Below, in pieces: positions 1 to 64,000 of a stretch of 64,000 nt of DNA. Location: the NCBI GenBank assembly GCA_016787725.1, contig JAEUTZ010000021.1, forward strand, positions 186,001 through 250,000, read 5' to 3'. A model generated the notes under the pieces. That model saw nothing but the letters and a program-made list of their open reading frames with translations. It searched no databases and was not told the origin of the DNA. Positions within the stretch are counted from its first letter, which is position 1. Each line of letters begins with the position of its first letter. The stretch comes from Cyclobacteriaceae bacterium. Lineage in GTDB: Bacteria > Bacteroidota > Bacteroidia > Cytophagales > Cyclobacteriaceae. The translations under genes were made by a program, and so were the position numbers.

Positions 1-1
1 T

Positions 2-1045
<1,044 letters not shown>

Positions 1046-1056
1046 TTAAGGGTGCT

Positions 1057-1527
1057 ATGAAAAATATCTTACTCCTTGCTATCTCATGCGCTGCGATTCT
1101 TTCATCGTGCACGCAACAGAAAGGCATTAATGACCAATCGACAGCGAATGGTGTTTTTCTGAGAGGAACAAAAATCACCAACGACAACTTCAAAGGCACA
1201 GCCTATTTGAAAATGCTGATGGATGCGGATAGTCTAAACCCTACTACAGTGGGCCATGTAACATTCGAGCCTAGTGCAAGAACGAAGTGGCATGTACATC
1301 CCGGAGGGCAAATACTTTTGGTAATGGATGGAGTTGGCTATTACCAGGAGAAAGGACAAACAAAAAAAATTCTGCGCAAAGGCGATGTTATAAAGTGCCC
1401 TGCCAATGTTCCTCATTGGCATGGCGCCAGTGCCGACAGCAGCTTCGTGCAGATAGCAATCACCAATCGTCATTTGGGCGAGACCCTTTGGCTGCAGGAA
1501 GTGACCGATGAAGAATATAAAAATTAA
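1057..1527 (+). CDS. Cupin-domain lipoprotein
   Basis: A 156-residue exported protein. The N-terminus has a hydrophobic stretch ending in LSSC, a lipobox, so it is probably a lipoprotein. Residues about 70-140 form one cupin barrel, with HVHPGGQ as the first metal motif (Gln where Glu is usual) and PHWHGA as the second. Small cupins of this kind are often found beside aldo/keto reductases and carboxymuconolactone decarboxylases, as here. The reaction is unknown; a small dioxygenase, isomerase or lyase-type role is possible. It is part of the four-gene operon 62-2754. Confidence 0.85.
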   Translation: MKNILLLAISCAAILSSCTQQKGINDQSTANGVFLRGTKITNDNFKGTAYLKMLMDADSLNPTTVGHVTFEPSARTKWHVHPGGQILLVMDGVGYYQEKGQTKKILRKGDVIKCPANVPHWHGASADSSFVQIAITNRHLGETLWLQEVTDEEYKN

Positions 1528-1548
1528 ACAACAAACTGTATAAACGCT

Positions 1549-2016
1549 ATGAAACAATCAATGCTTGGATTCTGCTTGCTGGTGATGACAGTCGTTTCAT
1601 CCAACGCCCAAACTTCAACCAAATCCCTCAGTAAAGAAGAACAGGAAGTTGTCAATCTGTCGAAAGACAAGTGGCAATGGATGGCCGACAAGGATGTGGA
1701 TAAACTTGCGGTGCTCTTTCACGACCAATCAAAGTTTGTACACATGAGCGGCACCTGGAGAAGAGATGAAGAACTCGAAATTATTAAGACCGGAAGCATC
1801 TGGTATAAAAAAGCCACTGTGCATGACACAGCAATGGAACTAATTGGAAAAACGGCTGTTGTCTGGAATCGGATTACGCTTGAGTCTGAAGTAAGAGGGA
1901 ATGATGCCAAAGTTGAATTTACAGTTACGGAAGTTTACCAGAAAGACGGTAAGACCTGGAAAATGTTAGCGCTTACATTTAGCAGTGTTCGCGACACACA
2001 TGTGATTAAGCATTAA
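1549..2016 (+). CDS. Secreted NTF2-like (DUF4440/SnoaL-type) protein
   Basis: A 155-residue protein with a signal peptide (about residues 1-20, cut near SNA-QT). The body is one NTF2-like alpha+beta cone: an N-terminal helix pair containing KWQWMADKDVDKL, then strands ending WKMLALTFSSV. The fold serves as a ligand pocket or small enzyme; no catalytic residues can be assigned. It lies 21 bases after the cupin gene and 6 bases before the next gene, in the same operon. Confidence 0.8.
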   Translation: MKQSMLGFCLLVMTVVSSNAQTSTKSLSKEEQEVVNLSKDKWQWMADKDVDKLAVLFHDQSKFVHMSGTWRRDEELEIIKTGSIWYKKATVHDTAMELIGKTAVVWNRITLESEVRGNDAKVEFTVTEVYQKDGKTWKMLALTFSSVRDTHVIKH

Positions 2017-2022
2017 ACAAGC

Positions 2023-2754
2023 ATGAGTAGAATCCAGACTTTTTTCTTAGCATTTTCATTACTCATGTTTTCAAATCGTCATGTGACAGAAGCTCAGAAT
2101 ATTGCAACGTTGACTGAAAAGCAAAAAGCCATAGTGCTTATCTCGTCATTCGCAACAAAAGGCGATTTGGTGAAATTAAAGCAGGCACTTCACGCAGGGC
2201 TCGATGCCGGGCTTACCGTCAATGAATGCAAGGAAGTGTTGGTTCATTTGTACGCGTACTGCGGATTCCCCAGAAGCATACAAGGCCTTAATTCATTAAT
2301 GACTGTGCTTGACGAACGAATAGCAAAAGGCATTAAAGACACTGTTGGCAGAGAAGCCACTCCCGTAAATTATACGAATAAATACGAGACCGGCTGGAAG
2401 AATCTTGCAAAACTTAGCGGACGTCCGACAGACGGTCCGATCGAAAAACCGACCAATGGTTATGGCGCATTTAGTCCGGAGATTGATAGATTCCTAAAGG
2501 AGCATTTGTTCGCGGATCTTTTTTCAAGGGATGTGTTGACATTTGTTGAGCGAGAGCTTACTACAATCTCGGTACTGATTGCACTGGGTAGTGGGGTGGA
2601 GCCCATGCTGGCATCACACCTGGGTCTTACCATGCGACAAGGAATCACAAAAGGTCAAATTCAAGAAGTATTTGACTTGGTTGCAAAATCAGTAAATAAA
2701 TCAGATGCTGAGGCTGCCCGAAAAGTATTTGCAGAGATGTTGTCCAGAAATTGA
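2023..2754 (+). CDS. Carboxymuconolactone decarboxylase family protein, two-domain
   Basis: A 243-residue secreted protein with a signal peptide at residues 1-24 (ending TEA-QN). Two alpha-helical carboxymuconolactone decarboxylase-like repeats follow, at about 35-110 and 160-240. The first contains VHLYAYCGFPRSIQG with a single Cys and not the CxxC of AhpD, so the AhpD-type peroxidase reaction is unlikely. Proteins of this type usually accompany cupins and aldo/keto reductases; this gene ends the operon that starts at 62. A hairpin follows the stop codon. Confidence 0.85.
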   Translation: MSRIQTFFLAFSLLMFSNRHVTEAQNIATLTEKQKAIVLISSFATKGDLVKLKQALHAGLDAGLTVNECKEVLVHLYAYCGFPRSIQGLNSLMTVLDERIAKGIKDTVGREATPVNYTNKYETGWKNLAKLSGRPTDGPIEKPTNGYGAFSPEIDRFLKEHLFADLFSRDVLTFVERELTTISVLIALGSGVEPMLASHLGLTMRQGITKGQIQEVFDLVAKSVNKSDAEAARKVFAEMLSRN

Positions 2755-2760
2755 AATATC

Positions 2761-2787
2761 ATTAAACCTTCAAACAGGAGGTTTAAT
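2761..2787 (+). terminator. Perfect 9-bp hairpin after the first operon
   Basis: ATTAAACCT and AGGTTTAAT pair perfectly around a 9-base loop, 7 bases after the stop codon of the decarboxylase gene. No T-run follows, so it may be an RNA-stabilising or weak terminator hairpin and not a classical intrinsic terminator. Confidence 0.45.
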
Positions 2788-2849
2788 GTAGTCGGAAAGA
2801 CATTTACGAAATGTGAATAATTACAGCACACGCGGTAGTTAGCTGATGA

Positions 2850-3227
2850 ATGGTTGATGAATTGATGAATGAGACTCGGATAGTAAAGGCATCGCAGCGA
2901 ATCTCAACTGATTTTTTGAGAGTTCTGGAAGCGCAATTTCCAGTTCAGGCACAACATGCAATCCGGTTGCGTTATCCATCTCAGTTCGCGAAACATTTGA
3001 ACATTCATGTCAACTATTTGAACAGAGCCATTAAAGCAACCCTGAACAAAACCACCACCCAGGTAATTTCTGAACGCATTCTGCAGGAAGCTAAAATTCT
3101 TTTGCGGGCTGGTAATTTGAGCGTAGCTGAAATTGCGTACGTCTTAGGATTTAAGGAATCAACTCATTTCAACAACTTCTTCAGAAAGCACACTCAATTT
3201 AGCCCAACAAAATTTCGTTCTGGATAA
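2850..3227 (+). CDS. AraC-type DNA-binding domain, without sensor domain
   Basis: A 125-residue protein that is nearly all AraC-family DNA-binding domain: helix-turn-helix 1 around FAKHLNIHVNYLNRAIK and helix-turn-helix 2 around SVAEIAYVLGFKESTHFNNF. AraC regulators are normally about 280-300 residues, with an N-terminal cupin-like sensor. Only about 95 bases lie between this start and the previous stop, so the sensor is absent, not merely missed. It is either a stand-alone DNA-binding protein or a truncated regulator. It could act on the operon before it or on iorAB after it. Confidence 0.8.
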   Translation: MVDELMNETRIVKASQRISTDFLRVLEAQFPVQAQHAIRLRYPSQFAKHLNIHVNYLNRAIKATLNKTTTQVISERILQEAKILLRAGNLSVAEIAYVLGFKESTHFNNFFRKHTQFSPTKFRSG

Positions 3228-3320
3228 CTTAATTGGTTGATGAAATGAGCTGCATGCGCTGGTGTGAGAGACGAAAATGTCGAGTAATAGGCGGGAGTTG
3301 TCGAATTGAATAAATGGATG

Positions 3321-3366
3321 TTTGAATTTCGTAACCCGATGCTGAATTTTAGTAATTATATTTAAC
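3321..3366 (+). promoter_or_regulatory. Conserved block upstream of iorA copy 1 (candidate promoter)
   Basis: A TTTG at 3321 and a TATATTTA at 3357 are separated by 32 bases, as in the block before iorA copy 2 (TTTG 6315, TATATTTA 6351). GTAACC and GATTTTAGT-like words are also shared. TATATTTA resembles the Bacteroidota -7 element TAnnTTTG. The 32-base spacing is longer than the usual 19-20, so the TTTG need not be the -33 box. Confidence 0.4.
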
Positions 3367-3396
3367 AGTAAAATTATTATTAACAAAATCAATCCT

Positions 3397-3855
3397 ATGG
3401 CAGTCATTAACCTGAACGTAAATGGCAAAAAGCAAACAATGGATGTTGACCCCGGCACTCCGTTGTTGTGGGTATTACGAGAACATCTTGGACTGGTCGG
3501 AACGAAGTATGGTTGTGGGATTGCACAATGCGGAGCCTGCACCATCCATGTGAATGGGGCAGCCGTTCGTTCTTGCTCGCTGCCGGTTTCAGCTGCACAA
3601 AATCGGGTGATCACTACCATTGAAGGACTTTCTGAAAACGGGGAACACCCCGTGCAGAAGGCGTGGCTGGAGCAGGATGTGGCTCAGTGTGGCTATTGTC
3701 AAACAGGACAGATCATGTCTGCAGCGGCATTATTAAAGACAAATCCGAATCCTACGGACGCACAAATTGACAATGCTATGTCAGGCAACATTTGCCGGTG
3801 CGGTACCTATCTGCGCATTCGGGAAGCTATCAAAACTGCGGCTGCACAAAAATAA
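3397..3855 (+). CDS. iorA: (2Fe-2S) small subunit of a molybdenum hydroxylase, copy 1
   Basis: Electron-transfer subunit of an isoquinoline 1-oxidoreductase-type aldehyde or N-heterocycle hydroxylase, 152 residues. The plant-type ferredoxin cluster is held by Cys40, Cys45, Cys48 and Cys60; the second, alpha-helical cluster by Cys98, Cys101, Cys133 and Cys135, all present. There is no signal peptide, so it would be exported with the Tat substrate encoded next. The large-subunit start lies 35 bases downstream. It is close to copy 2 at 6395, with the same cysteine spacing. The symbol is by family; the substrate is unknown. Confidence 0.9.
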
Positions 3856-3889
3856 GATCGATCCTTTACCATCATTTAAAGCATTGAAA

Positions 3890-6160
3890 ATGGAAAAGAT
3901 AAAAACATCACAAACCAGACGATCATTTTTAAAGTCATCCCTGCTTGCCAGTGGCGGCCTCATGATCAGTTTCAGCGGCTTGTCGAAATACACATCTGAC
4001 AGCGGCACCACCCCCTTGCTTGCGGAAGAATGGAGTGAGATTACCGGGTACATCAAAATTACACCCGACAATGTTATAAAGATTTTAAATCCGAATCCTG
4101 AATTCGGACAAAACGTGATGACCTCCCTTCCGATGATGGTAGCGGAAGAATTGGATGTGGATTGGAAGAAAGTGATTGTAGAAATGGGCCCGCACGATAA
4201 TGCGAAGTTAGGTCCTCAATTTACAGGCGGAAGCAACTCCATCAGGATGTACTGGAGGCCGCTGCGTGAAGCGGGGGCGGCCGCTCGTCAAATGTTACGC
4301 GATGCTGCAGCACAAACATGGGGTGTGCCCGTGGAAGAAGTGACAACAAAAGCGGCCATGCTGTATCATGCAAAAAGTGGCAAGTCTGCAACCTATGGTG
4401 AAGTTGCATCCAAGGCAGCCAGCCTCGAAATACCAAAAGGCGTTGCCTTAAAGGATGTAAAGAAATTAAGCGTAGTCGGAACCTCACAGAAAAATGTGGA
4501 AGGCTTGAAAATTGTAACCGGCAAACCACTTTTTGCGATGGATTACCAGTTTGATGGGATGCTCGTTGCCATGATCGAACATCCACCGGCTTTCGGGAAG
4601 AAGCTTAAATCCTTTGATGCCACTGAAACGTTGAAGATGCCCGGCATCAAAGATGTGTATAGCTTCAAGTTATATGAAGATGGTTTCGAACAGGCCGGGT
4701 TCGATACGCGCACATTTAATGATTTGCTGGTGGTGGTAGGCAACACCACCTGGGAAGTTATGAATGCCCGTAAAAAACTAAAAGTACAGTGGGAACCGAT
4801 CAGCGACACCAAAGATACCATGGCCGGCCGAGGCGGAAAAAGAGAAGTCATTGTTCCTGCCGGTCTTGAAAGCACCCCTGCGCAGTTGGCAAAAATGGCT
4901 GAATTTGCAACGATGCCTGCGCAGCAATTACGAAAAGATGGCGACCCTGAAACGGCATTCAAAAATGCAGCCCAGATTTTAGAACGTACGTACACGGCTC
5001 CCTTTTTGGCGCACAATTGTATGGAGCCCATGAATTTCTTTGCCCATGTTACGGAGGAGAAAGCACTGTTAGTTGGACCCCTTCAGGCACCAGGATGGTC
5101 TGAGCCAACGCTAGCGAAACTTTTGAATCTGCCGCCCGAAAAAATAGAAATTCAAATGACGCGGATGGGCGGAGGCTTTGGGCTAAGAGCCTATAGTCAT
5201 TATATGTACGAAGCAGCTCTGATCTCCCGCAAAGTAAAAGCTCCTATCAAACTTGTGTATAGTCGCGAGGATGACATGACCTATGGCATTTATCGCCCGA
5301 TGTATACGGCTACCTATCGTGCCGCATTGGATGCTAATAAAAATCTGATTGCCTTTCATGTGAAGGGGGGCGGTATTCCTGAACATCCGATCCATGCAAA
5401 CCGGTTTCCGGCTGGTGCCGTGGATAACTATTTAGCGGAGGGTTGGACAATCCCTTCCAACATTACGATCGGAGCCTTCCGCGCTCCGCGCTCAAACTTC
5501 AATGCAGCTGCCGAGCAATCGTTCCTCGATGAATTGGCAGAACTCATGGGCAAGGATCCCATTGATTTCAGGCTCGAACTTTTAAAGCGCGCCAAAGAAA
5601 AACCGGTGGGCGAGCGGAACGAGTACGATGCTGACCGATATGCAGGCGTTTTGAAGTTGGTGAAAGAAAAATCGGGCTGGAATAATCCGGAAAATAAAAA
5701 GTACAGTCGTGGGGTTGCCGCTTACTTCTGTCACGCTTCGTATGCTGCGCATGTGGTGGACATGATAATAAAGGATGGTCAGCCGTATGTGGAGCAGGTG
5801 TTCAGCGCGATGGATTGTGGAGTGGTCATTAATCCAGATGCGGCTATAAACATGGTGCAAGGGGCTGTGGTGGATGGAATCGGAAATGCTTTCTATGGTG
5901 CGTTAACTCATAAAAAGGGAACTCCTGAACAAAATAATTTCAATCGCTACAGAATGATCCGACTCCGGGAAGCGCCTAAACGAATTGATGTCAGTTTCGT
6001 TGAAAATGAGATTGATCCAACGGGGTTGGGTGAGCCGCCCTTTCCCCCCGTTTTTGCAGCCGTGGCCAATGCCTTGTATAAAAGCACGGGAAAACGGGTC
6101 TACAATCAACCTTTTATAAACGAGTGGAAGCTCAATTCCGAAAAGATTAATAAGATGTAG
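3890..6160 (+). CDS. iorB: Molybdopterin-binding large subunit (xanthine dehydrogenase family), copy 1
   Basis: Catalytic subunit, 756 residues from the ATG at 3890. A longer in-frame start would overlap iorA and displace the Tat signal. The N-terminus has a twin-arginine motif TRRSFLKSS followed by a hydrophobic stretch, so folded export to the periplasm is expected. Molybdopterin-binding segments include MGGGFGLRAY and GAFRAPRSN. The C-terminal GLGEPPFPP holds the Glu that acts as general base in this family. Partners usually include a cytochrome c; none is encoded nearby. The signal ends in FSGLSKYTSD, with no lipobox Cys, unlike copy 2. Confidence 0.9.
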   Translation: MEKIKTSQTRRSFLKSSLLASGGLMISFSGLSKYTSDSGTTPLLAEEWSEITGYIKITPDNVIKILNPNPEFGQNVMTSLPMMVAEELDVDWKKVIVEMGPHDNAKLGPQFTGGSNSIRMYWRPLREAGAAARQMLRDAAAQTWGVPVEEVTTKAAMLYHAKSGKSATYGEVASKAASLEIPKGVALKDVKKLSVVGTSQKNVEGLKIVTGKPLFAMDYQFDGMLVAMIEHPPAFGKKLKSFDATETLKMPGIKDVYSFKLYEDGFEQAGFDTRTFNDLLVVVGNTTWEVMNARKKLKVQWEPISDTKDTMAGRGGKREVIVPAGLESTPAQLAKMAEFATMPAQQLRKDGDPETAFKNAAQILERTYTAPFLAHNCMEPMNFFAHVTEEKALLVGPLQAPGWSEPTLAKLLNLPPEKIEIQMTRMGGGFGLRAYSHYMYEAALISRKVKAPIKLVYSREDDMTYGIYRPMYTATYRAALDANKNLIAFHVKGGGIPEHPIHANRFPAGAVDNYLAEGWTIPSNITIGAFRAPRSNFNAAAEQSFLDELAELMGKDPIDFRLELLKRAKEKPVGERNEYDADRYAGVLKLVKEKSGWNNPENKKYSRGVAAYFCHASYAAHVVDMIIKDGQPYVEQVFSAMDCGVVINPDAAINMVQGAVVDGIGNAFYGALTHKKGTPEQNNFNRYRMIRLREAPKRIDVSFVENEIDPTGLGEPPFPPVFAAVANALYKSTGKRVYNQPFINEWKLNSEKINKM

Positions 6161-6163
6161 GTG

Positions 6164-6302
6164 GCAGTGAAACTGATCCAACGGGCCTGGGGGTGCCAAC
6201 GGAGCCGCCCACATTGGTAGCGCTTGCCAGTGCCTGTATCAAGCAACCGGAACACGGATTTACAATCAATCTTTTGTCACCAAGCTCAACGAAAAATCGT
6301 GA
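6164..6302 (+). pseudogene. 3' fossil of a third iorB copy
   Basis: Immediately after iorB copy 1, about 139 bases still read as the C-terminal end of another iorB: DPTGLG, then EPPTLVALASA, and after a one-base shift TG-RIYNQSFVTKLNEKS and a stop at 6300-6302. It aligns with the ends of both intact copies but equals neither: it has GLGVPTEPPT where they have GLGEPPFPP. The rest of that copy is gone. A 61-residue open frame over this stretch is an accident of the remnant. Confidence 0.75.
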
Positions 6303-6314
6303 CGAGACCCGGAG

Positions 6315-6360
6315 TTTGACTATTGTAACCAATTGCACGATTTTAGTCGTTATATTTATC
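6315..6360 (+). promoter_or_regulatory. Conserved block upstream of iorA copy 2 (candidate promoter)
   Basis: Counterpart of the block at 3321-3366: TTTG, GTAACC, GATTTTAGT and TATATTTA occur in the same order and spacing, starting 80 bases before the iorA copy 2 start codon. Conservation between the duplicated units while the surrounding bases differ suggests a functional promoter carried with the duplication. Confidence 0.4.
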
Positions 6361-6394
6361 AATAAATCATTGCTCTAAAATCAAAATCAATAGT

Positions 6395-6856
6395 ATGGCA
6401 GTTATTAACCTGAACGTAAACGGAAAAAAGCAAACCGTTGATGTAGACCCAAAAACACCTGTGCTTTGGGTGCTACGCGATCATTTAAACCTGGTTGGCA
6501 CCAAGTTTGGTTGTGGCATTGCCCAATGCGGTGCCTGTACCATTCACCTCGATGGCACTGCGGTGCGTTCCTGCCAGTTGCCGGTTTCGGTAGTTGGAGA
6601 GAAGGCGATTACCACCATTGAAGGGTTATCCGAACGCGGGGATCATCCCGTGCAGCAAGCCTGGCTTGAACACGATGTGCCCCAGTGTGGCTATTGCCAG
6701 GCGGGCCAGATTATGAGTGCGGCTGCCTTGCTCAAGGCCAATCCTACTCCCTCCGATGAACAGATCGAGTCCGCTATGAATGGTAACCTGTGCCGGTGCG
6801 GCACCTATGTGCGCATTAAAGCAGCCATCAAAACTGCAGCTACGGCTAAATCGTAA
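6395..6856 (+). CDS. iorA: (2Fe-2S) small subunit of a molybdenum hydroxylase, copy 2
   Basis: Second electron-transfer subunit, 153 residues. All eight cluster ligands are kept (Cys40, 45, 48, 60 and Cys98, 101, 133, 135). It begins with the same [14 protein letters not shown] as copy 1 and differs mostly in the linker between domains. The large-subunit gene begins 20 bases downstream. It shows that the whole iorA-iorB unit, with its upstream block, was duplicated in tandem. Confidence 0.9.
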
Positions 6857-6876
6857 TCACCATAACCTTTATTTCC

Positions 6877-9129
6877 ATGACAATCGTAAAAACGAATATA
6901 AACCGTAGGTCATTTTTAAAGGCGTCAGCCCTGGCGGGCGGTGGCATGATGTTAAGCTTCAGTTGGCTGGCGGGTTGCAGTCCGGCAGCCGAAGAAACCC
7001 TGACGCTCCCGAAAGAGTGGTTTGAATTGAATGGCTATCTAAAAATTGGCGAGAATGGGTTGGTCACGATTATGTCACCCAACCCGGAGATTGGCCAGAA
7101 TGTAAAAACTTCAATGCCCATGCTGGTGGCCGAAGAACTGGATGTGGACTGGAAAAATGTAATCGTAGAGCAAGCGCCACTTAATACGACTGTATTTACC
7201 CGGCAGCTTGCCGGTGGAAGTCAATCCATCCGGCAGGGCTGGAAGAGTTTGCGCATGGCCGGTGCTACTGCACGCACGATGTTGCGAGAAGCCGCGGCCA
7301 AATCCTGGCAGGTTCCGGTGGAGGAAGTAACGACTGAGGCAAGTATGCTCTTCCATAAGGCCAGTGGCAAGTCCGCTTCGTATGGCGAGATGGCATCGGC
7401 TGCAGCGAAGATAGAAGTACCCAAGGAAGTTGAGTTGAAAAACAACAGCGACTTCAAAATCATCGGCACTTCGCGCAACAATGTCGATGGTCAGAAGATT
7501 GTTACCGGCCAACCCCTGTACGGGTTGGATTATCGCAGGGAAGGAATGTTGATTGCCATGATTGCACATCCGCCTGCCTTTGGGATGAAATTAAAAAGTG
7601 TAGACGATTCGCAAGCGCGAAGCATGCCCGGCATAAAGGATGTATTTACGATTAAAACGTATCCGGAAGAGTATGCCCAGCAGTGGTGCGATGTCGATTC
7701 ATTCCCCGAGCTGGTAGTAGTAGTCGGGAACACCACGTGGGAAGTAATGAACGCCCGCAAGGCATTGAAGTTGGAGTGGGAACAGTTTCAGGATCATGAA
7801 ATCGCCTCTTCCACCTTCTGGGGTACTACCGTTAAGGTGAAAGTACCGGGCGGGTTGGAAAACAGCACCCAACACGCCAAAGTGATGGCCGACTTATCGG
7901 CTAAAGCCGGAACAGTAGTTCGTAAAGACGGCAACCCCGAAGCGGTATTCAAGAAGGCCGCAAAAGTTGTTGAACGTTCCTATTCCGCTCCATTCCTTGC
8001 GCACAATACGATGGAGCCGATGAACTTCTTCGCCCATGTTACGGAAGAGAAGGCCGAGTTGGTGGGTCCGATTCAAACTCCGGAGTACATGGAGAAAAGT
8101 GTGGCAGCCCGGCTTAACCTGCCCCTGGAAAAAATTGAGATTCAAATGACGCGGCAGGGTGGAGGTTTTGGAAGAAGGTTGTATGGACACTTCCTGGTGG
8201 AAGCTGCGGTGATCTCACAGAAAATTAAAGCGCCTGTAAAATTAATTTACACCCGCGAGGATGACATGTCGTTTGGTGTATACCGGCCCGCATATCATGC
8301 GTTGTATCGTGCGGCACTGGATGCCGATAACAATCTGATTGCATTTCATGTAAAGGCCGGAGGTATTCCCGAGAGCCCGTTGTTTGCCAATCGGTTCCCG
8401 GCCGGTGCGGTTGAAAATTACCTCGCAGAATCCTGGACCGCTTCATCAAACATCAGTGTGGGTGCTTTCCGCGCTCCGGCCTCGAACTTTATTGCGGGGG
8501 CAGAACAGTCCTTTCTTGATGAGGTGGCCGAAGCAGCCGGTAAAGATCCGATTCAATTCCGGCTTGATTTGTTAGATCGTGCCCTCACCAAACCGGTAGG
8601 AAAGGACAATGACTATGAAGCCAAACGATTGGCCGGTGTGTTGGAATTGGTGCGAAACAAATCAAATTGGGGCCAGGATCTGCCCAATGTTCACCGGGGC
8701 GTGTCTGCCTATTTCTGCCACGACAGTTATGTGGCGCATGTGATTGATTTAGTCATGGAGAATGGCAAGCCGCGGGTGGAGAAAGTGCATTGTGCGGTCG
8801 ATTGTGGGATTGTTGTCAATCCCATTGCTGCCATCAACCTGGTGGAAGGTGGTTCGGTGGATGGGATCGGGCATGCGATGTACAGCGGCTTAACTTTTAC
8901 GAATGGAACTCCGGATCAAACTAATTTTAATAAGTATCGACTGATCCGGCACCAGGAAGCACCCCGAGCGATTGACGTTCACTTTGTTCCCAGCACGGTA
9001 GATCCTACCGGCCTTGGTGAGCCCCCGTTCCCACCGGTCATTGGTGCCTTGGCCAATGCACTGTATAAAGCAACCGGCAAACGGCATTACCAACAACCCT
9101 ATTTGGGCGAAGGGATAACGCTGGGATAG
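6877..9129 (+). CDS. iorB: Molybdopterin-binding large subunit (xanthine dehydrogenase family), copy 2
   Basis: Catalytic subunit, 750 residues, paralogue of the protein encoded at 3890. The Tat motif is INRRSFLKAS. The signal ends in FSWLAGC, a lipobox, so this copy may be a Tat-exported lipoprotein anchored to a membrane, while copy 1 has no such Cys. The cofactor motif is RQGGGFGRRLYG (copy 1 has RMGGGFGLRAY), a change next to the molybdenum site that could alter substrate choice. GLGEPPFPP with the general-base Glu is present. An intrinsic terminator follows. Confidence 0.9.
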   Translation: MTIVKTNINRRSFLKASALAGGGMMLSFSWLAGCSPAAEETLTLPKEWFELNGYLKIGENGLVTIMSPNPEIGQNVKTSMPMLVAEELDVDWKNVIVEQAPLNTTVFTRQLAGGSQSIRQGWKSLRMAGATARTMLREAAAKSWQVPVEEVTTEASMLFHKASGKSASYGEMASAAAKIEVPKEVELKNNSDFKIIGTSRNNVDGQKIVTGQPLYGLDYRREGMLIAMIAHPPAFGMKLKSVDDSQARSMPGIKDVFTIKTYPEEYAQQWCDVDSFPELVVVVGNTTWEVMNARKALKLEWEQFQDHEIASSTFWGTTVKVKVPGGLENSTQHAKVMADLSAKAGTVVRKDGNPEAVFKKAAKVVERSYSAPFLAHNTMEPMNFFAHVTEEKAELVGPIQTPEYMEKSVAARLNLPLEKIEIQMTRQGGGFGRRLYGHFLVEAAVISQKIKAPVKLIYTREDDMSFGVYRPAYHALYRAALDADNNLIAFHVKAGGIPESPLFANRFPAGAVENYLAESWTASSNISVGAFRAPASNFIAGAEQSFLDEVAEAAGKDPIQFRLDLLDRALTKPVGKDNDYEAKRLAGVLELVRNKSNWGQDLPNVHRGVSAYFCHDSYVAHVIDLVMENGKPRVEKVHCAVDCGIVVNPIAAINLVEGGSVDGIGHAMYSGLTFTNGTPDQTNFNKYRLIRHQEAPRAIDVHFVPSTVDPTGLGEPPFPPVIGALANALYKATGKRHYQQPYLGEGITLG

Positions 9130-9153
9130 TTGTACGGTGATTCTTCAAACTTC

Positions 9154-9186
9154 AAACATCGTCTCCACCGGGGACGATGTTTTTTT
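9154..9186 (+). terminator. Intrinsic terminator after iorAB copy 2
   Basis: AAACATCGTC and GACGATGTTT form a 10-bp stem with a 9-base loop, followed by a T-run to 9186. It lies 25 bases after the iorB stop and closes the molybdenum hydroxylase region. Confidence 0.85.
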
Positions 9187-9301
9187 GTGCCAATCTCGGG
9201 TTTCCGCTGAAGACAAATGAACGCGCAAAAGTATTGTTGCACTTTCATGCATTGTTTGTGTAGGTGTCCTCAAAAGCATGTGTAATATTACTTTAGGATC
9301 T

Positions 9302-9935
9302 TCAGTCTCTCTTGTCAATTGTAATCAGTTCAGATCCAACAGCTATGAGGCCATATTGAATTGCCAGCCGATTAACCTCGACAATGCTATCCTCCAACTT
9401 TACTGGTTTACGAGGAACGAAGCTCTTACTAAATTCCACGATTGAATACTCAAACTCATCTAACATTTTCTTTTGAAAGCTTGACCATTCTATTTTATAA
9501 AAATGAATTAGCATTTCAGAAAATAAGTGTGTAATGATCATTAGTAATTCTACTTCTCCATTCGCTCTTGGTAATACTAATGTTGGTGATAAGATTTCTC
9601 CGAATGATTGATATTTATAATTATTACCTCTGTTATAATGAGCAATGTATGTATCTCTATAAGACTTAATTCCAACTTTATAATAGTCAAGTTCCCTTGT
9701 AAAGGGTTCTAATGTTAATAGAATTTTATTTAAATGGTCATCAAACTTTGCAAGCCTCTTAAGCTCAGTTAGTTCTCGAATTATAATCTATTTTTAAATA
9801 AATGATCTCAGTGGCCTCTCTCCTAAATGGATTAGAATCATTTTCATTAACCCAGTGTATCTTTATTCGTTGTAAAGCCACATCAACACCACTAATATTT
9901 GAGATACATTCAATTATTTTAATATTGGTTTTCAT
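9302..9935 (-). pseudogene. Frameshifted hypothetical gene with a HEPN-like R-x5-H motif
   Basis: Read on the minus strand from ATG at 9935, 55 codons are open to TGA at 9765. A second frame, open from just downstream of a TAG at 9788-9790, continues to the stop at 9302. The overlap of the two frames (9768-9787) and a total length of 3n+1 fit one extra base in a gene of about 210 codons. The joined protein contains LKIDY, then RELTELKRLAKFDDHLN, a helical region, and SYRDTYIAHYNRGN. The R-x5-H arrangement with Y-I-A-H resembles the HEPN-type ribonuclease motif. The family was not recognised. The AT-rich composition contrasts with iorB. Confidence 0.6.
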
Positions 9936-10079
9936 ATTACAAATTTAATGATTCTCGGGCCTCAGGGACGTCTCCGTTTCGGGATAAAGCGTTAGTTTGT
10001 TGCATCTACCGGCCCTCCTTAATTGACTCTTCATTGGTTGAAAATTCTTAAAATATGAATTCTAGTATCTTTGAGATTT

Positions 10080-10340
10080 ATGAGTACACCGATAGCAGAA
10101 GCAACCCAAGAAGAAATTGCGGAAATAATTTTCAATTCTATAGACCCAGAATTGAATGATATGCTACAAAAAGCAAAAAGTAATAATTATGAGATTAACT
10201 ACATTATTGGAAAAATAACTGTTGATATAAATGTGCATTATCTTCATCATTTGATCACGAATTCAGATTCTGCAAATTCTCGAAAAGCCTTCCTTTTTGA
10301 TAAAATAAAGAGCGAATTGGATTATTATACAAAACAGTAA
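10080..10340 (+). CDS. Small hypothetical protein
   Basis: An acidic 86-residue protein from ATG at 10080 (a TTG 9 bases upstream is also in frame). It is predicted helical, without signal peptide or membrane segment. It begins MSTPIAEATQEEIAEIIFNS and ends FDKIKSELDYYTKQ. The family was not recognised. The gene is AT-rich like its upstream neighbour, and both could have arrived together. It is separated from the next gene by about 70 bases. Confidence 0.5.
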   Translation: MSTPIAEATQEEIAEIIFNSIDPELNDMLQKAKSNNYEINYIIGKITVDINVHYLHHLITNSDSANSRKAFLFDKIKSELDYYTKQ

Positions 10341-10411
10341 TACGTAAATTAAAATCTTCTCAATCGAGACATATTAGCTATTCGTTGTACTTAGAATAAA
10401 TTTGAATATCC

Positions 10412-10609
10412 ATGACCGAACGAGAACTGTTGAAACTGGAAGGAACCATTCGCAGAAAAATGGAAGACATTAAAAACCAGCGCGTAACCCTGAAAGATTC
10501 GGGAATTGGAGGATTAATGAATTCCTTGAAGAAAGTGGACGAAGCGCTCTACGAAAAAATCCTTCCGGAGTACAAGAAGATGGTCGCCAGTTATAACATC
10601 TTCAAATAG
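10412..10609 (+). CDS. Small helical hypothetical protein
   Basis: A 65-residue protein, charged and almost entirely helical (MTERELLKLEGTIRRKMEDI near the start, EALYEKILPEYKKMVASYN near the end). There is no signal peptide. The GC content is closer to the core genes than that of the preceding gene. The function is not recognised. It converges on the membrane protein gene at 10631, with 21 bases between them. Confidence 0.55.
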   Translation: MTERELLKLEGTIRRKMEDIKNQRVTLKDSGIGGLMNSLKKVDEALYEKILPEYKKMVASYNIFK

Positions 10610-10630
10610 GGACGCTGATCACCCGGCTGT

Positions 10631-10978
10631 TTATTTTTTGAGGGGATGACCCAGATAAATCAGAATCAGCGGGAGCAAGAGAAAGGGAATTTCGATCAAG
10701 GTTATTTTTACATTCCCTGTTTTAAGCCCTAGGGCCATGATGAGCAGGATCACAGCCGCATTGCTCAGATTAGCGATAAAGAATGTTTGGGGAAACAAGA
10801 TCAACACGCATACCGCAAGGTTGATCAGACTAATGACAACCATCAGGCTTCTGCCAATTCCAAGGTCCGTCATCATTTTTGCTTCTTCCGGTTTTAAGTT
10901 GCCACTAACACCTGGCCAACCGTGTTTAAAGCAAAAGAACAGGGTAACGAGTATAAGTGCTCCGCTGACAAATTTCAT
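10631..10978 (-). CDS. Small four-helix membrane protein
   Basis: A 115-residue integral membrane protein with hydrophobic segments at about 2-16, 44-62, 68-84 and 95-110. Between helices 1 and 2 lies a short soluble stretch, NLKPEEAKMMTDLG. The length and topology recall DoxX-like or other four-helix inner-membrane families, but no diagnostic motif is visible. Start ATG at 10978. Confidence 0.65.
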   Translation of the reverse strand: MKFVSGALILVTLFFCFKHGWPGVSGNLKPEEAKMMTDLGIGRSLMVVISLINLAVCVLILFPQTFFIANLSNAAVILLIMALGLKTGNVKITLIEIPFLLLPLILIYLGHPLKK

Positions 10979-11039
10979 AGCGATTGGGTTTGGATATTTG
11001 TTTACTGAAAGATCGACTTGACTAATTTCGAATGTGGAA

Positions 11040-11612
11040 TTATGCAGCTACGCCATTGAATAGGATTGCAAAAGCAACCAGTGTCAACAGACTGATGATA
11101 ATTCCTAAGAATGCTAACCTTCTTCTTTCACTTTTTAGACCTATTAGACTGATGATCAAAGCCACTATAAATACGATTGCCATAAAGGAAATACTAATAT
11201 GAGCTAACGGACCTAAGAAAAAACTTACCAGTATCCCGCTCACACCTAAGAGAAAGCCTGTTAAGGCTGCCCAGTTTTTCTTGGGGTTTCCATCATGCGG
11301 TTTATTAAACAAAGAGGCGATCATCGATGCTTTTCTCGCTTTATTAGATACATCTTTTGATGTTTTCTTAATTTCCGAAGTTCCTGCAGATGTTGGAATA
11401 AGTAGTGTTGATGTGATTGGGTTTTTCGGAGTAAGTTGATCGGATGCAAGCATATCGCTCTGTAGCCGGGAGTCATAATCATAAGCGGCCACATCACTTC
11501 TCAAAGCAGTAAATTGAACGGGCGAATTATTTTGGAAACTAGCCGTGTAGGTAGGCGAACAACTAACATTAAAAATGGAAATAATAACAAGACCCGCATT
11601 GAAGGGTGCCAC
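11040..11612 (-). CDS. Putative lipoprotein with C-terminal membrane helices
   Basis: A 190-residue protein. The first usable start is GTG at 11612; the frame is open a little further upstream but has no ATG, GTG or TTG there. A short hydrophobic stretch ends in FNVSC, a weak lipobox. Residues 20-105 are Ser/Thr-rich and look unstructured. Residues about 108-188 hold three hydrophobic segments (AALTGFLLGVSGILVSFFLG, ISFMAIVFIVALIISLIGL, AFLGIIISLLTLVAFAILF), with RRR before the last. A tail-anchored lipoprotein of unknown function. Confidence 0.55.
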   Translation of the reverse strand: MAPFNAGLVIISIFNVSCSPTYTASFQNNSPVQFTALRSDVAAYDYDSRLQSDMLASDQLTPKNPITSTLLIPTSAGTSEIKKTSKDVSNKARKASMIASLFNKPHDGNPKKNWAALTGFLLGVSGILVSFFLGPLAHISISFMAIVFIVALIISLIGLKSERRRLAFLGIIISLLTLVAFAILFNGVAA

Positions 11613-12056
11613 GAGAGACTGTCGAAACTTGAAAGTTGAGTGCGTATTCTTGCTGTTTACTTGATATCTAAGTTAAGTAAGAACAAGGTTTGTGGCACTG
11701 TGCAGGTTTCTATTTTTTAAGGGAGTAGCCAATTGCTTGATTTTCCGAGGTATTGAGCCATTTATGGTTCATTTCTGAAATCGTCTTCACGATTCAAGCT
11801 TGTTTAATGAAGTGAACTTTACGCATCGGTACGTGGTTACTTCTTTAGCTATTTTTCAGTCTTAAAACCGCTCGTGAAGAACCTGAGAATACTCGATAAA
11901 ATTGCGTACCTTTAAGGGTCAATTCCTTGAATCCTGCTGAAGGCATCATCTTTTCGAAGATTTTAACCTCCTACTTGATTTTTTCAATTGAATCCGGGCG
12001 GTAAGCCCAATGTGAACAGGCCTGGTACGACTTTTAGAAGTATCAATATTTAAAAC
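11613..12056. other. Intergenic region before the desaturase gene
   Basis: 444 bases without a convincing gene, RNA or repeat. A TACCTTTA word near 11907 resembles the Bacteroidota -7 element but lies about 150 bases before the desaturase start and has no clear -33 partner. Nothing else stands out. Confidence 0.5.
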
Positions 12057-13154
12057 ATGACATCAGTCAAACCAAAAAACATTACATTTTCTACCGCCCA
12101 ACGTGAGTTTACGGCTACCCTCAACAGGCGGGTCAGCGATTATTTCAAGGAACATCAGATTTCGAGGCAGGCCAATGCTGAAATGGTGATTAAAACAGTC
12201 ATCATGTTTAGCCTCTACTTTGTTCCCTACGGGTTGATTTTGGGGGGTGTAGTAACCGGCATGGGCTGGATGGTTGTATTGGTAGTGATTATGAGCCTGG
12301 GCCTGGCCGGCATCGGGTTATCGGTGATGCACGATGCCAATCATGGCGCGTATGCAAAGAAAAAATGGCTAAACAATCTGATTGGCTATTCGCTGAACAT
12401 GGTGGGTGCCAATGCTTTTAATTGGAAAATTCAACACAATGTACTCCATCACTCGTATACCAATGTACACGAAGAAGATGAAGACATCAGTCCGCGTGGT
12501 GTATTGCGGTTAACTCCGCATTCGGAGTACAGGTGGTTTCACAAATATCAATTTATTTATGCCTGGTTTTTGTATGGCCTGATGACCATTGTGTGGATGA
12601 TCTTCAAAGATTTTGTACGCGTGGTGCGGTATTATCAAAACGGGTTAATGCAAAGCAACAATGCGAATGTCGTGCAGGAGTGGGCCATTCTGATTTTCAC
12701 GAAAGTGGTGTATGTAAGCTACATTTTTGTGATCCCCGTTCTTATTACACCCTTGCTCTGGTGGCAGATTCTGATTGGCATTTTTATCATGCACTATATT
12801 GCAGGGTTCTTATTGGCCATTATTTTTCAACCGGCCCACGTTATTGAAGGCACCGAATTTCCGTTGCCCGATGACAGCAATAAACTCGAAAACAATTGGG
12901 CCGTGCATCAATTGCATACCACCACGAACTTCGGCAACAAGAGCCGCTGGTTTTCCTGGTATGTTGGCGGCTTGAATTTTCAAATCGAGCATCACCTGTT
13001 TCCGAATATTTGTCATGTGCATTACCGGAAAATTGCGGGCATTGTACAAAGCACAGCCCAGGAATTCGGTTTGCCGTACAAGACGTCAAACACCTTTTTG
13101 CAGGCGCTGGCCGGCCACGCCCGGCTGTTGCGCCAATTAGGAAGCCCCGCTTAA
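12057..13154 (+). CDS. Membrane fatty acid (acyl-lipid/acyl-CoA) desaturase
   Basis: Di-iron membrane desaturase, 365 residues, that puts double bonds in acyl chains. The three histidine boxes are all present: HDANH at 92-96, HNVLHH around 127-132 and QIEHH at 309-313. Gln as the first residue of the third box is typical of front-end (delta-6-like) desaturases; this one has no fused cytochrome b5 domain, so it needs a separate electron donor. Hydrophobic segments lie at about 47-90, 165-185 and 210-258. The likely role is membrane-fluidity adjustment. The rpoD gene follows 34 bases later on the same strand. Confidence 0.93.
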
Positions 13155-13188
13155 TAAGTTATATTATTCATTAAATTCAGTTTGTTTC

Positions 13189-14052
13189 ATGAGACAACTT
13201 AAGATCAGTAAGCAAATAACCAACCGCGAAAGTCAGTCGTTGGATAAATACCTCGTAGAAATCGGCAAAGTAGATTTGATCACGGCTGAGATGGAGGTGG
13301 ACCTGGCCAAGCGTATCCGGGCAGGCGACCAGATGGCGCTGGAGAAGCTAACCAAAGCCAATCTGCGATTTGTGGTTTCAGTAGCCAAGCAATATCAGAA
13401 CAACGGATTAACCCTGGGGGATCTTATTAATGAGGGCAACGTGGGCCTTATTAAAGCTGCCATGCGGTTTGATGAAACCCGTGGATTTAAGTTTATATCC
13501 TATGCTGTGTGGTGGATTCGTCAGTCGATCTTACAGGCCCTGGCCGAGCAAGCCCGCGTGGTGCGGTTGCCGTTAAACCGGGTTGGTTCCCTCAATAAAA
13601 TCTCGCGTGCCTTTTCTGAACTGGAACAAAAGTTTCAGCGCGAACCCACTCCGGCTGAAGTGGCAGAGATCATGGACGTAACCATTGAAGAAGTGGAGAG
13701 CACCATGAGCGTGGGCGGCCGCCAGATTTCCATGGATGCCCCGTTTGTACAAGGTGAAGAAAACCGCTTGTTGGATGTACTGGAAAATAACCTCGAGGAA
13801 AAACCGGATGCCCATTTGATGATGGACTCCTTAAAAATGGAAGTGTCGCGCGCACTGCAAACCTTAACGGCCCGCGAATCGGAAGTGATTTCTGATTATT
13901 ATGGCCTGAACGGAACTCATCCCATGACCCTGGAAGAGATCGGAGACAAATTTAAATTAACCCGCGAGCGGGTACGGCAAATCAAGGAAAAGGCAACCCG
14001 CAGGTTAAAGCATGAAAGTCGCAGTAAATACCTGAAAGCATATTTGGGCTAA
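13189..14052 (+). CDS. rpoD: Primary RNA polymerase sigma factor
   Basis: Housekeeping sigma factor, 287 residues, the short form typical of Bacteroidota that lacks region 1.1. It opens with [20 protein letters not shown], the class's usual start. Region 2 holds [15 protein letters not shown], then [15 protein letters not shown] (2.3-2.4), region 3 follows around [14 protein letters not shown], and region 4 ends with [18 protein letters not shown], the -35 reader. In this phylum the factor recognises TTTG/TAnnTTTG promoters. All regions are intact. Confidence 0.96.
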
Positions 14053-14069
14053 GTGATCCCTGACAAAAG

Positions 14070-14429
14070 ATGAACCAACTCTATAATCCAACCACCGAAG
14101 TTTACGTTTCACTCTGGAATAAGTACCGCCCTGCGATTCTTAAGCTCATGATGGATTGCGAAACAGGTCCGCAACAATACCAGTTCTTTCCCCATGAGTT
14201 CAAGGCGTTGAATGCCCGCGAAAAGGGCGGGTACACGTTTACCATGCAGGTAAGCGGTGGCAAGGCACTCAATAATATCCGCGATTCAAAAGTAGCGCAA
14301 CAATTGTTGTCGGTATTGGCCCAGTCAAAAAAAGGTGCCGAACTGATGAGTTCCGCACGTTATGAGTTCATCCTCAATAAAGAGTATGTGCTCACGATCA
14401 GTAAACTGGTGGAAGAATCAGCGAATTAA
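14070..14429 (+). CDS. Conserved hypothetical protein
   Basis: A 119-residue soluble protein, MNQLYNPTTEVYVSLWNKYR at the start, with an alpha-beta-alpha pattern and no signal peptide, membrane helix or motif that I recognise. It starts 17 bases after rpoD, so cotranscription is likely. Its last 12 bases overlap the end of the convergent cold-shock gene. Confidence 0.65.
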   Translation: MNQLYNPTTEVYVSLWNKYRPAILKLMMDCETGPQQYQFFPHEFKALNAREKGGYTFTMQVSGGKALNNIRDSKVAQQLLSVLAQSKKGAELMSSARYEFILNKEYVLTISKLVEESAN

Positions 14430-14873
14430 CTTCACTTTAACGGCCGTAGGACCTTTGAAGCCTTGCTCGGTTTCGAAGGAAACCTGATCGTTTTCTTTGA
14501 TGGGGGTGGTTAACCCGTTGACGTGAACAAAGATACTATCGCCCGAGGCGGAATCTTTGATGAAGCCAAACCCTTTTGCCGTATTGAAAAAAGTAACCTT
14601 TCCGGTTCTTACTTCACCCACGGGGTGGGCCGAACCGATGTTGCGTGATCCAATGACAATATCTTCTGCTTTGATTGCCTTCTTTTTGGTAACGTCCGGA
14701 GGCGAGGAGGTGATGTTTCCATTTTCATCGACATAGGCCAGCATGTCTTCAAATGATTTGCCACTCTTGGCGTTGGCTTTGCGTTCTTCTTTACGCTGCT
14801 CTTTTTCCTGCCGCTTTTGAAGTCTCTTTTTCTCTAGTTCTTTTTTGTTAAAGGTTTCCTGAGGTCTGGCCAT
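14418..14873 (-). CDS. Cold-shock-domain protein with basic N-terminal extension
   Basis: A 151-residue nucleic-acid-binding protein. Residues 89-151 form one cold-shock domain with both RNA-binding motifs, KGFGFIKD (100-107) and DSIFVHVNG (112-120). The N-terminal 40 residues are an extremely charged helix rich in Lys, Arg and Glu (KKELEKKRLQKRQEKEQRKE), followed by a linker. Plain CspA proteins are about 67-70 residues, so the extension more than doubles the length; such extended forms occur in Bacteroidota. The role is probably RNA chaperoning. Confidence 0.9.
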   Translation of the reverse strand: MARPQETFNKKELEKKRLQKRQEKEQRKEERKANAKSGKSFEDMLAYVDENGNITSSPPDVTKKKAIKAEDIVIGSRNIGSAHPVGEVRTGKVTFFNTAKGFGFIKDSASGDSIFVHVNGLTTPIKENDQVSFETEQGFKGPTAVKVKLIR

Positions 14874-14957
14874 GTTATTTTGTTAGTACGACAATGTGTT
14901 AGTTTCTTCTGCTTAGGAAGGACGGCCGGGCCATCGGTTCATAAGCAAAAAGATAGA

Positions 14958-14965
14958 CAAAGGTA
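14958..14965 (-). promoter_or_regulatory. Candidate -7 promoter element of the cold-shock gene
   Basis: On the minus strand TACCTTTG is a perfect match to the Bacteroidota -7 element TAnnTTTG. It would give a 5' leader of roughly 80 bases before ATG at 14873, and long leaders are usual for cold-shock genes. The -33 box is not clear: a TTG lies only 13 bases upstream of the element. Confidence 0.45.
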
Positions 14966-15068
14966 CACAATTAATTTTCAACCCGGTGGAAAGACACCCA
15001 ACTTGATTTTTAGTTAATTCCGGGAGTAAAAATTATTCATTTTACGCTGAAATCCTGATCTTGAAACA

Positions 15069-15872
15069 ATGATTTCCGTAGTGGGTATTCCATTCGATGC
15101 AGCTTCTTCGTTTTTGCGCGGTCCGGCCCAGGCACCGGCAACTATCCGGACGGCCTTTCACTCTGATTCATCCAACTACTTTACCGAAAGCGGGATAGAC
15201 CTTAAAAATCATCCGGGTTGGAAGGATGCAGGTGACATCACGCTGAGCATGGATCCTGTCCAATCAATTTATTCGGCTATCCAGATCTGGCTACAGCAGG
15301 GCCATCGCATGTTAACTATGGGTGGAGATCACTCCATCACTTATCCGGTAGTTAAAGCATTTCATGAGAAGTTTGGAAAGCTTTCCATCCTGCATTTGGA
15401 TGCGCATGCCGATCTGTATGATTTATTTGAGGGCAATCGCTATTCGCATGCTTGTCCGTTTGCACGAATTATGGAAGCGGGCCTCGCTTCGCGGTTGGTG
15501 CAGGTGGGAATCCGAACGTTGAATACCCATCAACGGGAGCAAGCCCAGCGTTTTGGAGTAGAGCTCATCGAAATGAAGAATTGGAATCCGGCAACGGTCT
15601 TTCAATTTTCGGGCCCCGTGTATTTGTCGTTGGACCTCGATGCAGTGGACCCGGCATTTGCTCCGGGAGTATCGCATCATGAGCCCGGTGGTTTTAGCAC
15701 GCGCGAAGTAATCTCCATTATCCAGAATCTGAAAGGCAATCTGGTAGGCGCTGATTTAGTAGAGTTCAATCCCACCCGCGACCCATCGGGCATTACGGCC
15801 ATGTTGGCCGCCAAATTATTTAAGGAATTGTTGGACCGGCTGCTTCAGTCCGATCAATTGCTACCGGCATGA
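15069..15872 (+). CDS. Agmatinase/arginase (ureohydrolase) family enzyme
   Basis: Binuclear-manganese ureohydrolase, 267 residues. The metal motifs are all present: GGDHS at 85-89, DAHAD at 111-115 and SLDLDAVDP at 187-195, and the C-terminal ADLVEFNP carries the family Glu. SpeB-like agmatinases split agmatine into putrescine and urea; length and motifs fit that group, but guanidinobutyrase or formimidoylglutamase activity cannot be excluded. The stop codon overlaps the start of the next gene by four bases (ATGA), implying translational coupling with a D-aminoacylase-like lipoprotein. Confidence 0.9.
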   Translation: MISVVGIPFDAASSFLRGPAQAPATIRTAFHSDSSNYFTESGIDLKNHPGWKDAGDITLSMDPVQSIYSAIQIWLQQGHRMLTMGGDHSITYPVVKAFHEKFGKLSILHLDAHADLYDLFEGNRYSHACPFARIMEAGLASRLVQVGIRTLNTHQREQAQRFGVELIEMKNWNPATVFQFSGPVYLSLDLDAVDPAFAPGVSHHEPGGFSTREVISIIQNLKGNLVGADLVEFNPTRDPSGITAMLAAKLFKELLDRLLQSDQLLPA

Positions 15873-17506
15873 GATTGCTGTTGCCCATTCTGTTGCTCTT
15901 ACTGCTTTCCTGTACAAAGCCGAGAGAATACGATATTATTATTCGAGATGGATTGATTTATGATGGCAGTGGCAACATTCCGGTTCGTGGTGACCTCGCC
16001 ATTCTCGGAGATACCCTTGCCGCCTTGGGTGATGTGGGGAATGCGATTGGAAAAAAGGAAGTGGATGCAAACGGGTTGGCAGTTGCCCCGGGGTTCATCA
16101 ACATGCTCAGTTGGGCCGATGGATCGTTACTAAAAGACGGTCGTTCCATGAGTGACCTCAAGCAAGGGGTTACTCTGGAAGTTTTTGGTGAAGGCTGGAG
16201 CCCCGGGCCGCGCAGGAAGAAAGATGCTCAGGACACCCTATGGACAACCCTGGGAGAATATTTTACAACGCTCGAGAAGAAAGGAGTGACACCCAACTTT
16301 GCATCGTTTGTAGGTGCCACCACCATCCGCAACTATGTGTTGGGATTTGAAGATCGAGCACCCAACGCCACCGAATTGGAACAAATGAAGCATCTGGTAG
16401 CCGAGGCAATGCAGGAAGGAGCGATGGGCCTGGGGTCGTCCCTGATTTATGCCCCGGCTGATTTTGCTTCCACGGAAGAACTCATTGCATTGTGCAAGGT
16501 TGTCTCTGACTACCATGGTATGTACATCACCCACATGCGCAGTGAAAGCGATAGGATACTTTCGGCCTTGAATGAAGTCTTTCAGATTGCCGCGGAGGCA
16601 AAGGTGCCGGCAGAGATTTATCATTTGAAAATCAACAATATGTGGAATTGGAATAAGGTTGATAGCGTACTCACAAAAATTGACAGCGCCCAAAAAGCAG
16701 GGTTGAAAATCACCGCCAACATGTACACCTACAATGCCAGTGGCACTTCGCTCTCGGCCCGGCTGCCTACCTGGGTGCAGGAAGGGGGTGGACCTGCGAT
16801 GCGGAAGCGCTTGCGTAATCCGGCCTTGCGCAAGCGGGTCTTGTACGAGTTGGAGATGGGCATCCCCACCAAAAATTCAGATCCAAAGGATGTGCTCCTG
16901 AATGATTTCTATCGGGATTCCCTCGATCAGTTATACCGCGGCAAACGACTGAATGAAGTTGCCCGCTTGCATGGAAAGAGTGCGAATGAGACCATGCTTG
17001 ATTTAATTGTGGCGGACCGGTCGGGGATCTCGGCTATCTTTTTTTTAATGTCGGAAGACAATGTGAAGCGTATGTTGCAGCAATCGTATGTTAGCATTTG
17101 CTCCGATGCCGGATCCATTGCCGATGAGGCACCGTATAACATCGATCCAACCCACCCACGGGCCTATGGCAGCTTTGCCCGCTTCCTCGGCAAGTATGTA
17201 CGGGACGAACAACTGATGCCATTGCAGGAGGGCATACGCAGAATGACCTCCTTACCGGCTTCGAATCTAAAATTGAGTAAACGCGGAAATCTGGCCGTGG
17301 GTAATTATGCCGATGTGGTTGTGTTTAATCCGGGAACCATTGCCGATAAAGCTACTTTTGATGATCCGCACCAATATGCGGAAGGCATGGTGCATGTGTT
17401 TGTTAACGGAGTACAAGTGTTGAACAACGGAGATCACACGGGTGCCCGGCCCGGCCGCTGCATACGCGGACCAGGGTGGGGTCAGTCTTCGACAGGCTCA
17501 GACTGA
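15869..17506 (+). CDS. D-aminoacylase-like amidohydrolase lipoprotein, copy 1
   Basis: Amidohydrolase of the N-acyl-D-amino-acid deacylase type, 545 residues, with a lipobox LLLSC (Cys15), so membrane-anchored. Canonical members have an HxH metal motif after APGFID; here the stretch is APGFINMLSWADGS, without either His, and the usual cysteine segment reads VFGEGWS. Later ligands remain: ITHMRSE, EIYHLK and a Ser-Asp (CSDAGS). The second copy at 20051 has the same changes. The C-terminus is odd: after the conserved GPGWG the last seven residues QSSTGSD and the stop codon are supplied by a palindromic repeat. Confidence 0.85.
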   Translation: MRLLLPILLLLLLSCTKPREYDIIIRDGLIYDGSGNIPVRGDLAILGDTLAALGDVGNAIGKKEVDANGLAVAPGFINMLSWADGSLLKDGRSMSDLKQGVTLEVFGEGWSPGPRRKKDAQDTLWTTLGEYFTTLEKKGVTPNFASFVGATTIRNYVLGFEDRAPNATELEQMKHLVAEAMQEGAMGLGSSLIYAPADFASTEELIALCKVVSDYHGMYITHMRSESDRILSALNEVFQIAAEAKVPAEIYHLKINNMWNWNKVDSVLTKIDSAQKAGLKITANMYTYNASGTSLSARLPTWVQEGGGPAMRKRLRNPALRKRVLYELEMGIPTKNSDPKDVLLNDFYRDSLDQLYRGKRLNEVARLHGKSANETMLDLIVADRSGISAIFFLMSEDNVKRMLQQSYVSICSDAGSIADEAPYNIDPTHPRAYGSFARFLGKYVRDEQLMPLQEGIRRMTSLPASNLKLSKRGNLAVGNYADVVVFNPGTIADKATFDDPHQYAEGMVHVFVNGVQVLNNGDHTGARPGRCIRGPGWGQSSTGSD

Positions 17507-17507
17507 C
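17481..17507 (+). repeat. 27-bp palindromic repeat A (forward)
   Basis: Arms GTCAGTCT and AGACTGAC enclose the core TCGACAGGCTC. It is identical to repeat C at 17880. It forms the 3' end of the D-aminoacylase gene and provides its stop codon. With repeat B, in inverse orientation 38 bases away, it makes a REPIN-like pair. Confidence 0.9.
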
Positions 17508-17545
17508 AAGTTTTGTATCGAAGTAGATAATTAATTTTGAAACCT

Positions 17546-17572
17546 GTCATGCTGAGCCTGTCGAAGTATGAC
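17546..17572 (-). repeat. 27-bp palindromic repeat B (reverse)
   Basis: Arms GTCATGCT and AGTATGAC with the same core as repeat A in inverse orientation (GAGCCTGTCGA). It overlaps the possible 5' end of the GIY-YIG gene: an ATG inside the repeat is in frame with it. Confidence 0.9.
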
Positions 17573-17584
17573 TTAGAGGATATC

Positions 17585-17905
17585 ATGGCAAGGGATCATA
17601 ACTATTTTGTCTATATAGCAGAATGTGCCGATGGCTTGTATTACACTGGTGTAACAAACAATTTAGATAGGCGATTGTATGAGCACAATGAAGGGATTGA
17701 TCCGAAGTGTTTTACTTATAGCAGGCGACCAGTACTTCTTCGCTATTGGCTACAGTTTACCGACATTAAACAAGCCATTGCATGGGAAAAGCAAATTAAG
17801 GGCTGGGGTCGTAAGAAGAAAGAGGCTCTTTTTAAAGAAAATTGGGAAGAGATTAAAGTATTGGCGAAGAACAAACAAAGTCAGTCTTCGACAGGCTCAG
17901 ACTGA
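17585..17905 (+). CDS. GIY-YIG nuclease, flanked by palindromic repeats
   Basis: Small GIY-YIG endonuclease, about 106 residues from ATG at 17585. VYIAECADGLYYTG carries the two signature strands, LDRRLYEHN the catalytic Arg and WEKQIKG the metal-binding Glu. The basic GWGRKKKEA stretch follows. Upstream in-frame starts (ATG at 17549, TTG at 17537) would add residues encoded by repeat B; ATG 17585 gives the usual N-terminus. At the 3' end the last residues QSSTGSD and the stop codon lie in repeat C, exactly as in the gene before it. Position between two inverted repeat pairs suggests a role in moving or processing them. Confidence 0.9.
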   Translation: MARDHNYFVYIAECADGLYYTGVTNNLDRRLYEHNEGIDPKCFTYSRRPVLLRYWLQFTDIKQAIAWEKQIKGWGRKKKEALFKENWEEIKVLAKNKQSQSSTGSD

Positions 17906-17906
17906 C
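17880..17906 (+). repeat. 27-bp palindromic repeat C (forward)
   Basis: Same sequence as repeat A. It encodes the C-terminal seven residues and stop codon of the GIY-YIG gene. It pairs with repeat D, which begins 39 bases later in inverse orientation, matching the A-B spacing of 38 bases. Confidence 0.9.
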
Positions 17907-17945
17907 AGGCTTCGTTACTTTAGACAAAACTATTTACAAGGTATT

Positions 17946-17992
17946 GTCATGCTGAGCCTGCGTCTCAGCAAGCAGGCTTGTCGAAGCATGAC
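17946..17992 (-). repeat. Palindromic repeat D (reverse, with inner insertion)
   Basis: Outer arms GTCATGCT and AGCATGAC match repeat B, but the loop is expanded to 47 bases in total by an insert of about 20 bases that contains its own inverted repeat (AGCCTGC with GCAGGCT). It ends 16 bases before the methyltransferase start. Confidence 0.85.
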
Positions 17993-18008
17993 TCAAATGA
18001 TATTTTAA

Positions 18009-18737
18009 ATGAAAGACCGCTTCTCCCACCACGCGCAACAATACGCACAATTCCGGCCGGTCTATCCAGACGCGTTCTATGCCTTTCTGTTTTCACACGT
18101 AACTAATTTTGATACTGCCTGGGACGCGGGCACAGGCAATGGGCAAGCCGCGCGCGTGTTGGCTACGCGATTTAAAAAAGTGTTGGCAACGGACATTAGT
18201 GCGAAACAATTAGAAAATGCCACACCCACAGAAAACATTGTTTATGCCGTGGGGGCCGAGACAACTTCCATGTCCGATCATTCCGTGGATCTTATTACGG
18301 TCGCCCAGGCCATTCACTGGTTCAACATTCCGGTGTTCTTCAACGAAGTTAAACGGGTAGCCAAGCCCGATGCGATAATAGCCGTGTGGGGGTATGGACT
18401 CTTGCAAATCAATCCTTCAATCGATCAGAAAATAGATCACTTCTATAAAAATGTCGTTGGTCCGTACTGGGATCCGGAACGCACGCTGATTGACAACCAC
18501 TATCGCACAATTCCCTTCCCATTTCAAGAGCTTGAGTCTCCGCCTTTATCATTTTCATTTCAATGGTCGCTGCAGCAACTAGAAGGGTATCTCAACACCT
18601 GGTCGGCTGTGCATAATTATATCGCTGCCAACCACGCCAACCCGGTGGAAACCCTGATAGCCCAACTACAGTCTAATTGGAGAGAGGCGCTACCAGTAGC
18701 ATTTCCAATGTTTCAAAGGATAGGCCGCATTAACTAG
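18009..18737 (+). CDS. Class I SAM-dependent methyltransferase
   Basis: A 242-residue Rossmann-fold methyltransferase of the UbiE/SmtA-like group. Motif I is WDAGTGNGQAARVL near residue 38, motif II is LATDIS, and the post-II region DLITVAQAIHWFN carries the AQAxHWF signature common in small-molecule methyltransferases. Motif III lies near IIAVWGYG. There is no signal peptide. The substrate is unknown. It starts 16 bases after repeat D, so its promoter may lie within the repeat cassette. Confidence 0.88.
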   Translation: MKDRFSHHAQQYAQFRPVYPDAFYAFLFSHVTNFDTAWDAGTGNGQAARVLATRFKKVLATDISAKQLENATPTENIVYAVGAETTSMSDHSVDLITVAQAIHWFNIPVFFNEVKRVAKPDAIIAVWGYGLLQINPSIDQKIDHFYKNVVGPYWDPERTLIDNHYRTIPFPFQELESPPLSFSFQWSLQQLEGYLNTWSAVHNYIAANHANPVETLIAQLQSNWREALPVAFPMFQRIGRIN

Positions 18738-18827
18738 CCGCTGGTATTATTCTGTTTCAGTATTTCAGTCAGATTAACTACTTTCCTGTAGGAATCGAAG
18801 TTCTAATTTTTACCGTTTATCCTCCCT

Positions 18828-20000
18828 ATGCCAAACAAAATCACACGTCAGCAATTCCTGGAACACAGCAGTAAAGTGATGGTGGCCGGCATGCTGGCTC
18901 CGTTTATCAGCCCCGCGGGAACTCTCTTTCAGGATAAGAAAGTGAAGGTCGGGCTTATCGGTTGTGGCAGCGTATCAGGCATGTATCTGCCGCACCTCTT
19001 TAAGTCCCCACATGTAGAACTGGTAAGCGTGTGCGACATCGTCCCCGAAAGGGCTAAAGCAGCAGCAACACGATATAACATACCAAACTATTACACACAC
19101 ATCGATCAGCAACTGGCGGGTGCCCCGTTTAATTTGTTGGTCAACCTTACCGACATGCAGGAACATGGTCGCCTCAACAAGATTGCTTTGCTGAAAAAGA
19201 GGCATGTATGGAGCGAAAAGCCTCTGGCCAACACCTATGCCGAAGGCAAAGCCCTGCTCGATTTATCGAAGCAACAAGGTGTACGCCTTTGGGGTGCACC
19301 CGCAGTTGTAAATAGTCCGCAGTTTGCGTACATGTCAAAAATGATTCAAGAAGGTAAAATAGGAAAAGTATCTGCGGCCCATGCACACTACGGCCATCTC
19401 GGACCAACGTGGTCAGCATTCTTCTACGAAAAAGGAGGTGGAAGTTTGCCCGATCTGGGTGTATACAATATAGCCACCCTTACAGGATTACTGGGCCCAG
19501 CCAAATCTGTGATGGGCATGACAAGCATTGTTACATCCGAACGAACCGTAGATAACAAGGGAAAGATAATAGTGGAAGCCGAAGATAATGCGATGATCTT
19601 GATGGATCACGGGAACGGTGTGCTTTCGCACGTACAATGTGGCTTTAATTATTTCGATCCATATGGACATGCAGGTGAGGGCCAGGATAAACCCACCCTA
19701 TCCATTTGGGGTACCCACGGCAACTTGCAACTGATTGGTTATGACTGGGCACCTTTTGCCGTTGATGTAGCCACGCACGAACATGAAATGACCAGACGGG
19801 AAGCCACCAACACCGGCACGTATGTGTGGGAGCAAGGAGCTTCGGTAATTTCAGAAAGTCTGGTTTCCGGCAACGAGCCATTGATTGCTGCCGAGCATGC
19901 CTTGCATGTATTGGAAATAATTGAGGCAACCCGAACTTCACAGCAATCCGGTAAAAGAATATCAATAAAATCGACATTCAACTATCCTATCGTATCGTGA
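18828..20000 (+). CDS. Gfo/Idh/MocA family oxidoreductase, exported
   Basis: NAD(P)-dependent oxidoreductase or sugar-active enzyme, 390 residues. The Rossmann domain starts KVGLIGCGSVSGMY near residue 39, and SEKPLA near residue 131 carries the Lys-Pro of the family. The first 30 residues (TRQQFLEHSSKVMVAGMLAP) resemble a leader of the Tat type with a degenerate motif, so periplasmic location is plausible. Bacteroidota often have such secreted Gfo/Idh/MocA enzymes acting on carbohydrates. It precedes the second D-aminoacylase gene by 50 bases. Confidence 0.88.
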   Translation: MPNKITRQQFLEHSSKVMVAGMLAPFISPAGTLFQDKKVKVGLIGCGSVSGMYLPHLFKSPHVELVSVCDIVPERAKAAATRYNIPNYYTHIDQQLAGAPFNLLVNLTDMQEHGRLNKIALLKKRHVWSEKPLANTYAEGKALLDLSKQQGVRLWGAPAVVNSPQFAYMSKMIQEGKIGKVSAAHAHYGHLGPTWSAFFYEKGGGSLPDLGVYNIATLTGLLGPAKSVMGMTSIVTSERTVDNKGKIIVEAEDNAMILMDHGNGVLSHVQCGFNYFDPYGHAGEGQDKPTLSIWGTHGNLQLIGYDWAPFAVDVATHEHEMTRREATNTGTYVWEQGASVISESLVSGNEPLIAAEHALHVLEIIEATRTSQQSGKRISIKSTFNYPIVS

Positions 20001-20050
20001 CGCATTCAAACTCCAGAACCTTTCTATTAATTCAGTAACTCCCAACCCGT

Positions 20051-21739
20051 ATGAAAAATCTACTTATCTCGCTGATCGTGCTCGTCCTCATTGCCGCGTG
20101 TCAAAAACAAAAATTCGAGGTTATTATTCGCGGTGGCACTGTATACGATGGCTCCGGTAAACCTGGGGTTGTAACTGATGTTGGCATCAATGCCGATACG
20201 ATTGCGGCCATCGGAGATCTTTCCAACGCCATCGCGGAAACCGAAATTGATGCGAAAGGCCTGGCCGTTGCCCCCGGCTTTATCAACATGCTGAGCTGGG
20301 CCACCGAATCCTTGATCATCGATGGCAACTCCCAGGCCGACATCCGGCAAGGAGTAACCCTCGAAGTATTTGGTGAAGGCATGAGCATGGGTCCGATGAA
20401 TGAAGCGATGAAGGCCGAACTGGCAAAGGAGATGAGGCGCAACCCCGATGGCAAATACGAAGTAGATTGGACAACCCTGGGGGAATATCTGGAGTCGCTG
20501 GAGCGCAGGGGCGTTGCCCCCAACGTTGCTTCCTTTATTGGTGCTACGAGTGTACGCATCCATGAACTGGGAAAAGCGAACCGCCTGCCCACTACTGCGG
20601 AAATGGAACGTATGAAAGCATTGGTAAAGCAAGCCATGGAAGAAGGGGCGATGGGTGTGGGCTCTTCTTTGATTTATGCTCCGGCCAACTATTCTTCGAC
20701 CGAGGAATTGATAGAACTCTGTAAAGTAGCGGGTGACTATGGAGGCATGTACATCACCCACATGCGCAGCGAAGGCAACAACATCTTTGGAGCGGTGAAT
20801 GAAACCATCCGCATTGCGCGGGAAGCAAAATTGCCGGCCGAAATCTATCACCTGAAAATGGCCGGCAAAGACAATTGGTGGAAACTCGATTCTGTACTGA
20901 ACCTGATTGAGGCTGCGAACAAGGAAGGCTTGAAGATCACCGCAGATATGTATACCTATCCGGCCGGAGCCACCGGGTTGGATGCGTCCATGCCGCCCTG
21001 GGTGCAGGAGGGTGGAATGAAAGAATGGATCAAGCGCCTGCAAAACCCTGCCATCCGAAAGAAAGCTCTCGATGAAATGCGCAAGCCCTCTGATAAATGG
21101 GAGAACCTGCTGTTGATGGCCGGGAGCCCCGACCGGGTTCTGTTGCTAGGATTTGCCAACGATTCATTGAAACAGTTTACTGGAAAGACATTGGCAGAAG
21201 TGGCGAAAGTTTATGGTAAGAGCCCGGAGGAGACAGCCATGGATCTGGTAATTGCCGACAGCACGCGGGTAAGTACTGCGTATTTTATGATGAGCGAAGA
21301 AAATATCAAACGGCAGATTGCCCTGCCGTATCTGAGTTTTGGTTCGGATGCTGAATCACCGGCTACCGAAGGTATATTTCTAAAATCGAGTACGCATCCG
21401 AGAGCCTATGGCAATTTCGCACGGTTGCTGGGGAAATATGTGCGGGAGGAGAAGGTGATCACACTGGAAGAGGCGATTCGCAAGCTTACTTCGCTACCGG
21501 CTTCGAATTTGAACATTCAAAAACGCGGACTTCTTGCGCCCGGATACTATGCCGATGTGGCCATCTTCGATCCGGAAAAAATTCAGGATCATGCCACGTT
21601 TGAAAAACCCCATCAGTATAGTACGGGCATGGTGCATGTATTGGTGAATGGTACAGCCGTACTGAAGGAGGGCGAGCATACCGGGGCCCGCCCGGGTCGT
21701 GTGGTGCGTGGACCCGGATGGAAAAAGCAGCTACCGTAA
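20051..21739 (+). CDS. D-aminoacylase-like amidohydrolase lipoprotein, copy 2
   Basis: Paralogue of the protein encoded at 15869, 562 residues, with a lipobox LIAAC (Cys17). The metal-site segment is again APGFINMLSWATES, without HxH, and the cysteine segment is VFGEGMS. ITHMRSE, EIYHLKMAG and FGSDAES keep the later His, His and Asp. The C-terminus RPGRVVRGPGWKKQLP shows what the natural end looks like where copy 1 has repeat-encoded residues. Its likely role is hydrolysis or processing of N-acyl amino acids or cyclic amides in the periplasm, with an altered metal centre. Confidence 0.85.
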   Translation: MKNLLISLIVLVLIAACQKQKFEVIIRGGTVYDGSGKPGVVTDVGINADTIAAIGDLSNAIAETEIDAKGLAVAPGFINMLSWATESLIIDGNSQADIRQGVTLEVFGEGMSMGPMNEAMKAELAKEMRRNPDGKYEVDWTTLGEYLESLERRGVAPNVASFIGATSVRIHELGKANRLPTTAEMERMKALVKQAMEEGAMGVGSSLIYAPANYSSTEELIELCKVAGDYGGMYITHMRSEGNNIFGAVNETIRIAREAKLPAEIYHLKMAGKDNWWKLDSVLNLIEAANKEGLKITADMYTYPAGATGLDASMPPWVQEGGMKEWIKRLQNPAIRKKALDEMRKPSDKWENLLLMAGSPDRVLLLGFANDSLKQFTGKTLAEVAKVYGKSPEETAMDLVIADSTRVSTAYFMMSEENIKRQIALPYLSFGSDAESPATEGIFLKSSTHPRAYGNFARLLGKYVREEKVITLEEAIRKLTSLPASNLNIQKRGLLAPGYYADVAIFDPEKIQDHATFEKPHQYSTGMVHVLVNGTAVLKEGEHTGARPGRVVRGPGWKKQLP

Positions 21740-21792
21740 TTATTGGAGTGGATGGCGGATATTGAATAAACTCGTTAACAGAATTCTACACG

Positions 21793-22137
21793 ATGGCATA
21801 CAATGAAGCACTGGCCAATCGCATTCGTGAAGCGTTGCTACCCGTAAAACAGGTTAAAGAAAAAGAAATGATGGGCGGTTTGACCTTCATGGTAAATGGT
21901 AAAATGTGTGTGGGCATTATTCAGGATGAGATGATGTGCCGCATCGATCCGGCAGTTCAACCGGAAGCGTTGGAAAAGAACGGATGTCGCAGGATGGATT
22001 TTACAGGCCGGCCCATGAAGGGGTACGTAATGGTGGAAGACTCCGGGATGAAGTCAAAAAAGGAGTTCGGCTATTGGATTAATTTATGTCTTGATTTCAA
22101 CACGCGAGCGAAGGCATCCAAGAAAAGAAAAAAATGA
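21793..22137 (+). CDS. TfoX N-terminal domain protein
   Basis: A 114-residue protein with the TfoX/Sxy N-terminal fold: VKEKEMMGGLTFMVNGKMCV, then DEMMCRIDP and GRPMKGYVMVED. The C-terminal TfoX domain is absent, as in many short members in Bacteroidota. The basic tail (KASKKRKK) could contact nucleic acid. In gammaproteobacteria TfoX controls competence; that role is not established for short forms. Confidence 0.88.
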   Translation: MAYNEALANRIREALLPVKQVKEKEMMGGLTFMVNGKMCVGIIQDEMMCRIDPAVQPEALEKNGCRRMDFTGRPMKGYVMVEDSGMKSKKEFGYWINLCLDFNTRAKASKKRKK

Positions 22138-22258
22138 GTTCTTCAAGCGTATGTCAAACTTTCATAAAAAAATTTCAACATCGTCTTTTACAATCCCACC
22201 GAAATCGGTGAATGTGACTAAAAAATGTTCGCCTTACTTTAGCGAATGCGGCTCCTGT

Positions 22259-22370
22259 TTATTCTGATCGCAAACTATTGACCGGATTCATCAACGAAGC
22301 TTTGATCGCCTGATAACTTACCGTCATTGAGCAGATTACGCCAGGCGATTTTGAGGTAATTCCGGATCAT
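22259..22370 (-). pseudogene. Fossil of an FtsX/MacB-type ABC permease gene
   Basis: On the minus strand ATG at 22370 reads MIRNYLKIAWRNLLND, the standard N-terminus of these permeases. Directly after it, in another frame, comes TVSYQAIKASLMNPVNSLRS followed by E and a stop (22259), the standard C-terminal end. The roughly 750-800 codons between are missing and the two ends are out of frame, so the gene was removed by internal deletion. The rest of 22138-22521 shows nothing else. Confidence 0.8.
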
Positions 22371-22521
22371 GGCTATGAGGTTAGCGGTATTAAGTCAGAA
22401 CTCTGAATCAGTAAGAAAGTTACATTCTTTTGATAAATGGTGGATATCGAATTCAGAACCCAGGAAGTAAAAAGGAGCGGTATGAAAGATTACTTTTTAT
22501 GCGGTACGAATGCGTCTCTTG

Positions 22522-23262
22522 CTACAACAAATAAAATATACAATACACCATCCCCAGATTGAAGGCTGCGTGACAAATGATGGCCCCCAGCAGCGAGCCC
22601 GCATATTTACGGCAGGCATAGAAGACTAGACTCACAATGAACATACTGCTTACCCAAATCAGCGCAGGCAGCCATAGAATTTGCCATTGCGAATTCACAT
22701 ACACCAAACCGAAATGAGCGAGATGCGTTAACGCAAAAGCAGAAGCATCAATCCGGCTGGCTGTTGATTCACCAACCGATTCTCTGAAACTGCTATGGAC
22801 AATGCCGCGGAAGAATAATTCTTCGCCAACCGGACTGAAGATCATGCTCACCAAGGCAGTGATTATGAACATCACCCGTTTATCTTCCGTACTAATTCCG
22901 GCAGGAATGTTATACGACCGGCCAATGTACTGATACCAGTTTTCATAAGAGGTGCCGAACAGGCCCTTCCCGGTCAAATGAATCAATAAACTGAATCCGA
23001 GACCTAACAAAATTGCGAATAGCAACCATTTTGCATCGGATGGTTTTACCAAACCGATCTTCGTGCGACCTGCGGGGGTAAGAAAGAGGAACGGGATAAG
23101 GGCCGAGACGACCATGATCAGTCCGATAGCGCCATAGTGTCCTGTCACATTTGCCTGCAGTACCAGGCCGAAGCGAGGCAGACAAATAAGCACAATCAGA
23201 AAGAGTCCAAACTTCCAGTTGAGAGAAAATAGCTTGTTCCAGAAGGGCCGCAGCAATTCCAT
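22522..23262 (-). CDS. CPBP family intramembrane glutamic protease
   Basis: Membrane protease of the CAAX/bacteriocin-processing (Abi) family, 246 residues, with about seven hydrophobic segments. Motif 1 is EELFFRG at 147-153, motif 2 is THLAHF near 183, and the last motif is GAIICHAAFN near 227, so all catalytic Glu and His residues are in place. Bacterial members are linked to peptide maturation or self-immunity, but no bacteriocin gene is evident nearby. Confidence 0.9.
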   Translation of the reverse strand: MELLRPFWNKLFSLNWKFGLFLIVLICLPRFGLVLQANVTGHYGAIGLIMVVSALIPFLFLTPAGRTKIGLVKPSDAKWLLFAILLGLGFSLLIHLTGKGLFGTSYENWYQYIGRSYNIPAGISTEDKRVMFIITALVSMIFSPVGEELFFRGIVHSSFRESVGESTASRIDASAFALTHLAHFGLVYVNSQWQILWLPALIWVSSMFIVSLVFYACRKYAGSLLGAIICHAAFNLGMVYCIFYLL

Positions 23263-23392
23263 TTACTGTAAATGCAGGTTCCCTTCAACCGTTCCAACAC
23301 CCCTTTGTTTCACCATATGTTACCACTGAAGGGTTTTTACATTTTTAAGCCAACAGCCCAGGGAAGTTTAACCCGATTGCGTTTTCCTACCA

Positions 23393-23800
23393 CTATTTTG
23401 CTCTCATTTTATTTCCCTTGGCTTCGTGAGTTACCTCGGCAAGTCCAAGTTTTTCAAGCAACGGTGGAAGGTACATGCCGAAGCGTCCGCGTAGTCCTTT
23501 TTTAAGTCCATACCAGCCACCGATTGGATTTTTTGGGGAACGACCCCAGGCTTCCACGGTTCCTTCCTTCGCGGGCTTTTGTTCATCGGCACTTCCAAGT
23601 TCCATCCAGTCACCGTGTTTTTTAAGCATTGCATGAAGGTCCGCAATACACCTCGGATCGTAAAGCAATACTGTTTTTCCTACAGTACAAACTAACACTT
23701 CTTTCCCGTCTTTTTCGTCAACGTGCATAGTATATTCTGAAGTCAGCGGAGGTGTTTTTAACACCATCGGTTTTTCTTTCGTGCCGATTTTATAGTTCAT
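23393..23800 (-). CDS. Hypothetical protein
   Basis: A 135-residue soluble protein without signal peptide. Residues 10-75 look like a beta-rich domain (EYTMHVDEKDGKEVLVCTVG). Residues 95-125 are Gly- and aromatic-rich (NPIGGWYGLKKGLRGRFGMY). The family was not recognised. It lies 51 bases after the SRPBCC gene on the same strand and may share its transcript. Confidence 0.65.
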   Translation of the reverse strand: MNYKIGTKEKPMVLKTPPLTSEYTMHVDEKDGKEVLVCTVGKTVLLYDPRCIADLHAMLKKHGDWMELGSADEQKPAKEGTVEAWGRSPKNPIGGWYGLKKGLRGRFGMYLPPLLEKLGLAEVTHEAKGNKMRAK

Positions 23801-23851
23801 AGTAATTTTCTATTTAAGTTGTGAAATCTTTTTAATGTTACAGCGAGGAAA

Positions 23852-24325
23852 TCATTTCGTACGCATGATTGTTTCTGATTCTTTTTTTAAGTCGCGGGCA
23901 AATTGTTCAAACGATTGATCAAAGGGTGGGATCATGTTGGCGTAGAGGGGAAACATGAACCCACCAATCTTTTCTGACATTGAAAAGACCACAGACCCAC
24001 GGTCGTTTTTTTTGATCGTATAGGTACGATTTCCCTGACCATCTCCCCACACTAGTTTCTTTTCCACCTCAACCTCTTTAACCTGTAATGTGAAGGTACG
24101 CTTCGCATCCAGGGTTGATTTTAATTTAATTTTTTCACCGGGGGCGATCGTACCTTCAATTGCAGTAACAGTCGAATTCCAACGGGGATAGTCTGATGCC
24201 TTGGTTAACAAAGCCCATACGATAGCCGGATCTGCTTCAATTTCAATGGTTACTGACGTTTCCCTGCTAAAGGTTGTTTTAACGGTACTGGCTTTTCCGT
24301 TTTGAGTAAAGGATGCGGTGGTCAT
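23852..24325 (-). CDS. SRPBCC/polyketide-cyclase-like protein
   Basis: A 157-residue START/Bet v1-like lipid-pocket protein. SVTIEIEADPAIVWALLTKA and YPRWNSTVTAIEGTI are the typical first strand and helices, and the long C-terminal helix is QSFEQFARDLKKESETI. Members bind hydrophobic ligands or act as AHSA1-like cochaperones. It follows the ECF sigma gene by about 80 bases and may belong to its regulon, an inference from position only. Confidence 0.82.
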   Translation of the reverse strand: MTTASFTQNGKASTVKTTFSRETSVTIEIEADPAIVWALLTKASDYPRWNSTVTAIEGTIAPGEKIKLKSTLDAKRTFTLQVKEVEVEKKLVWGDGQGNRTYTIKKNDRGSVVFSMSEKIGGFMFPLYANMIPPFDQSFEQFARDLKKESETIMRTK

Positions 24326-24403
24326 AATGGAGATTCTTTAAAATTTGTGATTGCCTATTGTTTTGCTCTCTGTTTGACGATTGGGCAGAACGAAACGATA
24401 GGA

Positions 24404-25207
24404 TTAATCAGTAGATTTTTCCAAATATTTTTCCATTACCTGTCTATTGTGTTCTAAATGATGCAGTTGCAAATCAGCAGCCTTGGATTGAAGCGGATCG
24501 ATTTCTCTGAGAATCTGCATCCTCAAGTCAAATAAATGTTCTTTGTCTCCTTTTTCAGCCTCCTTCACTAGTTCAATTTTAACCAATTCAGCCTGTGTAT
24601 CTTGCTTAGGGTTGAAAATGCCATTGAGTTCTGAACACTGATGACACACCCCGTTTTTATTAATTAAGGCACATCTCCCTTCGAATAGGGTTATCATTTT
24701 TGACCTTCCCGTATGAAGGTAATATTTCACCATAGCCTCTGTCACGCCTAGAATAATAACTATTTCGGAAACCTTAAAGTCATAAACCTCTTTTAAGAAT
24801 ACACAAAGTTGTTGCTCGAGGGGGAGTGATTTTGAAATGCAGGTAAAACAAAAAGCAATGTGTTCCTTTACTTCGAATTGCCCATGAGGTGAAGTCATTC
24901 GAATATTCATGGCCTCCTGAAAAAACTGGTTATTCGATAAGGCCGCCTCTTTCGCGATATCGGTTACGTTTTCGGACCACCGTTTTTGTACCCGGGCGTT
25001 GTCTTTAGCCAGGTTGGAAGCGATGGCAAAAACCCAGGTTTTTAAAGAGGCCTCACCGCGAAAGGTGGGCAAGCTGTTCAACGCTTTCAGATAGGTGTCG
25101 TGAACAAGATCTTCTGCATCTGCCAGGCTGGCGGTCATGCGTAGCAGGAAGGATTTCAAGGGGCGGGCAAGGCCCTTAAATTCTTGATTGAAAAGTTCCT
25201 CGGTCAT
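24404..25207 (-). CDS. ECF sigma factor with extended C-terminus
   Basis: Extracytoplasmic-function sigma factor, 267 residues. Region 2 spans about 10-75, with DAEDLVHDTYLKAL and LKTWVFAIASNLAKD; region 4 is near 125-165 (SLPLEQQLCVFLKEVYDFKV). After region 4 it has about 100 extra residues with CALINKNGVCHQCSELNG, whose Cys residues could bind metal, and a charged helical tail. ECF factors are usually 160-200 residues, so the tail may replace a separate anti-sigma factor. Its start overlaps the preceding reading frame by four bases. Confidence 0.88.
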   Translation of the reverse strand: MTEELFNQEFKGLARPLKSFLLRMTASLADAEDLVHDTYLKALNSLPTFRGEASLKTWVFAIASNLAKDNARVQKRWSENVTDIAKEAALSNNQFFQEAMNIRMTSPHGQFEVKEHIAFCFTCISKSLPLEQQLCVFLKEVYDFKVSEIVIILGVTEAMVKYYLHTGRSKMITLFEGRCALINKNGVCHQCSELNGIFNPKQDTQAELVKIELVKEAEKGDKEHLFDLRMQILREIDPLQSKAADLQLHHLEHNRQVMEKYLEKSTD

Positions 25208-25437
25208 AGGAATAAGCTTTCGTTTACTGTTGATGTGAGTTCGGAATTTTGTTTAACCAATACTTCGTTTCCTAGCTGACTGAAGTCAATCGTGTGGACA
25301 ATCACCTTGATGTTAAAATCTTCAGGCTGTAAAAAGTGATGCGTTGCCAACACCGACCGTTCCCAAACAGAAAGTAGCTGTTCCCTCAAATTTTGATCAT
25401 AAGGTTGAATAAGGATTGAAGACTGCTTATCGTTCAT
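25204..25437 (-). pseudogene. Truncated GNAT acetyltransferase
   Basis: From ATG at 25437, 77 codons. The first 45 or so (ILIQPYDQNLREQLLSVWER, then ATHHFLQPEDF) match the N-terminal part of GNAT acetyltransferases of the WERSVxATHxFL type. After FSQL the protein turns to unrelated residues and stops, so the acetyl-CoA-binding core is missing. It overlaps the HNH gene and the sigma gene by four bases each (ATGA), which might keep translation coupled even though the enzyme part is lost. Confidence 0.6.
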
Positions 25438-25763
25438 GTAGGATATTGATTTTTGTTGTGAAACAAATGTTTCTTTACCACATGAGCAACAGTGTCTTTT
25501 TTGATTCCTTTTGCAATACAATATTTAGTGTTCAACCAGTCGGCCAAAACTTTTGCCCCCTTACTTGCATTACATGAACCACAGCAAAGGGCTATGTTTT
25601 CAGGTCCATTAATTTTTATGTCGTTTACTATGTGTTCCCAAGTAGGTCTTGTCTTATGATTAACGATGGAGCTAGTAAATGAAATTCCACAATAGACGCA
25701 ACTCAAGTCTCTTTTCTTTACTAATTCTGCTACATCATTCGGTATGCCCCAGCGATTAGCCAT
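25434..25763 (-). CDS. HNH endonuclease
   Basis: A 109-residue HNH nuclease. CVYCG and CCGSCNASKG are the zinc-binding knuckles, and WEHIVNDIKINGPENIAL carries the HNH catalytic part (His in WEH, Asn in EN). It is the stand-alone minimal form; the target is unknown. It starts the three-gene run HNH, GNAT remnant, ECF sigma factor. Confidence 0.88.
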   Translation of the reverse strand: MANRWGIPNDVAELVKKRDLSCVYCGISFTSSIVNHKTRPTWEHIVNDIKINGPENIALCCGSCNASKGAKVLADWLNTKYCIAKGIKKDTVAHVVKKHLFHNKNQYPT

Positions 25764-25817
25764 CCTAATTACTCTTTCATCTTACATCTCCCAGGTCTTA
25801 TGTCTTATGTCTATCGT

Positions 25818-27551
25818 CTAGTCAGCCTGCTTTCTGAAATCAAGATTTTTCACCCGGCCATTGCTGGCCTTCAGCCCATCCACTTTTTTTGCACTATTCC
25901 GCGTAAAGCGCAAGTCGCCCATCCACCAGGCCGTGCTGCTGAATACATCAGCCGCCTTGGGCATGATTTTAAAGTCATCGTGCCGTTGGTGATGTGCCAC
26001 CAGCGTGTCGTTCACTACTTCCAGTTCATAAAATGTTTCTAACTCCGGACTGTAATATTTTCCTTCATACTCGTTCAATTTTACCTGCGCGGCATCAAAA
26101 GGTTCCTTTTTCTCCTCCGGCCGCGATGTTTCTTCTTTCCGGGGTTCTTCGCGATAAAGGTCCGACAAGTAGGCATCGGCAATGGAATAACTCAACCCAC
26201 CGGGACTGAAACTTGCCAGGTTGCTGAAGACGGCTACGGCAAACTTTTGTTCCGGAAAACGAACCAGAAAAGTCCGGTAGCCTGCATCACCACCACCGTG
26301 GGCTGCGGTTTTCAGCCCTTTGTATTTTGAAATGTCCTGTCCAAACGCATAGTTAATGGTGTCCCCTTTATTCAGGATGAATTTTTCTTCCATCATCGCC
26401 ATCACATTGGCGTTGCCTACCTTCATCGTTTCGAAGTTCATGGCCCACTTCAACAGATCTTCGGGTGTGGTAAATAAACTGGTAGCACCGGCATTGGCAT
26501 AACTCAAGACACTTTTCTTATACGTGGTGTCCCTCATGTAATACGAGTACGCGCGGTTTGGTACGAGTCTTTCATGGTCATCGTAAAACAAAGTAGACTT
26601 CATATCCAACGGCTTGAAGACATGTTCCTGCATCCATTCAGGGAAGGGCTTGCCCGAGACACGGCTCACGATCTCGGCCATCAGAGTGTAACCGGTATTG
26701 CAATAGTTAAACTCTTCACCCGGCTGCGCATTCAGTTCGCGTTGTTTGCTGATCAGCCTCAAAATCTGATTGCGGGTAATCACATCGTCCAGCCGCCAGC
26801 CGGCCATCGCCAATAGGTTCCACTGGTCGCGCAGGCCACTGGTATGATGCACCAGGTGGTTGATGGTTATCGGAGTTCCGAAATCGTGGAGCTCGGGCAG
26901 GTATTCGCGGATGTCATCGTGAATGGAAAGTTTTCCTTCCTCGGCCAGTAAAGCAATAGCAAATGCCGTAAACTGTTTACTTACAGAAGCAATGTGAAAG
27001 ATGGTTTGCGGAGTATTGTGGATGTCGTACTCCAGGTTCGCATGACCGAATCCTTTGCTGTACACCAGTTGGTTGTCTTTCATTACCGCTACGGAAGCGC
27101 CCGGTCCATCGGGTGGGATCATGGCCGCAGTGATTTGATCCACCCGTTTTGCAGGATCGGTGGCGATGGGCTCCGCCTGGGTGATCGTGAGTTCATAGGC
27201 ACCTTCATTCTCGCGGAAGGGCTTCACAACAATAGCGTAGAGGCCGGCTTCCTTGGCATTGAAAAAAAAGTAATCATGACCGCGGGCCGACTCATCGTAA
27301 CTGTTCGTTTCTTTTTTATCCGGACCGAGGATGTGCAATTCCACATCCAGGGTGATTTGATTGGCAAAGCCGGTAACAAAGGCATTGGCGGCCAGATTTA
27401 CCCGGAAGGTATCGGCTTCCGTTTTCTTCAGCGAATCTTTTACTGCCAGCCCCAGTGTTAGATCCGAGTTTTCAGGAAGGAGGAGGGTAGAAGGTTGCCG
27501 GCTGCACGAAAAGAGAATAAGGAAGACAAGGAGGACGGAGAGATGTCGCAT
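25818..27551 (-). CDS. Class C beta-lactamase-type serine hydrolase lipoprotein
   Basis: Penicillin-binding-protein-like serine hydrolase, 577 residues, with a lipobox LFSC. Residues about 30-125 form a beta-sandwich pre-peptidase-like domain (DYFFFNAKEAGLYAIVV), and residues 140-490 the beta-lactamase fold with S189-x-x-K192 (SVSK), Y283-C-N285 and H418-G-G. The C-terminal 80 residues after a charged linker (PRKEETSRPEEKKEP) resemble the extra domain found in many Bacteroidota homologues. Such proteins are usually peptidases or esterases and not resistance enzymes. Confidence 0.9.
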   Translation of the reverse strand: MRHLSVLLVFLILFSCSRQPSTLLLPENSDLTLGLAVKDSLKKTEADTFRVNLAANAFVTGFANQITLDVELHILGPDKKETNSYDESARGHDYFFFNAKEAGLYAIVVKPFRENEGAYELTITQAEPIATDPAKRVDQITAAMIPPDGPGASVAVMKDNQLVYSKGFGHANLEYDIHNTPQTIFHIASVSKQFTAFAIALLAEEGKLSIHDDIREYLPELHDFGTPITINHLVHHTSGLRDQWNLLAMAGWRLDDVITRNQILRLISKQRELNAQPGEEFNYCNTGYTLMAEIVSRVSGKPFPEWMQEHVFKPLDMKSTLFYDDHERLVPNRAYSYYMRDTTYKKSVLSYANAGATSLFTTPEDLLKWAMNFETMKVGNANVMAMMEEKFILNKGDTINYAFGQDISKYKGLKTAAHGGGDAGYRTFLVRFPEQKFAVAVFSNLASFSPGGLSYSIADAYLSDLYREEPRKEETSRPEEKKEPFDAAQVKLNEYEGKYYSPELETFYELEVVNDTLVAHHQRHDDFKIMPKAADVFSSTAWWMGDLRFTRNSAKKVDGLKASNGRVKNLDFRKQAD

Positions 27552-27750
27552 ATATTATATGGAGTTTGGTGGCAAGCCAAGATACAAATTTGAGATTTCC
27601 ACCATGCATGCCTGTCCGGACAAGGACAATATGAACGGCCCCATCATGTTAATTGAGATTTTGTTTGCATCCTGGTTCGCAAACCAGGACTGTCTCAGGG
27701 GGTGATTGACTAAGATCCCTTAAAAACCGCCAATATTAGCTGATTTTTAA

Positions 27751-27813
27751 AGTTTATTTGAAATAAACTGCAATTATGAATAAATAGTGTAACTATATAT
27801 ACTGCAATTACGA
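27751..27813 (+). promoter_or_regulatory. Dyad and direct repeats upstream of padR (candidate operator)
   Basis: Three elements lie within 85 bases before padR: a perfect palindrome with arms AGTTTATTT and AAATAAACT at 27751-27769, two direct repeats ACTGCAATTAtGA (27767) and ACTGCAATTAcGA (27801), and an imperfect dyad AGTGTAACTATATATACT (27786-27803). PadR proteins usually repress their own operons by binding AT-rich dyads, so this is a likely autoregulatory site. Confidence 0.5.
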
Positions 27814-27834
27814 TTAATATCCTGTTAAACGCTT

Positions 27835-28176
27835 ATGAAGAAAACCAAACTTGGCGAATTTGAAGAACTGGTACTCCTTACCGTGGCTGCTCTGCAGCAG
27901 GATGCGTATGGAGTGGAAATCAAACGCGAACTGGAATCAAGACTGAAGGATACGCTCAGTGTGGGCTCCATACAGTCTGCGCTGAAACGCATGGAAGACA
28001 AAGGCTTTCTAACCTCCCGTTTTGGCGAGGCCACCCAGAAACGAGGCGGCAAGCGAAAGCGCATCTATGCAACCACCTCACATGGGCGCAACGTGCTTGA
28101 GGAGATGAAAAATCTTCGGGCCGGTCTCTGGAACGCCATCCCTAACCTCGCTTACGAACTGAAAGTACTCGGATGA
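27835..28176 (+). CDS. PadR family transcriptional regulator
   Basis: A 113-residue winged-helix regulator. LGEFEELVLLTVAALQQDAY opens the DNA-binding domain, VGSIQSALKRMEDKGFLTSR is the recognition helix and wing region, and the short C-terminal dimerisation helix is RNVLEEMKNLRAGLW. The stop codon overlaps the start of the permease gene by four bases, so it most likely controls that permease. Confidence 0.92.
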   Translation: MKKTKLGEFEELVLLTVAALQQDAYGVEIKRELESRLKDTLSVGSIQSALKRMEDKGFLTSRFGEATQKRGGKRKRIYATTSHGRNVLEEMKNLRAGLWNAIPNLAYELKVLG

Positions 28177-30773
28177 AGCCGGTGCAACCACCCCGCTGGC
28201 CTTTAAAGTTTCTGCGGTTCTTCCTGAAGCCGGAGTACCTCGAAGAAATTGAAGGTGATATGGAAGAGATTTTCCTGGAGAACACAACGCGCTACTCTGT
28301 GCGCAAGGCAAACCGGATGTATGCCTGGGAGGCAATAAAATTACTCCGCCTCTCCCTGATTAAAAACCTGGCCTTCCTGAATCAATTAAAACACGTTGGT
28401 ATGTTCAGAAATTACTTCAAAGTATCCATCCGCGGCCTGATGAAAAATCCGTTGAGTTCCTTCATCAACATCATCGGCTTGTCGTTCGCCATCGGCATTT
28501 TCGTATTTGCTTACGCCTTTGCCCGCTGGACATTCAGCACCGATCAGTTCCATGAGCATAAGTATGAGGTGTTTCTGGTCACGTTCACGGCCAACCGGGA
28601 CGGAGCGGAGCAGCTGTTTGGCCGCACACCAAGACCGGTGGGCGAATTGTTGAAAGCGGAGTTTCCGCAGATCAGAAACATGTGCCGGGTGGAAGACAGG
28701 CGCGTGATTATGAAGCATGCGGATCATGTATTCCATGAACGCATGCGCTTCACCGATCCTTCCTTTTTGGAAATGTTCACCTTCCCCCTCAAGTGGGGCA
28801 CGGCCACCACACTCACCGATCTCAACAGCATCATCCTGAGCGAGCCCATGGCACAGAAGTATTTCGGAGAAGAAAACCCGATTGGTCAATCCCTCCGCGT
28901 TATTTTTTCCAAAGACAACAGCAAGGAATTTAAAATCACCGGAGTAGCAAAAGAATTTCCAAAGGCACTCACCATTCGCTTCGACTTCCTCATCAATTTT
29001 GAAAACCTCCGCACGGCTGACCTGGATTACAAGTATGATGACTGGACGGCATTCGTAAACGCCACGTTTATTCAGGTCCGGCAGCCTTCCGACATTCCGT
29101 TGATCAGCCAGGCGATGGAAAAGTACAAGGCGCTTCAGAATGAAGCCGTCAAGGAAGATTGGGCGATTTCTTCCTTTGGCTTCGAACCACTGGCAACGCT
29201 GCACGAACGCTCGGAATATATCCGCGATGATATCTCCAGGAGTTCCAGAGACAATTACCTGTCGATCATGTTTCTGGTGGGAATATCAATTTTCCTGCTT
29301 GCCCTGGCCACCTTCAATTACATTAACATTGCCATTGTTACAGCCACCAGGCGGTTGAAGGAGATTGGCGTGCGTAAGTGCATAGGTGCCACACGCAACA
29401 CCGTAACGGTGCAATTCCTGGCGGAGAATGTGGTCATTACCTTTTTTGCGCTTTTTGTTGGGGTAATCTTCGCTTACACCTTTTTCATTCCCGGCTTCGA
29501 GAAACTTTGGAGCTTTAACATGGACTTCAATCTCCTGGATCCGCAACTCTGGATCTTCCTGCCTCTGCTGTTGGTGATGACCAGTGTTGTGTCGGGAATT
29601 TATCCTTCGCTATACATTTCAAAGTTTCAGGTAGTAAACATTTTAAAGGGATCAGTGATGTTTGGGAAAAGGAATCCGCTTACGAAAGTCCTGTTGGGAT
29701 TCCAGCTGGTGATGGCTTGCATTTTTATTACCACCTCCATCATGTTCTCTCAAAATAACAAGTATCTGAGTAACCGGAGCTGGGGCTACAATAAAGCCGA
29801 TGCACTGTTTGCTAAAGTTCCGGATCAGGCTGCCTATGAACAACTGAGTGCGCTGATGGGACAGGAGCCGAATGTGCTTTCCATTGCCGGATCGCGCGAT
29901 CATGTTGGGAAAAGTCATTCAACAACGGTGGTGCATCTTCCCCAGCGCGAATATGAAGTAGACCACCTGGCCATCGATGCAAACTACTTTGCCACGCTGG
30001 AGATCCCGTTGAAGGCAGGCCGTACTTTCAACGATCATGAAGGGAGCGACCGGCAGGCGGTGATCGTGAACGAACTGTTGGTGAAGAACCTGGGTTGGAC
30101 CGATCCGGTTGGCCAGCAATTCCGGATGGACAGCATGTCGTATGAAGTGATTGGTGTGGTGAAGGATTTTCATAACTACAGTTTTTCCACGGTGGTGGCG
30201 CCCACCCTGTTCACCCTGGCTGACAAGAAGGACTTCCGGTACGTAACGCTGAAAGCAAGAGCCGGCACCGAGCTGGATACCTACCGTGCCCTGGAGGCCA
30301 ACTGGGATAAACTCTTTCCGGAGGTTCCCTTTGATGGAAGTCTGCAGGAAGATGTCTGGGGTATTTACTTTGAACAATTGGGCATCTACAAACTGGTGTG
30401 GACGGTATTCGCCAGCATTGCAGTTACCCTGGCAACGCTGGGCTTGTATGGAATGGTTCGGTTAAACATTGAAGGCCGTACAAAAGAATTCAGCATTCGG
30501 AAGGTGATGGGTGCCGGCCTTCAGAATTTAACCTCCAGTGTAACCAAACCGTATGCAATCCTTTTTGCAATAACTTTAGTGATCGGTGCTCCATTGGGGT
30601 TTGCATTTGGAAAGTGGATCATTGAGTTTACCTATCCTTACCACATGCCCATCACCGTCTCAGGGGTTTCACTGGCCGTAGCAATTGTCATCCTTGCGTT
30701 AGCGGCCACGGTGTCCACCCAGATAATAAAAGTATTGAAGGCGAACCCGGTGGAGGGGTTAAAGGTGGAATAG
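28173..30773 (+). CDS. FtsX-type ABC transporter permease with N-terminal prefix domain
   Basis: MacB/FtsX-like permease, 866 residues. Residues 1-75 are the permease prefix domain found when PadR precedes the gene (PPRWPLKFLRFFLKPEYLEE). The permease proper starts near MFRNYFKVSIRGLMKNPLSS. There are two FtsX units, each with a periplasmic MacB-like domain: helices at about 95-115, 365-390, 415-440, 460-480, 510-525 and a last set from 745 to 855, ending with KVLKANPVEGLKVE. No ATPase is encoded nearby. A GGGGT/ACCCC hairpin starts at the stop codon. Confidence 0.92.
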   Translation: MKPVQPPRWPLKFLRFFLKPEYLEEIEGDMEEIFLENTTRYSVRKANRMYAWEAIKLLRLSLIKNLAFLNQLKHVGMFRNYFKVSIRGLMKNPLSSFINIIGLSFAIGIFVFAYAFARWTFSTDQFHEHKYEVFLVTFTANRDGAEQLFGRTPRPVGELLKAEFPQIRNMCRVEDRRVIMKHADHVFHERMRFTDPSFLEMFTFPLKWGTATTLTDLNSIILSEPMAQKYFGEENPIGQSLRVIFSKDNSKEFKITGVAKEFPKALTIRFDFLINFENLRTADLDYKYDDWTAFVNATFIQVRQPSDIPLISQAMEKYKALQNEAVKEDWAISSFGFEPLATLHERSEYIRDDISRSSRDNYLSIMFLVGISIFLLALATFNYINIAIVTATRRLKEIGVRKCIGATRNTVTVQFLAENVVITFFALFVGVIFAYTFFIPGFEKLWSFNMDFNLLDPQLWIFLPLLLVMTSVVSGIYPSLYISKFQVVNILKGSVMFGKRNPLTKVLLGFQLVMACIFITTSIMFSQNNKYLSNRSWGYNKADALFAKVPDQAAYEQLSALMGQEPNVLSIAGSRDHVGKSHSTTVVHLPQREYEVDHLAIDANYFATLEIPLKAGRTFNDHEGSDRQAVIVNELLVKNLGWTDPVGQQFRMDSMSYEVIGVVKDFHNYSFSTVVAPTLFTLADKKDFRYVTLKARAGTELDTYRALEANWDKLFPEVPFDGSLQEDVWGIYFEQLGIYKLVWTVFASIAVTLATLGLYGMVRLNIEGRTKEFSIRKVMGAGLQNLTSSVTKPYAILFAITLVIGAPLGFAFGKWIIEFTYPYHMPITVSGVSLAVAIVILALAATVSTQIIKVLKANPVEGLKVE

Positions 30774-30988
30774 GGGTGGGACCCCAAACCTCATCTTATT
30801 TTTCTTGATTATTCCGGCAACGGAAATCCATCAGTAGTTTACTCTTACGATTTTATTCAGTGTGGGTGGTCGTTATAATACAACATGATGAAGGACCTTT
30901 GGCTTCCTTACCATGATTAAAAAGTAAGACATGACCTCCATTACACTGAGCATGATCAGGACGGAGTAAGCATCAATTTTTATTTCGA

Positions 30989-32725
30989 TTAAATTATTAG
31001 TCTGACGCCACCAAATTCAGATACCTTATACGGAAACTTGTCGCCTGGTGAAGCAATAAACATGAAATTAATTGGGATATTCCATTCCGTACTAAGCTTT
31101 TTAATTAACTCAGGATTGAATGTTCCGGTTAATTGAACAAATTCAATCTTTATTTCCGGGTACGCTCTGTCCAGCACATCCAGGTCTTTCAAGAATGCTT
31201 CTGAAATTGTTTGTCCTTCCTTTAATACAGTCACAATTTTTAATTGGTTGGTAGTTTCATTCTCTTGTACATACATCATCACCTTATTCAACTCTGCAAT
31301 CGAGTTGGCTTTTGAAAAGTAAACGAATTGCTGCCGGCTGAGTCGATTCATGAGCCGGGTAACATGAATTTTGCTAACATGGGCAAGTTCTGTAACGGCA
31401 TCGAAGAAACTATCAATGACAACAAGTGTCATTTTTAACAACTCCTTCCTGTTAAGCAGTAGAAGTATTAACACGATTGAGGGAACAAAATATTGTAGAA
31501 AAACTACCAGGTATTCGGGATGCAATTTAATGTTGCCATAGAGCGCAATCACTACTGCGGCAACGGCAATGGCCACTACAAAAGGAGAAGCATGTACAGG
31601 CCGGGGAAGACTACCTCTTTTCATTTTTAGCAGGAAATTACCGATACCAAAGTAAGTCATAACAGCAAGAAAGCTGATGGTATATACGCCTGCCAATGCT
31701 CCCAACTCGCCTTCAGTGACAAACAAAACCGAGAGACACAGCAGAAAGAAAATGATTAAAATCCGGTAGGCACTCCCTCGTTTATTTTCTTTTAAGGTGA
31801 ATTGCGGAAGTATTCTATCCAGTGCCATGCGTTTAATTAGGCCACCAACCCCAACATACGAAGTTAAAACGGCACCGCTCAGCACCAACACCGCATCAAT
31901 AGAGATAACCGTACTCAACCATTGCCCACCGGTGTTAAACCCTATGTGAGAAAGCAATGCTTCCTGATGTTGCAGCACCTCCTGGTTGGACAGGACAGCA
32001 ATAGCTACCAATGCCATTAGTGGATTGATAATGGTTACCGCCACCCACATATTGCGGAGTGTTTTACGAAAAACGCCAGGTTGTTGCTCTTCCACAAAAT
32101 TGGCCGAACTTTCAAAACCCGAAATACCAAGCATGGCTGCGCTGAAACCAAAGAATACGGCCGAACTCACACTGCCGGTAAGCGGCATCTTAAAATTGGC
32201 GATGGCAACTGCTAACCCATTAACTGTTACAAACCAAACGCCACTCAATATTAGTAACGCCATTGAGGATAGGTGAAAGATAAAGATTACGGTAGCAACC
32301 ATAGCGGATTCGGAAATTCCTGAAATGGTAAGCAGTAAGAAAATAGTAAGCAAAGCAACCGTGGCAATAATCACAGGAAGTGATGGGAGGAGCGTATGCA
32401 TGTAGTGCATGGCTTCCGAAGCCGAAATTACAGCGGTTGCCATATAGGAAAGAATAGTGAGACAGGCGGCTACAGATGCATTACTCTTGCTGGTCGTGTT
32501 TAATAACACATTGTACGCGCCTCCATTTAATGGAAGTGCACCCACCACTTCTCCATAGATTTTTCTAAACAAAAAAAGAACAGCGGCTACAATAAGAAGA
32601 GCCAACCAGGCATATTGTCCTGCATACACTATGGTGAGTGCTGAAACATATAAGCAGGAAGATGTAATATCATTGCCACAAATGGCGGTGGCATGAAGTT
32701 GATTTAATTTTTTGACAGGTGTCAT
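30989..32725 (-). CDS. APC family amino-acid/cation-type transporter
   Basis: A 578-residue secondary transporter with about 12 membrane helices in residues 20-425. GNDITSSCLYVSALT near residue 17 is the unwound helix 1 region of APC transporters, and SGFESSANFVEEQQPGVF corresponds to the helix 6 region. The C-terminal 150 residues are soluble (HVSKIHVTRLMNRLSRQQFV and on) and could be a regulatory domain. It overlaps the preceding MscS gene by four bases, so transport and mechanosensitive release are probably coexpressed. Confidence 0.85.
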   Translation of the reverse strand: MTPVKKLNQLHATAICGNDITSSCLYVSALTIVYAGQYAWLALLIVAAVLFLFRKIYGEVVGALPLNGGAYNVLLNTTSKSNASVAACLTILSYMATAVISASEAMHYMHTLLPSLPVIIATVALLTIFLLLTISGISESAMVATVIFIFHLSSMALLILSGVWFVTVNGLAVAIANFKMPLTGSVSSAVFFGFSAAMLGISGFESSANFVEEQQPGVFRKTLRNMWVAVTIINPLMALVAIAVLSNQEVLQHQEALLSHIGFNTGGQWLSTVISIDAVLVLSGAVLTSYVGVGGLIKRMALDRILPQFTLKENKRGSAYRILIIFFLLCLSVLFVTEGELGALAGVYTISFLAVMTYFGIGNFLLKMKRGSLPRPVHASPFVVAIAVAAVVIALYGNIKLHPEYLVVFLQYFVPSIVLILLLLNRKELLKMTLVVIDSFFDAVTELAHVSKIHVTRLMNRLSRQQFVYFSKANSIAELNKVMMYVQENETTNQLKIVTVLKEGQTISEAFLKDLDVLDRAYPEIKIEFVQLTGTFNPELIKKLSTEWNIPINFMFIASPGDKFPYKVSEFGGVRLII

Positions 32726-33567
32726 AAGGGAAGTTTTGTCTTAATGTGTAAATCTCTTTGAGGAAAAGGAATGGTGATTCCCTGCTCCCGAAAGTGACGA
32801 TCGATGGCAAAGCGTAAGTCGCTTTTAATAAATTCGACATGAAAAATATTGGTAGTCCAAAAATACAAGTCAAAATTAAGAGCACTGTCGCCAAAATCTG
32901 TAAAGCGAACAAAGGGTGCATGATCGACTTGCTGGGTGTCATTGATTATTTGTTCATGTTGTTTAGCACAAGAGAGTAAGATATTTTTTACCTTATCCAC
33001 ATCGCTCCCGTAGGCTACACCTACCTCTACTTTGAAACGCGTACTCTCTGAGTTATGGCTCCAGTTGGTAATTTTTTCGATAATGAATTTATGGTTGGGC
33101 ACTATAATCATGATTCCATCACGTGTAAGTATTTTTGAAGTGCGTAGATTTACAGATAATATCTTTCCTACCATCCCATCCAATTCTATTACATCATTTA
33201 CTTTGATGGTACCTTCTATCAAGATGAAGACTCCTGATACCAAATCCTGGAAAATTTGCTGAAGCCCTAATCCCAAGCCAACCAACAAAGCTGCCGAGCC
33301 GGCAATCAGGATGGTAACGTGAATTCCTACCATTTCAAGGGAGGCCACTGCCACTACCGTCCATGTGATGTATTTAATCAATAAGTAAATCGCTTCCTTT
33401 CTTCCTTCATCAACCCCTTTGCGCTTAAAAATGGCAAACAGAAATCTTTTTAGGAAAAACAAGGCCAATCTGACCGCCATGATTAAAAGGATGATGGAGG
33501 CAGTTGTACCCGTAGTTAATTTATAATTACCCCATTCCAGTATTGTATAGTCTAAAAAAGAATTCAT
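32722..33567 (-). CDS. Mechanosensitive ion channel, MscS family (short)
   Basis: A 281-residue channel. Three membrane helices lie before residue 110. The pore helix is SAALLVGLGLGLQQIFQDLV (TM3), followed by the beta domain with FILIEGTIKVNDVIELDGMV and VPNHKFIIEKITNW. The C-terminal alpha-beta domain ends near IPFPQRDLHIK, characteristic of MscS. It sits between another MscS gene and the APC transporter, with four-base overlaps on both sides. Confidence 0.92.
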   Translation of the reverse strand: MNSFLDYTILEWGNYKLTTGTTASIILLIMAVRLALFFLKRFLFAIFKRKGVDEGRKEAIYLLIKYITWTVVAVASLEMVGIHVTILIAGSAALLVGLGLGLQQIFQDLVSGVFILIEGTIKVNDVIELDGMVGKILSVNLRTSKILTRDGIMIIVPNHKFIIEKITNWSHNSESTRFKVEVGVAYGSDVDKVKNILLSCAKQHEQIINDTQQVDHAPFVRFTDFGDSALNFDLYFWTTNIFHVEFIKSDLRFAIDRHFREQGITIPFPQRDLHIKTKLPL

Positions 33568-34463
33568 GGAGTAGTACTAACTTTTATTGTGGGTAGAGAA
33601 GTGATTTCGAATGTGGCAGAGGCCAACTGTACCCGACCATCGGTTTTCTGCACGGCATGAAGGATGGTTGTGAACAAGTGATCCTTCGTAATTCGCCTGC
33701 GTTTAAAATCAACTACATATCGGATTGTAAATTCAATCCAGTTATCGTTGGCGGTAAGCGTCACGATAGGGTCGGTAGTGGCATTCTCCACTCTGTATTT
33801 TCGTGTCATCTCCGTCCATTTGTAGGCTGCCTCTTCACAGTAGCTCTTCGTTTCATTTACCACAGCGTTTTTGCAAATTTCTCGTGCTAATTCAAAATCA
33901 CTGCCATAGCGCACCGGCACTTTGATTTCATCCCATAGAAATGGAAAATCACTAGAATAGTTAAATACCGGTTCTTTAAAAACAAAACTATTGGCAATGC
34001 GAACAATTCTACCATTGTATAAATCACCCTCTACCCAATTACCCATTTCCATTAAGGTCGTTCGAAGTATACCAATATCTATTACATCGCCTTTGATTCC
34101 ACCCAGTTGTACCCGGTCTCCTGGTTTATAGAAATTCCCAAACAGCAAGGCGAGCCATCCGGCAAAACTGGCAATCACTTCTTGTAAGGCAAATGCGATT
34201 CCTGCCCCTGCAACACCCAATGCTACTGTGAGCCCCCCAAGGCTTGCACTGTATATTATTACGATGCCTATCGAAAAGAATACATAGGTGCTAAAAGTGA
34301 CTGCTTTCTTCGCCTTATAAGAAACATCATTGTCTAAGGAAGACTTTGTTATCTGACTACGAATGATATATGCAATGAACCATACGACAGTGAACCATAC
34401 AACAAGCAGTATGGGCTTGTGCCATAGTGCTGGAATACCCATTTCGTTTAACAGGTGTTGCAT
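33564..34463 (-). CDS. Mechanosensitive ion channel, MscS-like (second type)
   Basis: A 299-residue MscS-like protein with N-terminal helices at about 17-35 and 52-75. The pore-region helix is VALGVAGAGIAFALQEVIAS and the beta domain contains GNFYKPGDRVQLGGIKGDVI and IVRIANSFVF. Its divergence from the other two channel proteins argues for different gating tension or ion choice. It begins 5 bases after the large MscS gene and ends in a four-base overlap with the small one. Confidence 0.9.
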   Translation of the reverse strand: MQHLLNEMGIPALWHKPILLVVWFTVVWFIAYIIRSQITKSSLDNDVSYKAKKAVTFSTYVFFSIGIVIIYSASLGGLTVALGVAGAGIAFALQEVIASFAGWLALLFGNFYKPGDRVQLGGIKGDVIDIGILRTTLMEMGNWVEGDLYNGRIVRIANSFVFKEPVFNYSSDFPFLWDEIKVPVRYGSDFELAREICKNAVVNETKSYCEEAAYKWTEMTRKYRVENATTDPIVTLTANDNWIEFTIRYVVDFKRRRITKDHLFTTILHAVQKTDGRVQLASATFEITSLPTIKVSTTP

Positions 34464-34468
34464 ATACT

Positions 34469-36319
34469 TTATTTCTCCGTGGGTTTGTTGAGGTTCACAT
34501 TAAACATCGGTGCCTGATAATCCTTTGGTAAATAATTGGAAGGAATGGTGGTCATGTTACCATCCCGTCCAGCCCGGTAATGAGGCGACAGAATTTCTAC
34601 ACCCCCTTCATTAAACTTGTCCTGTATATTTTGATGTAGTTCCGAATAGATTCCAGCCATCCGGTGCGACTCATCCGTATATGCATTGATTTGATAGGCA
34701 ACATAAAAATCATCAAGACTTGTTTGTAAGACGAAAGGTTTATGACCTTCATCGTTCATAATTCCTTTCGTGGCCAGCGCAGCGTTAATTAACAGTTCAT
34801 GCACTTGTTTCCACGGGACATCATAACCTATAGTAACGCCTGTATGCAGAATTAAGCCCGATTCTTTTGCCGAGGTAGTGTAATTAACGGTAGAACCGGC
34901 CAATACGGTTGAGTTAGGTACCGTAATATTTTCATTTTTGATGGTTCGGATGCGCGTAACGAGCAAGGATTTTTCAATCACATCACCGGATAGCTCGCCA
35001 ATTTTTATCCGATCGCCAACTTTAAAAGGCCGCATATAGGTAATTACCAACCCGGCTACGGCATTGGCGATGGCAGAAGAAGAACCCAGTGAAAACAAAA
35101 CACCCACAAAAACCGATACACCTTGAAAAATGGGCGAGTCTGAACCGGGCAGGTAAGGAAAAATGATAATAAAACTAAACGCATACACCAGGAATTTGAC
35201 AATGTTAAGCGTAGGTTTCGCCCAATCCGGATAAAAGCCCGGTAGTGTCAACGCACCGCTTTCAATTTCCCCTGCTACGAACTTTAGAAATTTCACGGAG
35301 TAGTGCGTGATTGCACCAATAACAAAAATGGTGAACAGATTAGGCAGGTAATTGATTACACTGGTGGCTGTATTTTTAAGTGGGGATAACACCCATCCAA
35401 TCAATGTTTCAGCAATGCCGCGAGTCCACGGGAAAACGCTGAAGAGCAATGGCAAGGCAATGTAAAGCGCAACGAGTATGACGATAATCCGCAAGCCATT
35501 AATTAAAAATAATGCAACCTGAAGTTCGCGTTCGCTATCCAAGAACTGGTATCCTCTGAATTTTACACCCTTTAATACTCGCTCCTTTAAAGAAATTACC
35601 TTTGCATTAATTTTTCGAAAACCAATATTGATCAGGCGGATGGCGAAATAGATGCCCACAATGATTAAGATAATAGCCCCAATACGCAAGGCAATGTTGA
35701 TCACACTATTGGCTTCGCGTTCTTCGCGGATAGCTTGTTGAATCTTTGTCTGATAACTTTTTGCTAAACTGTCTTGCGAAACGCCCAACCACAACGCTTC
35801 CATTTCATTAATACTCATGACAATGACATCTTTATAGACTAATTGCGGAGCAGCCTCACTTTGGCTTACGAGGAGCGAATCTGGCGTAAATACTACGTCA
35901 TCATATAACTTTTCAATTTTCTCGGCAATTGCTTCCGCACGGTCACTGGCTGAAAAACTCCCCATTCGTGTGTAAATGGTAAATAGCGTATCACCAAAAG
36001 GTGCGACCGGAAAACCTTTTGCCGATGATTTCAGTTTTTCAAGTTGTGTCCGCTGGGCTACTTTTCGAAGGGAGTCCTGCGTATTTACTTCTTTTAGTTT
36101 TTGCTCTAATTCCAAACGTTGCTTATCGGTGCGTGCGCCTTTCAGGTTTTCGATTTCACGCATTAACTCCAGTCTTTTAAGCGAATCGGCACGATGCGTA
36201 CTGTCCATTTTCTTTAACAAAGCGACCGGCTCTTGATTGGCAATAAGGCTGTCAGATTGTTGGGCCAATAGATTATTCCTTATTATGATTATGCAAAGTA
36301 TTAGTACAATATTTTTCAT
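34469..36319 (-). CDS. Mechanosensitive ion channel, MscS-like with periplasmic domain
   Basis: A 616-residue channel. A signal peptide (1-19) is followed by a charged coiled-coil stretch at about 30-95 and a periplasmic region up to 205. Membrane helices lie at about 207-228, 268-290, 325-345 and 375-395, and the pore helix contains GSSSAIANAVAGLVITYMRP. The beta domain holds FKVGDRIKIGELSGDVIEKS and VPNSTVLAGSTVNYT. Size and layout recall the larger MscK/YnaI-type channels. It is the first of three consecutive MscS genes. Confidence 0.92.
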   Translation of the reverse strand: MKNIVLILCIIIIRNNLLAQQSDSLIANQEPVALLKKMDSTHRADSLKRLELMREIENLKGARTDKQRLELEQKLKEVNTQDSLRKVAQRTQLEKLKSSAKGFPVAPFGDTLFTIYTRMGSFSASDRAEAIAEKIEKLYDDVVFTPDSLLVSQSEAAPQLVYKDVIVMSINEMEALWLGVSQDSLAKSYQTKIQQAIREEREANSVINIALRIGAIILIIVGIYFAIRLINIGFRKINAKVISLKERVLKGVKFRGYQFLDSERELQVALFLINGLRIIVILVALYIALPLLFSVFPWTRGIAETLIGWVLSPLKNTATSVINYLPNLFTIFVIGAITHYSVKFLKFVAGEIESGALTLPGFYPDWAKPTLNIVKFLVYAFSFIIIFPYLPGSDSPIFQGVSVFVGVLFSLGSSSAIANAVAGLVITYMRPFKVGDRIKIGELSGDVIEKSLLVTRIRTIKNENITVPNSTVLAGSTVNYTTSAKESGLILHTGVTIGYDVPWKQVHELLINAALATKGIMNDEGHKPFVLQTSLDDFYVAYQINAYTDESHRMAGIYSELHQNIQDKFNEGGVEILSPHYRAGRDGNMTTIPSNYLPKDYQAPMFNVNLNKPTEK

Positions 36320-36340
36320 AAAAATGGTTTTAACTGTTAT

Positions 36341-37126
36341 TTACTTGGATGATTCAGCCCGAGATGTTCGCCAGGATACACCCATACTCAAAAAGAAATC
36401 ATTGATACCCTGATTATTTCCATAACCGCTATAAAGATCGAGTTGCAAGTCCGGATTAATCAGCCAGGCCAGGCCCGTATCAAAGTTAATGGTACTGGTT
36501 CCTTTTTGCAGACCACCAAAAGTTTCAATAAATGCACCGAACGAGTCATTAAATGGAAACGATAAATTAACCACATAAGTACCTCTGGGAGCGCTGTCAT
36601 TTCCATTCCACGCAGCGCCCCAGTTGGTAATGAGCGTGAATTTGTCAGAAAGTTTTTGACTGGTTACTAATATAAATCTCGGAGCAAGGTCTTTTATCTT
36701 ATAGTCTTCGCTTAAGACGGGCAGCCGGGTGCGAATTTGAAATCCAACATTTGGAACCAGGCCTTTTCCGGTATAAATATGATAACGCATACCAAGATCA
36801 AGAGCGCTCAATCCGCTGGCCTCTGTTTTCACATCATTATCAGTAATCGTTTCAGTTTTGTATTCTACCAAGGCACTCACTTCAAAGGGCTCAGTAAGGC
36901 CAAATCGCATAACGGTATTATTCAAAAATCCTTCTGAAAAGATAGAAGCCGATGTTGTTGACTTGTAGTAATCGAAACCACTTTGCACTTGAAATATAGT
37001 ATGCCCTACAGTGAATGCACCGATCGCCTGGCCGGGTCTACCGGTGCGAATGGTTTCATTAAATTGGGCATGGCAGTAGTTGATTCCTCCAATAAACGCG
37101 CAGAGAAGCGCTATGAGTGATTTCAT
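36341..37126 (-). CDS. Outer-membrane beta-barrel type transporter protein
   Basis: A 261-residue protein with a signal peptide (cut after NYCHA-QF). Alternating amphipathic strands run through the whole length (FDTGLAWLINPDLQLDLYSG near the end). This fits the PF13557-like family of outer-membrane channels that assemble beta-barrels for small solutes. It lies between the NhaD antiporter and the MscS genes, which suggests a solute or ion pathway across the outer membrane. Confidence 0.7.
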   Translation of the reverse strand: MKSLIALLCAFIGGINYCHAQFNETIRTGRPGQAIGAFTVGHTIFQVQSGFDYYKSTTSASIFSEGFLNNTVMRFGLTEPFEVSALVEYKTETITDNDVKTEASGLSALDLGMRYHIYTGKGLVPNVGFQIRTRLPVLSEDYKIKDLAPRFILVTSQKLSDKFTLITNWGAAWNGNDSAPRGTYVVNLSFPFNDSFGAFIETFGGLQKGTSTINFDTGLAWLINPDLQLDLYSGYGNNQGINDFFLSMGVSWRTSRAESSK

Positions 37127-37153
37127 AAAACTTATTACGAATTTTTGTGACGG

Positions 37154-38431
37154 TTATACAAATGATTCCTGAATGAGAAAAACCCCAATACCGGCCACAT
37201 ACCCTACCATGGCCAGCCATGTTATATTTTTTAAATACCATCCAAATGGAATTTTCTCTAGTCCCATCGCAGCAACCCCTGCAGCGGAACCTATAATCAA
37301 CAGACTCCCGCCCGTGCCCGCACAATAGGCCAGCAATATCCAGAACGAATGATCGACCGGATAAACTTCTATTGAGTACATCCCCATCGTGGCGGCTACT
37401 AAGGGCACATTGTCAACAATCGCAGAAAGCACACCGATCATTGCGAGAATAAGCTCTTCCTGTTTAAATGTTTGAGTGAGCCAGCCCGCCAGCGCAGTGA
37501 GCTGCCCGGTGTTTTGAAGGACACCTACTGCCAACAAGATTCCTAAGAAGAAAAGCACACTGGGAACATCCATCCTTTCCAACGCCCGCATGACCGACAA
37601 TCTTTGCTTTTGTTCCTTGTCTTTGCCTTTGTGCATGAGTTCGGTTAGCATCCAGAGTAAACCCAACCCTAGTAGCATCCCCATGAAGGGAGGCAAGTGG
37701 GTGATCATTTTAAAGGCCGGTACGGCCATCAGCGCTCCTATACCGGAAATGAAAACAAGGCGTTGTTCACGCTCACTTGCTCTGACGTTCGCATCTTTAA
37801 GTGACCCAACTTCAGATGACTGAAGTTCACCGTTAATCAAAAAGGTTGCGATGATTAATGGGACAAGTAAACTCACCAGACTGGGAATGATTAATTTACC
37901 CACGATGGATGTTGCGGAAATCTGACCCCCTATCCACAGCATGGTGGTGGTAATATCACCGATGGGTGACCACGCGCCACCTGCATTGGCTGCGAGCACA
38001 ATCATGCCAATAAATAGCATCTTGAATTTTGCACTTTTCACCAGTTTAGCTACCAGGGTTACCATCACAATGGTGGTTGTAAGGTTATCGAGCACGGCTG
38101 ATAAAAAAAATGTAAGCAGGCATACAATCCACAATAGTTTTCTACGATCGCGTGTGGTTATCCTGCTATTGATAAGTTCAAACCCATCGTGGGCATCAAT
38201 CAACTCTACAATAGTCATAGCACCCATTAGAAAAAAAAGGATGCTCGAAATCTCTCCCAACTGTTCCAGCAGTTGATGACTGACAAGGTGATAATCAGCA
38301 TTAAAAACATAGACAGTCCAGCAAAGAACTCCCGTAATCAGGGCAGTGGCCGTCTTATTTATATCAACAGTATGCTCCAGGGCAATGAGCAAGTACCCGG
38401 CAATAAAGATGATGAGTATAAGTATTTCCAT
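37154..38431 (-). CDS. nhaD: NhaD-type Na+/H+ antiporter
   Basis: A 425-residue membrane protein with about 12 helices. The family markers AVLDNLTTTIVMVTL, NAGGAWSPIGDITTTMLW and SAIVDNVPLVAATMGMYSIE are all present; these hold the conserved Asp, Asn and Thr of the ion path. NhaD proteins exchange Na+ or Li+ for protons, mostly at alkaline pH. It has its own terminator-separated position: a hairpin upstream closes the YtxH transcript, so a promoter lies between 38431 and the hairpin or within it. Confidence 0.92.
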   Translation of the reverse strand: MEILILIIFIAGYLLIALEHTVDINKTATALITGVLCWTVYVFNADYHLVSHQLLEQLGEISSILFFLMGAMTIVELIDAHDGFELINSRITTRDRRKLLWIVCLLTFFLSAVLDNLTTTIVMVTLVAKLVKSAKFKMLFIGMIVLAANAGGAWSPIGDITTTMLWIGGQISATSIVGKLIIPSLVSLLVPLIIATFLINGELQSSEVGSLKDANVRASEREQRLVFISGIGALMAVPAFKMITHLPPFMGMLLGLGLLWMLTELMHKGKDKEQKQRLSVMRALERMDVPSVLFFLGILLAVGVLQNTGQLTALAGWLTQTFKQEELILAMIGVLSAIVDNVPLVAATMGMYSIEVYPVDHSFWILLAYCAGTGGSLLIIGSAAGVAAMGLEKIPFGWYLKNITWLAMVGYVAGIGVFLIQESFV

Positions 38432-38451
38432 AGATTGGGTATAAAGGCCCT

Positions 38452-38487
38452 AAAAAAACCTCTCCAGGTGCGAAGAGGCTTTTTTTT
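38452..38487 (-). terminator. Intrinsic terminator after the YtxH gene
   Basis: CCTCT and AGAGG pair around a 10-base loop and are flanked by A-run and T-run on both sides, so the structure can work in either direction. On the minus strand it ends the YtxH gene transcript, 36 bases after its stop codon and 21 bases before the nhaD start. Confidence 0.75.
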
Positions 38488-38522
38488 GGATTAAGAAAGT
38501 TAGCAGTTTTATTTGAATTGGT

Positions 38523-38735
38523 TCATGCTAATTCATTCTGCTTATCATTCTTCATTCCCAGGAGGTCTTTGGCTTTTGCATACGATTTAACCGTTGCATC
38601 GCCAAGTTCTTTTGCCTTGTCGGCAATCATGGCCCTGGTTTTGCTGCCCTTTTTCGGTGCAAACAAAAGACCGAGGGTTGCGCCAATGGCTGTTCCTACT
38701 AAAACTCCGGTTACTACTTTTCCTGCATTTGTCAT
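38523..38735 (-). CDS. YtxH-like small protein
   Basis: A 70-residue protein. Residues 5-27 hold a Gly/Ala-rich membrane-spanning or membrane-associated helix (VVTGVLVGTAIGATLGLLFA) followed by PKKGSKTR, the YtxH family pattern; the rest is an amphipathic helix. Family members are often induced by general stress. It stands alone between nhaD and the GNAT-nitrilase gene, with a terminator after it. Confidence 0.85.
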   Translation of the reverse strand: MTNAGKVVTGVLVGTAIGATLGLLFAPKKGSKTRAMIADKAKELGDATVKSYAKAKDLLGMKNDKQNELA

Positions 38736-38797
38736 ATTAATGATGGTTTAGTTTAATCATCCCTGAAACTTTCAGGGCATTCTGTTTTTATTGAATT

Positions 38798-40345
38798 TTA
38801 TGCGATGGCGAACTTTAGCTTGTCCAGGTCAACGGTTTGTTGAATGAATTCCAATCGGTATAAATCTTTGCGCCTGTCGCGCAGGTTTTTTACCGAACCT
38901 TTGTGATTTAGTTCTTTTAGTAATTCTCTGTCAACATCTACAATTAATACCATTTCCGTATTGGGTGTGGCTTCGCTTTTTACGCCATTGGTGGGGAAGG
39001 CAAAGTCACAGGGTGTGAAAACGGCTGACTGGGCATACTGAATGTCCATGTTATTTACTTTAGGCAAATTGCCAACACTTCCGGCAATAGCCACAAAGCA
39101 TTCGTTTTCAATGGCTCTTGCCTGAGCACAGTGGCGTACACGGTGATAGGCGTTTTGCGTATCGGTTAAGAAGGGTACAAATAAAATATCCATTCCCTGT
39201 TCAGCCAACAAACGAGGCAATTCGGGAAACTCCACATCATAGCAGATTAATATTCCAATTTTTCCGCAGTCTGTATCGAAGATTTTCAAGGAATCTCCAC
39301 CTACAAGTCCCCAGGCTTTTCGCTCATCCGGTGTAATGTGTAATTTCTGATATTCTTCAACCGTTCCATTGCGCTGACACAAAAAGCCAATGTTGTACAG
39401 CTTGTCATCACGCATCACGGGAAAACTACCGGTGATAATGTTGGAATTATAGGCGATGGCCAGTTCAGAAAACTTCTCTTTCAAGGGCTCTGTGTACTTG
39501 GCTAATCCGCGAATGGCTTCCGCTTCTGTTGCATTATTAAATTCTGCCATGAGGGGGGCATGAAAGAACTCTGGAAAGAGGATGAAATCCGTTTTGTAGC
39601 CAGAAGCTGCATCAACAAAAAATTCGATCTGCTCGCACAGTGATTCATAGTCTTTGAAGGGCCTCATTTGCCATTGTACCAGCCCAAGCCGGGCCTGCAT
39701 TTTTTCTTCGCTTAAAAAAGTTGGTCTTGGTTCATAGTAAATATTGATCCATTCTATCAAAGCAGCATATTCCATTGATTCTATATCACCAGGCATGTAA
39801 CCTTTTAGTACTTTACGAACGTGAAAGTTGTTGCTCAATTGAAACGTCAATGTACCATCGAACAATTCTTTGTTTTTCACTTTCTCGATGTATTGCTTGG
39901 GTGAAAGGCTATCTGCATGTTCCGCATAATTGGGCATGCGGGCCCCCGCCACAATGGATCGTAAATTCAACTTTTCACAAAGTTCTTTCCGCGCATCATA
40001 CATACGCCTTCCGAGGCGCAAACTCCGAAACTCAGGACGAATGAAGATCTCTATTCCATATAGCACATCTCCGTTGGGAGTATGGCTGCTGAATGTATAA
40101 TTGCCCGTGGCATCTTTATAGGTATGATTGTCACCCAATGATTTATAATCAACAATAACCGACAGCGCTGCTCCAACCAATTTACCATCTACTTTTATGC
40201 AAAGCTGGCCTTCCGGAAAAATGTTGAGCAGGTGCTCGATCTGATGATCACGCCAGTAAGCACCCCATTGGGTGTATGCTTCCAGCATGCTTTCCTTTAA
40301 ATCCAGGTAGTCGGTCATCGACAGATGTGTTATCTCTATTTGCAT
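38798..40345 (-). CDS. GNAT acetyltransferase/carbon-nitrogen hydrolase fusion
   Basis: Two-domain enzyme, 515 residues. Residues 1-190 form a GNAT acyltransferase, with the acyl-CoA loop near RSLRLGRRMYDARKE. Residues 218-500 form a nitrilase-superfamily hydrolase with the catalytic triad Glu259 (FPEF), Lys334 (YQKLH) and Cys368 (ICYDVEFPE). Fusions of this kind are known in Bacteroidota and proteobacteria; the substrate is not. All catalytic residues of the hydrolase half are present. It may process or protect amides made under stress, given the surrounding genes; that is an inference. Confidence 0.9.
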   Translation of the reverse strand: MQIEITHLSMTDYLDLKESMLEAYTQWGAYWRDHQIEHLLNIFPEGQLCIKVDGKLVGAALSVIVDYKSLGDNHTYKDATGNYTFSSHTPNGDVLYGIEIFIRPEFRSLRLGRRMYDARKELCEKLNLRSIVAGARMPNYAEHADSLSPKQYIEKVKNKELFDGTLTFQLSNNFHVRKVLKGYMPGDIESMEYAALIEWINIYYEPRPTFLSEEKMQARLGLVQWQMRPFKDYESLCEQIEFFVDAASGYKTDFILFPEFFHAPLMAEFNNATEAEAIRGLAKYTEPLKEKFSELAIAYNSNIITGSFPVMRDDKLYNIGFLCQRNGTVEEYQKLHITPDERKAWGLVGGDSLKIFDTDCGKIGILICYDVEFPELPRLLAEQGMDILFVPFLTDTQNAYHRVRHCAQARAIENECFVAIAGSVGNLPKVNNMDIQYAQSAVFTPCDFAFPTNGVKSEATPNTEMVLIVDVDRELLKELNHKGSVKNLRDRRKDLYRLEFIQQTVDLDKLKFAIA

Positions 40346-40394
40346 AAATTCTATTTTTTTTAGTTTTTAGTCGTTTACAAATTGATTTCATCAA

Positions 40395-41315
40395 TCATAA
40401 TACCGCTTCTAATTTCCTGCTAAAACTTGCCATATCAGTGAGGGATTTTACCTGGTCAGGTGATTTTTCAGGTTTTATGCTAAGGACAGGGAAATGAGCG
40501 TGATTCACGATGTCTTGTGTATAAGGGCCAAGAAAAAAATCTTTTAGGGTAGTGTCTAATGTTGCTGTGATGACTATTAGGTCCGGCTTCTCGACTTCCG
40601 AAATTGCTAATACCTGCTTGGCTACATCTTCGCAATAGTATACCTCGCTTACGCAAATAACTTCATCCTCTACAATTTGCTTTCTCAATGAATGCACCAA
40701 GGCTTTCGTTTCAGTTAAACCTGTTGGGTCATTTCTCTTGACTATACCAGCTATTTGCAATGACGAGCCATTCTTACGAATGATGGGCCGTACCATTTCA
40801 TATTTATCAAGTGCATTGGGCACCAGGCGTACCGGAAATAGTATCTTTTTAAAATCTAGCCATTGGTTATTACCAGGAAGCGTAAGTACCGGGCAAGGTG
40901 CATTTTTTACCACCCGGTAGGCGTTGGAACCCATGAAGAACTCACGCAAGCCCGAAGCTCCGTGGGTGCCCATCACAATCAAATCCATTTTTTTGTGCAA
41001 CGCCCACCGGCATATTTCATCAGCAGGATTACCCGATTGAACAATATGATTCACTACAATATCGTGCTTAACCCGAAGCTCTTTGGCCAGGGTACCCAGG
41101 TTTTGGTTGGCATCATGTACGAGCTGCGGAAGCAATGCCCCCGCAGCCACGCTGGCTTCTGGAGGAAAGAGAACGTAAGTGTTCTCAACTACATACATCA
41201 GCGTAATGGTCGCCAGTTGGCGCTTGCTCATGGCTATTGCCGTTTGAATGGCGTTGTTGGCCAGGGTAGAAAAATCTACCGGCACCAAAATCTTGTTTAT
41301 CTCATAGTTTTTCAT
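40395..41315 (-). CDS. Tandem universal stress protein
   Basis: A protein of about 306 residues from ATG at 41315 (another ATG lies 9 bases upstream) with two UspA domains. The first begins INKILVPVDFSTLANNAIQT and keeps the ATP-binding pattern GTHGASGLREFFMGSNAYRV (G-x2-G-x9-G-S). The second, from about residue 155, is degenerate: TATLDTTLKDFFLGPYTQDI. This mix of one binding and one degenerate domain is common in Bacteroidota. It is the most upstream gene of the minus-strand stress island and faces a divergent AraC regulator. Confidence 0.9.
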   Translation of the reverse strand: MKNYEINKILVPVDFSTLANNAIQTAIAMSKRQLATITLMYVVENTYVLFPPEASVAAGALLPQLVHDANQNLGTLAKELRVKHDIVVNHIVQSGNPADEICRWALHKKMDLIVMGTHGASGLREFFMGSNAYRVVKNAPCPVLTLPGNNQWLDFKKILFPVRLVPNALDKYEMVRPIIRKNGSSLQIAGIVKRNDPTGLTETKALVHSLRKQIVEDEVICVSEVYYCEDVAKQVLAISEVEKPDLIVITATLDTTLKDFFLGPYTQDIVNHAHFPVLSIKPEKSPDQVKSLTDMASFSRKLEAVL

Positions 41316-41428
41316 AATGTACATATTTACATCGATATTAGGTAATGCGATTTACGAACAATTCAAAATTAGCGTATATTGCCTTTTTATGGTGGTACAC
41401 ATTAATCAGATAATGGCATTATTTACTT

Positions 41429-42307
41429 ATGAGTGACATAAGCCCGGAGATTCCAAGTTATTCCATCGAGACATTACTGGCCGGAGAAAATAATCCGTCC
41501 AGAGAGTTTGACCTGTTTCGGTTCGAATATTTTGCCCGTGATATTGAACATCTTAAAATGCCGCACCGGCACTACTTCTTTACCTTTATTTTAGTAACCG
41601 CAGGCAGCGGAAGTCACGACATCGACTTTACTACGTATACACTTCAACCCAACCGACTCTTTCTTATTGCTCCCGGACAAGTACATGCCTGGAATGAACT
41701 CAATCATGTAAGAGGCTTTGTACTGCTCTTCACCGATAATTTTGTAGCGTTATCAAAAGGCAGAAAGCTGCTAGCCAACTGGCCTTTGTTTCGGGCAGGT
41801 CAGGCCTGTTATATCGATATACCTTCTGCCGACCTTGACAAGTGGGTCGATCAATTTGAAGCGATGGAGGCTGAAATAAATATTTCAGACGATTATACCC
41901 GTGATGCGATCTTTTATGCTATCGGTAACTTGCTCGTTCGTGCTTCACGCCAATACGAAGTAGACAACTCCGGTTATTCCTCCGCACAGGATTTGCTTTT
42001 TCAGTTTCAAGAACTGATTGAGCAAAATTTTGCTACGCTTAAAACGCCAAAAGAGTATGCCGCCCGGCTGCACGTCACCCCCAATTACCTGAATAGTTTT
42101 TGTAAAAAGCGTTCGGGTAAATCGGCAGGGGAACTAATACGGCAACGAATTATTCTCGAAGCCAAAAGGCTGTTGGCGCATACACAACTACCGGTGGCAC
42201 AAGTAGCCTACCAGCTTAACTTTGAAGACAACTCTTACTTTGGACGGTTTTTTAAAAAGTATACAAAAAAAACCCCTGATCAATTTAGGGCAACTCAAAA
42301 AAGCTAA
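41429..42307 (+). CDS. AraC family transcriptional regulator
   Basis: A complete AraC regulator, 292 residues. Residues about 35-120 form the cupin-like sensor (MPHRHYFFTFILVTAGSGSH, with Pro-His metal- or ligand-site residues). Residues 190-290 form the DNA-binding domain with two helix-turn-helix units: AARLHVTPNYLNSFCKKRSG and VAQVAYQLNFEDNSYFGRFF. It is divergent from the universal stress gene with about 110 bases between, and so is the best candidate regulator for the island at 31-41 kb. Confidence 0.92.
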   Translation: MSDISPEIPSYSIETLLAGENNPSREFDLFRFEYFARDIEHLKMPHRHYFFTFILVTAGSGSHDIDFTTYTLQPNRLFLIAPGQVHAWNELNHVRGFVLLFTDNFVALSKGRKLLANWPLFRAGQACYIDIPSADLDKWVDQFEAMEAEINISDDYTRDAIFYAIGNLLVRASRQYEVDNSGYSSAQDLLFQFQELIEQNFATLKTPKEYAARLHVTPNYLNSFCKKRSGKSAGELIRQRIILEAKRLLAHTQLPVAQVAYQLNFEDNSYFGRFFKKYTKKTPDQFRATQKS

Positions 42308-42491
42308 GTAGCCATTGATTGATATTAATGACTGATTATCCTACTCAACTTCATAGGGATGGATCGCAGTGATTTATGCGCCTGCTTGCCGCAGGCAGTG
42401 CCTAGGCATGTGCCAAATGCGTGGGGCAACTCGAAGCACAATCCGCTCATCAAAGCACTGTGCCCTTTGTCCTCTGAAGCCCTGAATTTTG
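42308..42491. other. Intergenic region with a GC-rich palindrome
   Basis: At about 42381-42397 the stretch holds a palindromic GC-rich word, CCTGC-ttgcc-GCAGG, like the inner insertions of the palindromic repeats D and F. A second word, GTGCCAAATGCGTGGGG at 42410-42426, returns in near-identical form at 48153. No gene is seen. Confidence 0.5.
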
Positions 42492-42701
42492 TCATCGCGT
42501 TTTTTCTATCTCAACGGGACTAGGAGCTTGTGGTTTTAAATAATAGTGCAAGCACGAAGATACACCAACCATTCCAAAGCTCGCTCCGCTGATACATTCA
42601 TAGGTTGCAATTAGAAATGCCATGGAGGTGTAATTGGGCATTTTATTCTTCAAAAGCTTATATAGTCCGATAAAGGCAGGTATCCAAAATACCATAGCCA
42701 A
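42492..42701 (-). pseudogene. Probable remnant of a membrane protein gene
   Basis: A 69-codon open frame starting at TTG, MAMVFWIPAFIGLYKLLKNK, with two hydrophobic segments and a polar tail ending PVEIEKTR. An in-frame stop lies directly before it. A shifted frame upstream, from ATG at about 42740, reads MEINAYSILIYEV, which could be the missing N-terminus. This looks like the C-terminal part of a small multi-helix membrane protein broken by a frameshift. Confidence 0.35.
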
Positions 42702-42872
42702 TCACTTCGTATATGAGAATTGAATAAGCATTAATTTCCATCGTACTCAAATACGGTTAGTTAATTGCTGACGTTCCCACTAAACACCGGAAATTTGTAA
42801 CTTTAAATTCTCACGCGCAGAAACTGTAATTCAAAAGGGGGGCTGAACTTTTTATAAATCCAGTAAGCAAAA

Positions 42873-43556
42873 ATGAAAATTTTAGTAGTTGAAGATGAAC
42901 CCAAAGTGGCCAATTTCATTAAAGCCGGTCTGGAAGAGAACGGATATGAGGTTGATGTTGCTTTTGATGGTCAGCTTGGAGAAAAGCTTAGTCTTTCAAG
43001 GAATTACGGACTGGTAATACTGGATATTATTGTTCCTTTTGTTAATGGACTTGAACTTTGTAAACGAATTCGGAAAGAAAAGACAAGCCTTCCAATCTTA
43101 ATGCTAACTGCTCTGGGCACCACGGAAGATAAAGTTACTGGCTTGGAGGCTGGCGCAGATGATTACCTGCTAAAACCCTTCGATTTTCAGGAATTACTCG
43201 CTAGAGTGCGCGCATTGATAAGGAGGTCAGAAAAAAAGGCTGTTGATTCCACTACCATTTTAAAGATTGCCAATCTAGAGCTTGATCTCGATAAAAAATT
43301 GGCTATTCGTGATGCGACTAAAATTGCCTTAACGGCAAAGGAGTTCCTGTTGCTTGAATATTTTATGAAAAACAAAGGCCGTGTCTTGTCTCGATCCGAA
43401 TTGGCGGAAAAAATATGGGACGTAACGTTTGACACAGGTACAAATGTAGTGGAGGTTTATATTAACATATTACGAAAGAAAATTGATAAAGACTTTGAGC
43501 CTAAGTTGATCCACACCAGAATAGGGTTGGGTTATATAATGAGTGAGGAGTTATGA
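42873..43556 (+). CDS. OmpR/PhoB-type response regulator
   Basis: A 227-residue regulator. The receiver domain (1-115) has Asp7-Glu8, the phosphorylation site Asp51 in VILDIIVPF, Thr in MLTALGT and Lys in LLKPFDF. The C-terminal winged helix (130-225) contains TAKEFLLLEYFMKNKGRVLS and NVVEVYINILRKKI. It overlaps the kinase gene by four bases (ATGA), so both partners are made together. CusR/CopR-type regulators in this phylum look similar. Confidence 0.94.
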   Translation: MKILVVEDEPKVANFIKAGLEENGYEVDVAFDGQLGEKLSLSRNYGLVILDIIVPFVNGLELCKRIRKEKTSLPILMLTALGTTEDKVTGLEAGADDYLLKPFDFQELLARVRALIRRSEKKAVDSTTILKIANLELDLDKKLAIRDATKIALTAKEFLLLEYFMKNKGRVLSRSELAEKIWDVTFDTGTNVVEVYINILRKKIDKDFEPKLIHTRIGLGYIMSEEL

Positions 43557-44917
43557 AAATTAGAACGAGGTTAACCCTCATGTTTTCGGCTGTTGTGATT
43601 ATGCTGTTCACGGCCGTTTCATTAAGTATTTATTTCTTTTCGGCCGATTACCGGGAAGATGATTTTTATAAAAGACTTAAGAATAAGGCTTTAAACGCAG
43701 CTCAATTGTTAATTGAAGTTGAAGAAGTAGATGCTAATTTACTTATGAAGATAGAAAGGGATAACCCGAGCAACCTCCCTAATGAACGTATTATAATTTA
43801 CGATTACAAGAATGAGGAACTTTACAGTTCCGATGCAGAGAATGAGATTAAAATAGATTCTGCCACGTTAGATGAAATCCGCCTTCGAAAGGAAATTCGT
43901 TTTAAAAGTGGCGAATATGAAGTATTGGGTTTTCTTTTTACGGAACGATATGATCGTATTACTGTGGTGGCTGCAGCCAAAGATATTTATGGGATTTCCA
44001 AAATGAAGAATTTACGCAACATTTTACTCCTTATTTTTTTTATGAGCGTCATCATTGTTCCCATATCCGGATGGATTTATTCCGGCAGAGCGCTTAGCCC
44101 TATTTTTAATTTGGTCAGGCAAACCGAGTCTATTTCGGCAGCCCATCTTAACTTGAGATTGGTTACTAATAACAAGACAGACGAAATTGGTAAACTGGTT
44201 CAAACGTTTAACCTGATGTTGGATCGACTTGAAAATGCTTTCCTTGCCCAGAAGTATTTCATTGCGAATGCTTCACATGAACTAAGAACACCACTCACTT
44301 CCATTACTGGGGAAATTGAAGTCACCCTTATCAGGCCGAGGGCGGTGGAGGAGTATCAGGATGTACTGCGGTCCGTTTTAGAGGAAATTGCGAGCCTAAG
44401 TCAACTCTCGAATCAACTTCTCCTTTTGGCGCAAACAAGTGCAGAACCCAAAAAGCAAGAACTGGCACTGCAACGAGTGGATGAATTACTATGGCAAGCA
44501 AAAGAAGAATTAGTAAAAAGTCATCCTGACTATAATATAGATATTGATCTGGATGTTCATTTAGATGACAGGTCCTTGACCGTCTTGGGGGATGAGCAAT
44601 TACTTAAGATAGCATTTTCTAATCTCCTTGACAACGGATGTAAGTATTCAGATAACAACTCCGTTTTTGTTCGTCTGAAATCCATTCAAAGGGCAATAAC
44701 AATTGAATTTCAAAACGAGGGTATGGGAATAGTTCCTCAAGAGTTAAATACTATTTTTCAGCCCTTCTTTAGAGGAAGTAACACTCGAAATCTAAAGGGA
44801 CATGGTATAGGTTTATCCCTGGTACATAGAATAATCAGACTGCACGAAGGAAGTATTGAAGTTACTTCAAAGATGGGTGGCAAAACGATGTTTACAATCT
44901 CAATTCCTGAGGCCTGA
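43553..44917 (+). CDS. Sensor histidine kinase
   Basis: A 454-residue membrane kinase with helices at about 8-28 and 158-180 enclosing a periplasmic sensor of about 130 residues. A HAMP domain follows (GRALSPIFNLVRQTESISAA). The H-box is ASHELRTPLTSITGEIE, the N-box LLDNGCKYSDNNSV, and the G-boxes NEGMGIVP and KGHGIGLSLVHRI. All catalytic motifs are present. It pairs with the regulator encoded just before it. Confidence 0.94.
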   Translation: MKIRTRLTLMFSAVVIMLFTAVSLSIYFFSADYREDDFYKRLKNKALNAAQLLIEVEEVDANLLMKIERDNPSNLPNERIIIYDYKNEELYSSDAENEIKIDSATLDEIRLRKEIRFKSGEYEVLGFLFTERYDRITVVAAAKDIYGISKMKNLRNILLLIFFMSVIIVPISGWIYSGRALSPIFNLVRQTESISAAHLNLRLVTNNKTDEIGKLVQTFNLMLDRLENAFLAQKYFIANASHELRTPLTSITGEIEVTLIRPRAVEEYQDVLRSVLEEIASLSQLSNQLLLLAQTSAEPKKQELALQRVDELLWQAKEELVKSHPDYNIDIDLDVHLDDRSLTVLGDEQLLKIAFSNLLDNGCKYSDNNSVFVRLKSIQRAITIEFQNEGMGIVPQELNTIFQPFFRGSNTRNLKGHGIGLSLVHRIIRLHEGSIEVTSKMGGKTMFTISIPEA

Positions 44918-45014
44918 GCCCTACTTTACAATTTTAATGTCGATTTAATGTGACATTAACCCCGTCCTTATGAGGCTGGCGTTTATTTGGCATATAATCA
45001 AAATTACAAAAGAC

Positions 45015-45884
45015 ATGAAAAATTTATTGAACAACCCAAAAGCAGTGGCCTTAACTTCTACGGCATTGCTTTTTGCCAGCGTAGTCTGGCTGCTGAATGT
45101 AAAGAAAGTTAACAGTTCTCTTGAAGTAGGATTAAATAATGAAAAATTAAGGACAGAATCCCTACTGTCAGAAAAGTTGATCCTGGAGAAAGACATGGCA
45201 AAACTGAAGGACCGGCTAGCTTCCCTTTCCGGCAAAAACTCTGACCTCGAAAAGGTGGTGAAGCAGACCTCAATGAAGCTGGAGGCAAAAGAAACCGAGT
45301 ACAACAAGATACGGAAGGAGAATTTGTCTTTGCAACAAATTAGAAAACAGCATCAGGAACTCCTAACCCTACAAAAGGACCTGGAAGCTCAAATAGAGAA
45401 TCTTAGCAGCTCATTCGCCAGACTCCAAAAGGAAAACGGTGATCTTAATAACACGGTTGCATCACTTGAGCAAAGAAACAGACTCTTGAACGAGGAATTG
45501 CACAGGGCCTTTCTTGCTAACCTGGACAATACACAGATGGATGCTTTACAAGGTAAGGGAAAGTTGACCGTTAAGGCCCGGAGATCAAACAAATTAGTTG
45601 CAACTTTTGATGTTCCTGCCGATTTGAAAAACCTAACGTTCAAGGTGATTGACCCGTCAGGAAATCCCTTAACCCATAAGGATGGCACCATTGCTTCAAG
45701 GGTAATAACAAGTTCGGATAGCTACGTAGCCTCATCATCCACAACCCTTAACGGTGTTAATTCTAAGTTAGCCAAGGTAGAGATGGTTTATTTGCCGACC
45801 AAAAAATTAAATAGAGGAACATATAAAGTTGAGATACTTAATGATAATCTGTACGTGGGCAGTTTGCAGGTGAGGCTAAGGTAA
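45015..45884 (+). CDS. Membrane-anchored coiled-coil protein
   Basis: A 289-residue protein from ATG at 45015 (a longer in-frame start at 44970 adds an unlikely leader). One N-terminal membrane helix (AVALTSTALLFASVVWLLNV) is followed by a long coiled coil at about 30-180 (heptads in DLEAQIENLSSSFARLQKEN) and a globular beta-rich C-terminal domain. It follows the two-component genes on the same strand after about 100 bases. Unrecognised family; a spacer or structural role in the periplasm is an inference. A strong terminator follows. Confidence 0.75.
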   Translation: MKNLLNNPKAVALTSTALLFASVVWLLNVKKVNSSLEVGLNNEKLRTESLLSEKLILEKDMAKLKDRLASLSGKNSDLEKVVKQTSMKLEAKETEYNKIRKENLSLQQIRKQHQELLTLQKDLEAQIENLSSSFARLQKENGDLNNTVASLEQRNRLLNEELHRAFLANLDNTQMDALQGKGKLTVKARRSNKLVATFDVPADLKNLTFKVIDPSGNPLTHKDGTIASRVITSSDSYVASSSTTLNGVNSKLAKVEMVYLPTKKLNRGTYKVEILNDNLYVGSLQVRLR

Positions 45885-45910
45885 CTGTGTTGCTCCATTT
45901 TTTTACAGGT

Positions 45911-45945
45911 GGCCAATCCTAAAATAAAGGATTGGCCTTAATTTT
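45911..45945 (+). terminator. Intrinsic terminator after the coiled-coil gene
   Basis: GGCCAATCCT and AGGATTGGCC make a perfect 10-bp stem with a 7-base loop, then TTAATTTT. It ends the plus-strand transcript 26 bases after the stop codon. Confidence 0.85.
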
Positions 45946-46153
45946 ATAATTAACCCAAAAACATACTTTTTAACTGTACCAAATTGTCCCTCATTAATTA
46001 TCACAAATCTTCTTATTTGTCACTCGTTCGGTGGGCATTTATTCACTTTCTGCTTTCTCCCTGAACACTACACTAAGCACACCCTTTCCCTGGCTTTTGA
46101 TTTGGAATTGAAAATGTGCGGCCAGACAAAAGGTGTGCGCGTGATGTCTTTGT

Positions 46154-46639
46154 TTACTTCATTTTATTAAACATATACCGCGCTATTTTCCATTGCCCAT
46201 TTGATTTGTGAAGAACAAAAAGCTCTCTGTTTTCCTCGGCCACGGTTTGTTTATTAGCATGTATCAATGTGGTACCTTTTGAAGTTGTTCGTGCGAAGGC
46301 ATAGTCGCCAGCAACCACTATTTCGTCAATATAAAACTCAATGTTTAATTGAATTTGTGAAAACACATACTCGTAAGCTGCTTTTACTGGCTCTTGTCCG
46401 ATTGCTGAGGGTGCATTGGAGGGCATAAATACTCCATCGTTTGTATAAAGCGGGAGCACTTTATTTACGTCAGAAGTATTAAGTGCATCGCGGTAAGAGA
46501 ATAGTAGTGTCTCGATGGCTGTTTTTTCTGTTGTTTGTTCCATAGAATTTTTGTTTGAAATGTTTGATTGAATTTCCGTTTTGTTTTGGCAGGCCGCTAC
46601 TGATAGTAACAACCCAATGAGTAGAGTCAGATGTTTCAT
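46154..46639 (-). CDS. NTF2-like (SnoaL/DUF4440-type) lipoprotein
   Basis: A 161-residue lipoprotein (lipobox SVAAC). Residues about 38-155 form an NTF2-like fold: AIETLLFSYRDALNTSDVNK, LPLYTNDGVFMPSNAPSAIG, and the final strand pair SNGQWKIARYMFNK. The family has steroid-isomerase-like and dehydratase members, but most are unassigned. It lies 13 bases after the NADP oxidoreductase gene and is probably its operon partner. Confidence 0.85.
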   Translation of the reverse strand: MKHLTLLIGLLLSVAACQNKTEIQSNISNKNSMEQTTEKTAIETLLFSYRDALNTSDVNKVLPLYTNDGVFMPSNAPSAIGQEPVKAAYEYVFSQIQLNIEFYIDEIVVAGDYAFARTTSKGTTLIHANKQTVAEENRELFVLHKSNGQWKIARYMFNKMK

Positions 46640-46652
46640 GTCGCTTTGTTTA

Positions 46653-47315
46653 TTACGAGTATGTTAGTATTCCTTTTACTTCTTGAAGTGTTACGGTTTT
46701 ACCAATTCTGCCAAATTCGTGCAAGTCGCCAAAAACTTCAAGTCGTATAGATTGGTCGATGCCTCCAACATGAAAAGGCTCAAATCCACTGCTTGCGATA
46801 AGCTCATCAATTTGTTGATTGCTGTTCGTGCTGTCGGAGGCATAAAATAGAACCTTCCTCTCAGGACTGTTAAACGCTGCGCCCGCCAAGGAACCGACAC
46901 CCAATGTTCCAAAGGCTTTAATTAGTTTGGCGCTTTTAGGAATTAAGTTGGAAAGAATTTGCCCAGCCGATTCCTGTTCTCCAACAATTTTTTTGAATCC
47001 TCCATTTCCGTCAGGGGCTATTGGATTGGAAACGTCAATAATGATTTTACCTTCCAACTCCACTGCATAGGTTTGAAAAAACTCTTTTAGGGAGTTGAAA
47101 TAAAGGGCCGGAATAATTACATCGGCTTCTTTGATTGCAGGGGATGTTTCTTTGGCTGTTACGAGACTACCCAATTTTTTAGCAAGTGACTTTGCCTTCT
47201 CTAAATCCCTTGAGGCAAGGATTACAGAATGGTTTCCTTTGACAAGGTTGGTGGCAATAGCCTCACCAATTTTGCCCAGCCCTATAACGGCTACTTTTGT
47301 ATTTTCCGTTTTCAT
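46653..47315 (-). CDS. F420-type NADP oxidoreductase-like protein
   Basis: A 220-residue Rossmann-fold protein. KVAVIGLGKIGEAIATNLVK carries the GxGxxG dinucleotide motif, SRDLEKAKSLA the site that selects NADP, and EADVIIPALYFN and GKIIIDVSNPI follow in the order found in F420-dependent NADP reductases. Bacteroidota do not make F420, so the natural partner is probably another cofactor. It is read with the NTF2-like gene and faces away from the Crp/Fnr gene, which is upstream on the same strand. Confidence 0.85.
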   Translation of the reverse strand: MKTENTKVAVIGLGKIGEAIATNLVKGNHSVILASRDLEKAKSLAKKLGSLVTAKETSPAIKEADVIIPALYFNSLKEFFQTYAVELEGKIIIDVSNPIAPDGNGGFKKIVGEQESAGQILSNLIPKSAKLIKAFGTLGVGSLAGAAFNSPERKVLFYASDSTNSNQQIDELIASSGFEPFHVGGIDQSIRLEVFGDLHEFGRIGKTVTLQEVKGILTYS

Positions 47316-47432
47316 TTTACTTAGTGTTGAATTTGTTTTGTGTCAAAATTGACATTACAAAGGTGCAGTAAGCAAACTGCCGGGGCTTATAAGCTGGTTT
47401 AAGAAATAGTCTTAATGTAGATTAAGGGTACA

Positions 47433-48017
47433 CTATTTGGAACTTCTCTCATTCCTTATTTTACTGAGAAATTCAGGGGTAATTCCAAGATAGGATGCTA
47501 TTTGTGTGTTTGGCAGTCGGTTGGACAGGTTTGGATATTGCTCCAGAAAACTTTCGTATCGCTCATATGCTGTTGTACTAAAAGTCTGAAGCAATCGGTT
47601 TTGAAGTTCAATATATTTGTCTTCAATAATAACGCGGAAGATTCTGTTAAACTTTGGATGATTGGTGTACAAGTACCAAAGGTCGCCTTTTGATATTTGA
47701 AGTATAGTTGATGGCTCTATGGCCTCAATAAATACATGGGAGGGTCTCTCTTTATGCAAACTCGCAAGGTCGGAAATCCAGTCGTCTTCAGCCGCAAACA
47801 AAAGATTGTGTTCTGTTCCCGATTTATCTACTCCATACATTTTGAAGCAACCCTCCACAACATAGGTAAAATATTTACAAATATCCGCCTCTTGTAAGAT
47901 GTATTGTTTTCGTTTTATTTTCCGCTCAGTCAGCCGGCTCGTTAAGGCTTTACTTTCGTTATCGTCCAAAGAAAGATAACGGTCAAAATGGGATATTAAA
48001 TTCTTGATAGCCGACAC
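47433..48017 (-). CDS. Crp/Fnr family transcriptional regulator
   Basis: A 194-residue regulator. A cyclic-nucleotide-binding-like beta roll (20-120) contains KQYILQEADICKYFTYVVEG, and the C-terminal helix-turn-helix is NTQIASYLGITPEFLSKIRN. The short form with a weak nucleotide pocket is common in Bacteroidota and often lies next to the oxidoreductase it controls. The NADP oxidoreductase gene begins 117 bases downstream on the same strand, so regulation of it is likely. Confidence 0.9.
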   Translation of the reverse strand: MSAIKNLISHFDRYLSLDDNESKALTSRLTERKIKRKQYILQEADICKYFTYVVEGCFKMYGVDKSGTEHNLLFAAEDDWISDLASLHKERPSHVFIEAIEPSTILQISKGDLWYLYTNHPKFNRIFRVIIEDKYIELQNRLLQTFSTTAYERYESFLEQYPNLSNRLPNTQIASYLGITPEFLSKIRNERSSK

Positions 48018-48342
48018 AGATTATTTCATTTGTGGACTAAAGATAGTGTTTACATTCCCATCCCAGACGGCTTGCATGGGATATTGGCTCTTGCCAAAAC
48101 TTTGGTGTCGCGATGGGTTTGGGCGTCTGCCGGTAGGGCTAGGCTATGACGTGTGCCAAATACGCGGGTGATAGTCTCTCCTGGTTGCCGTACGATCAGA
48201 AGCCTGTAGTTAGTCCCTGTAGGAGAGTGTCGTTTGAAAGAACGTCAGCCGGCTTTTTCATTTTTAGTCACTCTTTTTTTGTCGGGAAGGACATAACTGC
48301 CAACGTGAATGCATATAACGTAGCGGGGTTTAGGAGGTCATG
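48018..48342. other. Intergenic region with imperfect inverted repeats
   Basis: 325 bases without a gene. It contains GTGCCAAATACGCGGGTG (48153-48170), close to a word at 42410, and toward the minus-strand gene end a stretch ATAACGTAGCGGGG (about 48313-48326) of a kind often seen after solitary genes in Bacteroidota. Several imperfect dyads are visible; none is an obvious terminator. Confidence 0.45.
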
Positions 48343-49221
48343 TCACCAGTCCGTTTGAACTTTTGCCACTTCTCCGCTTACCTTTTTGTTTAAGAAGGAC
48401 GCAAATTGTTCGTCAGTCATTTTCTCTTTATTTTCTTTTAGTCCCTTCCAAAGCTTTATAAATGTTTTTTGCCCCCCTGCATTGTAAATATTTTTGCCGG
48501 CCACATGAAGCCGGCATTGATACCAACCATAATTCTTAGGGTCCATATTATCATAACGTTTTTCAAAGTCAGCCAGTGTAGTAAACTCATACCCAGTTGC
48601 CCCACCGGCCACCACCATTTCAGGAAATACCTCTAATGCTGGTAAATTGGCAGGTTCTTTTTCGGCTATATAGGTATGAAGCATAATATTGCAGAACAAT
48701 TCCTGCATCCAAAGTCGTTGCATTGTTAATCCTCCTTGTTCGTGGAATCCGTGCCCAAGTTCATGAAGCGCTAATAAGTCGAAGAACGCCATCATACTTA
48801 GTGTGCCATCAGCGGTCGTATAAGCCTTTCGAATCTGGTTAGCTAGGTCAATTGGGAGTTGGTCAAGGGGTGGGATGAAACTTTTCCAAAAATCGTTGTC
48901 CTCTGACGCAATAATCAATCGTTCACTGTCTGGATAATGGGGCATTCCATATACTGGAAATGTCGCGTACTTTTTCCAATGCTCAGGATTCAATATGAAG
49001 AGACTTACTTTTGGTTTAAAACCCACAAGTCCTTTTACGTACTCAATTGTCCTTTCGCATCGTCCAACGATTACCTTCGCTCTTTCCTCATTACCTGGAC
49101 TATAATATGCCTTAATCGAAGATCCAGTAAGTTCATTTAGGTCGCTATATGATTGTGACTTTGCGTCCATGAAAGTCAATAGACTCAAAACGAATATGGG
49201 TATGTAATTACTTGTCTTCAT
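48343..49221 (-). CDS. Secreted HExxH zinc metallopeptidase-like protein
   Basis: A 292-residue protein with a signal peptide (1-22). HELGH at 153-157 is a zinc-metallopeptidase motif, and Glu174 in WMQELF, 17 residues later, is placed for the third ligand of the gluzincin group. FNPEH-like and GMPHYPDSE stretches precede it. The family was not recognised beyond the fold class; a peptidase role is an inference. It is a single-gene unit with long spacers on both sides. Confidence 0.75.
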   Translation of the reverse strand: MKTSNYIPIFVLSLLTFMDAKSQSYSDLNELTGSSIKAYYSPGNEERAKVIVGRCERTIEYVKGLVGFKPKVSLFILNPEHWKKYATFPVYGMPHYPDSERLIIASEDNDFWKSFIPPLDQLPIDLANQIRKAYTTADGTLSMMAFFDLLALHELGHGFHEQGGLTMQRLWMQELFCNIMLHTYIAEKEPANLPALEVFPEMVVAGGATGYEFTTLADFEKRYDNMDPKNYGWYQCRLHVAGKNIYNAGGQKTFIKLWKGLKENKEKMTDEQFASFLNKKVSGEVAKVQTDW

Positions 49222-49445
49222 CCTGTCAATATTTAAAGTTAACCAATCGCGTATTGTCCCGTGAAATCAAACGTTGTTGTTTAAAGTTACTAAAATTTAA
49301 CTGGTCGCCCGGCCATAGCGCAAACATGTCGTTGGTGGCTGTGTGGCCTTTTCCTCACTTGATTCGCAGCCTATATTCATGCCCCCCCGGGCACGCAGAA
49401 GGGGTCGCCAGAATGATAGGAGTGCTATTTTATGATTCATAATAT

Positions 49446-49895
49446 TTAATTACGCTTTATAAGGGTTGAATGTAATACTTTAATTTTCCATCTTTTTCTC
49501 TCTTTTACCAAAATGACTGTTTCCATCCAATGTATAGTTACTTGTTTTCCTTCTCTCATAATATCCGAATGAAGATTATAAGTAGCCCATGCGATTTTTT
49601 TATCTACAGATGAGGTTAGGAAATCGATGGTGTTTACTCTTTTAAAATCGGTAGCAGTGTTTTGCCTAATCGCTTTTCGAATAAGCGTATCCAAATTCCA
49701 AACCTGGCCATATTCAAACAATAAAACATCGTTAGCACAATAGTTCCTTAAGTTAACCGAATCTCTGTTTGCTAAAGTCTCAAAAAAATTAATAACAGTA
49801 TGCTGTACTTTCTGCTGGTCTTTTGTTAGTAGCGGTTGGGCTCGCAACAATGTTGAAAGAGATAGTGCAATGATTAGAAGGCTTATTTTAGCCAT
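49446..49895 (-). CDS. Secreted NTF2-like protein
   Basis: A 149-residue protein with a signal peptide (cut near LRA-QP). The rest is an NTF2-like cone: VQHTVINFFETLANRDSVNL, a strand pair WATYNLHSDIMREGKQVTIH, and the final WKIKVLHSTLI. No catalytic residues can be assigned. Single gene on the minus strand, AT-rich like its neighbours. Confidence 0.75.
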   Translation of the reverse strand: MAKISLLIIALSLSTLLRAQPLLTKDQQKVQHTVINFFETLANRDSVNLRNYCANDVLLFEYGQVWNLDTLIRKAIRQNTATDFKRVNTIDFLTSSVDKKIAWATYNLHSDIMREGKQVTIHWMETVILVKERKRWKIKVLHSTLIKRN

Positions 49896-50096
49896 GTCTT
49901 TTGTCCTCTGTTAGTTAACAATTTATTTTAATTGGCGGTGGGGCATTTTTCATTGATTACTTTTTCCACCCTGTTGCTTGTTTGATGTCCCATTACTTAG
50001 TTTAGTTTGCCCGCTACAACTTGTCGTAAAGATGAAAAGAGTAACAAGTGGTCCGATTTGTGGAAGTTGTTTCACAACGATTAAATTGATCTAGTT

Positions 50097-50606
50097 TCAA
50101 TTTTTATACTCCTTCCCATTAACAAAGACTTGTCCGCCAAGCTCTTTAACGTCATAATTCAGCCAGCCTTTATTTGTTTTTTTCCAAGTTTCTATATGCT
50201 TTTGGGTAGTTAAAACTGTGTCTGTTGTTTTGCCGTCTCTTTGAAACATTAGTCTTTCCCAGCGTTGTGAAGTATAAACAATTGCACTGTCACCATTAAT
50301 TTTAATACTGTCAGCAGTATACTTATTACTTAAAGTTCGGTCTATAATACTCCAATCTCTTATTGTGTATTCTTTCTGCTTTTCTCGACTTATAATTTCA
50401 CCACTTTCGTCATAAATGATAAAGTCTTCAGGAATTAGGTCCATATACAACTCAATGTCCTTCGTTTCAATTGCTTTAACACACTTGTCCAGCTGGATTT
50501 GTATTTCTTCCCTTATTTGTGATTCGTTTTCTTTTACTCGGGAGCCACATCCCAGTGTAATGGTGATAATTGATAAGGTTAATCCAAGTTTTAGTAATTC
50601 TTTCAT
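50097..50606 (-). CDS. NTF2-like lipoprotein
   Basis: A 169-residue lipoprotein with lipobox ITLGC. The mature part is NTF2-like: QLDKCVKAIETKDIELYMDL, PEDFIIYDESGEIISR and IETWKKTNKGWLNYDVKELG. It is the third NTF2-like gene within 5 kb on this strand, but the sequences are not close, so local duplication is not evident. Confidence 0.75.
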   Translation of the reverse strand: MKELLKLGLTLSIITITLGCGSRVKENESQIREEIQIQLDKCVKAIETKDIELYMDLIPEDFIIYDESGEIISREKQKEYTIRDWSIIDRTLSNKYTADSIKINGDSAIVYTSQRWERLMFQRDGKTTDTVLTTQKHIETWKKTNKGWLNYDVKELGGQVFVNGKEYKN

Positions 50607-50856
50607 GGTAGTCTTTCTGTTTTGATGTTAAATGATAATTCCTTCTGCTACTTTTTACGGTGATTGGTGAACTCCTGTTTTTTAAACTCCATTGCGCCTT
50701 TGTAAAATTGACAGTCACTAAAATTTATTTCCATAAATTTATGCAAAGAATGTCAGGACGCTCAGTATACCCATTAGAAACGTACTGAACTTATCTGAAA
50801 TGCGGGTTTTTTTTTAATAAACTGCATAAATTAATGTATTGCTAATAGCGAAGCCA

Positions 50857-51034
50857 TCATGTCATTAATATTGTGCAATCGGCTCCCTTAGCCGAATACC
50901 GTTGCTTCCATTTCGATAAAAGGGTTGGTGATACCTTATACTTGCGACAGGTTTCCATGTAGCCCTCCCGTTCTGGTTCCTGGCGAAGGCTTAAATCGCT
51001 TCTCTGGTGTGAATGATCTATTTTCTCTTGCCAT
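50857..51034 (-). pseudogene. Remnant of an IS3-type transposase orfA
   Basis: On the minus strand ATG at 51034 reads MARENRSFTPEKRF. After a one-base shift it continues LRQEPEREGYMETCRKYKVS and PTLLSKWKQRYSAKGADC to a stop at 50857. The helix-turn-helix pattern CRKYKVSPTLLSKWKQRY followed by AKGAD is typical of IS3-group OrfA proteins. No orfB and no terminal inverted repeats are seen, so only a fragment is left. Confidence 0.65.
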
Positions 51035-51155
51035 AGTTCCCTAATGTAACTGTTATAAATCTCTTTTCAGATTCTTATCCAGTCTTATAGGGGGTTAGTA
51101 CACCTACAGGATCCTCAACCCGGGCTGTCGCTTCGCGGCCCGCTCACCAACTACG

Positions 51156-51815
51156 ATGCACGGAAGCACCCAACACGATTCGGGAACGTAGCAACACAAA
51201 TGCACGGAAGCACCCAACACGATTCGGGAACGTAGCAACACAAATGCACGGAAGCACCTAATACGATTCGGGAACGAAGCAACACAAATGCACGGAAGCA
51301 CCTAATACGATTCGGGAACGAAGCAACACAAATGCACGGAAGCACCCAACACGATTCGGGAACGAAGCAACACAAATGCACGGAAGCATCTAATACGATT
51401 CGGGAACGAAGCAACACAAATGCACGGAAATACCTAACACGATTCGGGAACGTAGCAACACAAATGCACGAAAGCACCCAACACGATTCGGGAACGTAGC
51501 AACACAAATGCACGGAAGCACTTAACACGATTCGGGAACGTAGCAACACAAATGCACGGAAGTACCTAATACGATTCGGGAACGTGGCAACACAAATGCA
51601 CGGAAGTACCTAATACGATTCGGGAACGAAGCAACACAAATGCACGGAAGCACCTAACACGATTCGGGAACGTAGCAACACAAATGCACGGAAACACCTA
51701 ACACGATTCGGGAACGAAGCAACACAAATGCACGGAAGCATCTAATACGATTCGGGAACGAAGCAACACAAATGCACGGAAGTACCTAACACGATTCAGG
51801 AACGTGGCAACACAA
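51156..51815. repeat. Tandem array of 15 copies of a 44-bp repeat
   Basis: Units begin with ATGCACGGAAG at 51156 and every 44 bases to 51772, without gaps. All contain CGATTCGGGAACG (one unit has CAGG). Copies differ at a few fixed spots: CCCAAC, CTAATA or CTAACA after GCAC, and GTAGC, GAAGC or GTGGC after GGAAC. As 44 is not a multiple of three, minus-strand frames stay open over long stretches with a 44-residue period, but no start and no usual coding pattern supports a protein. It is a minisatellite-like array, not a CRISPR, since there are no unique spacers. Confidence 0.95.
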
Positions 51816-52086
51816 GTGCGGAGCCTTCCCGGAAAATGGTGGCTTGATCGCTGCCAGAGCAATCCGTAACCAGAGACCAGCAACCAGACACCACTAACCA
51901 GCGACTAGCAACCAACATCAACTCTAATAAAAATTTAATCCGCATTCACTCAAAAAAAGTCCTACAAACGTGCCAATCGATTTTGTGTTTCAGCTCTGCG
52001 CATAAATATAGTTTTACAAATCGTTGAAAAAAGTAAAACAAACATCACCCCCGGTTGCGTATTAAAGACATAACTAAATACATGTT
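51816..52086. other. Intergenic region with low-complexity ACCAG/CAACC repeats
   Basis: After the array, 51867-51915 consists of imperfect ACCAGAGACC, AGCAACCAG, CACTAACCAG type words. The rest, up to the start of the next gene, is AT-rich and probably holds its promoter. Confidence 0.5.
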
Positions 52087-52800
52087 ATGTCTTACAGCAA
52101 GACCGCAGACAGTTACGATGGATTCGTACAGCTCTGCTCCGGGTATGGAGGATACAACCCCGGATCGCCCAACCTCACGTTAAGTGCCTTATACGAATTG
52201 GCGGGCAAAGCCCGCGATGCGTTGCAGGCCACGTACGTGGCTAAGTCAGCAATGAAAGAAGCCACGAATCAACGGGAGATAACCTTTGCCGGTTTACAAA
52301 AACTGGTATCGGGAATTTCCTTTGCCCTGGCCGCCTCAGGCGCCAGTGAACAAACCATGAAGGACATCCGTGTGTTCCTTCGCCAGATGTCGAGCCGGAA
52401 GAAAGGCCGGGATCCGATTCCATCGGATCAATCGACAGAGCCTGTGAAGCCAAACAGGCCATTTTCGCAACGCGGGTATGAAGCGATGGCCAACCAGTTT
52501 GCCGAGTTGGTGCAAATGGTGAACCGTCAGCCGAACTACCGCCCCAATGAAGCCCACTTGTCGAAAGCGGGTTTGCAGGAAATGGTCAAGCAGCTTCACG
52601 GCCACAATCAGGCGGTGCGGGATGCGCGGGCAGCCTTCAGCCACGCACGGGTAGCGTTACACCAGGTGTTTTATGATGACGCCCAGTCGATCGTGGCAAC
52701 AGCCCGGGCCGCAAAAAAGTACCTGCGCTCGGTATTCGGGCTGAACAGTAATGAGTACAGCCAGGTACGAAAAATTCAGTTTACTAAATCCTATTTGTGA
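52087..52800 (+). CDS. Hypothetical protein with two-fold helical repeat
   Basis: A 237-residue soluble, helical protein. Two halves of about 100 residues align: YDGFVQLCSGYGGYNP with LTLSALYELAGKARDAL in the first, and ANQFAELVQMVNRQPNYRP with LSKAGLQEMVKQLHGHNQAV in the second. They are joined by a basic, Pro-rich linker (SSRKKGRDPIPSDQSTEP). The gene is GC-richer than the regions before it. It was not recognised; an internal duplication of one helical-bundle domain is clear. A strong terminator follows. Confidence 0.8.
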   Translation: MSYSKTADSYDGFVQLCSGYGGYNPGSPNLTLSALYELAGKARDALQATYVAKSAMKEATNQREITFAGLQKLVSGISFALAASGASEQTMKDIRVFLRQMSSRKKGRDPIPSDQSTEPVKPNRPFSQRGYEAMANQFAELVQMVNRQPNYRPNEAHLSKAGLQEMVKQLHGHNQAVRDARAAFSHARVALHQVFYDDAQSIVATARAAKKYLRSVFGLNSNEYSQVRKIQFTKSYL

Positions 52801-52821
52801 TGACCCAGCTGAAAGAACAGT

Positions 52822-52851
52822 AAAAACCCCGGCCGCAAGACCGGGGTTTTT
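52822..52851. terminator. Bidirectional intrinsic terminator
   Basis: AAAAACCCCGG and CCGGGGTTTTT form a perfect 11-bp stem around an 8-base loop. Flanking A- and T-runs let it serve both the hypothetical gene ending at 52800 and the convergent membrane protein gene ending at 52884. Confidence 0.9.
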
Positions 52852-52883
52852 CATTCCATCAAATTTCTTAGGTCTAACCTATG

Positions 52884-53660
52884 CTACACCAGCAGTTTGT
52901 TCGTCTCCTCCGCATCAATGGTGATGTCGTCTTCGCCCACCTCATCAAACGGATTCTCCAGGTGGTCCTGGATGTTATCCAAACTGACCAGAATGAAACT
53001 GTACAAAATCGGCATCACATACTCCAGCGAAGCCGAGTAATCACCAACGGTACTGGCAAAGTAGGGTCCATAGATGATTGGAAACACATAGATGAACACC
53101 TTGGAATAGGCGCGCAACGTTACCGGGGTGCGGTAATTGTGAATGATCTTCATGTTGTCAAAGGCGATGATGATCTTGCTCACATACTGGCTGATCCGCG
53201 AAATCTCTCCGCTTTGCACGCCCTGGTTCCGCAGCTCCATGGTAAGGAGCGAGAGTTTGGAAAACAGCTGATACATCTGGGTTTCATTTTTCTTCCACTC
53301 CGGGTCATGTGTAGTCTTGAACATGTCGCGCATCAGTTTCATCATATCAAAAATGATCACTTTCACGCGGTCGGGCAGATCATTCTCTTTGCTGTTGGTC
53401 CAATCGCGGGTGGCATAATACACGGCCACCACGTGGCCTTTGAAATCAGCAAAGCGTTGCAGGGCGGTTTCCCTGCGGGTATAAGCCGAACCGATGGAAA
53501 ACACCACCGGAAAGACAATGGCTACCCCCACCAGCATGTCGGGGAATTTGGCAATGAAGCCGTAATGGTAGCACAAGTACGTGGAAATCACCGCCAGGGC
53601 GGTGATGATGAACGTCTTGTAATTGATGATGAGCGAAAAGCTGCGGAAGATTTTTTTCAT
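52884..53660 (-). CDS. Bestrophin-like membrane protein
   Basis: About 258 residues from ATG at 53660 (an in-frame TTG lies 27 bases upstream). N-terminal helices FIITALAVISTYLCYHYGF and MLVGVAIVFPVVFSIGSAYT, and a C-terminal pair near VFIYVFPIIYGPYF and VMPILYSFILVSL, enclose a helical soluble region. The end LDNIQDHLENPFDEVGEDDI matches the bestrophin pattern NPF followed by an acidic cluster. Bestrophins are anion channels; bacterial members may conduct cations. The family assignment is moderately certain. Confidence 0.65.
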   Translation of the reverse strand: MKKIFRSFSLIINYKTFIITALAVISTYLCYHYGFIAKFPDMLVGVAIVFPVVFSIGSAYTRRETALQRFADFKGHVVAVYYATRDWTNSKENDLPDRVKVIIFDMMKLMRDMFKTTHDPEWKKNETQMYQLFSKLSLLTMELRNQGVQSGEISRISQYVSKIIIAFDNMKIIHNYRTPVTLRAYSKVFIYVFPIIYGPYFASTVGDYSASLEYVMPILYSFILVSLDNIQDHLENPFDEVGEDDITIDAEETNKLLV

Positions 53661-53747
53661 AGCGGTAAGGCACTTGAAAATTTCCAAAAAGGAATGAGAT
53701 TACCAAATGGTTAACAGAATATTAAAACGGATGCAAGCTGAAGTCGA

Positions 53748-54995
53748 TCAATCTTCCAGCACCTCCACTTCCACGCGCACATTCCTGCGTGCATGGTGGC
53801 TGTCTTTGTCGTGGATCATGCGGCTGCCGCCCCACGCCCGGATATTGATGCGATCCGAAGCAATATCATTGGCAAGCAACCAGTTTTTAATCACCAACGC
53901 CCGCTGGTAGGAGAGTTCCTTGGCGCTGCCGCTGCCCTCCACCACATCGGATGTCAGTTCAAAAAAGTTTTTGCTCGGTCCCATGGTAATGATTTTACCC
54001 CGGCTGTTGCCGTTGGTGTGGCCGTGCAACATGATCTTATACTCCGGATTGGAGTTCATGAATTCCAGCAAACGCCCCAGTTCATACTTCGATTCCTGCA
54101 GCATGATGGCCGCATCGTTGAAAAAGTACACATTGTAGAGGGTCTCAATATCCCCTTTGTGCAGGCGGGCCAGATCAAACTTGATGATGTAGTGATCTCC
54201 GCGCCACTCCATATAAGGCGGCAACGAGTCGGGCTTGAGGGTGGTAAGGTTAAAGTCATGTTGCACTTTGCGGAAGCCAAAGGAAGAGCCGAGCAGCGAA
54301 ACTTTCCCGGTCTTGTTTTTAGGGTCAATCATGGCGGCCACCTCATGCGCTTTTACTTTCTTGATCAGCCGGCCTACATCCCCGTCAATCACATCCACTT
54401 CACCTTCAATGGGCTCGCTGTTGGTGGGGTTATATAAATAGAAAAGCACCATCGCTGCTTTCATGGGGGGCGGTGCCGTTGGCTTCTCCTCCGCCTTTTT
54501 TTCTTCCACCGTTACTTCTACCCGTTCGGAAACAACTTGCTGTTGTTCGGACTGCACCACCGTTTCGGTTTTCTTTTCAGCTTCCGGCTCAGGTTTCTTT
54601 TCCTCGAGGATAACGTCCGGCTTCACTTCGGCCGGAGGCGGAGTATAGCCTTCTTTCATGATCCGCACCCAGGCATCAGTAAAGCCCCCCGCTTTGCGCG
54701 CTTCCAGCATTTTTTGAATGGACTCATCAAAGTTGGTGTAGTAATCCAGGTAGATGTAATAAAACTTGCGGCCCAGGTCATAGCCGTAGCGGGTGTGAAG
54801 GCCGGTTTTATTTAACCGTTCCGTATAGGTCTCCATGTATTTTTCCTGCCCCAACCGGTAGGCGGCCACTACGATGTAATAGCCTTTGTTGAGGTACTCG
54901 CCTTTGGGGGTGGGTTCGGCCCCGGCAAAGGATTTAGTAGAAAGCAATACAAAAAAGAGCAGCACAAATGCCGTAGCAGGTGCATAGCTTTTCAT
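53748..54995 (-). CDS. OmpA-family protein with SPOR-like N-terminal domain
   Basis: About 415 residues from ATG at 54995. A signal peptide (cut near SFAGA) is followed by a SPOR-like domain (GYYIVVAAYRLGQEKYMETY), then a Pro/Glu/Lys-rich linker, a beta-rich middle region, and a C-terminal OmpA peptidoglycan-binding domain at about 305-415 (LQESKYELGRLLEFMNSNPE, MLHGHTNGN, RALVIKNWLL, RINIRAWGG). It probably links the outer membrane to the cell wall. It is followed 88 bases later, in the same direction, by the bestrophin-like gene. Confidence 0.85.
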   Translation of the reverse strand: MKSYAPATAFVLLFFVLLSTKSFAGAEPTPKGEYLNKGYYIVVAAYRLGQEKYMETYTERLNKTGLHTRYGYDLGRKFYYIYLDYYTNFDESIQKMLEARKAGGFTDAWVRIMKEGYTPPPAEVKPDVILEEKKPEPEAEKKTETVVQSEQQQVVSERVEVTVEEKKAEEKPTAPPPMKAAMVLFYLYNPTNSEPIEGEVDVIDGDVGRLIKKVKAHEVAAMIDPKNKTGKVSLLGSSFGFRKVQHDFNLTTLKPDSLPPYMEWRGDHYIIKFDLARLHKGDIETLYNVYFFNDAAIMLQESKYELGRLLEFMNSNPEYKIMLHGHTNGNSRGKIITMGPSKNFFELTSDVVEGSGSAKELSYQRALVIKNWLLANDIASDRINIRAWGGSRMIHDKDSHHARRNVRVEVEVLED

Positions 54996-55062
54996 GGGTA
55001 TAGCGCGTTTGGTCAACTAAAGATTGTGGAAAAAAGGGAGTTTTGCAATGATGAGCGGTCGA

Positions 55063-56016
55063 TTAGCCGTTCCGGAGTATCGTTCTCAGAAACCCGAACC
55101 CATAGCCGGTAAGTTGTACCAGGGCTGCCGGCACGCTGAGCAACGCAACCGGAAGAGACCCCGTGCTGCGCAAACCGTCAATAAAAATCAGCAACAGATA
55201 GATGCTGTACAGCGCAAGGGCCACCTTATATAATAGAGTGGCAAACAGCAACAGAAAGGGGAGGCTGAACAACCCGATCAGAAAGAAAGCCGGAAACCAG
55301 TGGGTCACTTTAATCTCTCCGGGATGAGCCAGCCCTACCAGCACCCGCCCGCGCCCAAAGTTGGACACCTGTTCAAAAAATTGCCGCAGGGAAGTTCTTC
55401 GCTTGTGATACACATAGGCGTCTTCAATCAAGGCAGCGTGAAAGCCGGACTTGCGAATGCGTACACTCAACTCAATGTCTTCCGCCAACCGGTCAAACTT
55501 AAAGCCCCCCGTCTTTTCAAATACGGTGCGGTGCATGCCCATATTAAAACTGCGCGGCTGAAAGCCGCTGGCCTGTCCGCCCCGGATACCTCCGGTCGTA
55601 AAGAGAGAGGCCATGGTAAACCCCATCGCCTGTTGCAGCAAGGTAAAGTCGGCCCGGCCGCGGTCCGGTCCGCCCCAGGCATCCACCGGGTGGTGACTCA
55701 TAAATTTTTCAACTGCTTCAAAATAATGCGCGGGGATCAGGCAGTCGCTGTCGAACACAACAAAGTATTCACCGCGGGCATGCGTAAATCCAAAGTTCCT
55801 GCTGGGCCCGGGGCCGCTGTTGGGTTTAAAATAGTAGGCGATGGTCAGCTGGTCGGCATACTGTTCATACACATGCCGGCAGGTCTGGGTCGAACCATCC
55901 TCCACCAGGATCACTTCAAAGTGTTTGTATGTTTGCGCCACTAAACTTTCCAGCAGTTCCTGCACCTCCTGAGGCCGGTTGTAAACGGGAATGATAACGG
56001 AATAACGGGGAAGCAT
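55063..56016 (-). CDS. Family 2 glycosyltransferase
   Basis: About 317 residues from ATG at 56016. The GT-A domain starts YSVIIPVYNRPQEVQELLES, with the nucleotide-binding EDGS and the DxD-like motif VFDSDCLIP. FNMGMHRTVFEKTGGFKFD and EDIELSVRIRKSGFHAAL are acceptor-loop signatures. Two or three C-terminal hydrophobic segments (FFLIGLFSLPFLLLFATLLY) tie it to the inner membrane. Probably involved in polysaccharide or glycolipid synthesis. Confidence 0.9.
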   Translation of the reverse strand: MLPRYSVIIPVYNRPQEVQELLESLVAQTYKHFEVILVEDGSTQTCRHVYEQYADQLTIAYYFKPNSGPGPSRNFGFTHARGEYFVVFDSDCLIPAHYFEAVEKFMSHHPVDAWGGPDRGRADFTLLQQAMGFTMASLFTTGGIRGGQASGFQPRSFNMGMHRTVFEKTGGFKFDRLAEDIELSVRIRKSGFHAALIEDAYVYHKRRTSLRQFFEQVSNFGRGRVLVGLAHPGEIKVTHWFPAFFLIGLFSLPFLLLFATLLYKVALALYSIYLLLIFIDGLRSTGSLPVALLSVPAALVQLTGYGFGFLRTILRNG

Positions 56017-56124
56017 GTGTGTAAAAATAGTCAATCCCCACTACCGTTGCTCCGCATCCCGTTTCCGGTATCCCCATTCTTTTTATACCTTTCTCATCCG
56101 GTGAAGGTGGGCAAGCACAGGGAA

Positions 56125-56151
56125 GTCATATTTCGACAATTTCAATATGAC
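56125..56151 (+). repeat. 27-bp palindromic repeat G (forward, degenerate)
   Basis: Arms GTCATATT and AATATGAC, with core TCGACAATTTC. The length is 27 like repeats A to C, and the core TCGACA is kept, while the GGC part has changed. It is the forward partner of repeat E, 99 bases away. Confidence 0.75.
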
Positions 56152-56250
56152 ATGTTCTTGTTTGTGAGCGGAGCAGGGTGCAGGTTACAAGTGTGTGAGA
56201 GGTTGTTTTAGCAATCTTGCCTACGCTGTTGAAACACTTTGAAAGAAATT

Positions 56251-56277
56251 GTCATGTTGAGCCTGTCGAAACATGAC
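56251..56277 (-). repeat. 27-bp palindromic repeat E (reverse)
   Basis: Arms GTCATGTT and AACATGAC with the inverse core GAGCCTGTCGA, as in repeat B at 17546. It lies in the long spacer between the glycosyltransferase and TonB-plug genes. Confidence 0.9.
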
Positions 56278-56290
56278 CTGAAAGATACCT

Positions 56291-56375
56291 GTCATGTTGA
56301 GTTTACCTGCCGAATCCGCCAGGCGGAGTAGGCAGGCCTGCCTATCGGCAGACAGGCTTTTTGAAACATAAATGA
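56291..56375 (-). repeat. Palindromic repeat F (reverse, with large inner insertion)
   Basis: It starts GTCATGTTGAG like repeat E and ends with GAAACATAAATGA, but about 55 bases of nested GC-rich palindromes (CCGCCAGGCGG, GGCAGGCCTGCC) lie inside. It is built like repeat D, the last element of the other cluster. It ends about 19 bases before the start of the next gene. Confidence 0.75.
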
Positions 56376-56393
56376 TAAAACGTGTAATATAGG

Positions 56394-59177
56394 ATGATGC
56401 GAATGAAGTTTTTCTTTTTGGTAGCGTTGATCGGGTGCTTGTCTGTACGCGCAACCGCACAAACCGGTGAGTTGCGGGGCAAAGTATTCGATTCGAAAAC
56501 TTCGGAAGCCCTGCCGTTTGCTCATATCTTCATCAACCTCACCACGCTGGGTACCACCTCGGATGCCCAGGGAAACTATGTGCTCAAAAACCTGCCGGCC
56601 GGAGTGCACGAAGTGGTCTTTTCCTTCATCGGTTACACCGGCTATCAAACGAAAGTAACGGTGAAGGCAGGCGAAAGCACCACGCTCGAGATTCGCTTGG
56701 TGCCGTTGGAGACGCAACTGGAAACCGTGGTGGTGAGCGGCTCGCGCGATAAGGAATGGGAGAAGCAACTCAAAAAGTTTGAAAAGATCTTTCTGGGCGC
56801 AACCCGGTCGGCCAGCACAACCAAAATCAAAAACCCATGGGCACTGGAATTCAAAGAGTCGCAGGTAAACAATGTGGACTTGTTCACGGCCACCGCATCA
56901 CAACCCATTGAAATTGAAAACAACGCACTAGGGTATCGCATCGACTACCATTTAAAGACCTTCGCCACCACGGCCTCGGGCTATAACATCGTGGGGCAGG
57001 TTCGCTTTGAAGAGTTGAACCCGCAGGATGCCAAACAGGCGAAGCTCTGGAGCGACAACCGGGTCAATGCGTATTACGGGTCATTCCGCCATTTGCTTAC
57101 CGCGATTGTAACCGACCGCGTGGCGGAAGAAGGATTCTATATATATGTCGATAAGAGCGGGTATGAAAACACCCCGTACCGCGCCTCTAACTTCAAATCA
57201 CAAATTGACAAAACGGTGGACTTGTACTCCACGAAAAATACAGTCACAGCCGGCAAGGGTACGAACGAGTGGACGATCCCGGTAAAGCAACGGTGGGAAG
57301 TGCATTACACCCGCGCCCGCACCAACACCAAAACCTACAGCGATGTGGATTATCCGGTTTCGTGGATTCAGGTGAATGGTGGTGTTATTCGCACCACGCA
57401 AACGGGCATCGTACTGAATCCGGTAAATGTAGTGTTATCCGGTGCCATGAACGAAGCCCGCCTGGCGGAGATGCTGCCCTACAACTATACTCCGGGTGCC
57501 CCACCGCAGGTACCCATCGAGTCGTCCTCGGTGGTGAAGCTCAAGCCCCTGGAAGAGAAGGTGTATCTGCACACGGATAAAGGCTATTATTATCCTGGTG
57601 AACGGGTGTGGTTGAAAGCCTTCTTGAATTACCGCGATCCGCAACGGATGGATACGCTCAGCCACGTATTGTATGTTGAACTGGTAGACCCGGCCAAAAA
57701 GATCCTTCAGTCAAAAACACTTTTTGTCGATGGCGGATCAGGCGATGGCGTGCTGGAATTGCCGACCTCCCTGCCGGCCGGTATGTATACGCTGCGGGCC
57801 TATACGAAGTGGATGCTCAACTATGGCGAGGCCGCCATCTATTACCGGTCGATGGCCCTCTTGAACCTGGATGAAAAGCCTGTGCCCGGGGACAGCTCCG
57901 TGCAGTTGATCACGCCCGAATTAAGACTGCACACCAAACGCACTACGTATCAGCCGCGCGAAAAGGTAAAGTTGGAATTTGAATTGCGCGATTCGGAGGG
58001 CGTTCCCATTCCGGGTGAGTTTACCGTTTCGGTAACGGATGTGAACCAGGCAGTAAAGGTACCGGCACCCGGCATCATCGATCAGTTTCCAATGTCCGAT
58101 CCAACAACAGGTTCCTGGTTAACATCCATCCGATATCCGATTGAATCGGGCATCAGCCTGGCAGGAACCTATGTCAATGGAAAAGGAAAGCCGGCCCGCA
58201 AGACCATTACCCTGGCACAAAATAAGTATGAACGCCTTGTTCCGTTTGAGACTGATGCCCAGGGCCGGTTTTGGGTAAGTGGTTTGCATTTCTATGACTC
58301 GGCCGAGTTGGGGTTCAGGCTGATAGGAACAAAGAAGCAGGAAGGTACGCTCACCTTCCATGCGCGGGAAGTTCCCAAAACGGAATACCTGAAGCCAGCC
58401 TTGCCTTTGCAGACGATAAAATCAACACCCTACCTCGTGCGGAAAAACAGCAAGCCCACGGACGCACGTCTGTTGAAGGAAGTGATTGTGGAAGAGACGA
58501 CCTTGCCAGCCGAAGTCAAAAACAAAGAGCAGATACCTAAAGCCTACGGCCGGGCGGACTTCACCATCACCCATGCCGAGATTGTAGCCTCCAGCCGCAC
58601 GTCATTGGTGGATGTGTTGGTGGGGCGTGTTCCGGGATTGGTCGTGGTGGGCAATGTGCTGCGCCTGGGGGGTAGCTCCAATTTTATGGGTCCTACTTCT
58701 ACCGAGCCGATGCTCATCATTGATGGCGTGCAGATCACAGCCGGTGGCGACTCCAACTATAACCGCCTGTTGCAAATAAATCCGGAGATCGTGGAACGTG
58801 TGGATGTAATCAAATATGGAGGGGCCGCCATCTATGGATCGCGTGGTTCCAATGGCGTGATTGTGGTCACCACCAAAACGGGCATTGATCAAAAAGCAAA
58901 TACCGAGTCCTCCTTCTTCCAGACCGTAGTCATTCCAGGGTATGCAGCGCGTGCCACCTTTGATGCGCCCGATTATTCGGTAAAGTCCGATCCGGGTTTC
59001 GACAACCGGGTAACTATTCATTGGGAACCCACGGTGCGGATGGATGAGGTATTCAAAACGATTTCCTGTTCCTTTTATGCTGCCGATGTGGAAACCACTT
59101 ATCAGGTAGAGGTGATTGGGGTTACGGATTATGGAGATCCGGTTCGGGGAACCTTCTTTATCGATATTAAAAAGTAA
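56394..59177 (+). CDS. TonB-plug/MG2-domain outer-membrane-associated protein without barrel
   Basis: A 927-residue exported protein. After the signal peptide comes a carboxypeptidase-like regulatory domain at about 25-112 (GELRGKVFDSKTSEALPFAH). An alpha-2-macroglobulin MG2-like domain lies around 395-490 (KVYLHTDKGYYYPGERVWLK), with more beta-sandwich domains to about 690. A TonB-dependent receptor plug follows at about 715-800 (LVDVLVGRVPGLVV, PMLIIDGVQI, YGSRGSNGVIVVTTK). Normal SusC-type receptors then have a barrel of about 600 residues; here only about 110 residues follow. Homologues of this type exist in Bacteroidota, with unknown function. Confidence 0.82.
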   Translation: MMRMKFFFLVALIGCLSVRATAQTGELRGKVFDSKTSEALPFAHIFINLTTLGTTSDAQGNYVLKNLPAGVHEVVFSFIGYTGYQTKVTVKAGESTTLEIRLVPLETQLETVVVSGSRDKEWEKQLKKFEKIFLGATRSASTTKIKNPWALEFKESQVNNVDLFTATASQPIEIENNALGYRIDYHLKTFATTASGYNIVGQVRFEELNPQDAKQAKLWSDNRVNAYYGSFRHLLTAIVTDRVAEEGFYIYVDKSGYENTPYRASNFKSQIDKTVDLYSTKNTVTAGKGTNEWTIPVKQRWEVHYTRARTNTKTYSDVDYPVSWIQVNGGVIRTTQTGIVLNPVNVVLSGAMNEARLAEMLPYNYTPGAPPQVPIESSSVVKLKPLEEKVYLHTDKGYYYPGERVWLKAFLNYRDPQRMDTLSHVLYVELVDPAKKILQSKTLFVDGGSGDGVLELPTSLPAGMYTLRAYTKWMLNYGEAAIYYRSMALLNLDEKPVPGDSSVQLITPELRLHTKRTTYQPREKVKLEFELRDSEGVPIPGEFTVSVTDVNQAVKVPAPGIIDQFPMSDPTTGSWLTSIRYPIESGISLAGTYVNGKGKPARKTITLAQNKYERLVPFETDAQGRFWVSGLHFYDSAELGFRLIGTKKQEGTLTFHAREVPKTEYLKPALPLQTIKSTPYLVRKNSKPTDARLLKEVIVEETTLPAEVKNKEQIPKAYGRADFTITHAEIVASSRTSLVDVLVGRVPGLVVVGNVLRLGGSSNFMGPTSTEPMLIIDGVQITAGGDSNYNRLLQINPEIVERVDVIKYGGAAIYGSRGSNGVIVVTTKTGIDQKANTESSFFQTVVIPGYAARATFDAPDYSVKSDPGFDNRVTIHWEPTVRMDEVFKTISCSFYAADVETTYQVEVIGVTDYGDPVRGTFFIDIKK

Positions 59178-59180
59178 GTG

Positions 59181-59678
59181 ATGAAAATTTTCTGGACCCT
59201 TGTGTTGGTCATGGTGTGGGGAACTACCTTCAGTCAAGCGACTTCGGATGTGGCTACTCTTGACAGTACAATAGAAACCCTGTATGCGGTTATCTCAGGC
59301 GAGCCGGGCAGTACCCGCGATTGGCCCCGGTTTAAAAATCTGTTTGCTGCCGAGGCGCGCCTGATCCCTACACGCAAAGATGCAGCCGGCAACCTTACCT
59401 GCCAGGCGCTCACGCCCGATGAATATGTGAAGCTGTTTTCAGCCCGCATCGCCACCGGCTTTTATGAACGTGAACTGAGCCGCACCGTGGAAGAGTATGG
59501 CACCGTTATCCACGTGTTTAGCACCTATGAAACGAAAGAACAAAAAGCGGGCCCGGTCACGAATCGCGGCATTAACAGCATTCAGTTATTTAAGGATAAA
59601 GACCGGTATTACATCCTGTCCATTTTCTGGTGTGCAGAAAGTATGGGCTTCACGCTTCCGGAGAAATACCTACGCTGA
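59181..59678 (+). CDS. Secreted hypothetical protein, NTF2-like
   Basis: About 165 residues from ATG at 59181 (GTG three bases upstream also in frame). A signal peptide (cut near TFS-QA) is followed by an NTF2-like fold: DSTIETLYAVISGEPGSTRD, KNLFAAEARLIPTRKDA and INSIQLFKDKDRYYILSIFW. It starts 3 bases after the plug protein gene and ends 2 bases before the paraoxonase-like gene, so it is in the same operon. Confidence 0.78.
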   Translation: MKIFWTLVLVMVWGTTFSQATSDVATLDSTIETLYAVISGEPGSTRDWPRFKNLFAAEARLIPTRKDAAGNLTCQALTPDEYVKLFSARIATGFYERELSRTVEEYGTVIHVFSTYETKEQKAGPVTNRGINSIQLFKDKDRYYILSIFWCAESMGFTLPEKYLR

Positions 59679-59680
59679 GA

Positions 59681-60748
59681 ATGAATAAAAAACTGCTCAT
59701 TATTTCCGGAACACTGATCGCGCTGATGCTCTTTGTGATCTTTGGTGTTTTGGTCCCTTCCGGGATGTTCAAAACCATTCAACCGCATTATCAGGGTCAG
59801 GTTACGAAAGCAACGCTCCCGGTGGCTGGCCCGGAAGACATTACCATTGCTTCGCACGGCATTGCCTTCATTTCTTCCGATGACCGAAGAAACAATCTAA
59901 AAGAAACCGACCTCATACCGGGCGCTATTCTGATGATGAATCTGCAGGATACAACGTATACACTCCGCAACGTTACACCCCCGCAGCTCACGGATTTTCA
60001 TCCACATGGTATTTCGCTGTGGACCAACGAAGCGGGTGAACAGTTTCTCTTTGCGGTCAATCATCAACAACGGTACACCCGGCACACCATCGAGCGCTTT
60101 CAGTGGCGCGGTGACAGCCTGGTGCACCTTGAAACAATTCAAGATTCCGCGCTCATGACCAGCCCCAACGATGTGGTAGCTGTGGGCGAGCGAACATTCT
60201 ATGTAACCAATGATCATGGGCATGGCGAGAAGGGCCTGAACCGGACCCTGGAAGAATATTTGCAACGCTCCATCGCGTATGTGAATTACTTCGATGGTCA
60301 GGAGTTTCGGAAAGTAGCCGGGGGGATTGCCTATGCCAATGGCATCAACCGGTCGCGCGATGAAAGTAAAATTTATGTTGCCTCGACCACCGGAAGGAAA
60401 ATCATTGTTTATGACCGCGATCCGGAAACGGGAAATCTGGAGGTGGCGCAGGAAGTGAACGTAAACACCGGAGTGGATAACATTGAGGTAGACGAAGCCG
60501 GTGCCTTGTGGGTTGGATGTCATCCGCAGATGTTGAAATTTGTAGCCCACGCAAGCGATGCTGCGGAGGTTTCACCTTCGCAGGTGATCAAACTCACCCC
60601 CAGCGGATCGGGTGAGTTCACAGTAGAAGAAGTTTACCTCAATGATGGCACGCTCTATTCCGGTTCGTCTGTCGGGGCCGTCTATAATAACCGGCTGATT
60701 ATCGGCTCCGTGTTTGAAAAAAGTATTTTGGTAGGGATTCAAAATTAA
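59681..60748 (+). CDS. Paraoxonase/SMP-30-like beta-propeller hydrolase
   Basis: About 355 residues from ATG at 59681; the longer in-frame start at 59630 would overlap the preceding gene and lacks the membrane helix at its start. An N-terminal helix (LLIISGTLIALMLFVIFGVL) anchors the protein. The six-bladed propeller has calcium-site motifs TSPNDVVAVG, AYANGIN and GVDNIEVDEAG, as in paraoxonases and SMP-30 lactonases. Likely a lactonase or arylesterase on the periplasmic side. Confidence 0.82.
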   Translation: MNKKLLIISGTLIALMLFVIFGVLVPSGMFKTIQPHYQGQVTKATLPVAGPEDITIASHGIAFISSDDRRNNLKETDLIPGAILMMNLQDTTYTLRNVTPPQLTDFHPHGISLWTNEAGEQFLFAVNHQQRYTRHTIERFQWRGDSLVHLETIQDSALMTSPNDVVAVGERTFYVTNDHGHGEKGLNRTLEEYLQRSIAYVNYFDGQEFRKVAGGIAYANGINRSRDESKIYVASTTGRKIIVYDRDPETGNLEVAQEVNVNTGVDNIEVDEAGALWVGCHPQMLKFVAHASDAAEVSPSQVIKLTPSGSGEFTVEEVYLNDGTLYSGSSVGAVYNNRLIIGSVFEKSILVGIQN

Positions 60749-60755
60749 CACCGCA

Positions 60756-62261
60756 ATGAAGTACCTCTTCGCATTGTTCATGGGCCTGGCCATTTCAGCA
60801 CCGGCTCAAAAAAATCAGGATCTTACAACCGTTTCCACAAAGCATGCCATCCGATCCTTCAAGGAATTCAATGAATTACTCAGCCTCTCAAACGATGCAC
60901 ATTTTCCGGCAGATATTGAGAAGAACGTGCAATGGTGCGAGCAGGCTTTTGCCAGGCGTGGCTTTACAACAAAGCGGTTGAATACGCCCACTGTACCGTT
61001 GCTGCTGGCCGAACGCAAAGTAAAAGCAGCACAAAAAACGGTATTGATTTATTTACAGATCGATGGCCAACCGGTGAACCCTGCACAGTGGGAACAGGAG
61101 AGTCCGTGGAAACCCACCCTGAAAGAAAAGGACGGCACCGGTCAATGGCATGCGATTGCCTATGAACGGTTGTATGAAGACCTGAATCCTGACTGGCGCA
61201 TCTTTGCCCGGTCAACTTCCGATGCCAAAGGTCCCGCCATGGCTTTCCTCGCTGCCCTGGATGCCGCCAACGAATTAAAGGTGGTGCCCAACTACAACCT
61301 AAAAGTGATTATGGATTTTGAGGAAGAGTTGGGTTCTCCCAACCTGCCGGCTGCAGTCACAGCTTATAAAACAGAATTGGCGGCCGATCGCCTCATTATT
61401 TATGATGGGCCGCGGCATGTAAGCAATCAGCCCACGCTGAGTTTCGGAGCCCGCGGCATTTGCGAGATTACACTCACAACGTTTGGCCCGCGGGTGCCCG
61501 TTCACAGTGGCAACTATGGCAACTACACACCCAACCCTGCCTTGCGCCTGGCAAAATTATTAGCCTCGATGAAAGACGATGATGGTCGTGTTGCCATTCC
61601 CGGATTCTATGACGGCATTACCTTAACGGAACAAGAGAAAGCCATTCTCAAACAAGTGCCTGATGATGAAACGGAGATTCGTAAATTCCTGGGCATTGCG
61701 GCACCCGATAAGATCGGTGATAACTTTCAGGAGTCGTTGCAATATCCTACCCTGAACATCCGGGGCATGGACGCTTTGTTTATCGGGAAAGAAGCGCGCA
61801 CGCTCATTCCGGCCACCGCCACGGCAGAGATTGATATTCGCCTGGTGCCCAGCAGCGACCCGGACCGGTTGATTGGATTGGTAAAAAAACACATTCAGGA
61901 TCAGGGTTATTACCTGGTGGATCAAATGCCAACGGAAGAAGAGCGCATGCAGCATCCACGCATAGCCGCGTTCCAATCCAGTTTTTCGTATGCCGCGTTT
62001 CAAACGCCCTTCCAATCTGAGACGGGGATCTGGTTAAGCAAGGCGATGGTGCGGGCCTTTGGTAAAGAGCCGATTAAGGTGCGCACGGCAGGAGGTTCCA
62101 TTCCCATCTCGCCCTTCGTCACTACGTTGGGAATACCTGCGGTGGCCGTTCCCACCGTCAATGCCGATAACAATCAGCATGCTGAAAATGAAAACATCCG
62201 CGTGGGCAATTACATCGATGCTGTGAAAACCTTTGTGGCCATCCTGCAAGAGAAACTCTGA
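60756..62261 (+). CDS. M20-type metallopeptidase with altered metal ligand
   Basis: A 501-residue exported protein (signal 1-18) of the M20 dipeptidase/carnosinase-like group. Asp156 in SDAKGP, Glu189-Glu190 in MDFEEELGSP and His in NNQHAENENI are metal or catalytic residues in their proper places. The first motif, normally H-x-D, reads Q101-I-D103 (YLQIDGQPV), so the first zinc-ligand His is replaced by Gln. The C-terminal end matches the family. It begins 8 bases after the paraoxonase-like gene. Either the enzyme has changed metal use or it is a divergent subfamily. Confidence 0.85.
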   Translation: MKYLFALFMGLAISAPAQKNQDLTTVSTKHAIRSFKEFNELLSLSNDAHFPADIEKNVQWCEQAFARRGFTTKRLNTPTVPLLLAERKVKAAQKTVLIYLQIDGQPVNPAQWEQESPWKPTLKEKDGTGQWHAIAYERLYEDLNPDWRIFARSTSDAKGPAMAFLAALDAANELKVVPNYNLKVIMDFEEELGSPNLPAAVTAYKTELAADRLIIYDGPRHVSNQPTLSFGARGICEITLTTFGPRVPVHSGNYGNYTPNPALRLAKLLASMKDDDGRVAIPGFYDGITLTEQEKAILKQVPDDETEIRKFLGIAAPDKIGDNFQESLQYPTLNIRGMDALFIGKEARTLIPATATAEIDIRLVPSSDPDRLIGLVKKHIQDQGYYLVDQMPTEEERMQHPRIAAFQSSFSYAAFQTPFQSETGIWLSKAMVRAFGKEPIKVRTAGGSIPISPFVTTLGIPAVAVPTVNADNNQHAENENIRVGNYIDAVKTFVAILQEKL

Positions 62262-62262
62262 C

Positions 62263-62988
62263 TCACTGAATGTGATTTTTATCGATGAACTCTTTGAATG
62301 ATTTGCGATAGGTATCGCCAATAGGCAGGGAGACCGGGCCGATCTGCACTTCGTTTTTTTGAATCACATCAATGGCATCAAGGGCCACGATGTACGAGTT
62401 ATGGATGCGGATGAATTTGTCGGCCGGCAATTGTTCTTCCAGCGCCTTCATCCGCTGCAGCGTAATGATTTTTTGCGTGGGAGTGTGGATGGTGACATAA
62501 TCTTTTAATCCCTCCACATACCGGATTTCATCCAGCCGCACCTTCACCAGTTTGGTGCCGTCTTTAACAAATACAAAAGGAGGTGTTGAGGGAGTTGCCG
62601 GTTCGCCATTGGATACCGGCTTGCTTTCTGCATCAAGCCGTTGCGTAATCTTGTCCACACACTTCAGAAACCGTTCGAAGGTGATGGGCTTCAACAGGTA
62701 ATCGGCCACATCCAGTTCATAGCCTTCGAGCGCATATTCCGAGTAGGCAGTCGTTAGCACCACCAACGGTTTATTTTTGAGCACCTTGAGGAGTGAGATT
62801 CCGGTCAGCTCCGGCATCTGAACATCCAAAAACAAAACGTCCACGGATAAGGTGCGCAAGGCTTCCAAAGCTTCGAGGGGATTGGAGAAAGCGTTGAGGA
62901 GGTTGAGGGTGGGTACTTTCTTCACATACTCCACCATCAGGTTGCGGGCCAGAGGCTCATCTTCGATGATGACGCAATTCAGTTTCAC
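62263..62988 (-). CDS. LytTR-type response regulator
   Basis: A 241-residue regulator. The receiver domain (1-120) has the phosphorylation site Asp55 in LFLDVQMPEL, Thr in VLTTAYSEYA and Lys in YLLKPITFER. The C-terminal LytTR domain (140-240) has VKVRLDEIRYVEGLKDYVTI and FIRIHNSYIVALDAI. It overlaps the kinase gene by four bases. Confidence 0.94.
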   Translation of the reverse strand: MKLNCVIIEDEPLARNLMVEYVKKVPTLNLLNAFSNPLEALEALRTLSVDVLFLDVQMPELTGISLLKVLKNKPLVVLTTAYSEYALEGYELDVADYLLKPITFERFLKCVDKITQRLDAESKPVSNGEPATPSTPPFVFVKDGTKLVKVRLDEIRYVEGLKDYVTIHTPTQKIITLQRMKALEEQLPADKFIRIHNSYIVALDAIDVIQKNEVQIGPVSLPIGDTYRKSFKEFIDKNHIQ

Positions 62989-64000
62989 GACAACGTGAGG
63001 GTCAATTGGACGTAATATACATCCTTTTTGTCCTCGGTAGTCAGTTTATACTGATTCGGGTAGCTCAACTCCAGCCTGCGCTTCACATTTTGTAAACCAA
63101 TTCCGGATTTTTCGTTGGTATCCGGTTTTTCAGGCTTGCTGTTTTCAACAGTGTAAATGCATTCCTTGTCTTTTAACTGGATCGACACCTTCACCCAGGC
63201 TTTCGGGTTGTTGTTGCTCACCCCATGCTTGAACGCGTTTTCGAGAAACGTGATGAAGATGAGGGGCGCGATCCACTTGTTTTCAACATCGCCAGTCACC
63301 TCGAACGTAATCGGAATTTGGTTATTTAACCGCAACCGCTCCAGGCTCACATAGTTTTGCATGTACTCCAGCTCTTTGCTCACCAGTACCTTGGGATGGT
63401 TGGAGTCGTAAATCATATACCGCATCATCTGCGAAAGCTTGGCAATCACTTCCGTGGTGTTTTCCGACTTGGTGTAGGCCAGGTAATACAAATTATTTAA
63501 GGTGTTGAACAGAAAGTGCGGATTGATCTGGGCTTTGAGAAAGTTCAGTTCGGAGATCAACTTCTCATTTTCAATTTCCTTCCGTTTGGCTTCCAGTTCA
63601 AACCAATCCACGGCAAAGCGTAACATTCCAACAAACAGTACAATCAATAACGTGATGGCAACAATCTGTACAATGAAGAAGTTGGAGTAAAAGAAATCCA
63701 CCCGATGCGTATATCCGTCAACCAGATAGCGCTGCAGGTGCACCCGCACGGTAAGCAACGCGGCAAAGGGTACGGAGAACTCGAGCAGGTAGCGCCAGAG
63801 ATTTTTATTTTTAAGAAAGCGGGGCCAGGTAAAGAAGTAATTCAGGTAGGCAATCAGCATCGTAAAGATAAGCTGCAATGAGAGAGACGTAAGCATACGC
63901 TCCCAGTCATACCCGCGGCCCTTTTGAAATACGGAGGCCTGGTACAAATTAAAGGACAGGTATACAAACCAGAACGATACGTGAAGGAGTGTAACCCGAT
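62985..64000 (-). CDS. LytS-type sensor histidine kinase, N-terminus beyond the window
   Basis: The frame stays open to the end of the window: codons upstream of the TTG at 63947 read VTLLHVSFWFVYLSFNLYQA, a typical first membrane helix, so the true start lies outside. Within the window are about four membrane helices, the dimerisation part with the phosphate-accepting His in LKAQINPHFLFNTLNNLYY, and a HATPase domain with FITFLENAFKHGVSNN and SGIGLQNVKRRLELSY. It pairs with the LytTR regulator. Confidence 0.92.
   Translation of the reverse strand, partial: RVTLLHVSFWFVYLSFNLYQASVFQKGRGYDWERMLTSLSLQLIFTMLIAYLNYFFTWPRFLKNKNLWRYLLEFSVPFAALLTVRVHLQRYLVDGYTHRVDFFYSNFFIVQIVAITLLIVLFVGMLRFAVDWFELEAKRKEIENEKLISELNFLKAQINPHFLFNTLNNLYYLAYTKSENTTEVIAKLSQMMRYMIYDSNHPKVLVSKELEYMQNYVSLERLRLNNQIPITFEVTGDVENKWIAPLIFITFLENAFKHGVSNNNPKAWVKVSIQLKDKECIYTVENSKPEKPDTNEKSGIGLQNVKRRLELSYPNQYKLTTEDKKDVYYVQLTLTLS

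Follow-up and report, generated by a model that had tools for sequence, protein, structure and literature searches.

Short palindromic repeats bracket a small gene for a GIY-YIG nuclease in a Cyclobacteriaceae bacterium, and the pairing of this type of nuclease with repeats is general among its relatives. We consider it probable, with some reservation, that a REP/REPIN family has this nuclease as its partner enzyme, in the role that RAYT, to which it is unrelated, plays elsewhere; the nuclease would most likely cut its own repeats. The observations behind this proposal are an inward bracketing of the gene by repeats, covariation in the repeat stems, a match between repeat type and nuclease clade, genes that stay fixed while their repeats change in two genera, and one empty site.

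The window, the whole stretch of DNA analysed here, comprises 64,000 nucleotides. Its nuclease gene (Table 1), which the preliminary description had recognized as a small GIY-YIG gene between repeats, indeed encodes a protein with a match to Pfam PF01541 (E 6e-17). This is the sole match; the Y1 transposase domain PF01797 is absent, and because of this absence the window system, judged by domain content, is not a member of RAYT. NCBIfam gave no match for the window nuclease. Among solved chains, its sequence matches BH0048 (1zg2; E 9.7e-22) and EF2693 (1ywl; E 1.1e-17), both UPF0213 GIY-YIG proteins. Other matches to the window nuclease (P0001) within its own genome are weak (next best E 5e-5 and 9e-5).

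The element is flanked by an amidohydrolase gene (15869-17506) on one side and a methyltransferase gene (18009-18737) on the other. Repeat A contains the stop codon of the amidohydrolase (17504-17506) and repeat C that of the nuclease (17903-17905), with the result that the two proteins share the C-terminal residues QSSTGSD. A second, paralogous amidohydrolase gene (20051-21739) ends differently, in GPGWKKQLP, so repeat A probably replaced the original end of the upstream amidohydrolase. The two paralogous genes stand close together around the nuclease element.

Table 1. Nuclease gene and palindromic repeats in the window (positions are those of the window)
Feature	Position	Strand	Description	Basis
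GIY-YIG nuclease gene	17585..17905	+	106 aa, single-domain; final residues and stop encoded by repeat C	
Repeat A	17481..17507	-	27-bp palindrome, GTCAGT-CTTCGACAGGCTCAG-ACTGAC as read on +	sequence, fold, ORF end
Repeat B	17546..17572	+	27 bp, GTCATG-CTGAGCCTGTCGAAG-TATGAC; nearest upstream repeat, directed at the gene	sequence, fold
Repeat C	17880..17906	-	27 bp, exactly equal to A; nearest downstream repeat, directed at the gene	sequence, fold
Repeat D	17946..17992	+	47 nt, B-type, second hairpin inserted in the core	sequence, fold
Intact dispersed family copy	56251..56277	+	nuclease not nearby	sequence, core scan
Degenerate family copy	56125..56151	-		by eye
Interrupted, degenerate family copy	56291..56370, end approximate	+		by eye

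Repeats A and B upstream of the gene and C and D downstream of it follow an identical order, and B (+) and C (-) flank the gene as inverted repeats. The spacers given in the preliminary description, 38 nt between A and B and 39 nt between C and D, agree with our count from the sequence; its characterization of all four repeats as 27-bp palindromes holds for A, B and C, and fails for the longer, hairpin-interrupted D. Repeats A and C each fold into an 8-bp stem (-5.3 kcal/mol, z -2.1). A and B jointly form one long hairpin (-25.1 kcal/mol, z -8.5), C and D two separate ones (-20.8 kcal/mol, z -3.0), and the region of repeat D (17945-17992) reaches -14.4 kcal/mol (z -4.2). The 14-base core, with at most two mismatches, has four sites in the window against 0.26 expected, a number reached in none of 100 shuffles. 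In the whole genome we counted eight exact cores and none of the reversed pattern, so the anticipated excess of repeats is present and modest. The family also occurs at 56.1-56.4 kb, as one intact and two degenerate or interrupted copies (by eye), and none of the GIY-YIG matches of the genome lies at this group, as had been described.

We scanned GTDB genomes with an alignment of relatives, which yielded at least 565 confirmed candidates, and kept the best 80. These are mostly from Bacteroidota, with others from Nitrospinota, Chlorobiota, Ignavibacteriota, Kiritimatiellota, Campylobacterota, and Pseudomonadota. A first motif, CTGAGCN{2,6}YCGAAG, lies within 700 bp of the gene in 56 of these 80 relatives and is absent there in 24. 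Its density among the best 80 is 3.57/kb at 0-250 bp from the gene, falls through 0.66, 0.22, 0.06, 0.03 and 0.03/kb in the next bins, the last values being those for 2-10 kb (0.029/kb at 5-10 kb); the reversed-pattern control gave 0 in every distance bin. On inspection, most of the 24 loci lacking the first motif proved to carry variations on a single design, such as TTCGAGTG...TATCGAGAA, CTCGAGCGGAGTCGAGA, and GGTGAGC...CGAACC (78 of the 80 loci were used in this inspection step). We distinguish five repeat types, three of them defined only after inspecting the loci without the first motif, and at least one of the five lies within 400 bp in 82 of 90 loci (the best 80 plus 10 from the order). 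When loci at shared sites are merged, 59 of the 80 remain, one per site: the first motif is found at 36, any type within 400 bp at 54, and repeats on both sides at 36. The prediction that genes of this clade are usually flanked by repeats is thus borne out.

A motif-free test, which scores the similarity between the two 300-bp flanks of a gene, found a repeat common to both flanks in 47 of the 76 loci, out of 80, whose contigs were long enough (in 36 of 55 when each site is counted once), in none of 70 pairs of far flanks (70 of 80, again because of short contigs), in 8 of 14 testable loci among 19 weaker GIY-YIG relatives, in 13 of 32 RAYT loci used as a positive control, and in none of 17 UvrC-like control loci. 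Most of the sequence in the far flanks and the UvrC-like controls is coding, which flatters the contrast; the RAYT loci offer a fairer comparison. A strict hairpin scan (stem of at least 5 bp, hence missing shorter stems) detected hairpins within 500 bp at 49 of the 80 loci and at no locus of four controls. One genome (G045) holds 117 exact cores and a nuclease gene between two repeat pairs, with an aspartate in place of the near-invariant G22; two of its three RAYT loci were fetched, and neither has a core.

The orientation of the repeats is also regular. Counting all five types in the best 80, the nearest upstream core is on the plus strand in 58 of 66 loci and the nearest downstream core on the minus strand in 46 of 58, with cores on both sides of the gene in 50 of 80. 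The design is a 5'-GTCA head, two variable base pairs, and CTGAGC-N3/4-TCGAAG closing a hairpin; in the window the head stands 5' of the stem, as it also does in many relatives when these are judged by eye. At 86 sites of the first type, positions -1/+1 and -2/+2 are paired in 98% and 92% of cases (30% and 34% in shuffles), and all four Watson-Crick pairs are used at -1/+1. The corresponding values at 66 sites of the second type are 94% and 74% (33% and 42%). Outside the core, pairing beyond position 2 does not rise above shuffles.

The type of repeat goes with the nuclease. When six repeat groups, "none" included, are placed on a 90-protein tree (95 columns, with many weak forks), 20 changes are required, against a mean of 46.5 when shuffled and with none of 200 shuffles as low, a figure to which near-copies contribute. 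Two such genes occur in Epilithonimonas mollis; they fall in separate parts of the tree, and each has its own repeat type. Y10, Y20, R30, and H34 are invariant in all 90 aligned rows and E68 is present in 89; we take these to be the catalytic residues of GIY-YIG. Together, the density of cores, their inward orientation, the covariation of the stems, the motif-free flanks and the agreement of type with tree lend good support, as an association, to the idea that a GIY-YIG nuclease stands in the place of RAYT.

In several genera the gene stays in one place. Flanking DNA reveals a common site within Flavobacterium (five loci), Chryseobacterium/Elizabethkingia (five), Nitrospinota (three), and Pedobacter and its kin (eight, one labelled Flavobacteriaceae; for two of them only the downstream side could be compared). 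The two groups that were aligned, Flavobacterium and Pedobacter, show repeats that vary between species in number and position at the common site. The gene of Elizabethkingia (L169) occupies the site seen in Chryseobacterium and is not the sister of the gene there on the weakly resolved tree. Two Dyadobacter loci (L118, L149) show the gene inverted with respect to the flanking DNA.

At the window locus itself we found no empty site, the nearest amidohydrolase orthologs having different downstream genes and so allowing no clean comparison; the check that had been suggested gave its one clean result in relatives. A REP-gene-REP unit of about 380 bp lies between genes for a RidA-like protein and an aldehyde dehydrogenase in Flavivirga (L141) and behind that dehydrogenase gene in Yeosuana (L172; gene names by eye). 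Where Flavivirga is filled, Yeosuana has a clean empty site, repeat-free by eye; in the other direction a further gene obscures the comparison, and no target-site duplication of the kind expected from an insertion sequence with inverted ends is evident by eye at this one site. The unit has probably moved, with independent arrival as an alternative.

Genome-wide counts give a looser picture. In 392 genomes of the phylum Bacteroidota, a broad pattern gave a median of 12.5 cores in the 76 genomes with a nuclease of the clade versus 3 in the 316 without one (0/2000 family-stratified permutations), and the reversed pattern averaged 0.6 and 0.9. Clade genes were defined by E at most 1e-25, with at most 12 candidates scored per genome, and RAYT by E at most 1e-14. 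In a joint model of core count, the nuclease (0.68, t 4.6) and RAYT (0.52, t 4.7) predict about equally well, so a role of RAYT is compatible with the genome counts alone. Copy number, expected to track the nuclease, does so only loosely, and RAYT correlates to about the same degree. There are exceptions on both sides: 16 of the 76 clade genomes have at most 3 cores and 25 of the 316 others at least 20. Two genomes with 115 and 88 cores (G209, G204) have a clade gene whose fetched locus is without a core. Another, G100, has 84 exact cores, no match to the window nuclease, and a single short GIY-YIG gene without a core nearby. The GIY-YIG genes found in G195, a genome with 225 cores, are all long, and Y1_Tnp has no match in it; its first 400 kb (L293-L312) contains 15 cores, 12 of them as six (+,-) pairs 43-44 bp apart. 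No partner gene was found in this genome, and the partner may have been lost. In repeat-rich genomes without the clade, 1 of 20 further small GIY-YIG loci that were fetched has a repeat, and weaker relatives in three genomes (G012, G501, G456) have a core nearby (L238, L226, L218).

The correlation of RAYT with core count is one reason to consider that the repeats belong to RAYT transposases and that the nuclease merely accompanies them. One genome (G350) that lacks a clade nuclease adds to it, with RAYT loci about 108 bp (L208) and about 830 bp (L191, cut at the contig start) from a core. At the level of loci, however, the picture differs. Y1_Tnp gave 103 matches in 30 genomes, and among the 42 fetched as loci (34 strong, 8 weak) only L208 has a core within 700 bp, against 56 of 80 nuclease loci. 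By eye (25 loci), the flanks of RAYT often carry other hairpins, and 13 of 32 RAYT loci share a repeat between their flanks. Y1_Tnp matches the window genome twice, both times weakly; the match that was fetched (L068) has no core nearby. As the type of repeat moreover tracks the nuclease tree, we regard ownership by RAYT as improbable; of the possibility raised earlier that a RAYT gene elsewhere explains the repeats, the genome-wide correlation survives and the local association does not.

GIY-YIG proteins are classic homing endonucleases, and a selfish endonuclease of this kind could have been copied by homologous repair into cut repeats that another agent had made. Such an insertion into a repeat pair predicts what is seen in the window, where the pair A,B recurs as C,D around the gene, and it would fit the absence of the gene from some repeat-rich genomes. 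The one clean empty site, however, is without a repeat by eye, which argues that the REP-gene-REP unit arrived together with its repeats, and four groups keep the gene at one site across species rather than at other repeats. We consider homing unlikely, though less so than ownership by RAYT. A host-maintenance role, in which the nuclease would only trim repeat hairpins or resolve them, with no spreading, would agree with the conserved catalytic residues of the enzyme and with the sites common to members of a genus, but it leaves the inward bracketing and the moved unit unaccounted for, and we give it as little credence as RAYT ownership. Under the partner-enzyme reading, which we favour, the nuclease would most likely recognize repeats of its own type in hairpin form, which it would nick or cut; host repair or copying would then spread repeats and repeat pairs; and the gene between two inward repeats would be mostly stationary, yet able to move as a REP-gene-REP unit.

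Published accounts of RAYT and REPs (Nunvar 2010, PMC2817692; Bertels and Rainey 2011, PMC3116915) present RAYT as the enzyme family tied to REPs and describe inverted REPs flanking the gene, repeats in inverted pairs, a four-base 5' head GT(A/G)G before a palindrome with a non-complementary middle in which complementary changes are kept, and orthologous genes that hold their position. Our system shares the inverted flanking repeats, the repeat pairs, the headed palindrome with its non-complementary middle, and the compensating changes; orthologous genes in place with varying flanking repeats are likewise shared, as seen in relatives of the window gene. It differs in its head, GTCA, and in its enzyme, which carries the GIY-YIG domain (PF01541) where RAYT has the Y1 tyrosine transposase domain (PF01797). 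With GIY-YIG homing endonucleases it shares the catalytic domain and the conserved Y, Y, R, H, and E; unlike them, it is free-standing, very short, and usually bracketed by repeats, and its clean empty site is repeat-free. We know of no REP-linked enzyme family other than RAYT. Among the open-access PMC matches listed, none connects a GIY-YIG nuclease with REP-like repeats in its title or in the opening of its abstract, and GIY is not mentioned in PMC3686654. A 12-base piece of the core occurs in four open-access PMC texts whose titles concern fish, limb development, Listeria, and kiwifruit; longer pieces have no occurrence in open-access PMC text.

The window genome contains other small GIY-YIG genes. 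Five genes or remnants (L010, L011, L013, L016, and L017, on contigs C27, C15, C9, and C22) lie about 50 bp or less from a tRNA gene predicted by ARAGORN: L010, L016, and L017 behind the 3' end, L011 before the 5' end, and L013 between two tRNA-Leu genes. Several of these loci have, by eye, a partial, hairpin-interrupted tRNA copy on the opposite side. These features suggest a related group inserting at tRNA genes. L015 and L016 stand at the ends of contigs C8 and C9, which by eye share about 50 bp within a GIY-YIG gene; given this overlap, the two pieces are probably a single tRNA-linked copy. A further small gene (L012, G000:C15:279908-280120) is found by eye amid copies of a different repeat, GGATCCCCCAATAGGAGTCG.

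Relatives are also present on phages (23 records) and plasmids (19 records), all below 60% identity. We viewed eight of these 42; in six, palindromic repeats can be seen by eye to either side of the gene: two from Methylobacterium, one from Sphingomonas with the second core type, and those from Planktothrix, Sinorhizobium, and Spirosoma, the last from Bacteroidota and the least clear. In a Subdoligranulum plasmid and a Rhizobium phage, no palindromic repeats flanking the gene were seen by eye. The motif-free flank score passes four of the eight. On the Planktothrix plasmid (L317), the repeat-flanked gene lies between genes for an MmeI-type restriction enzyme and the DISARM protein drmA. The Sinorhizobium plasmid (L318) has long direct repeats with a palindrome on both sides of the gene, which are reminiscent of the rhizobial intergenic mosaic elements.

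More tentatively, and at somewhat less than even chances, GIY-YIG nucleases may define another class of REP/REPIN systems, independent of RAYT and extending across phyla, from which several short palindromic repeats, widespread in Bacteroidota, Alphaproteobacteria, and Cyanobacteria and so far without a known origin, would derive. REPs are widespread among bacteria. If the proposed partnership is true, two unrelated enzymes would share one gene-repeat anatomy, which would then have arisen more than once, and orphan repeats would gain a candidate source. The spreading of REPs would also become testable with a protein of 106 aa and a hairpin of 27 bases.
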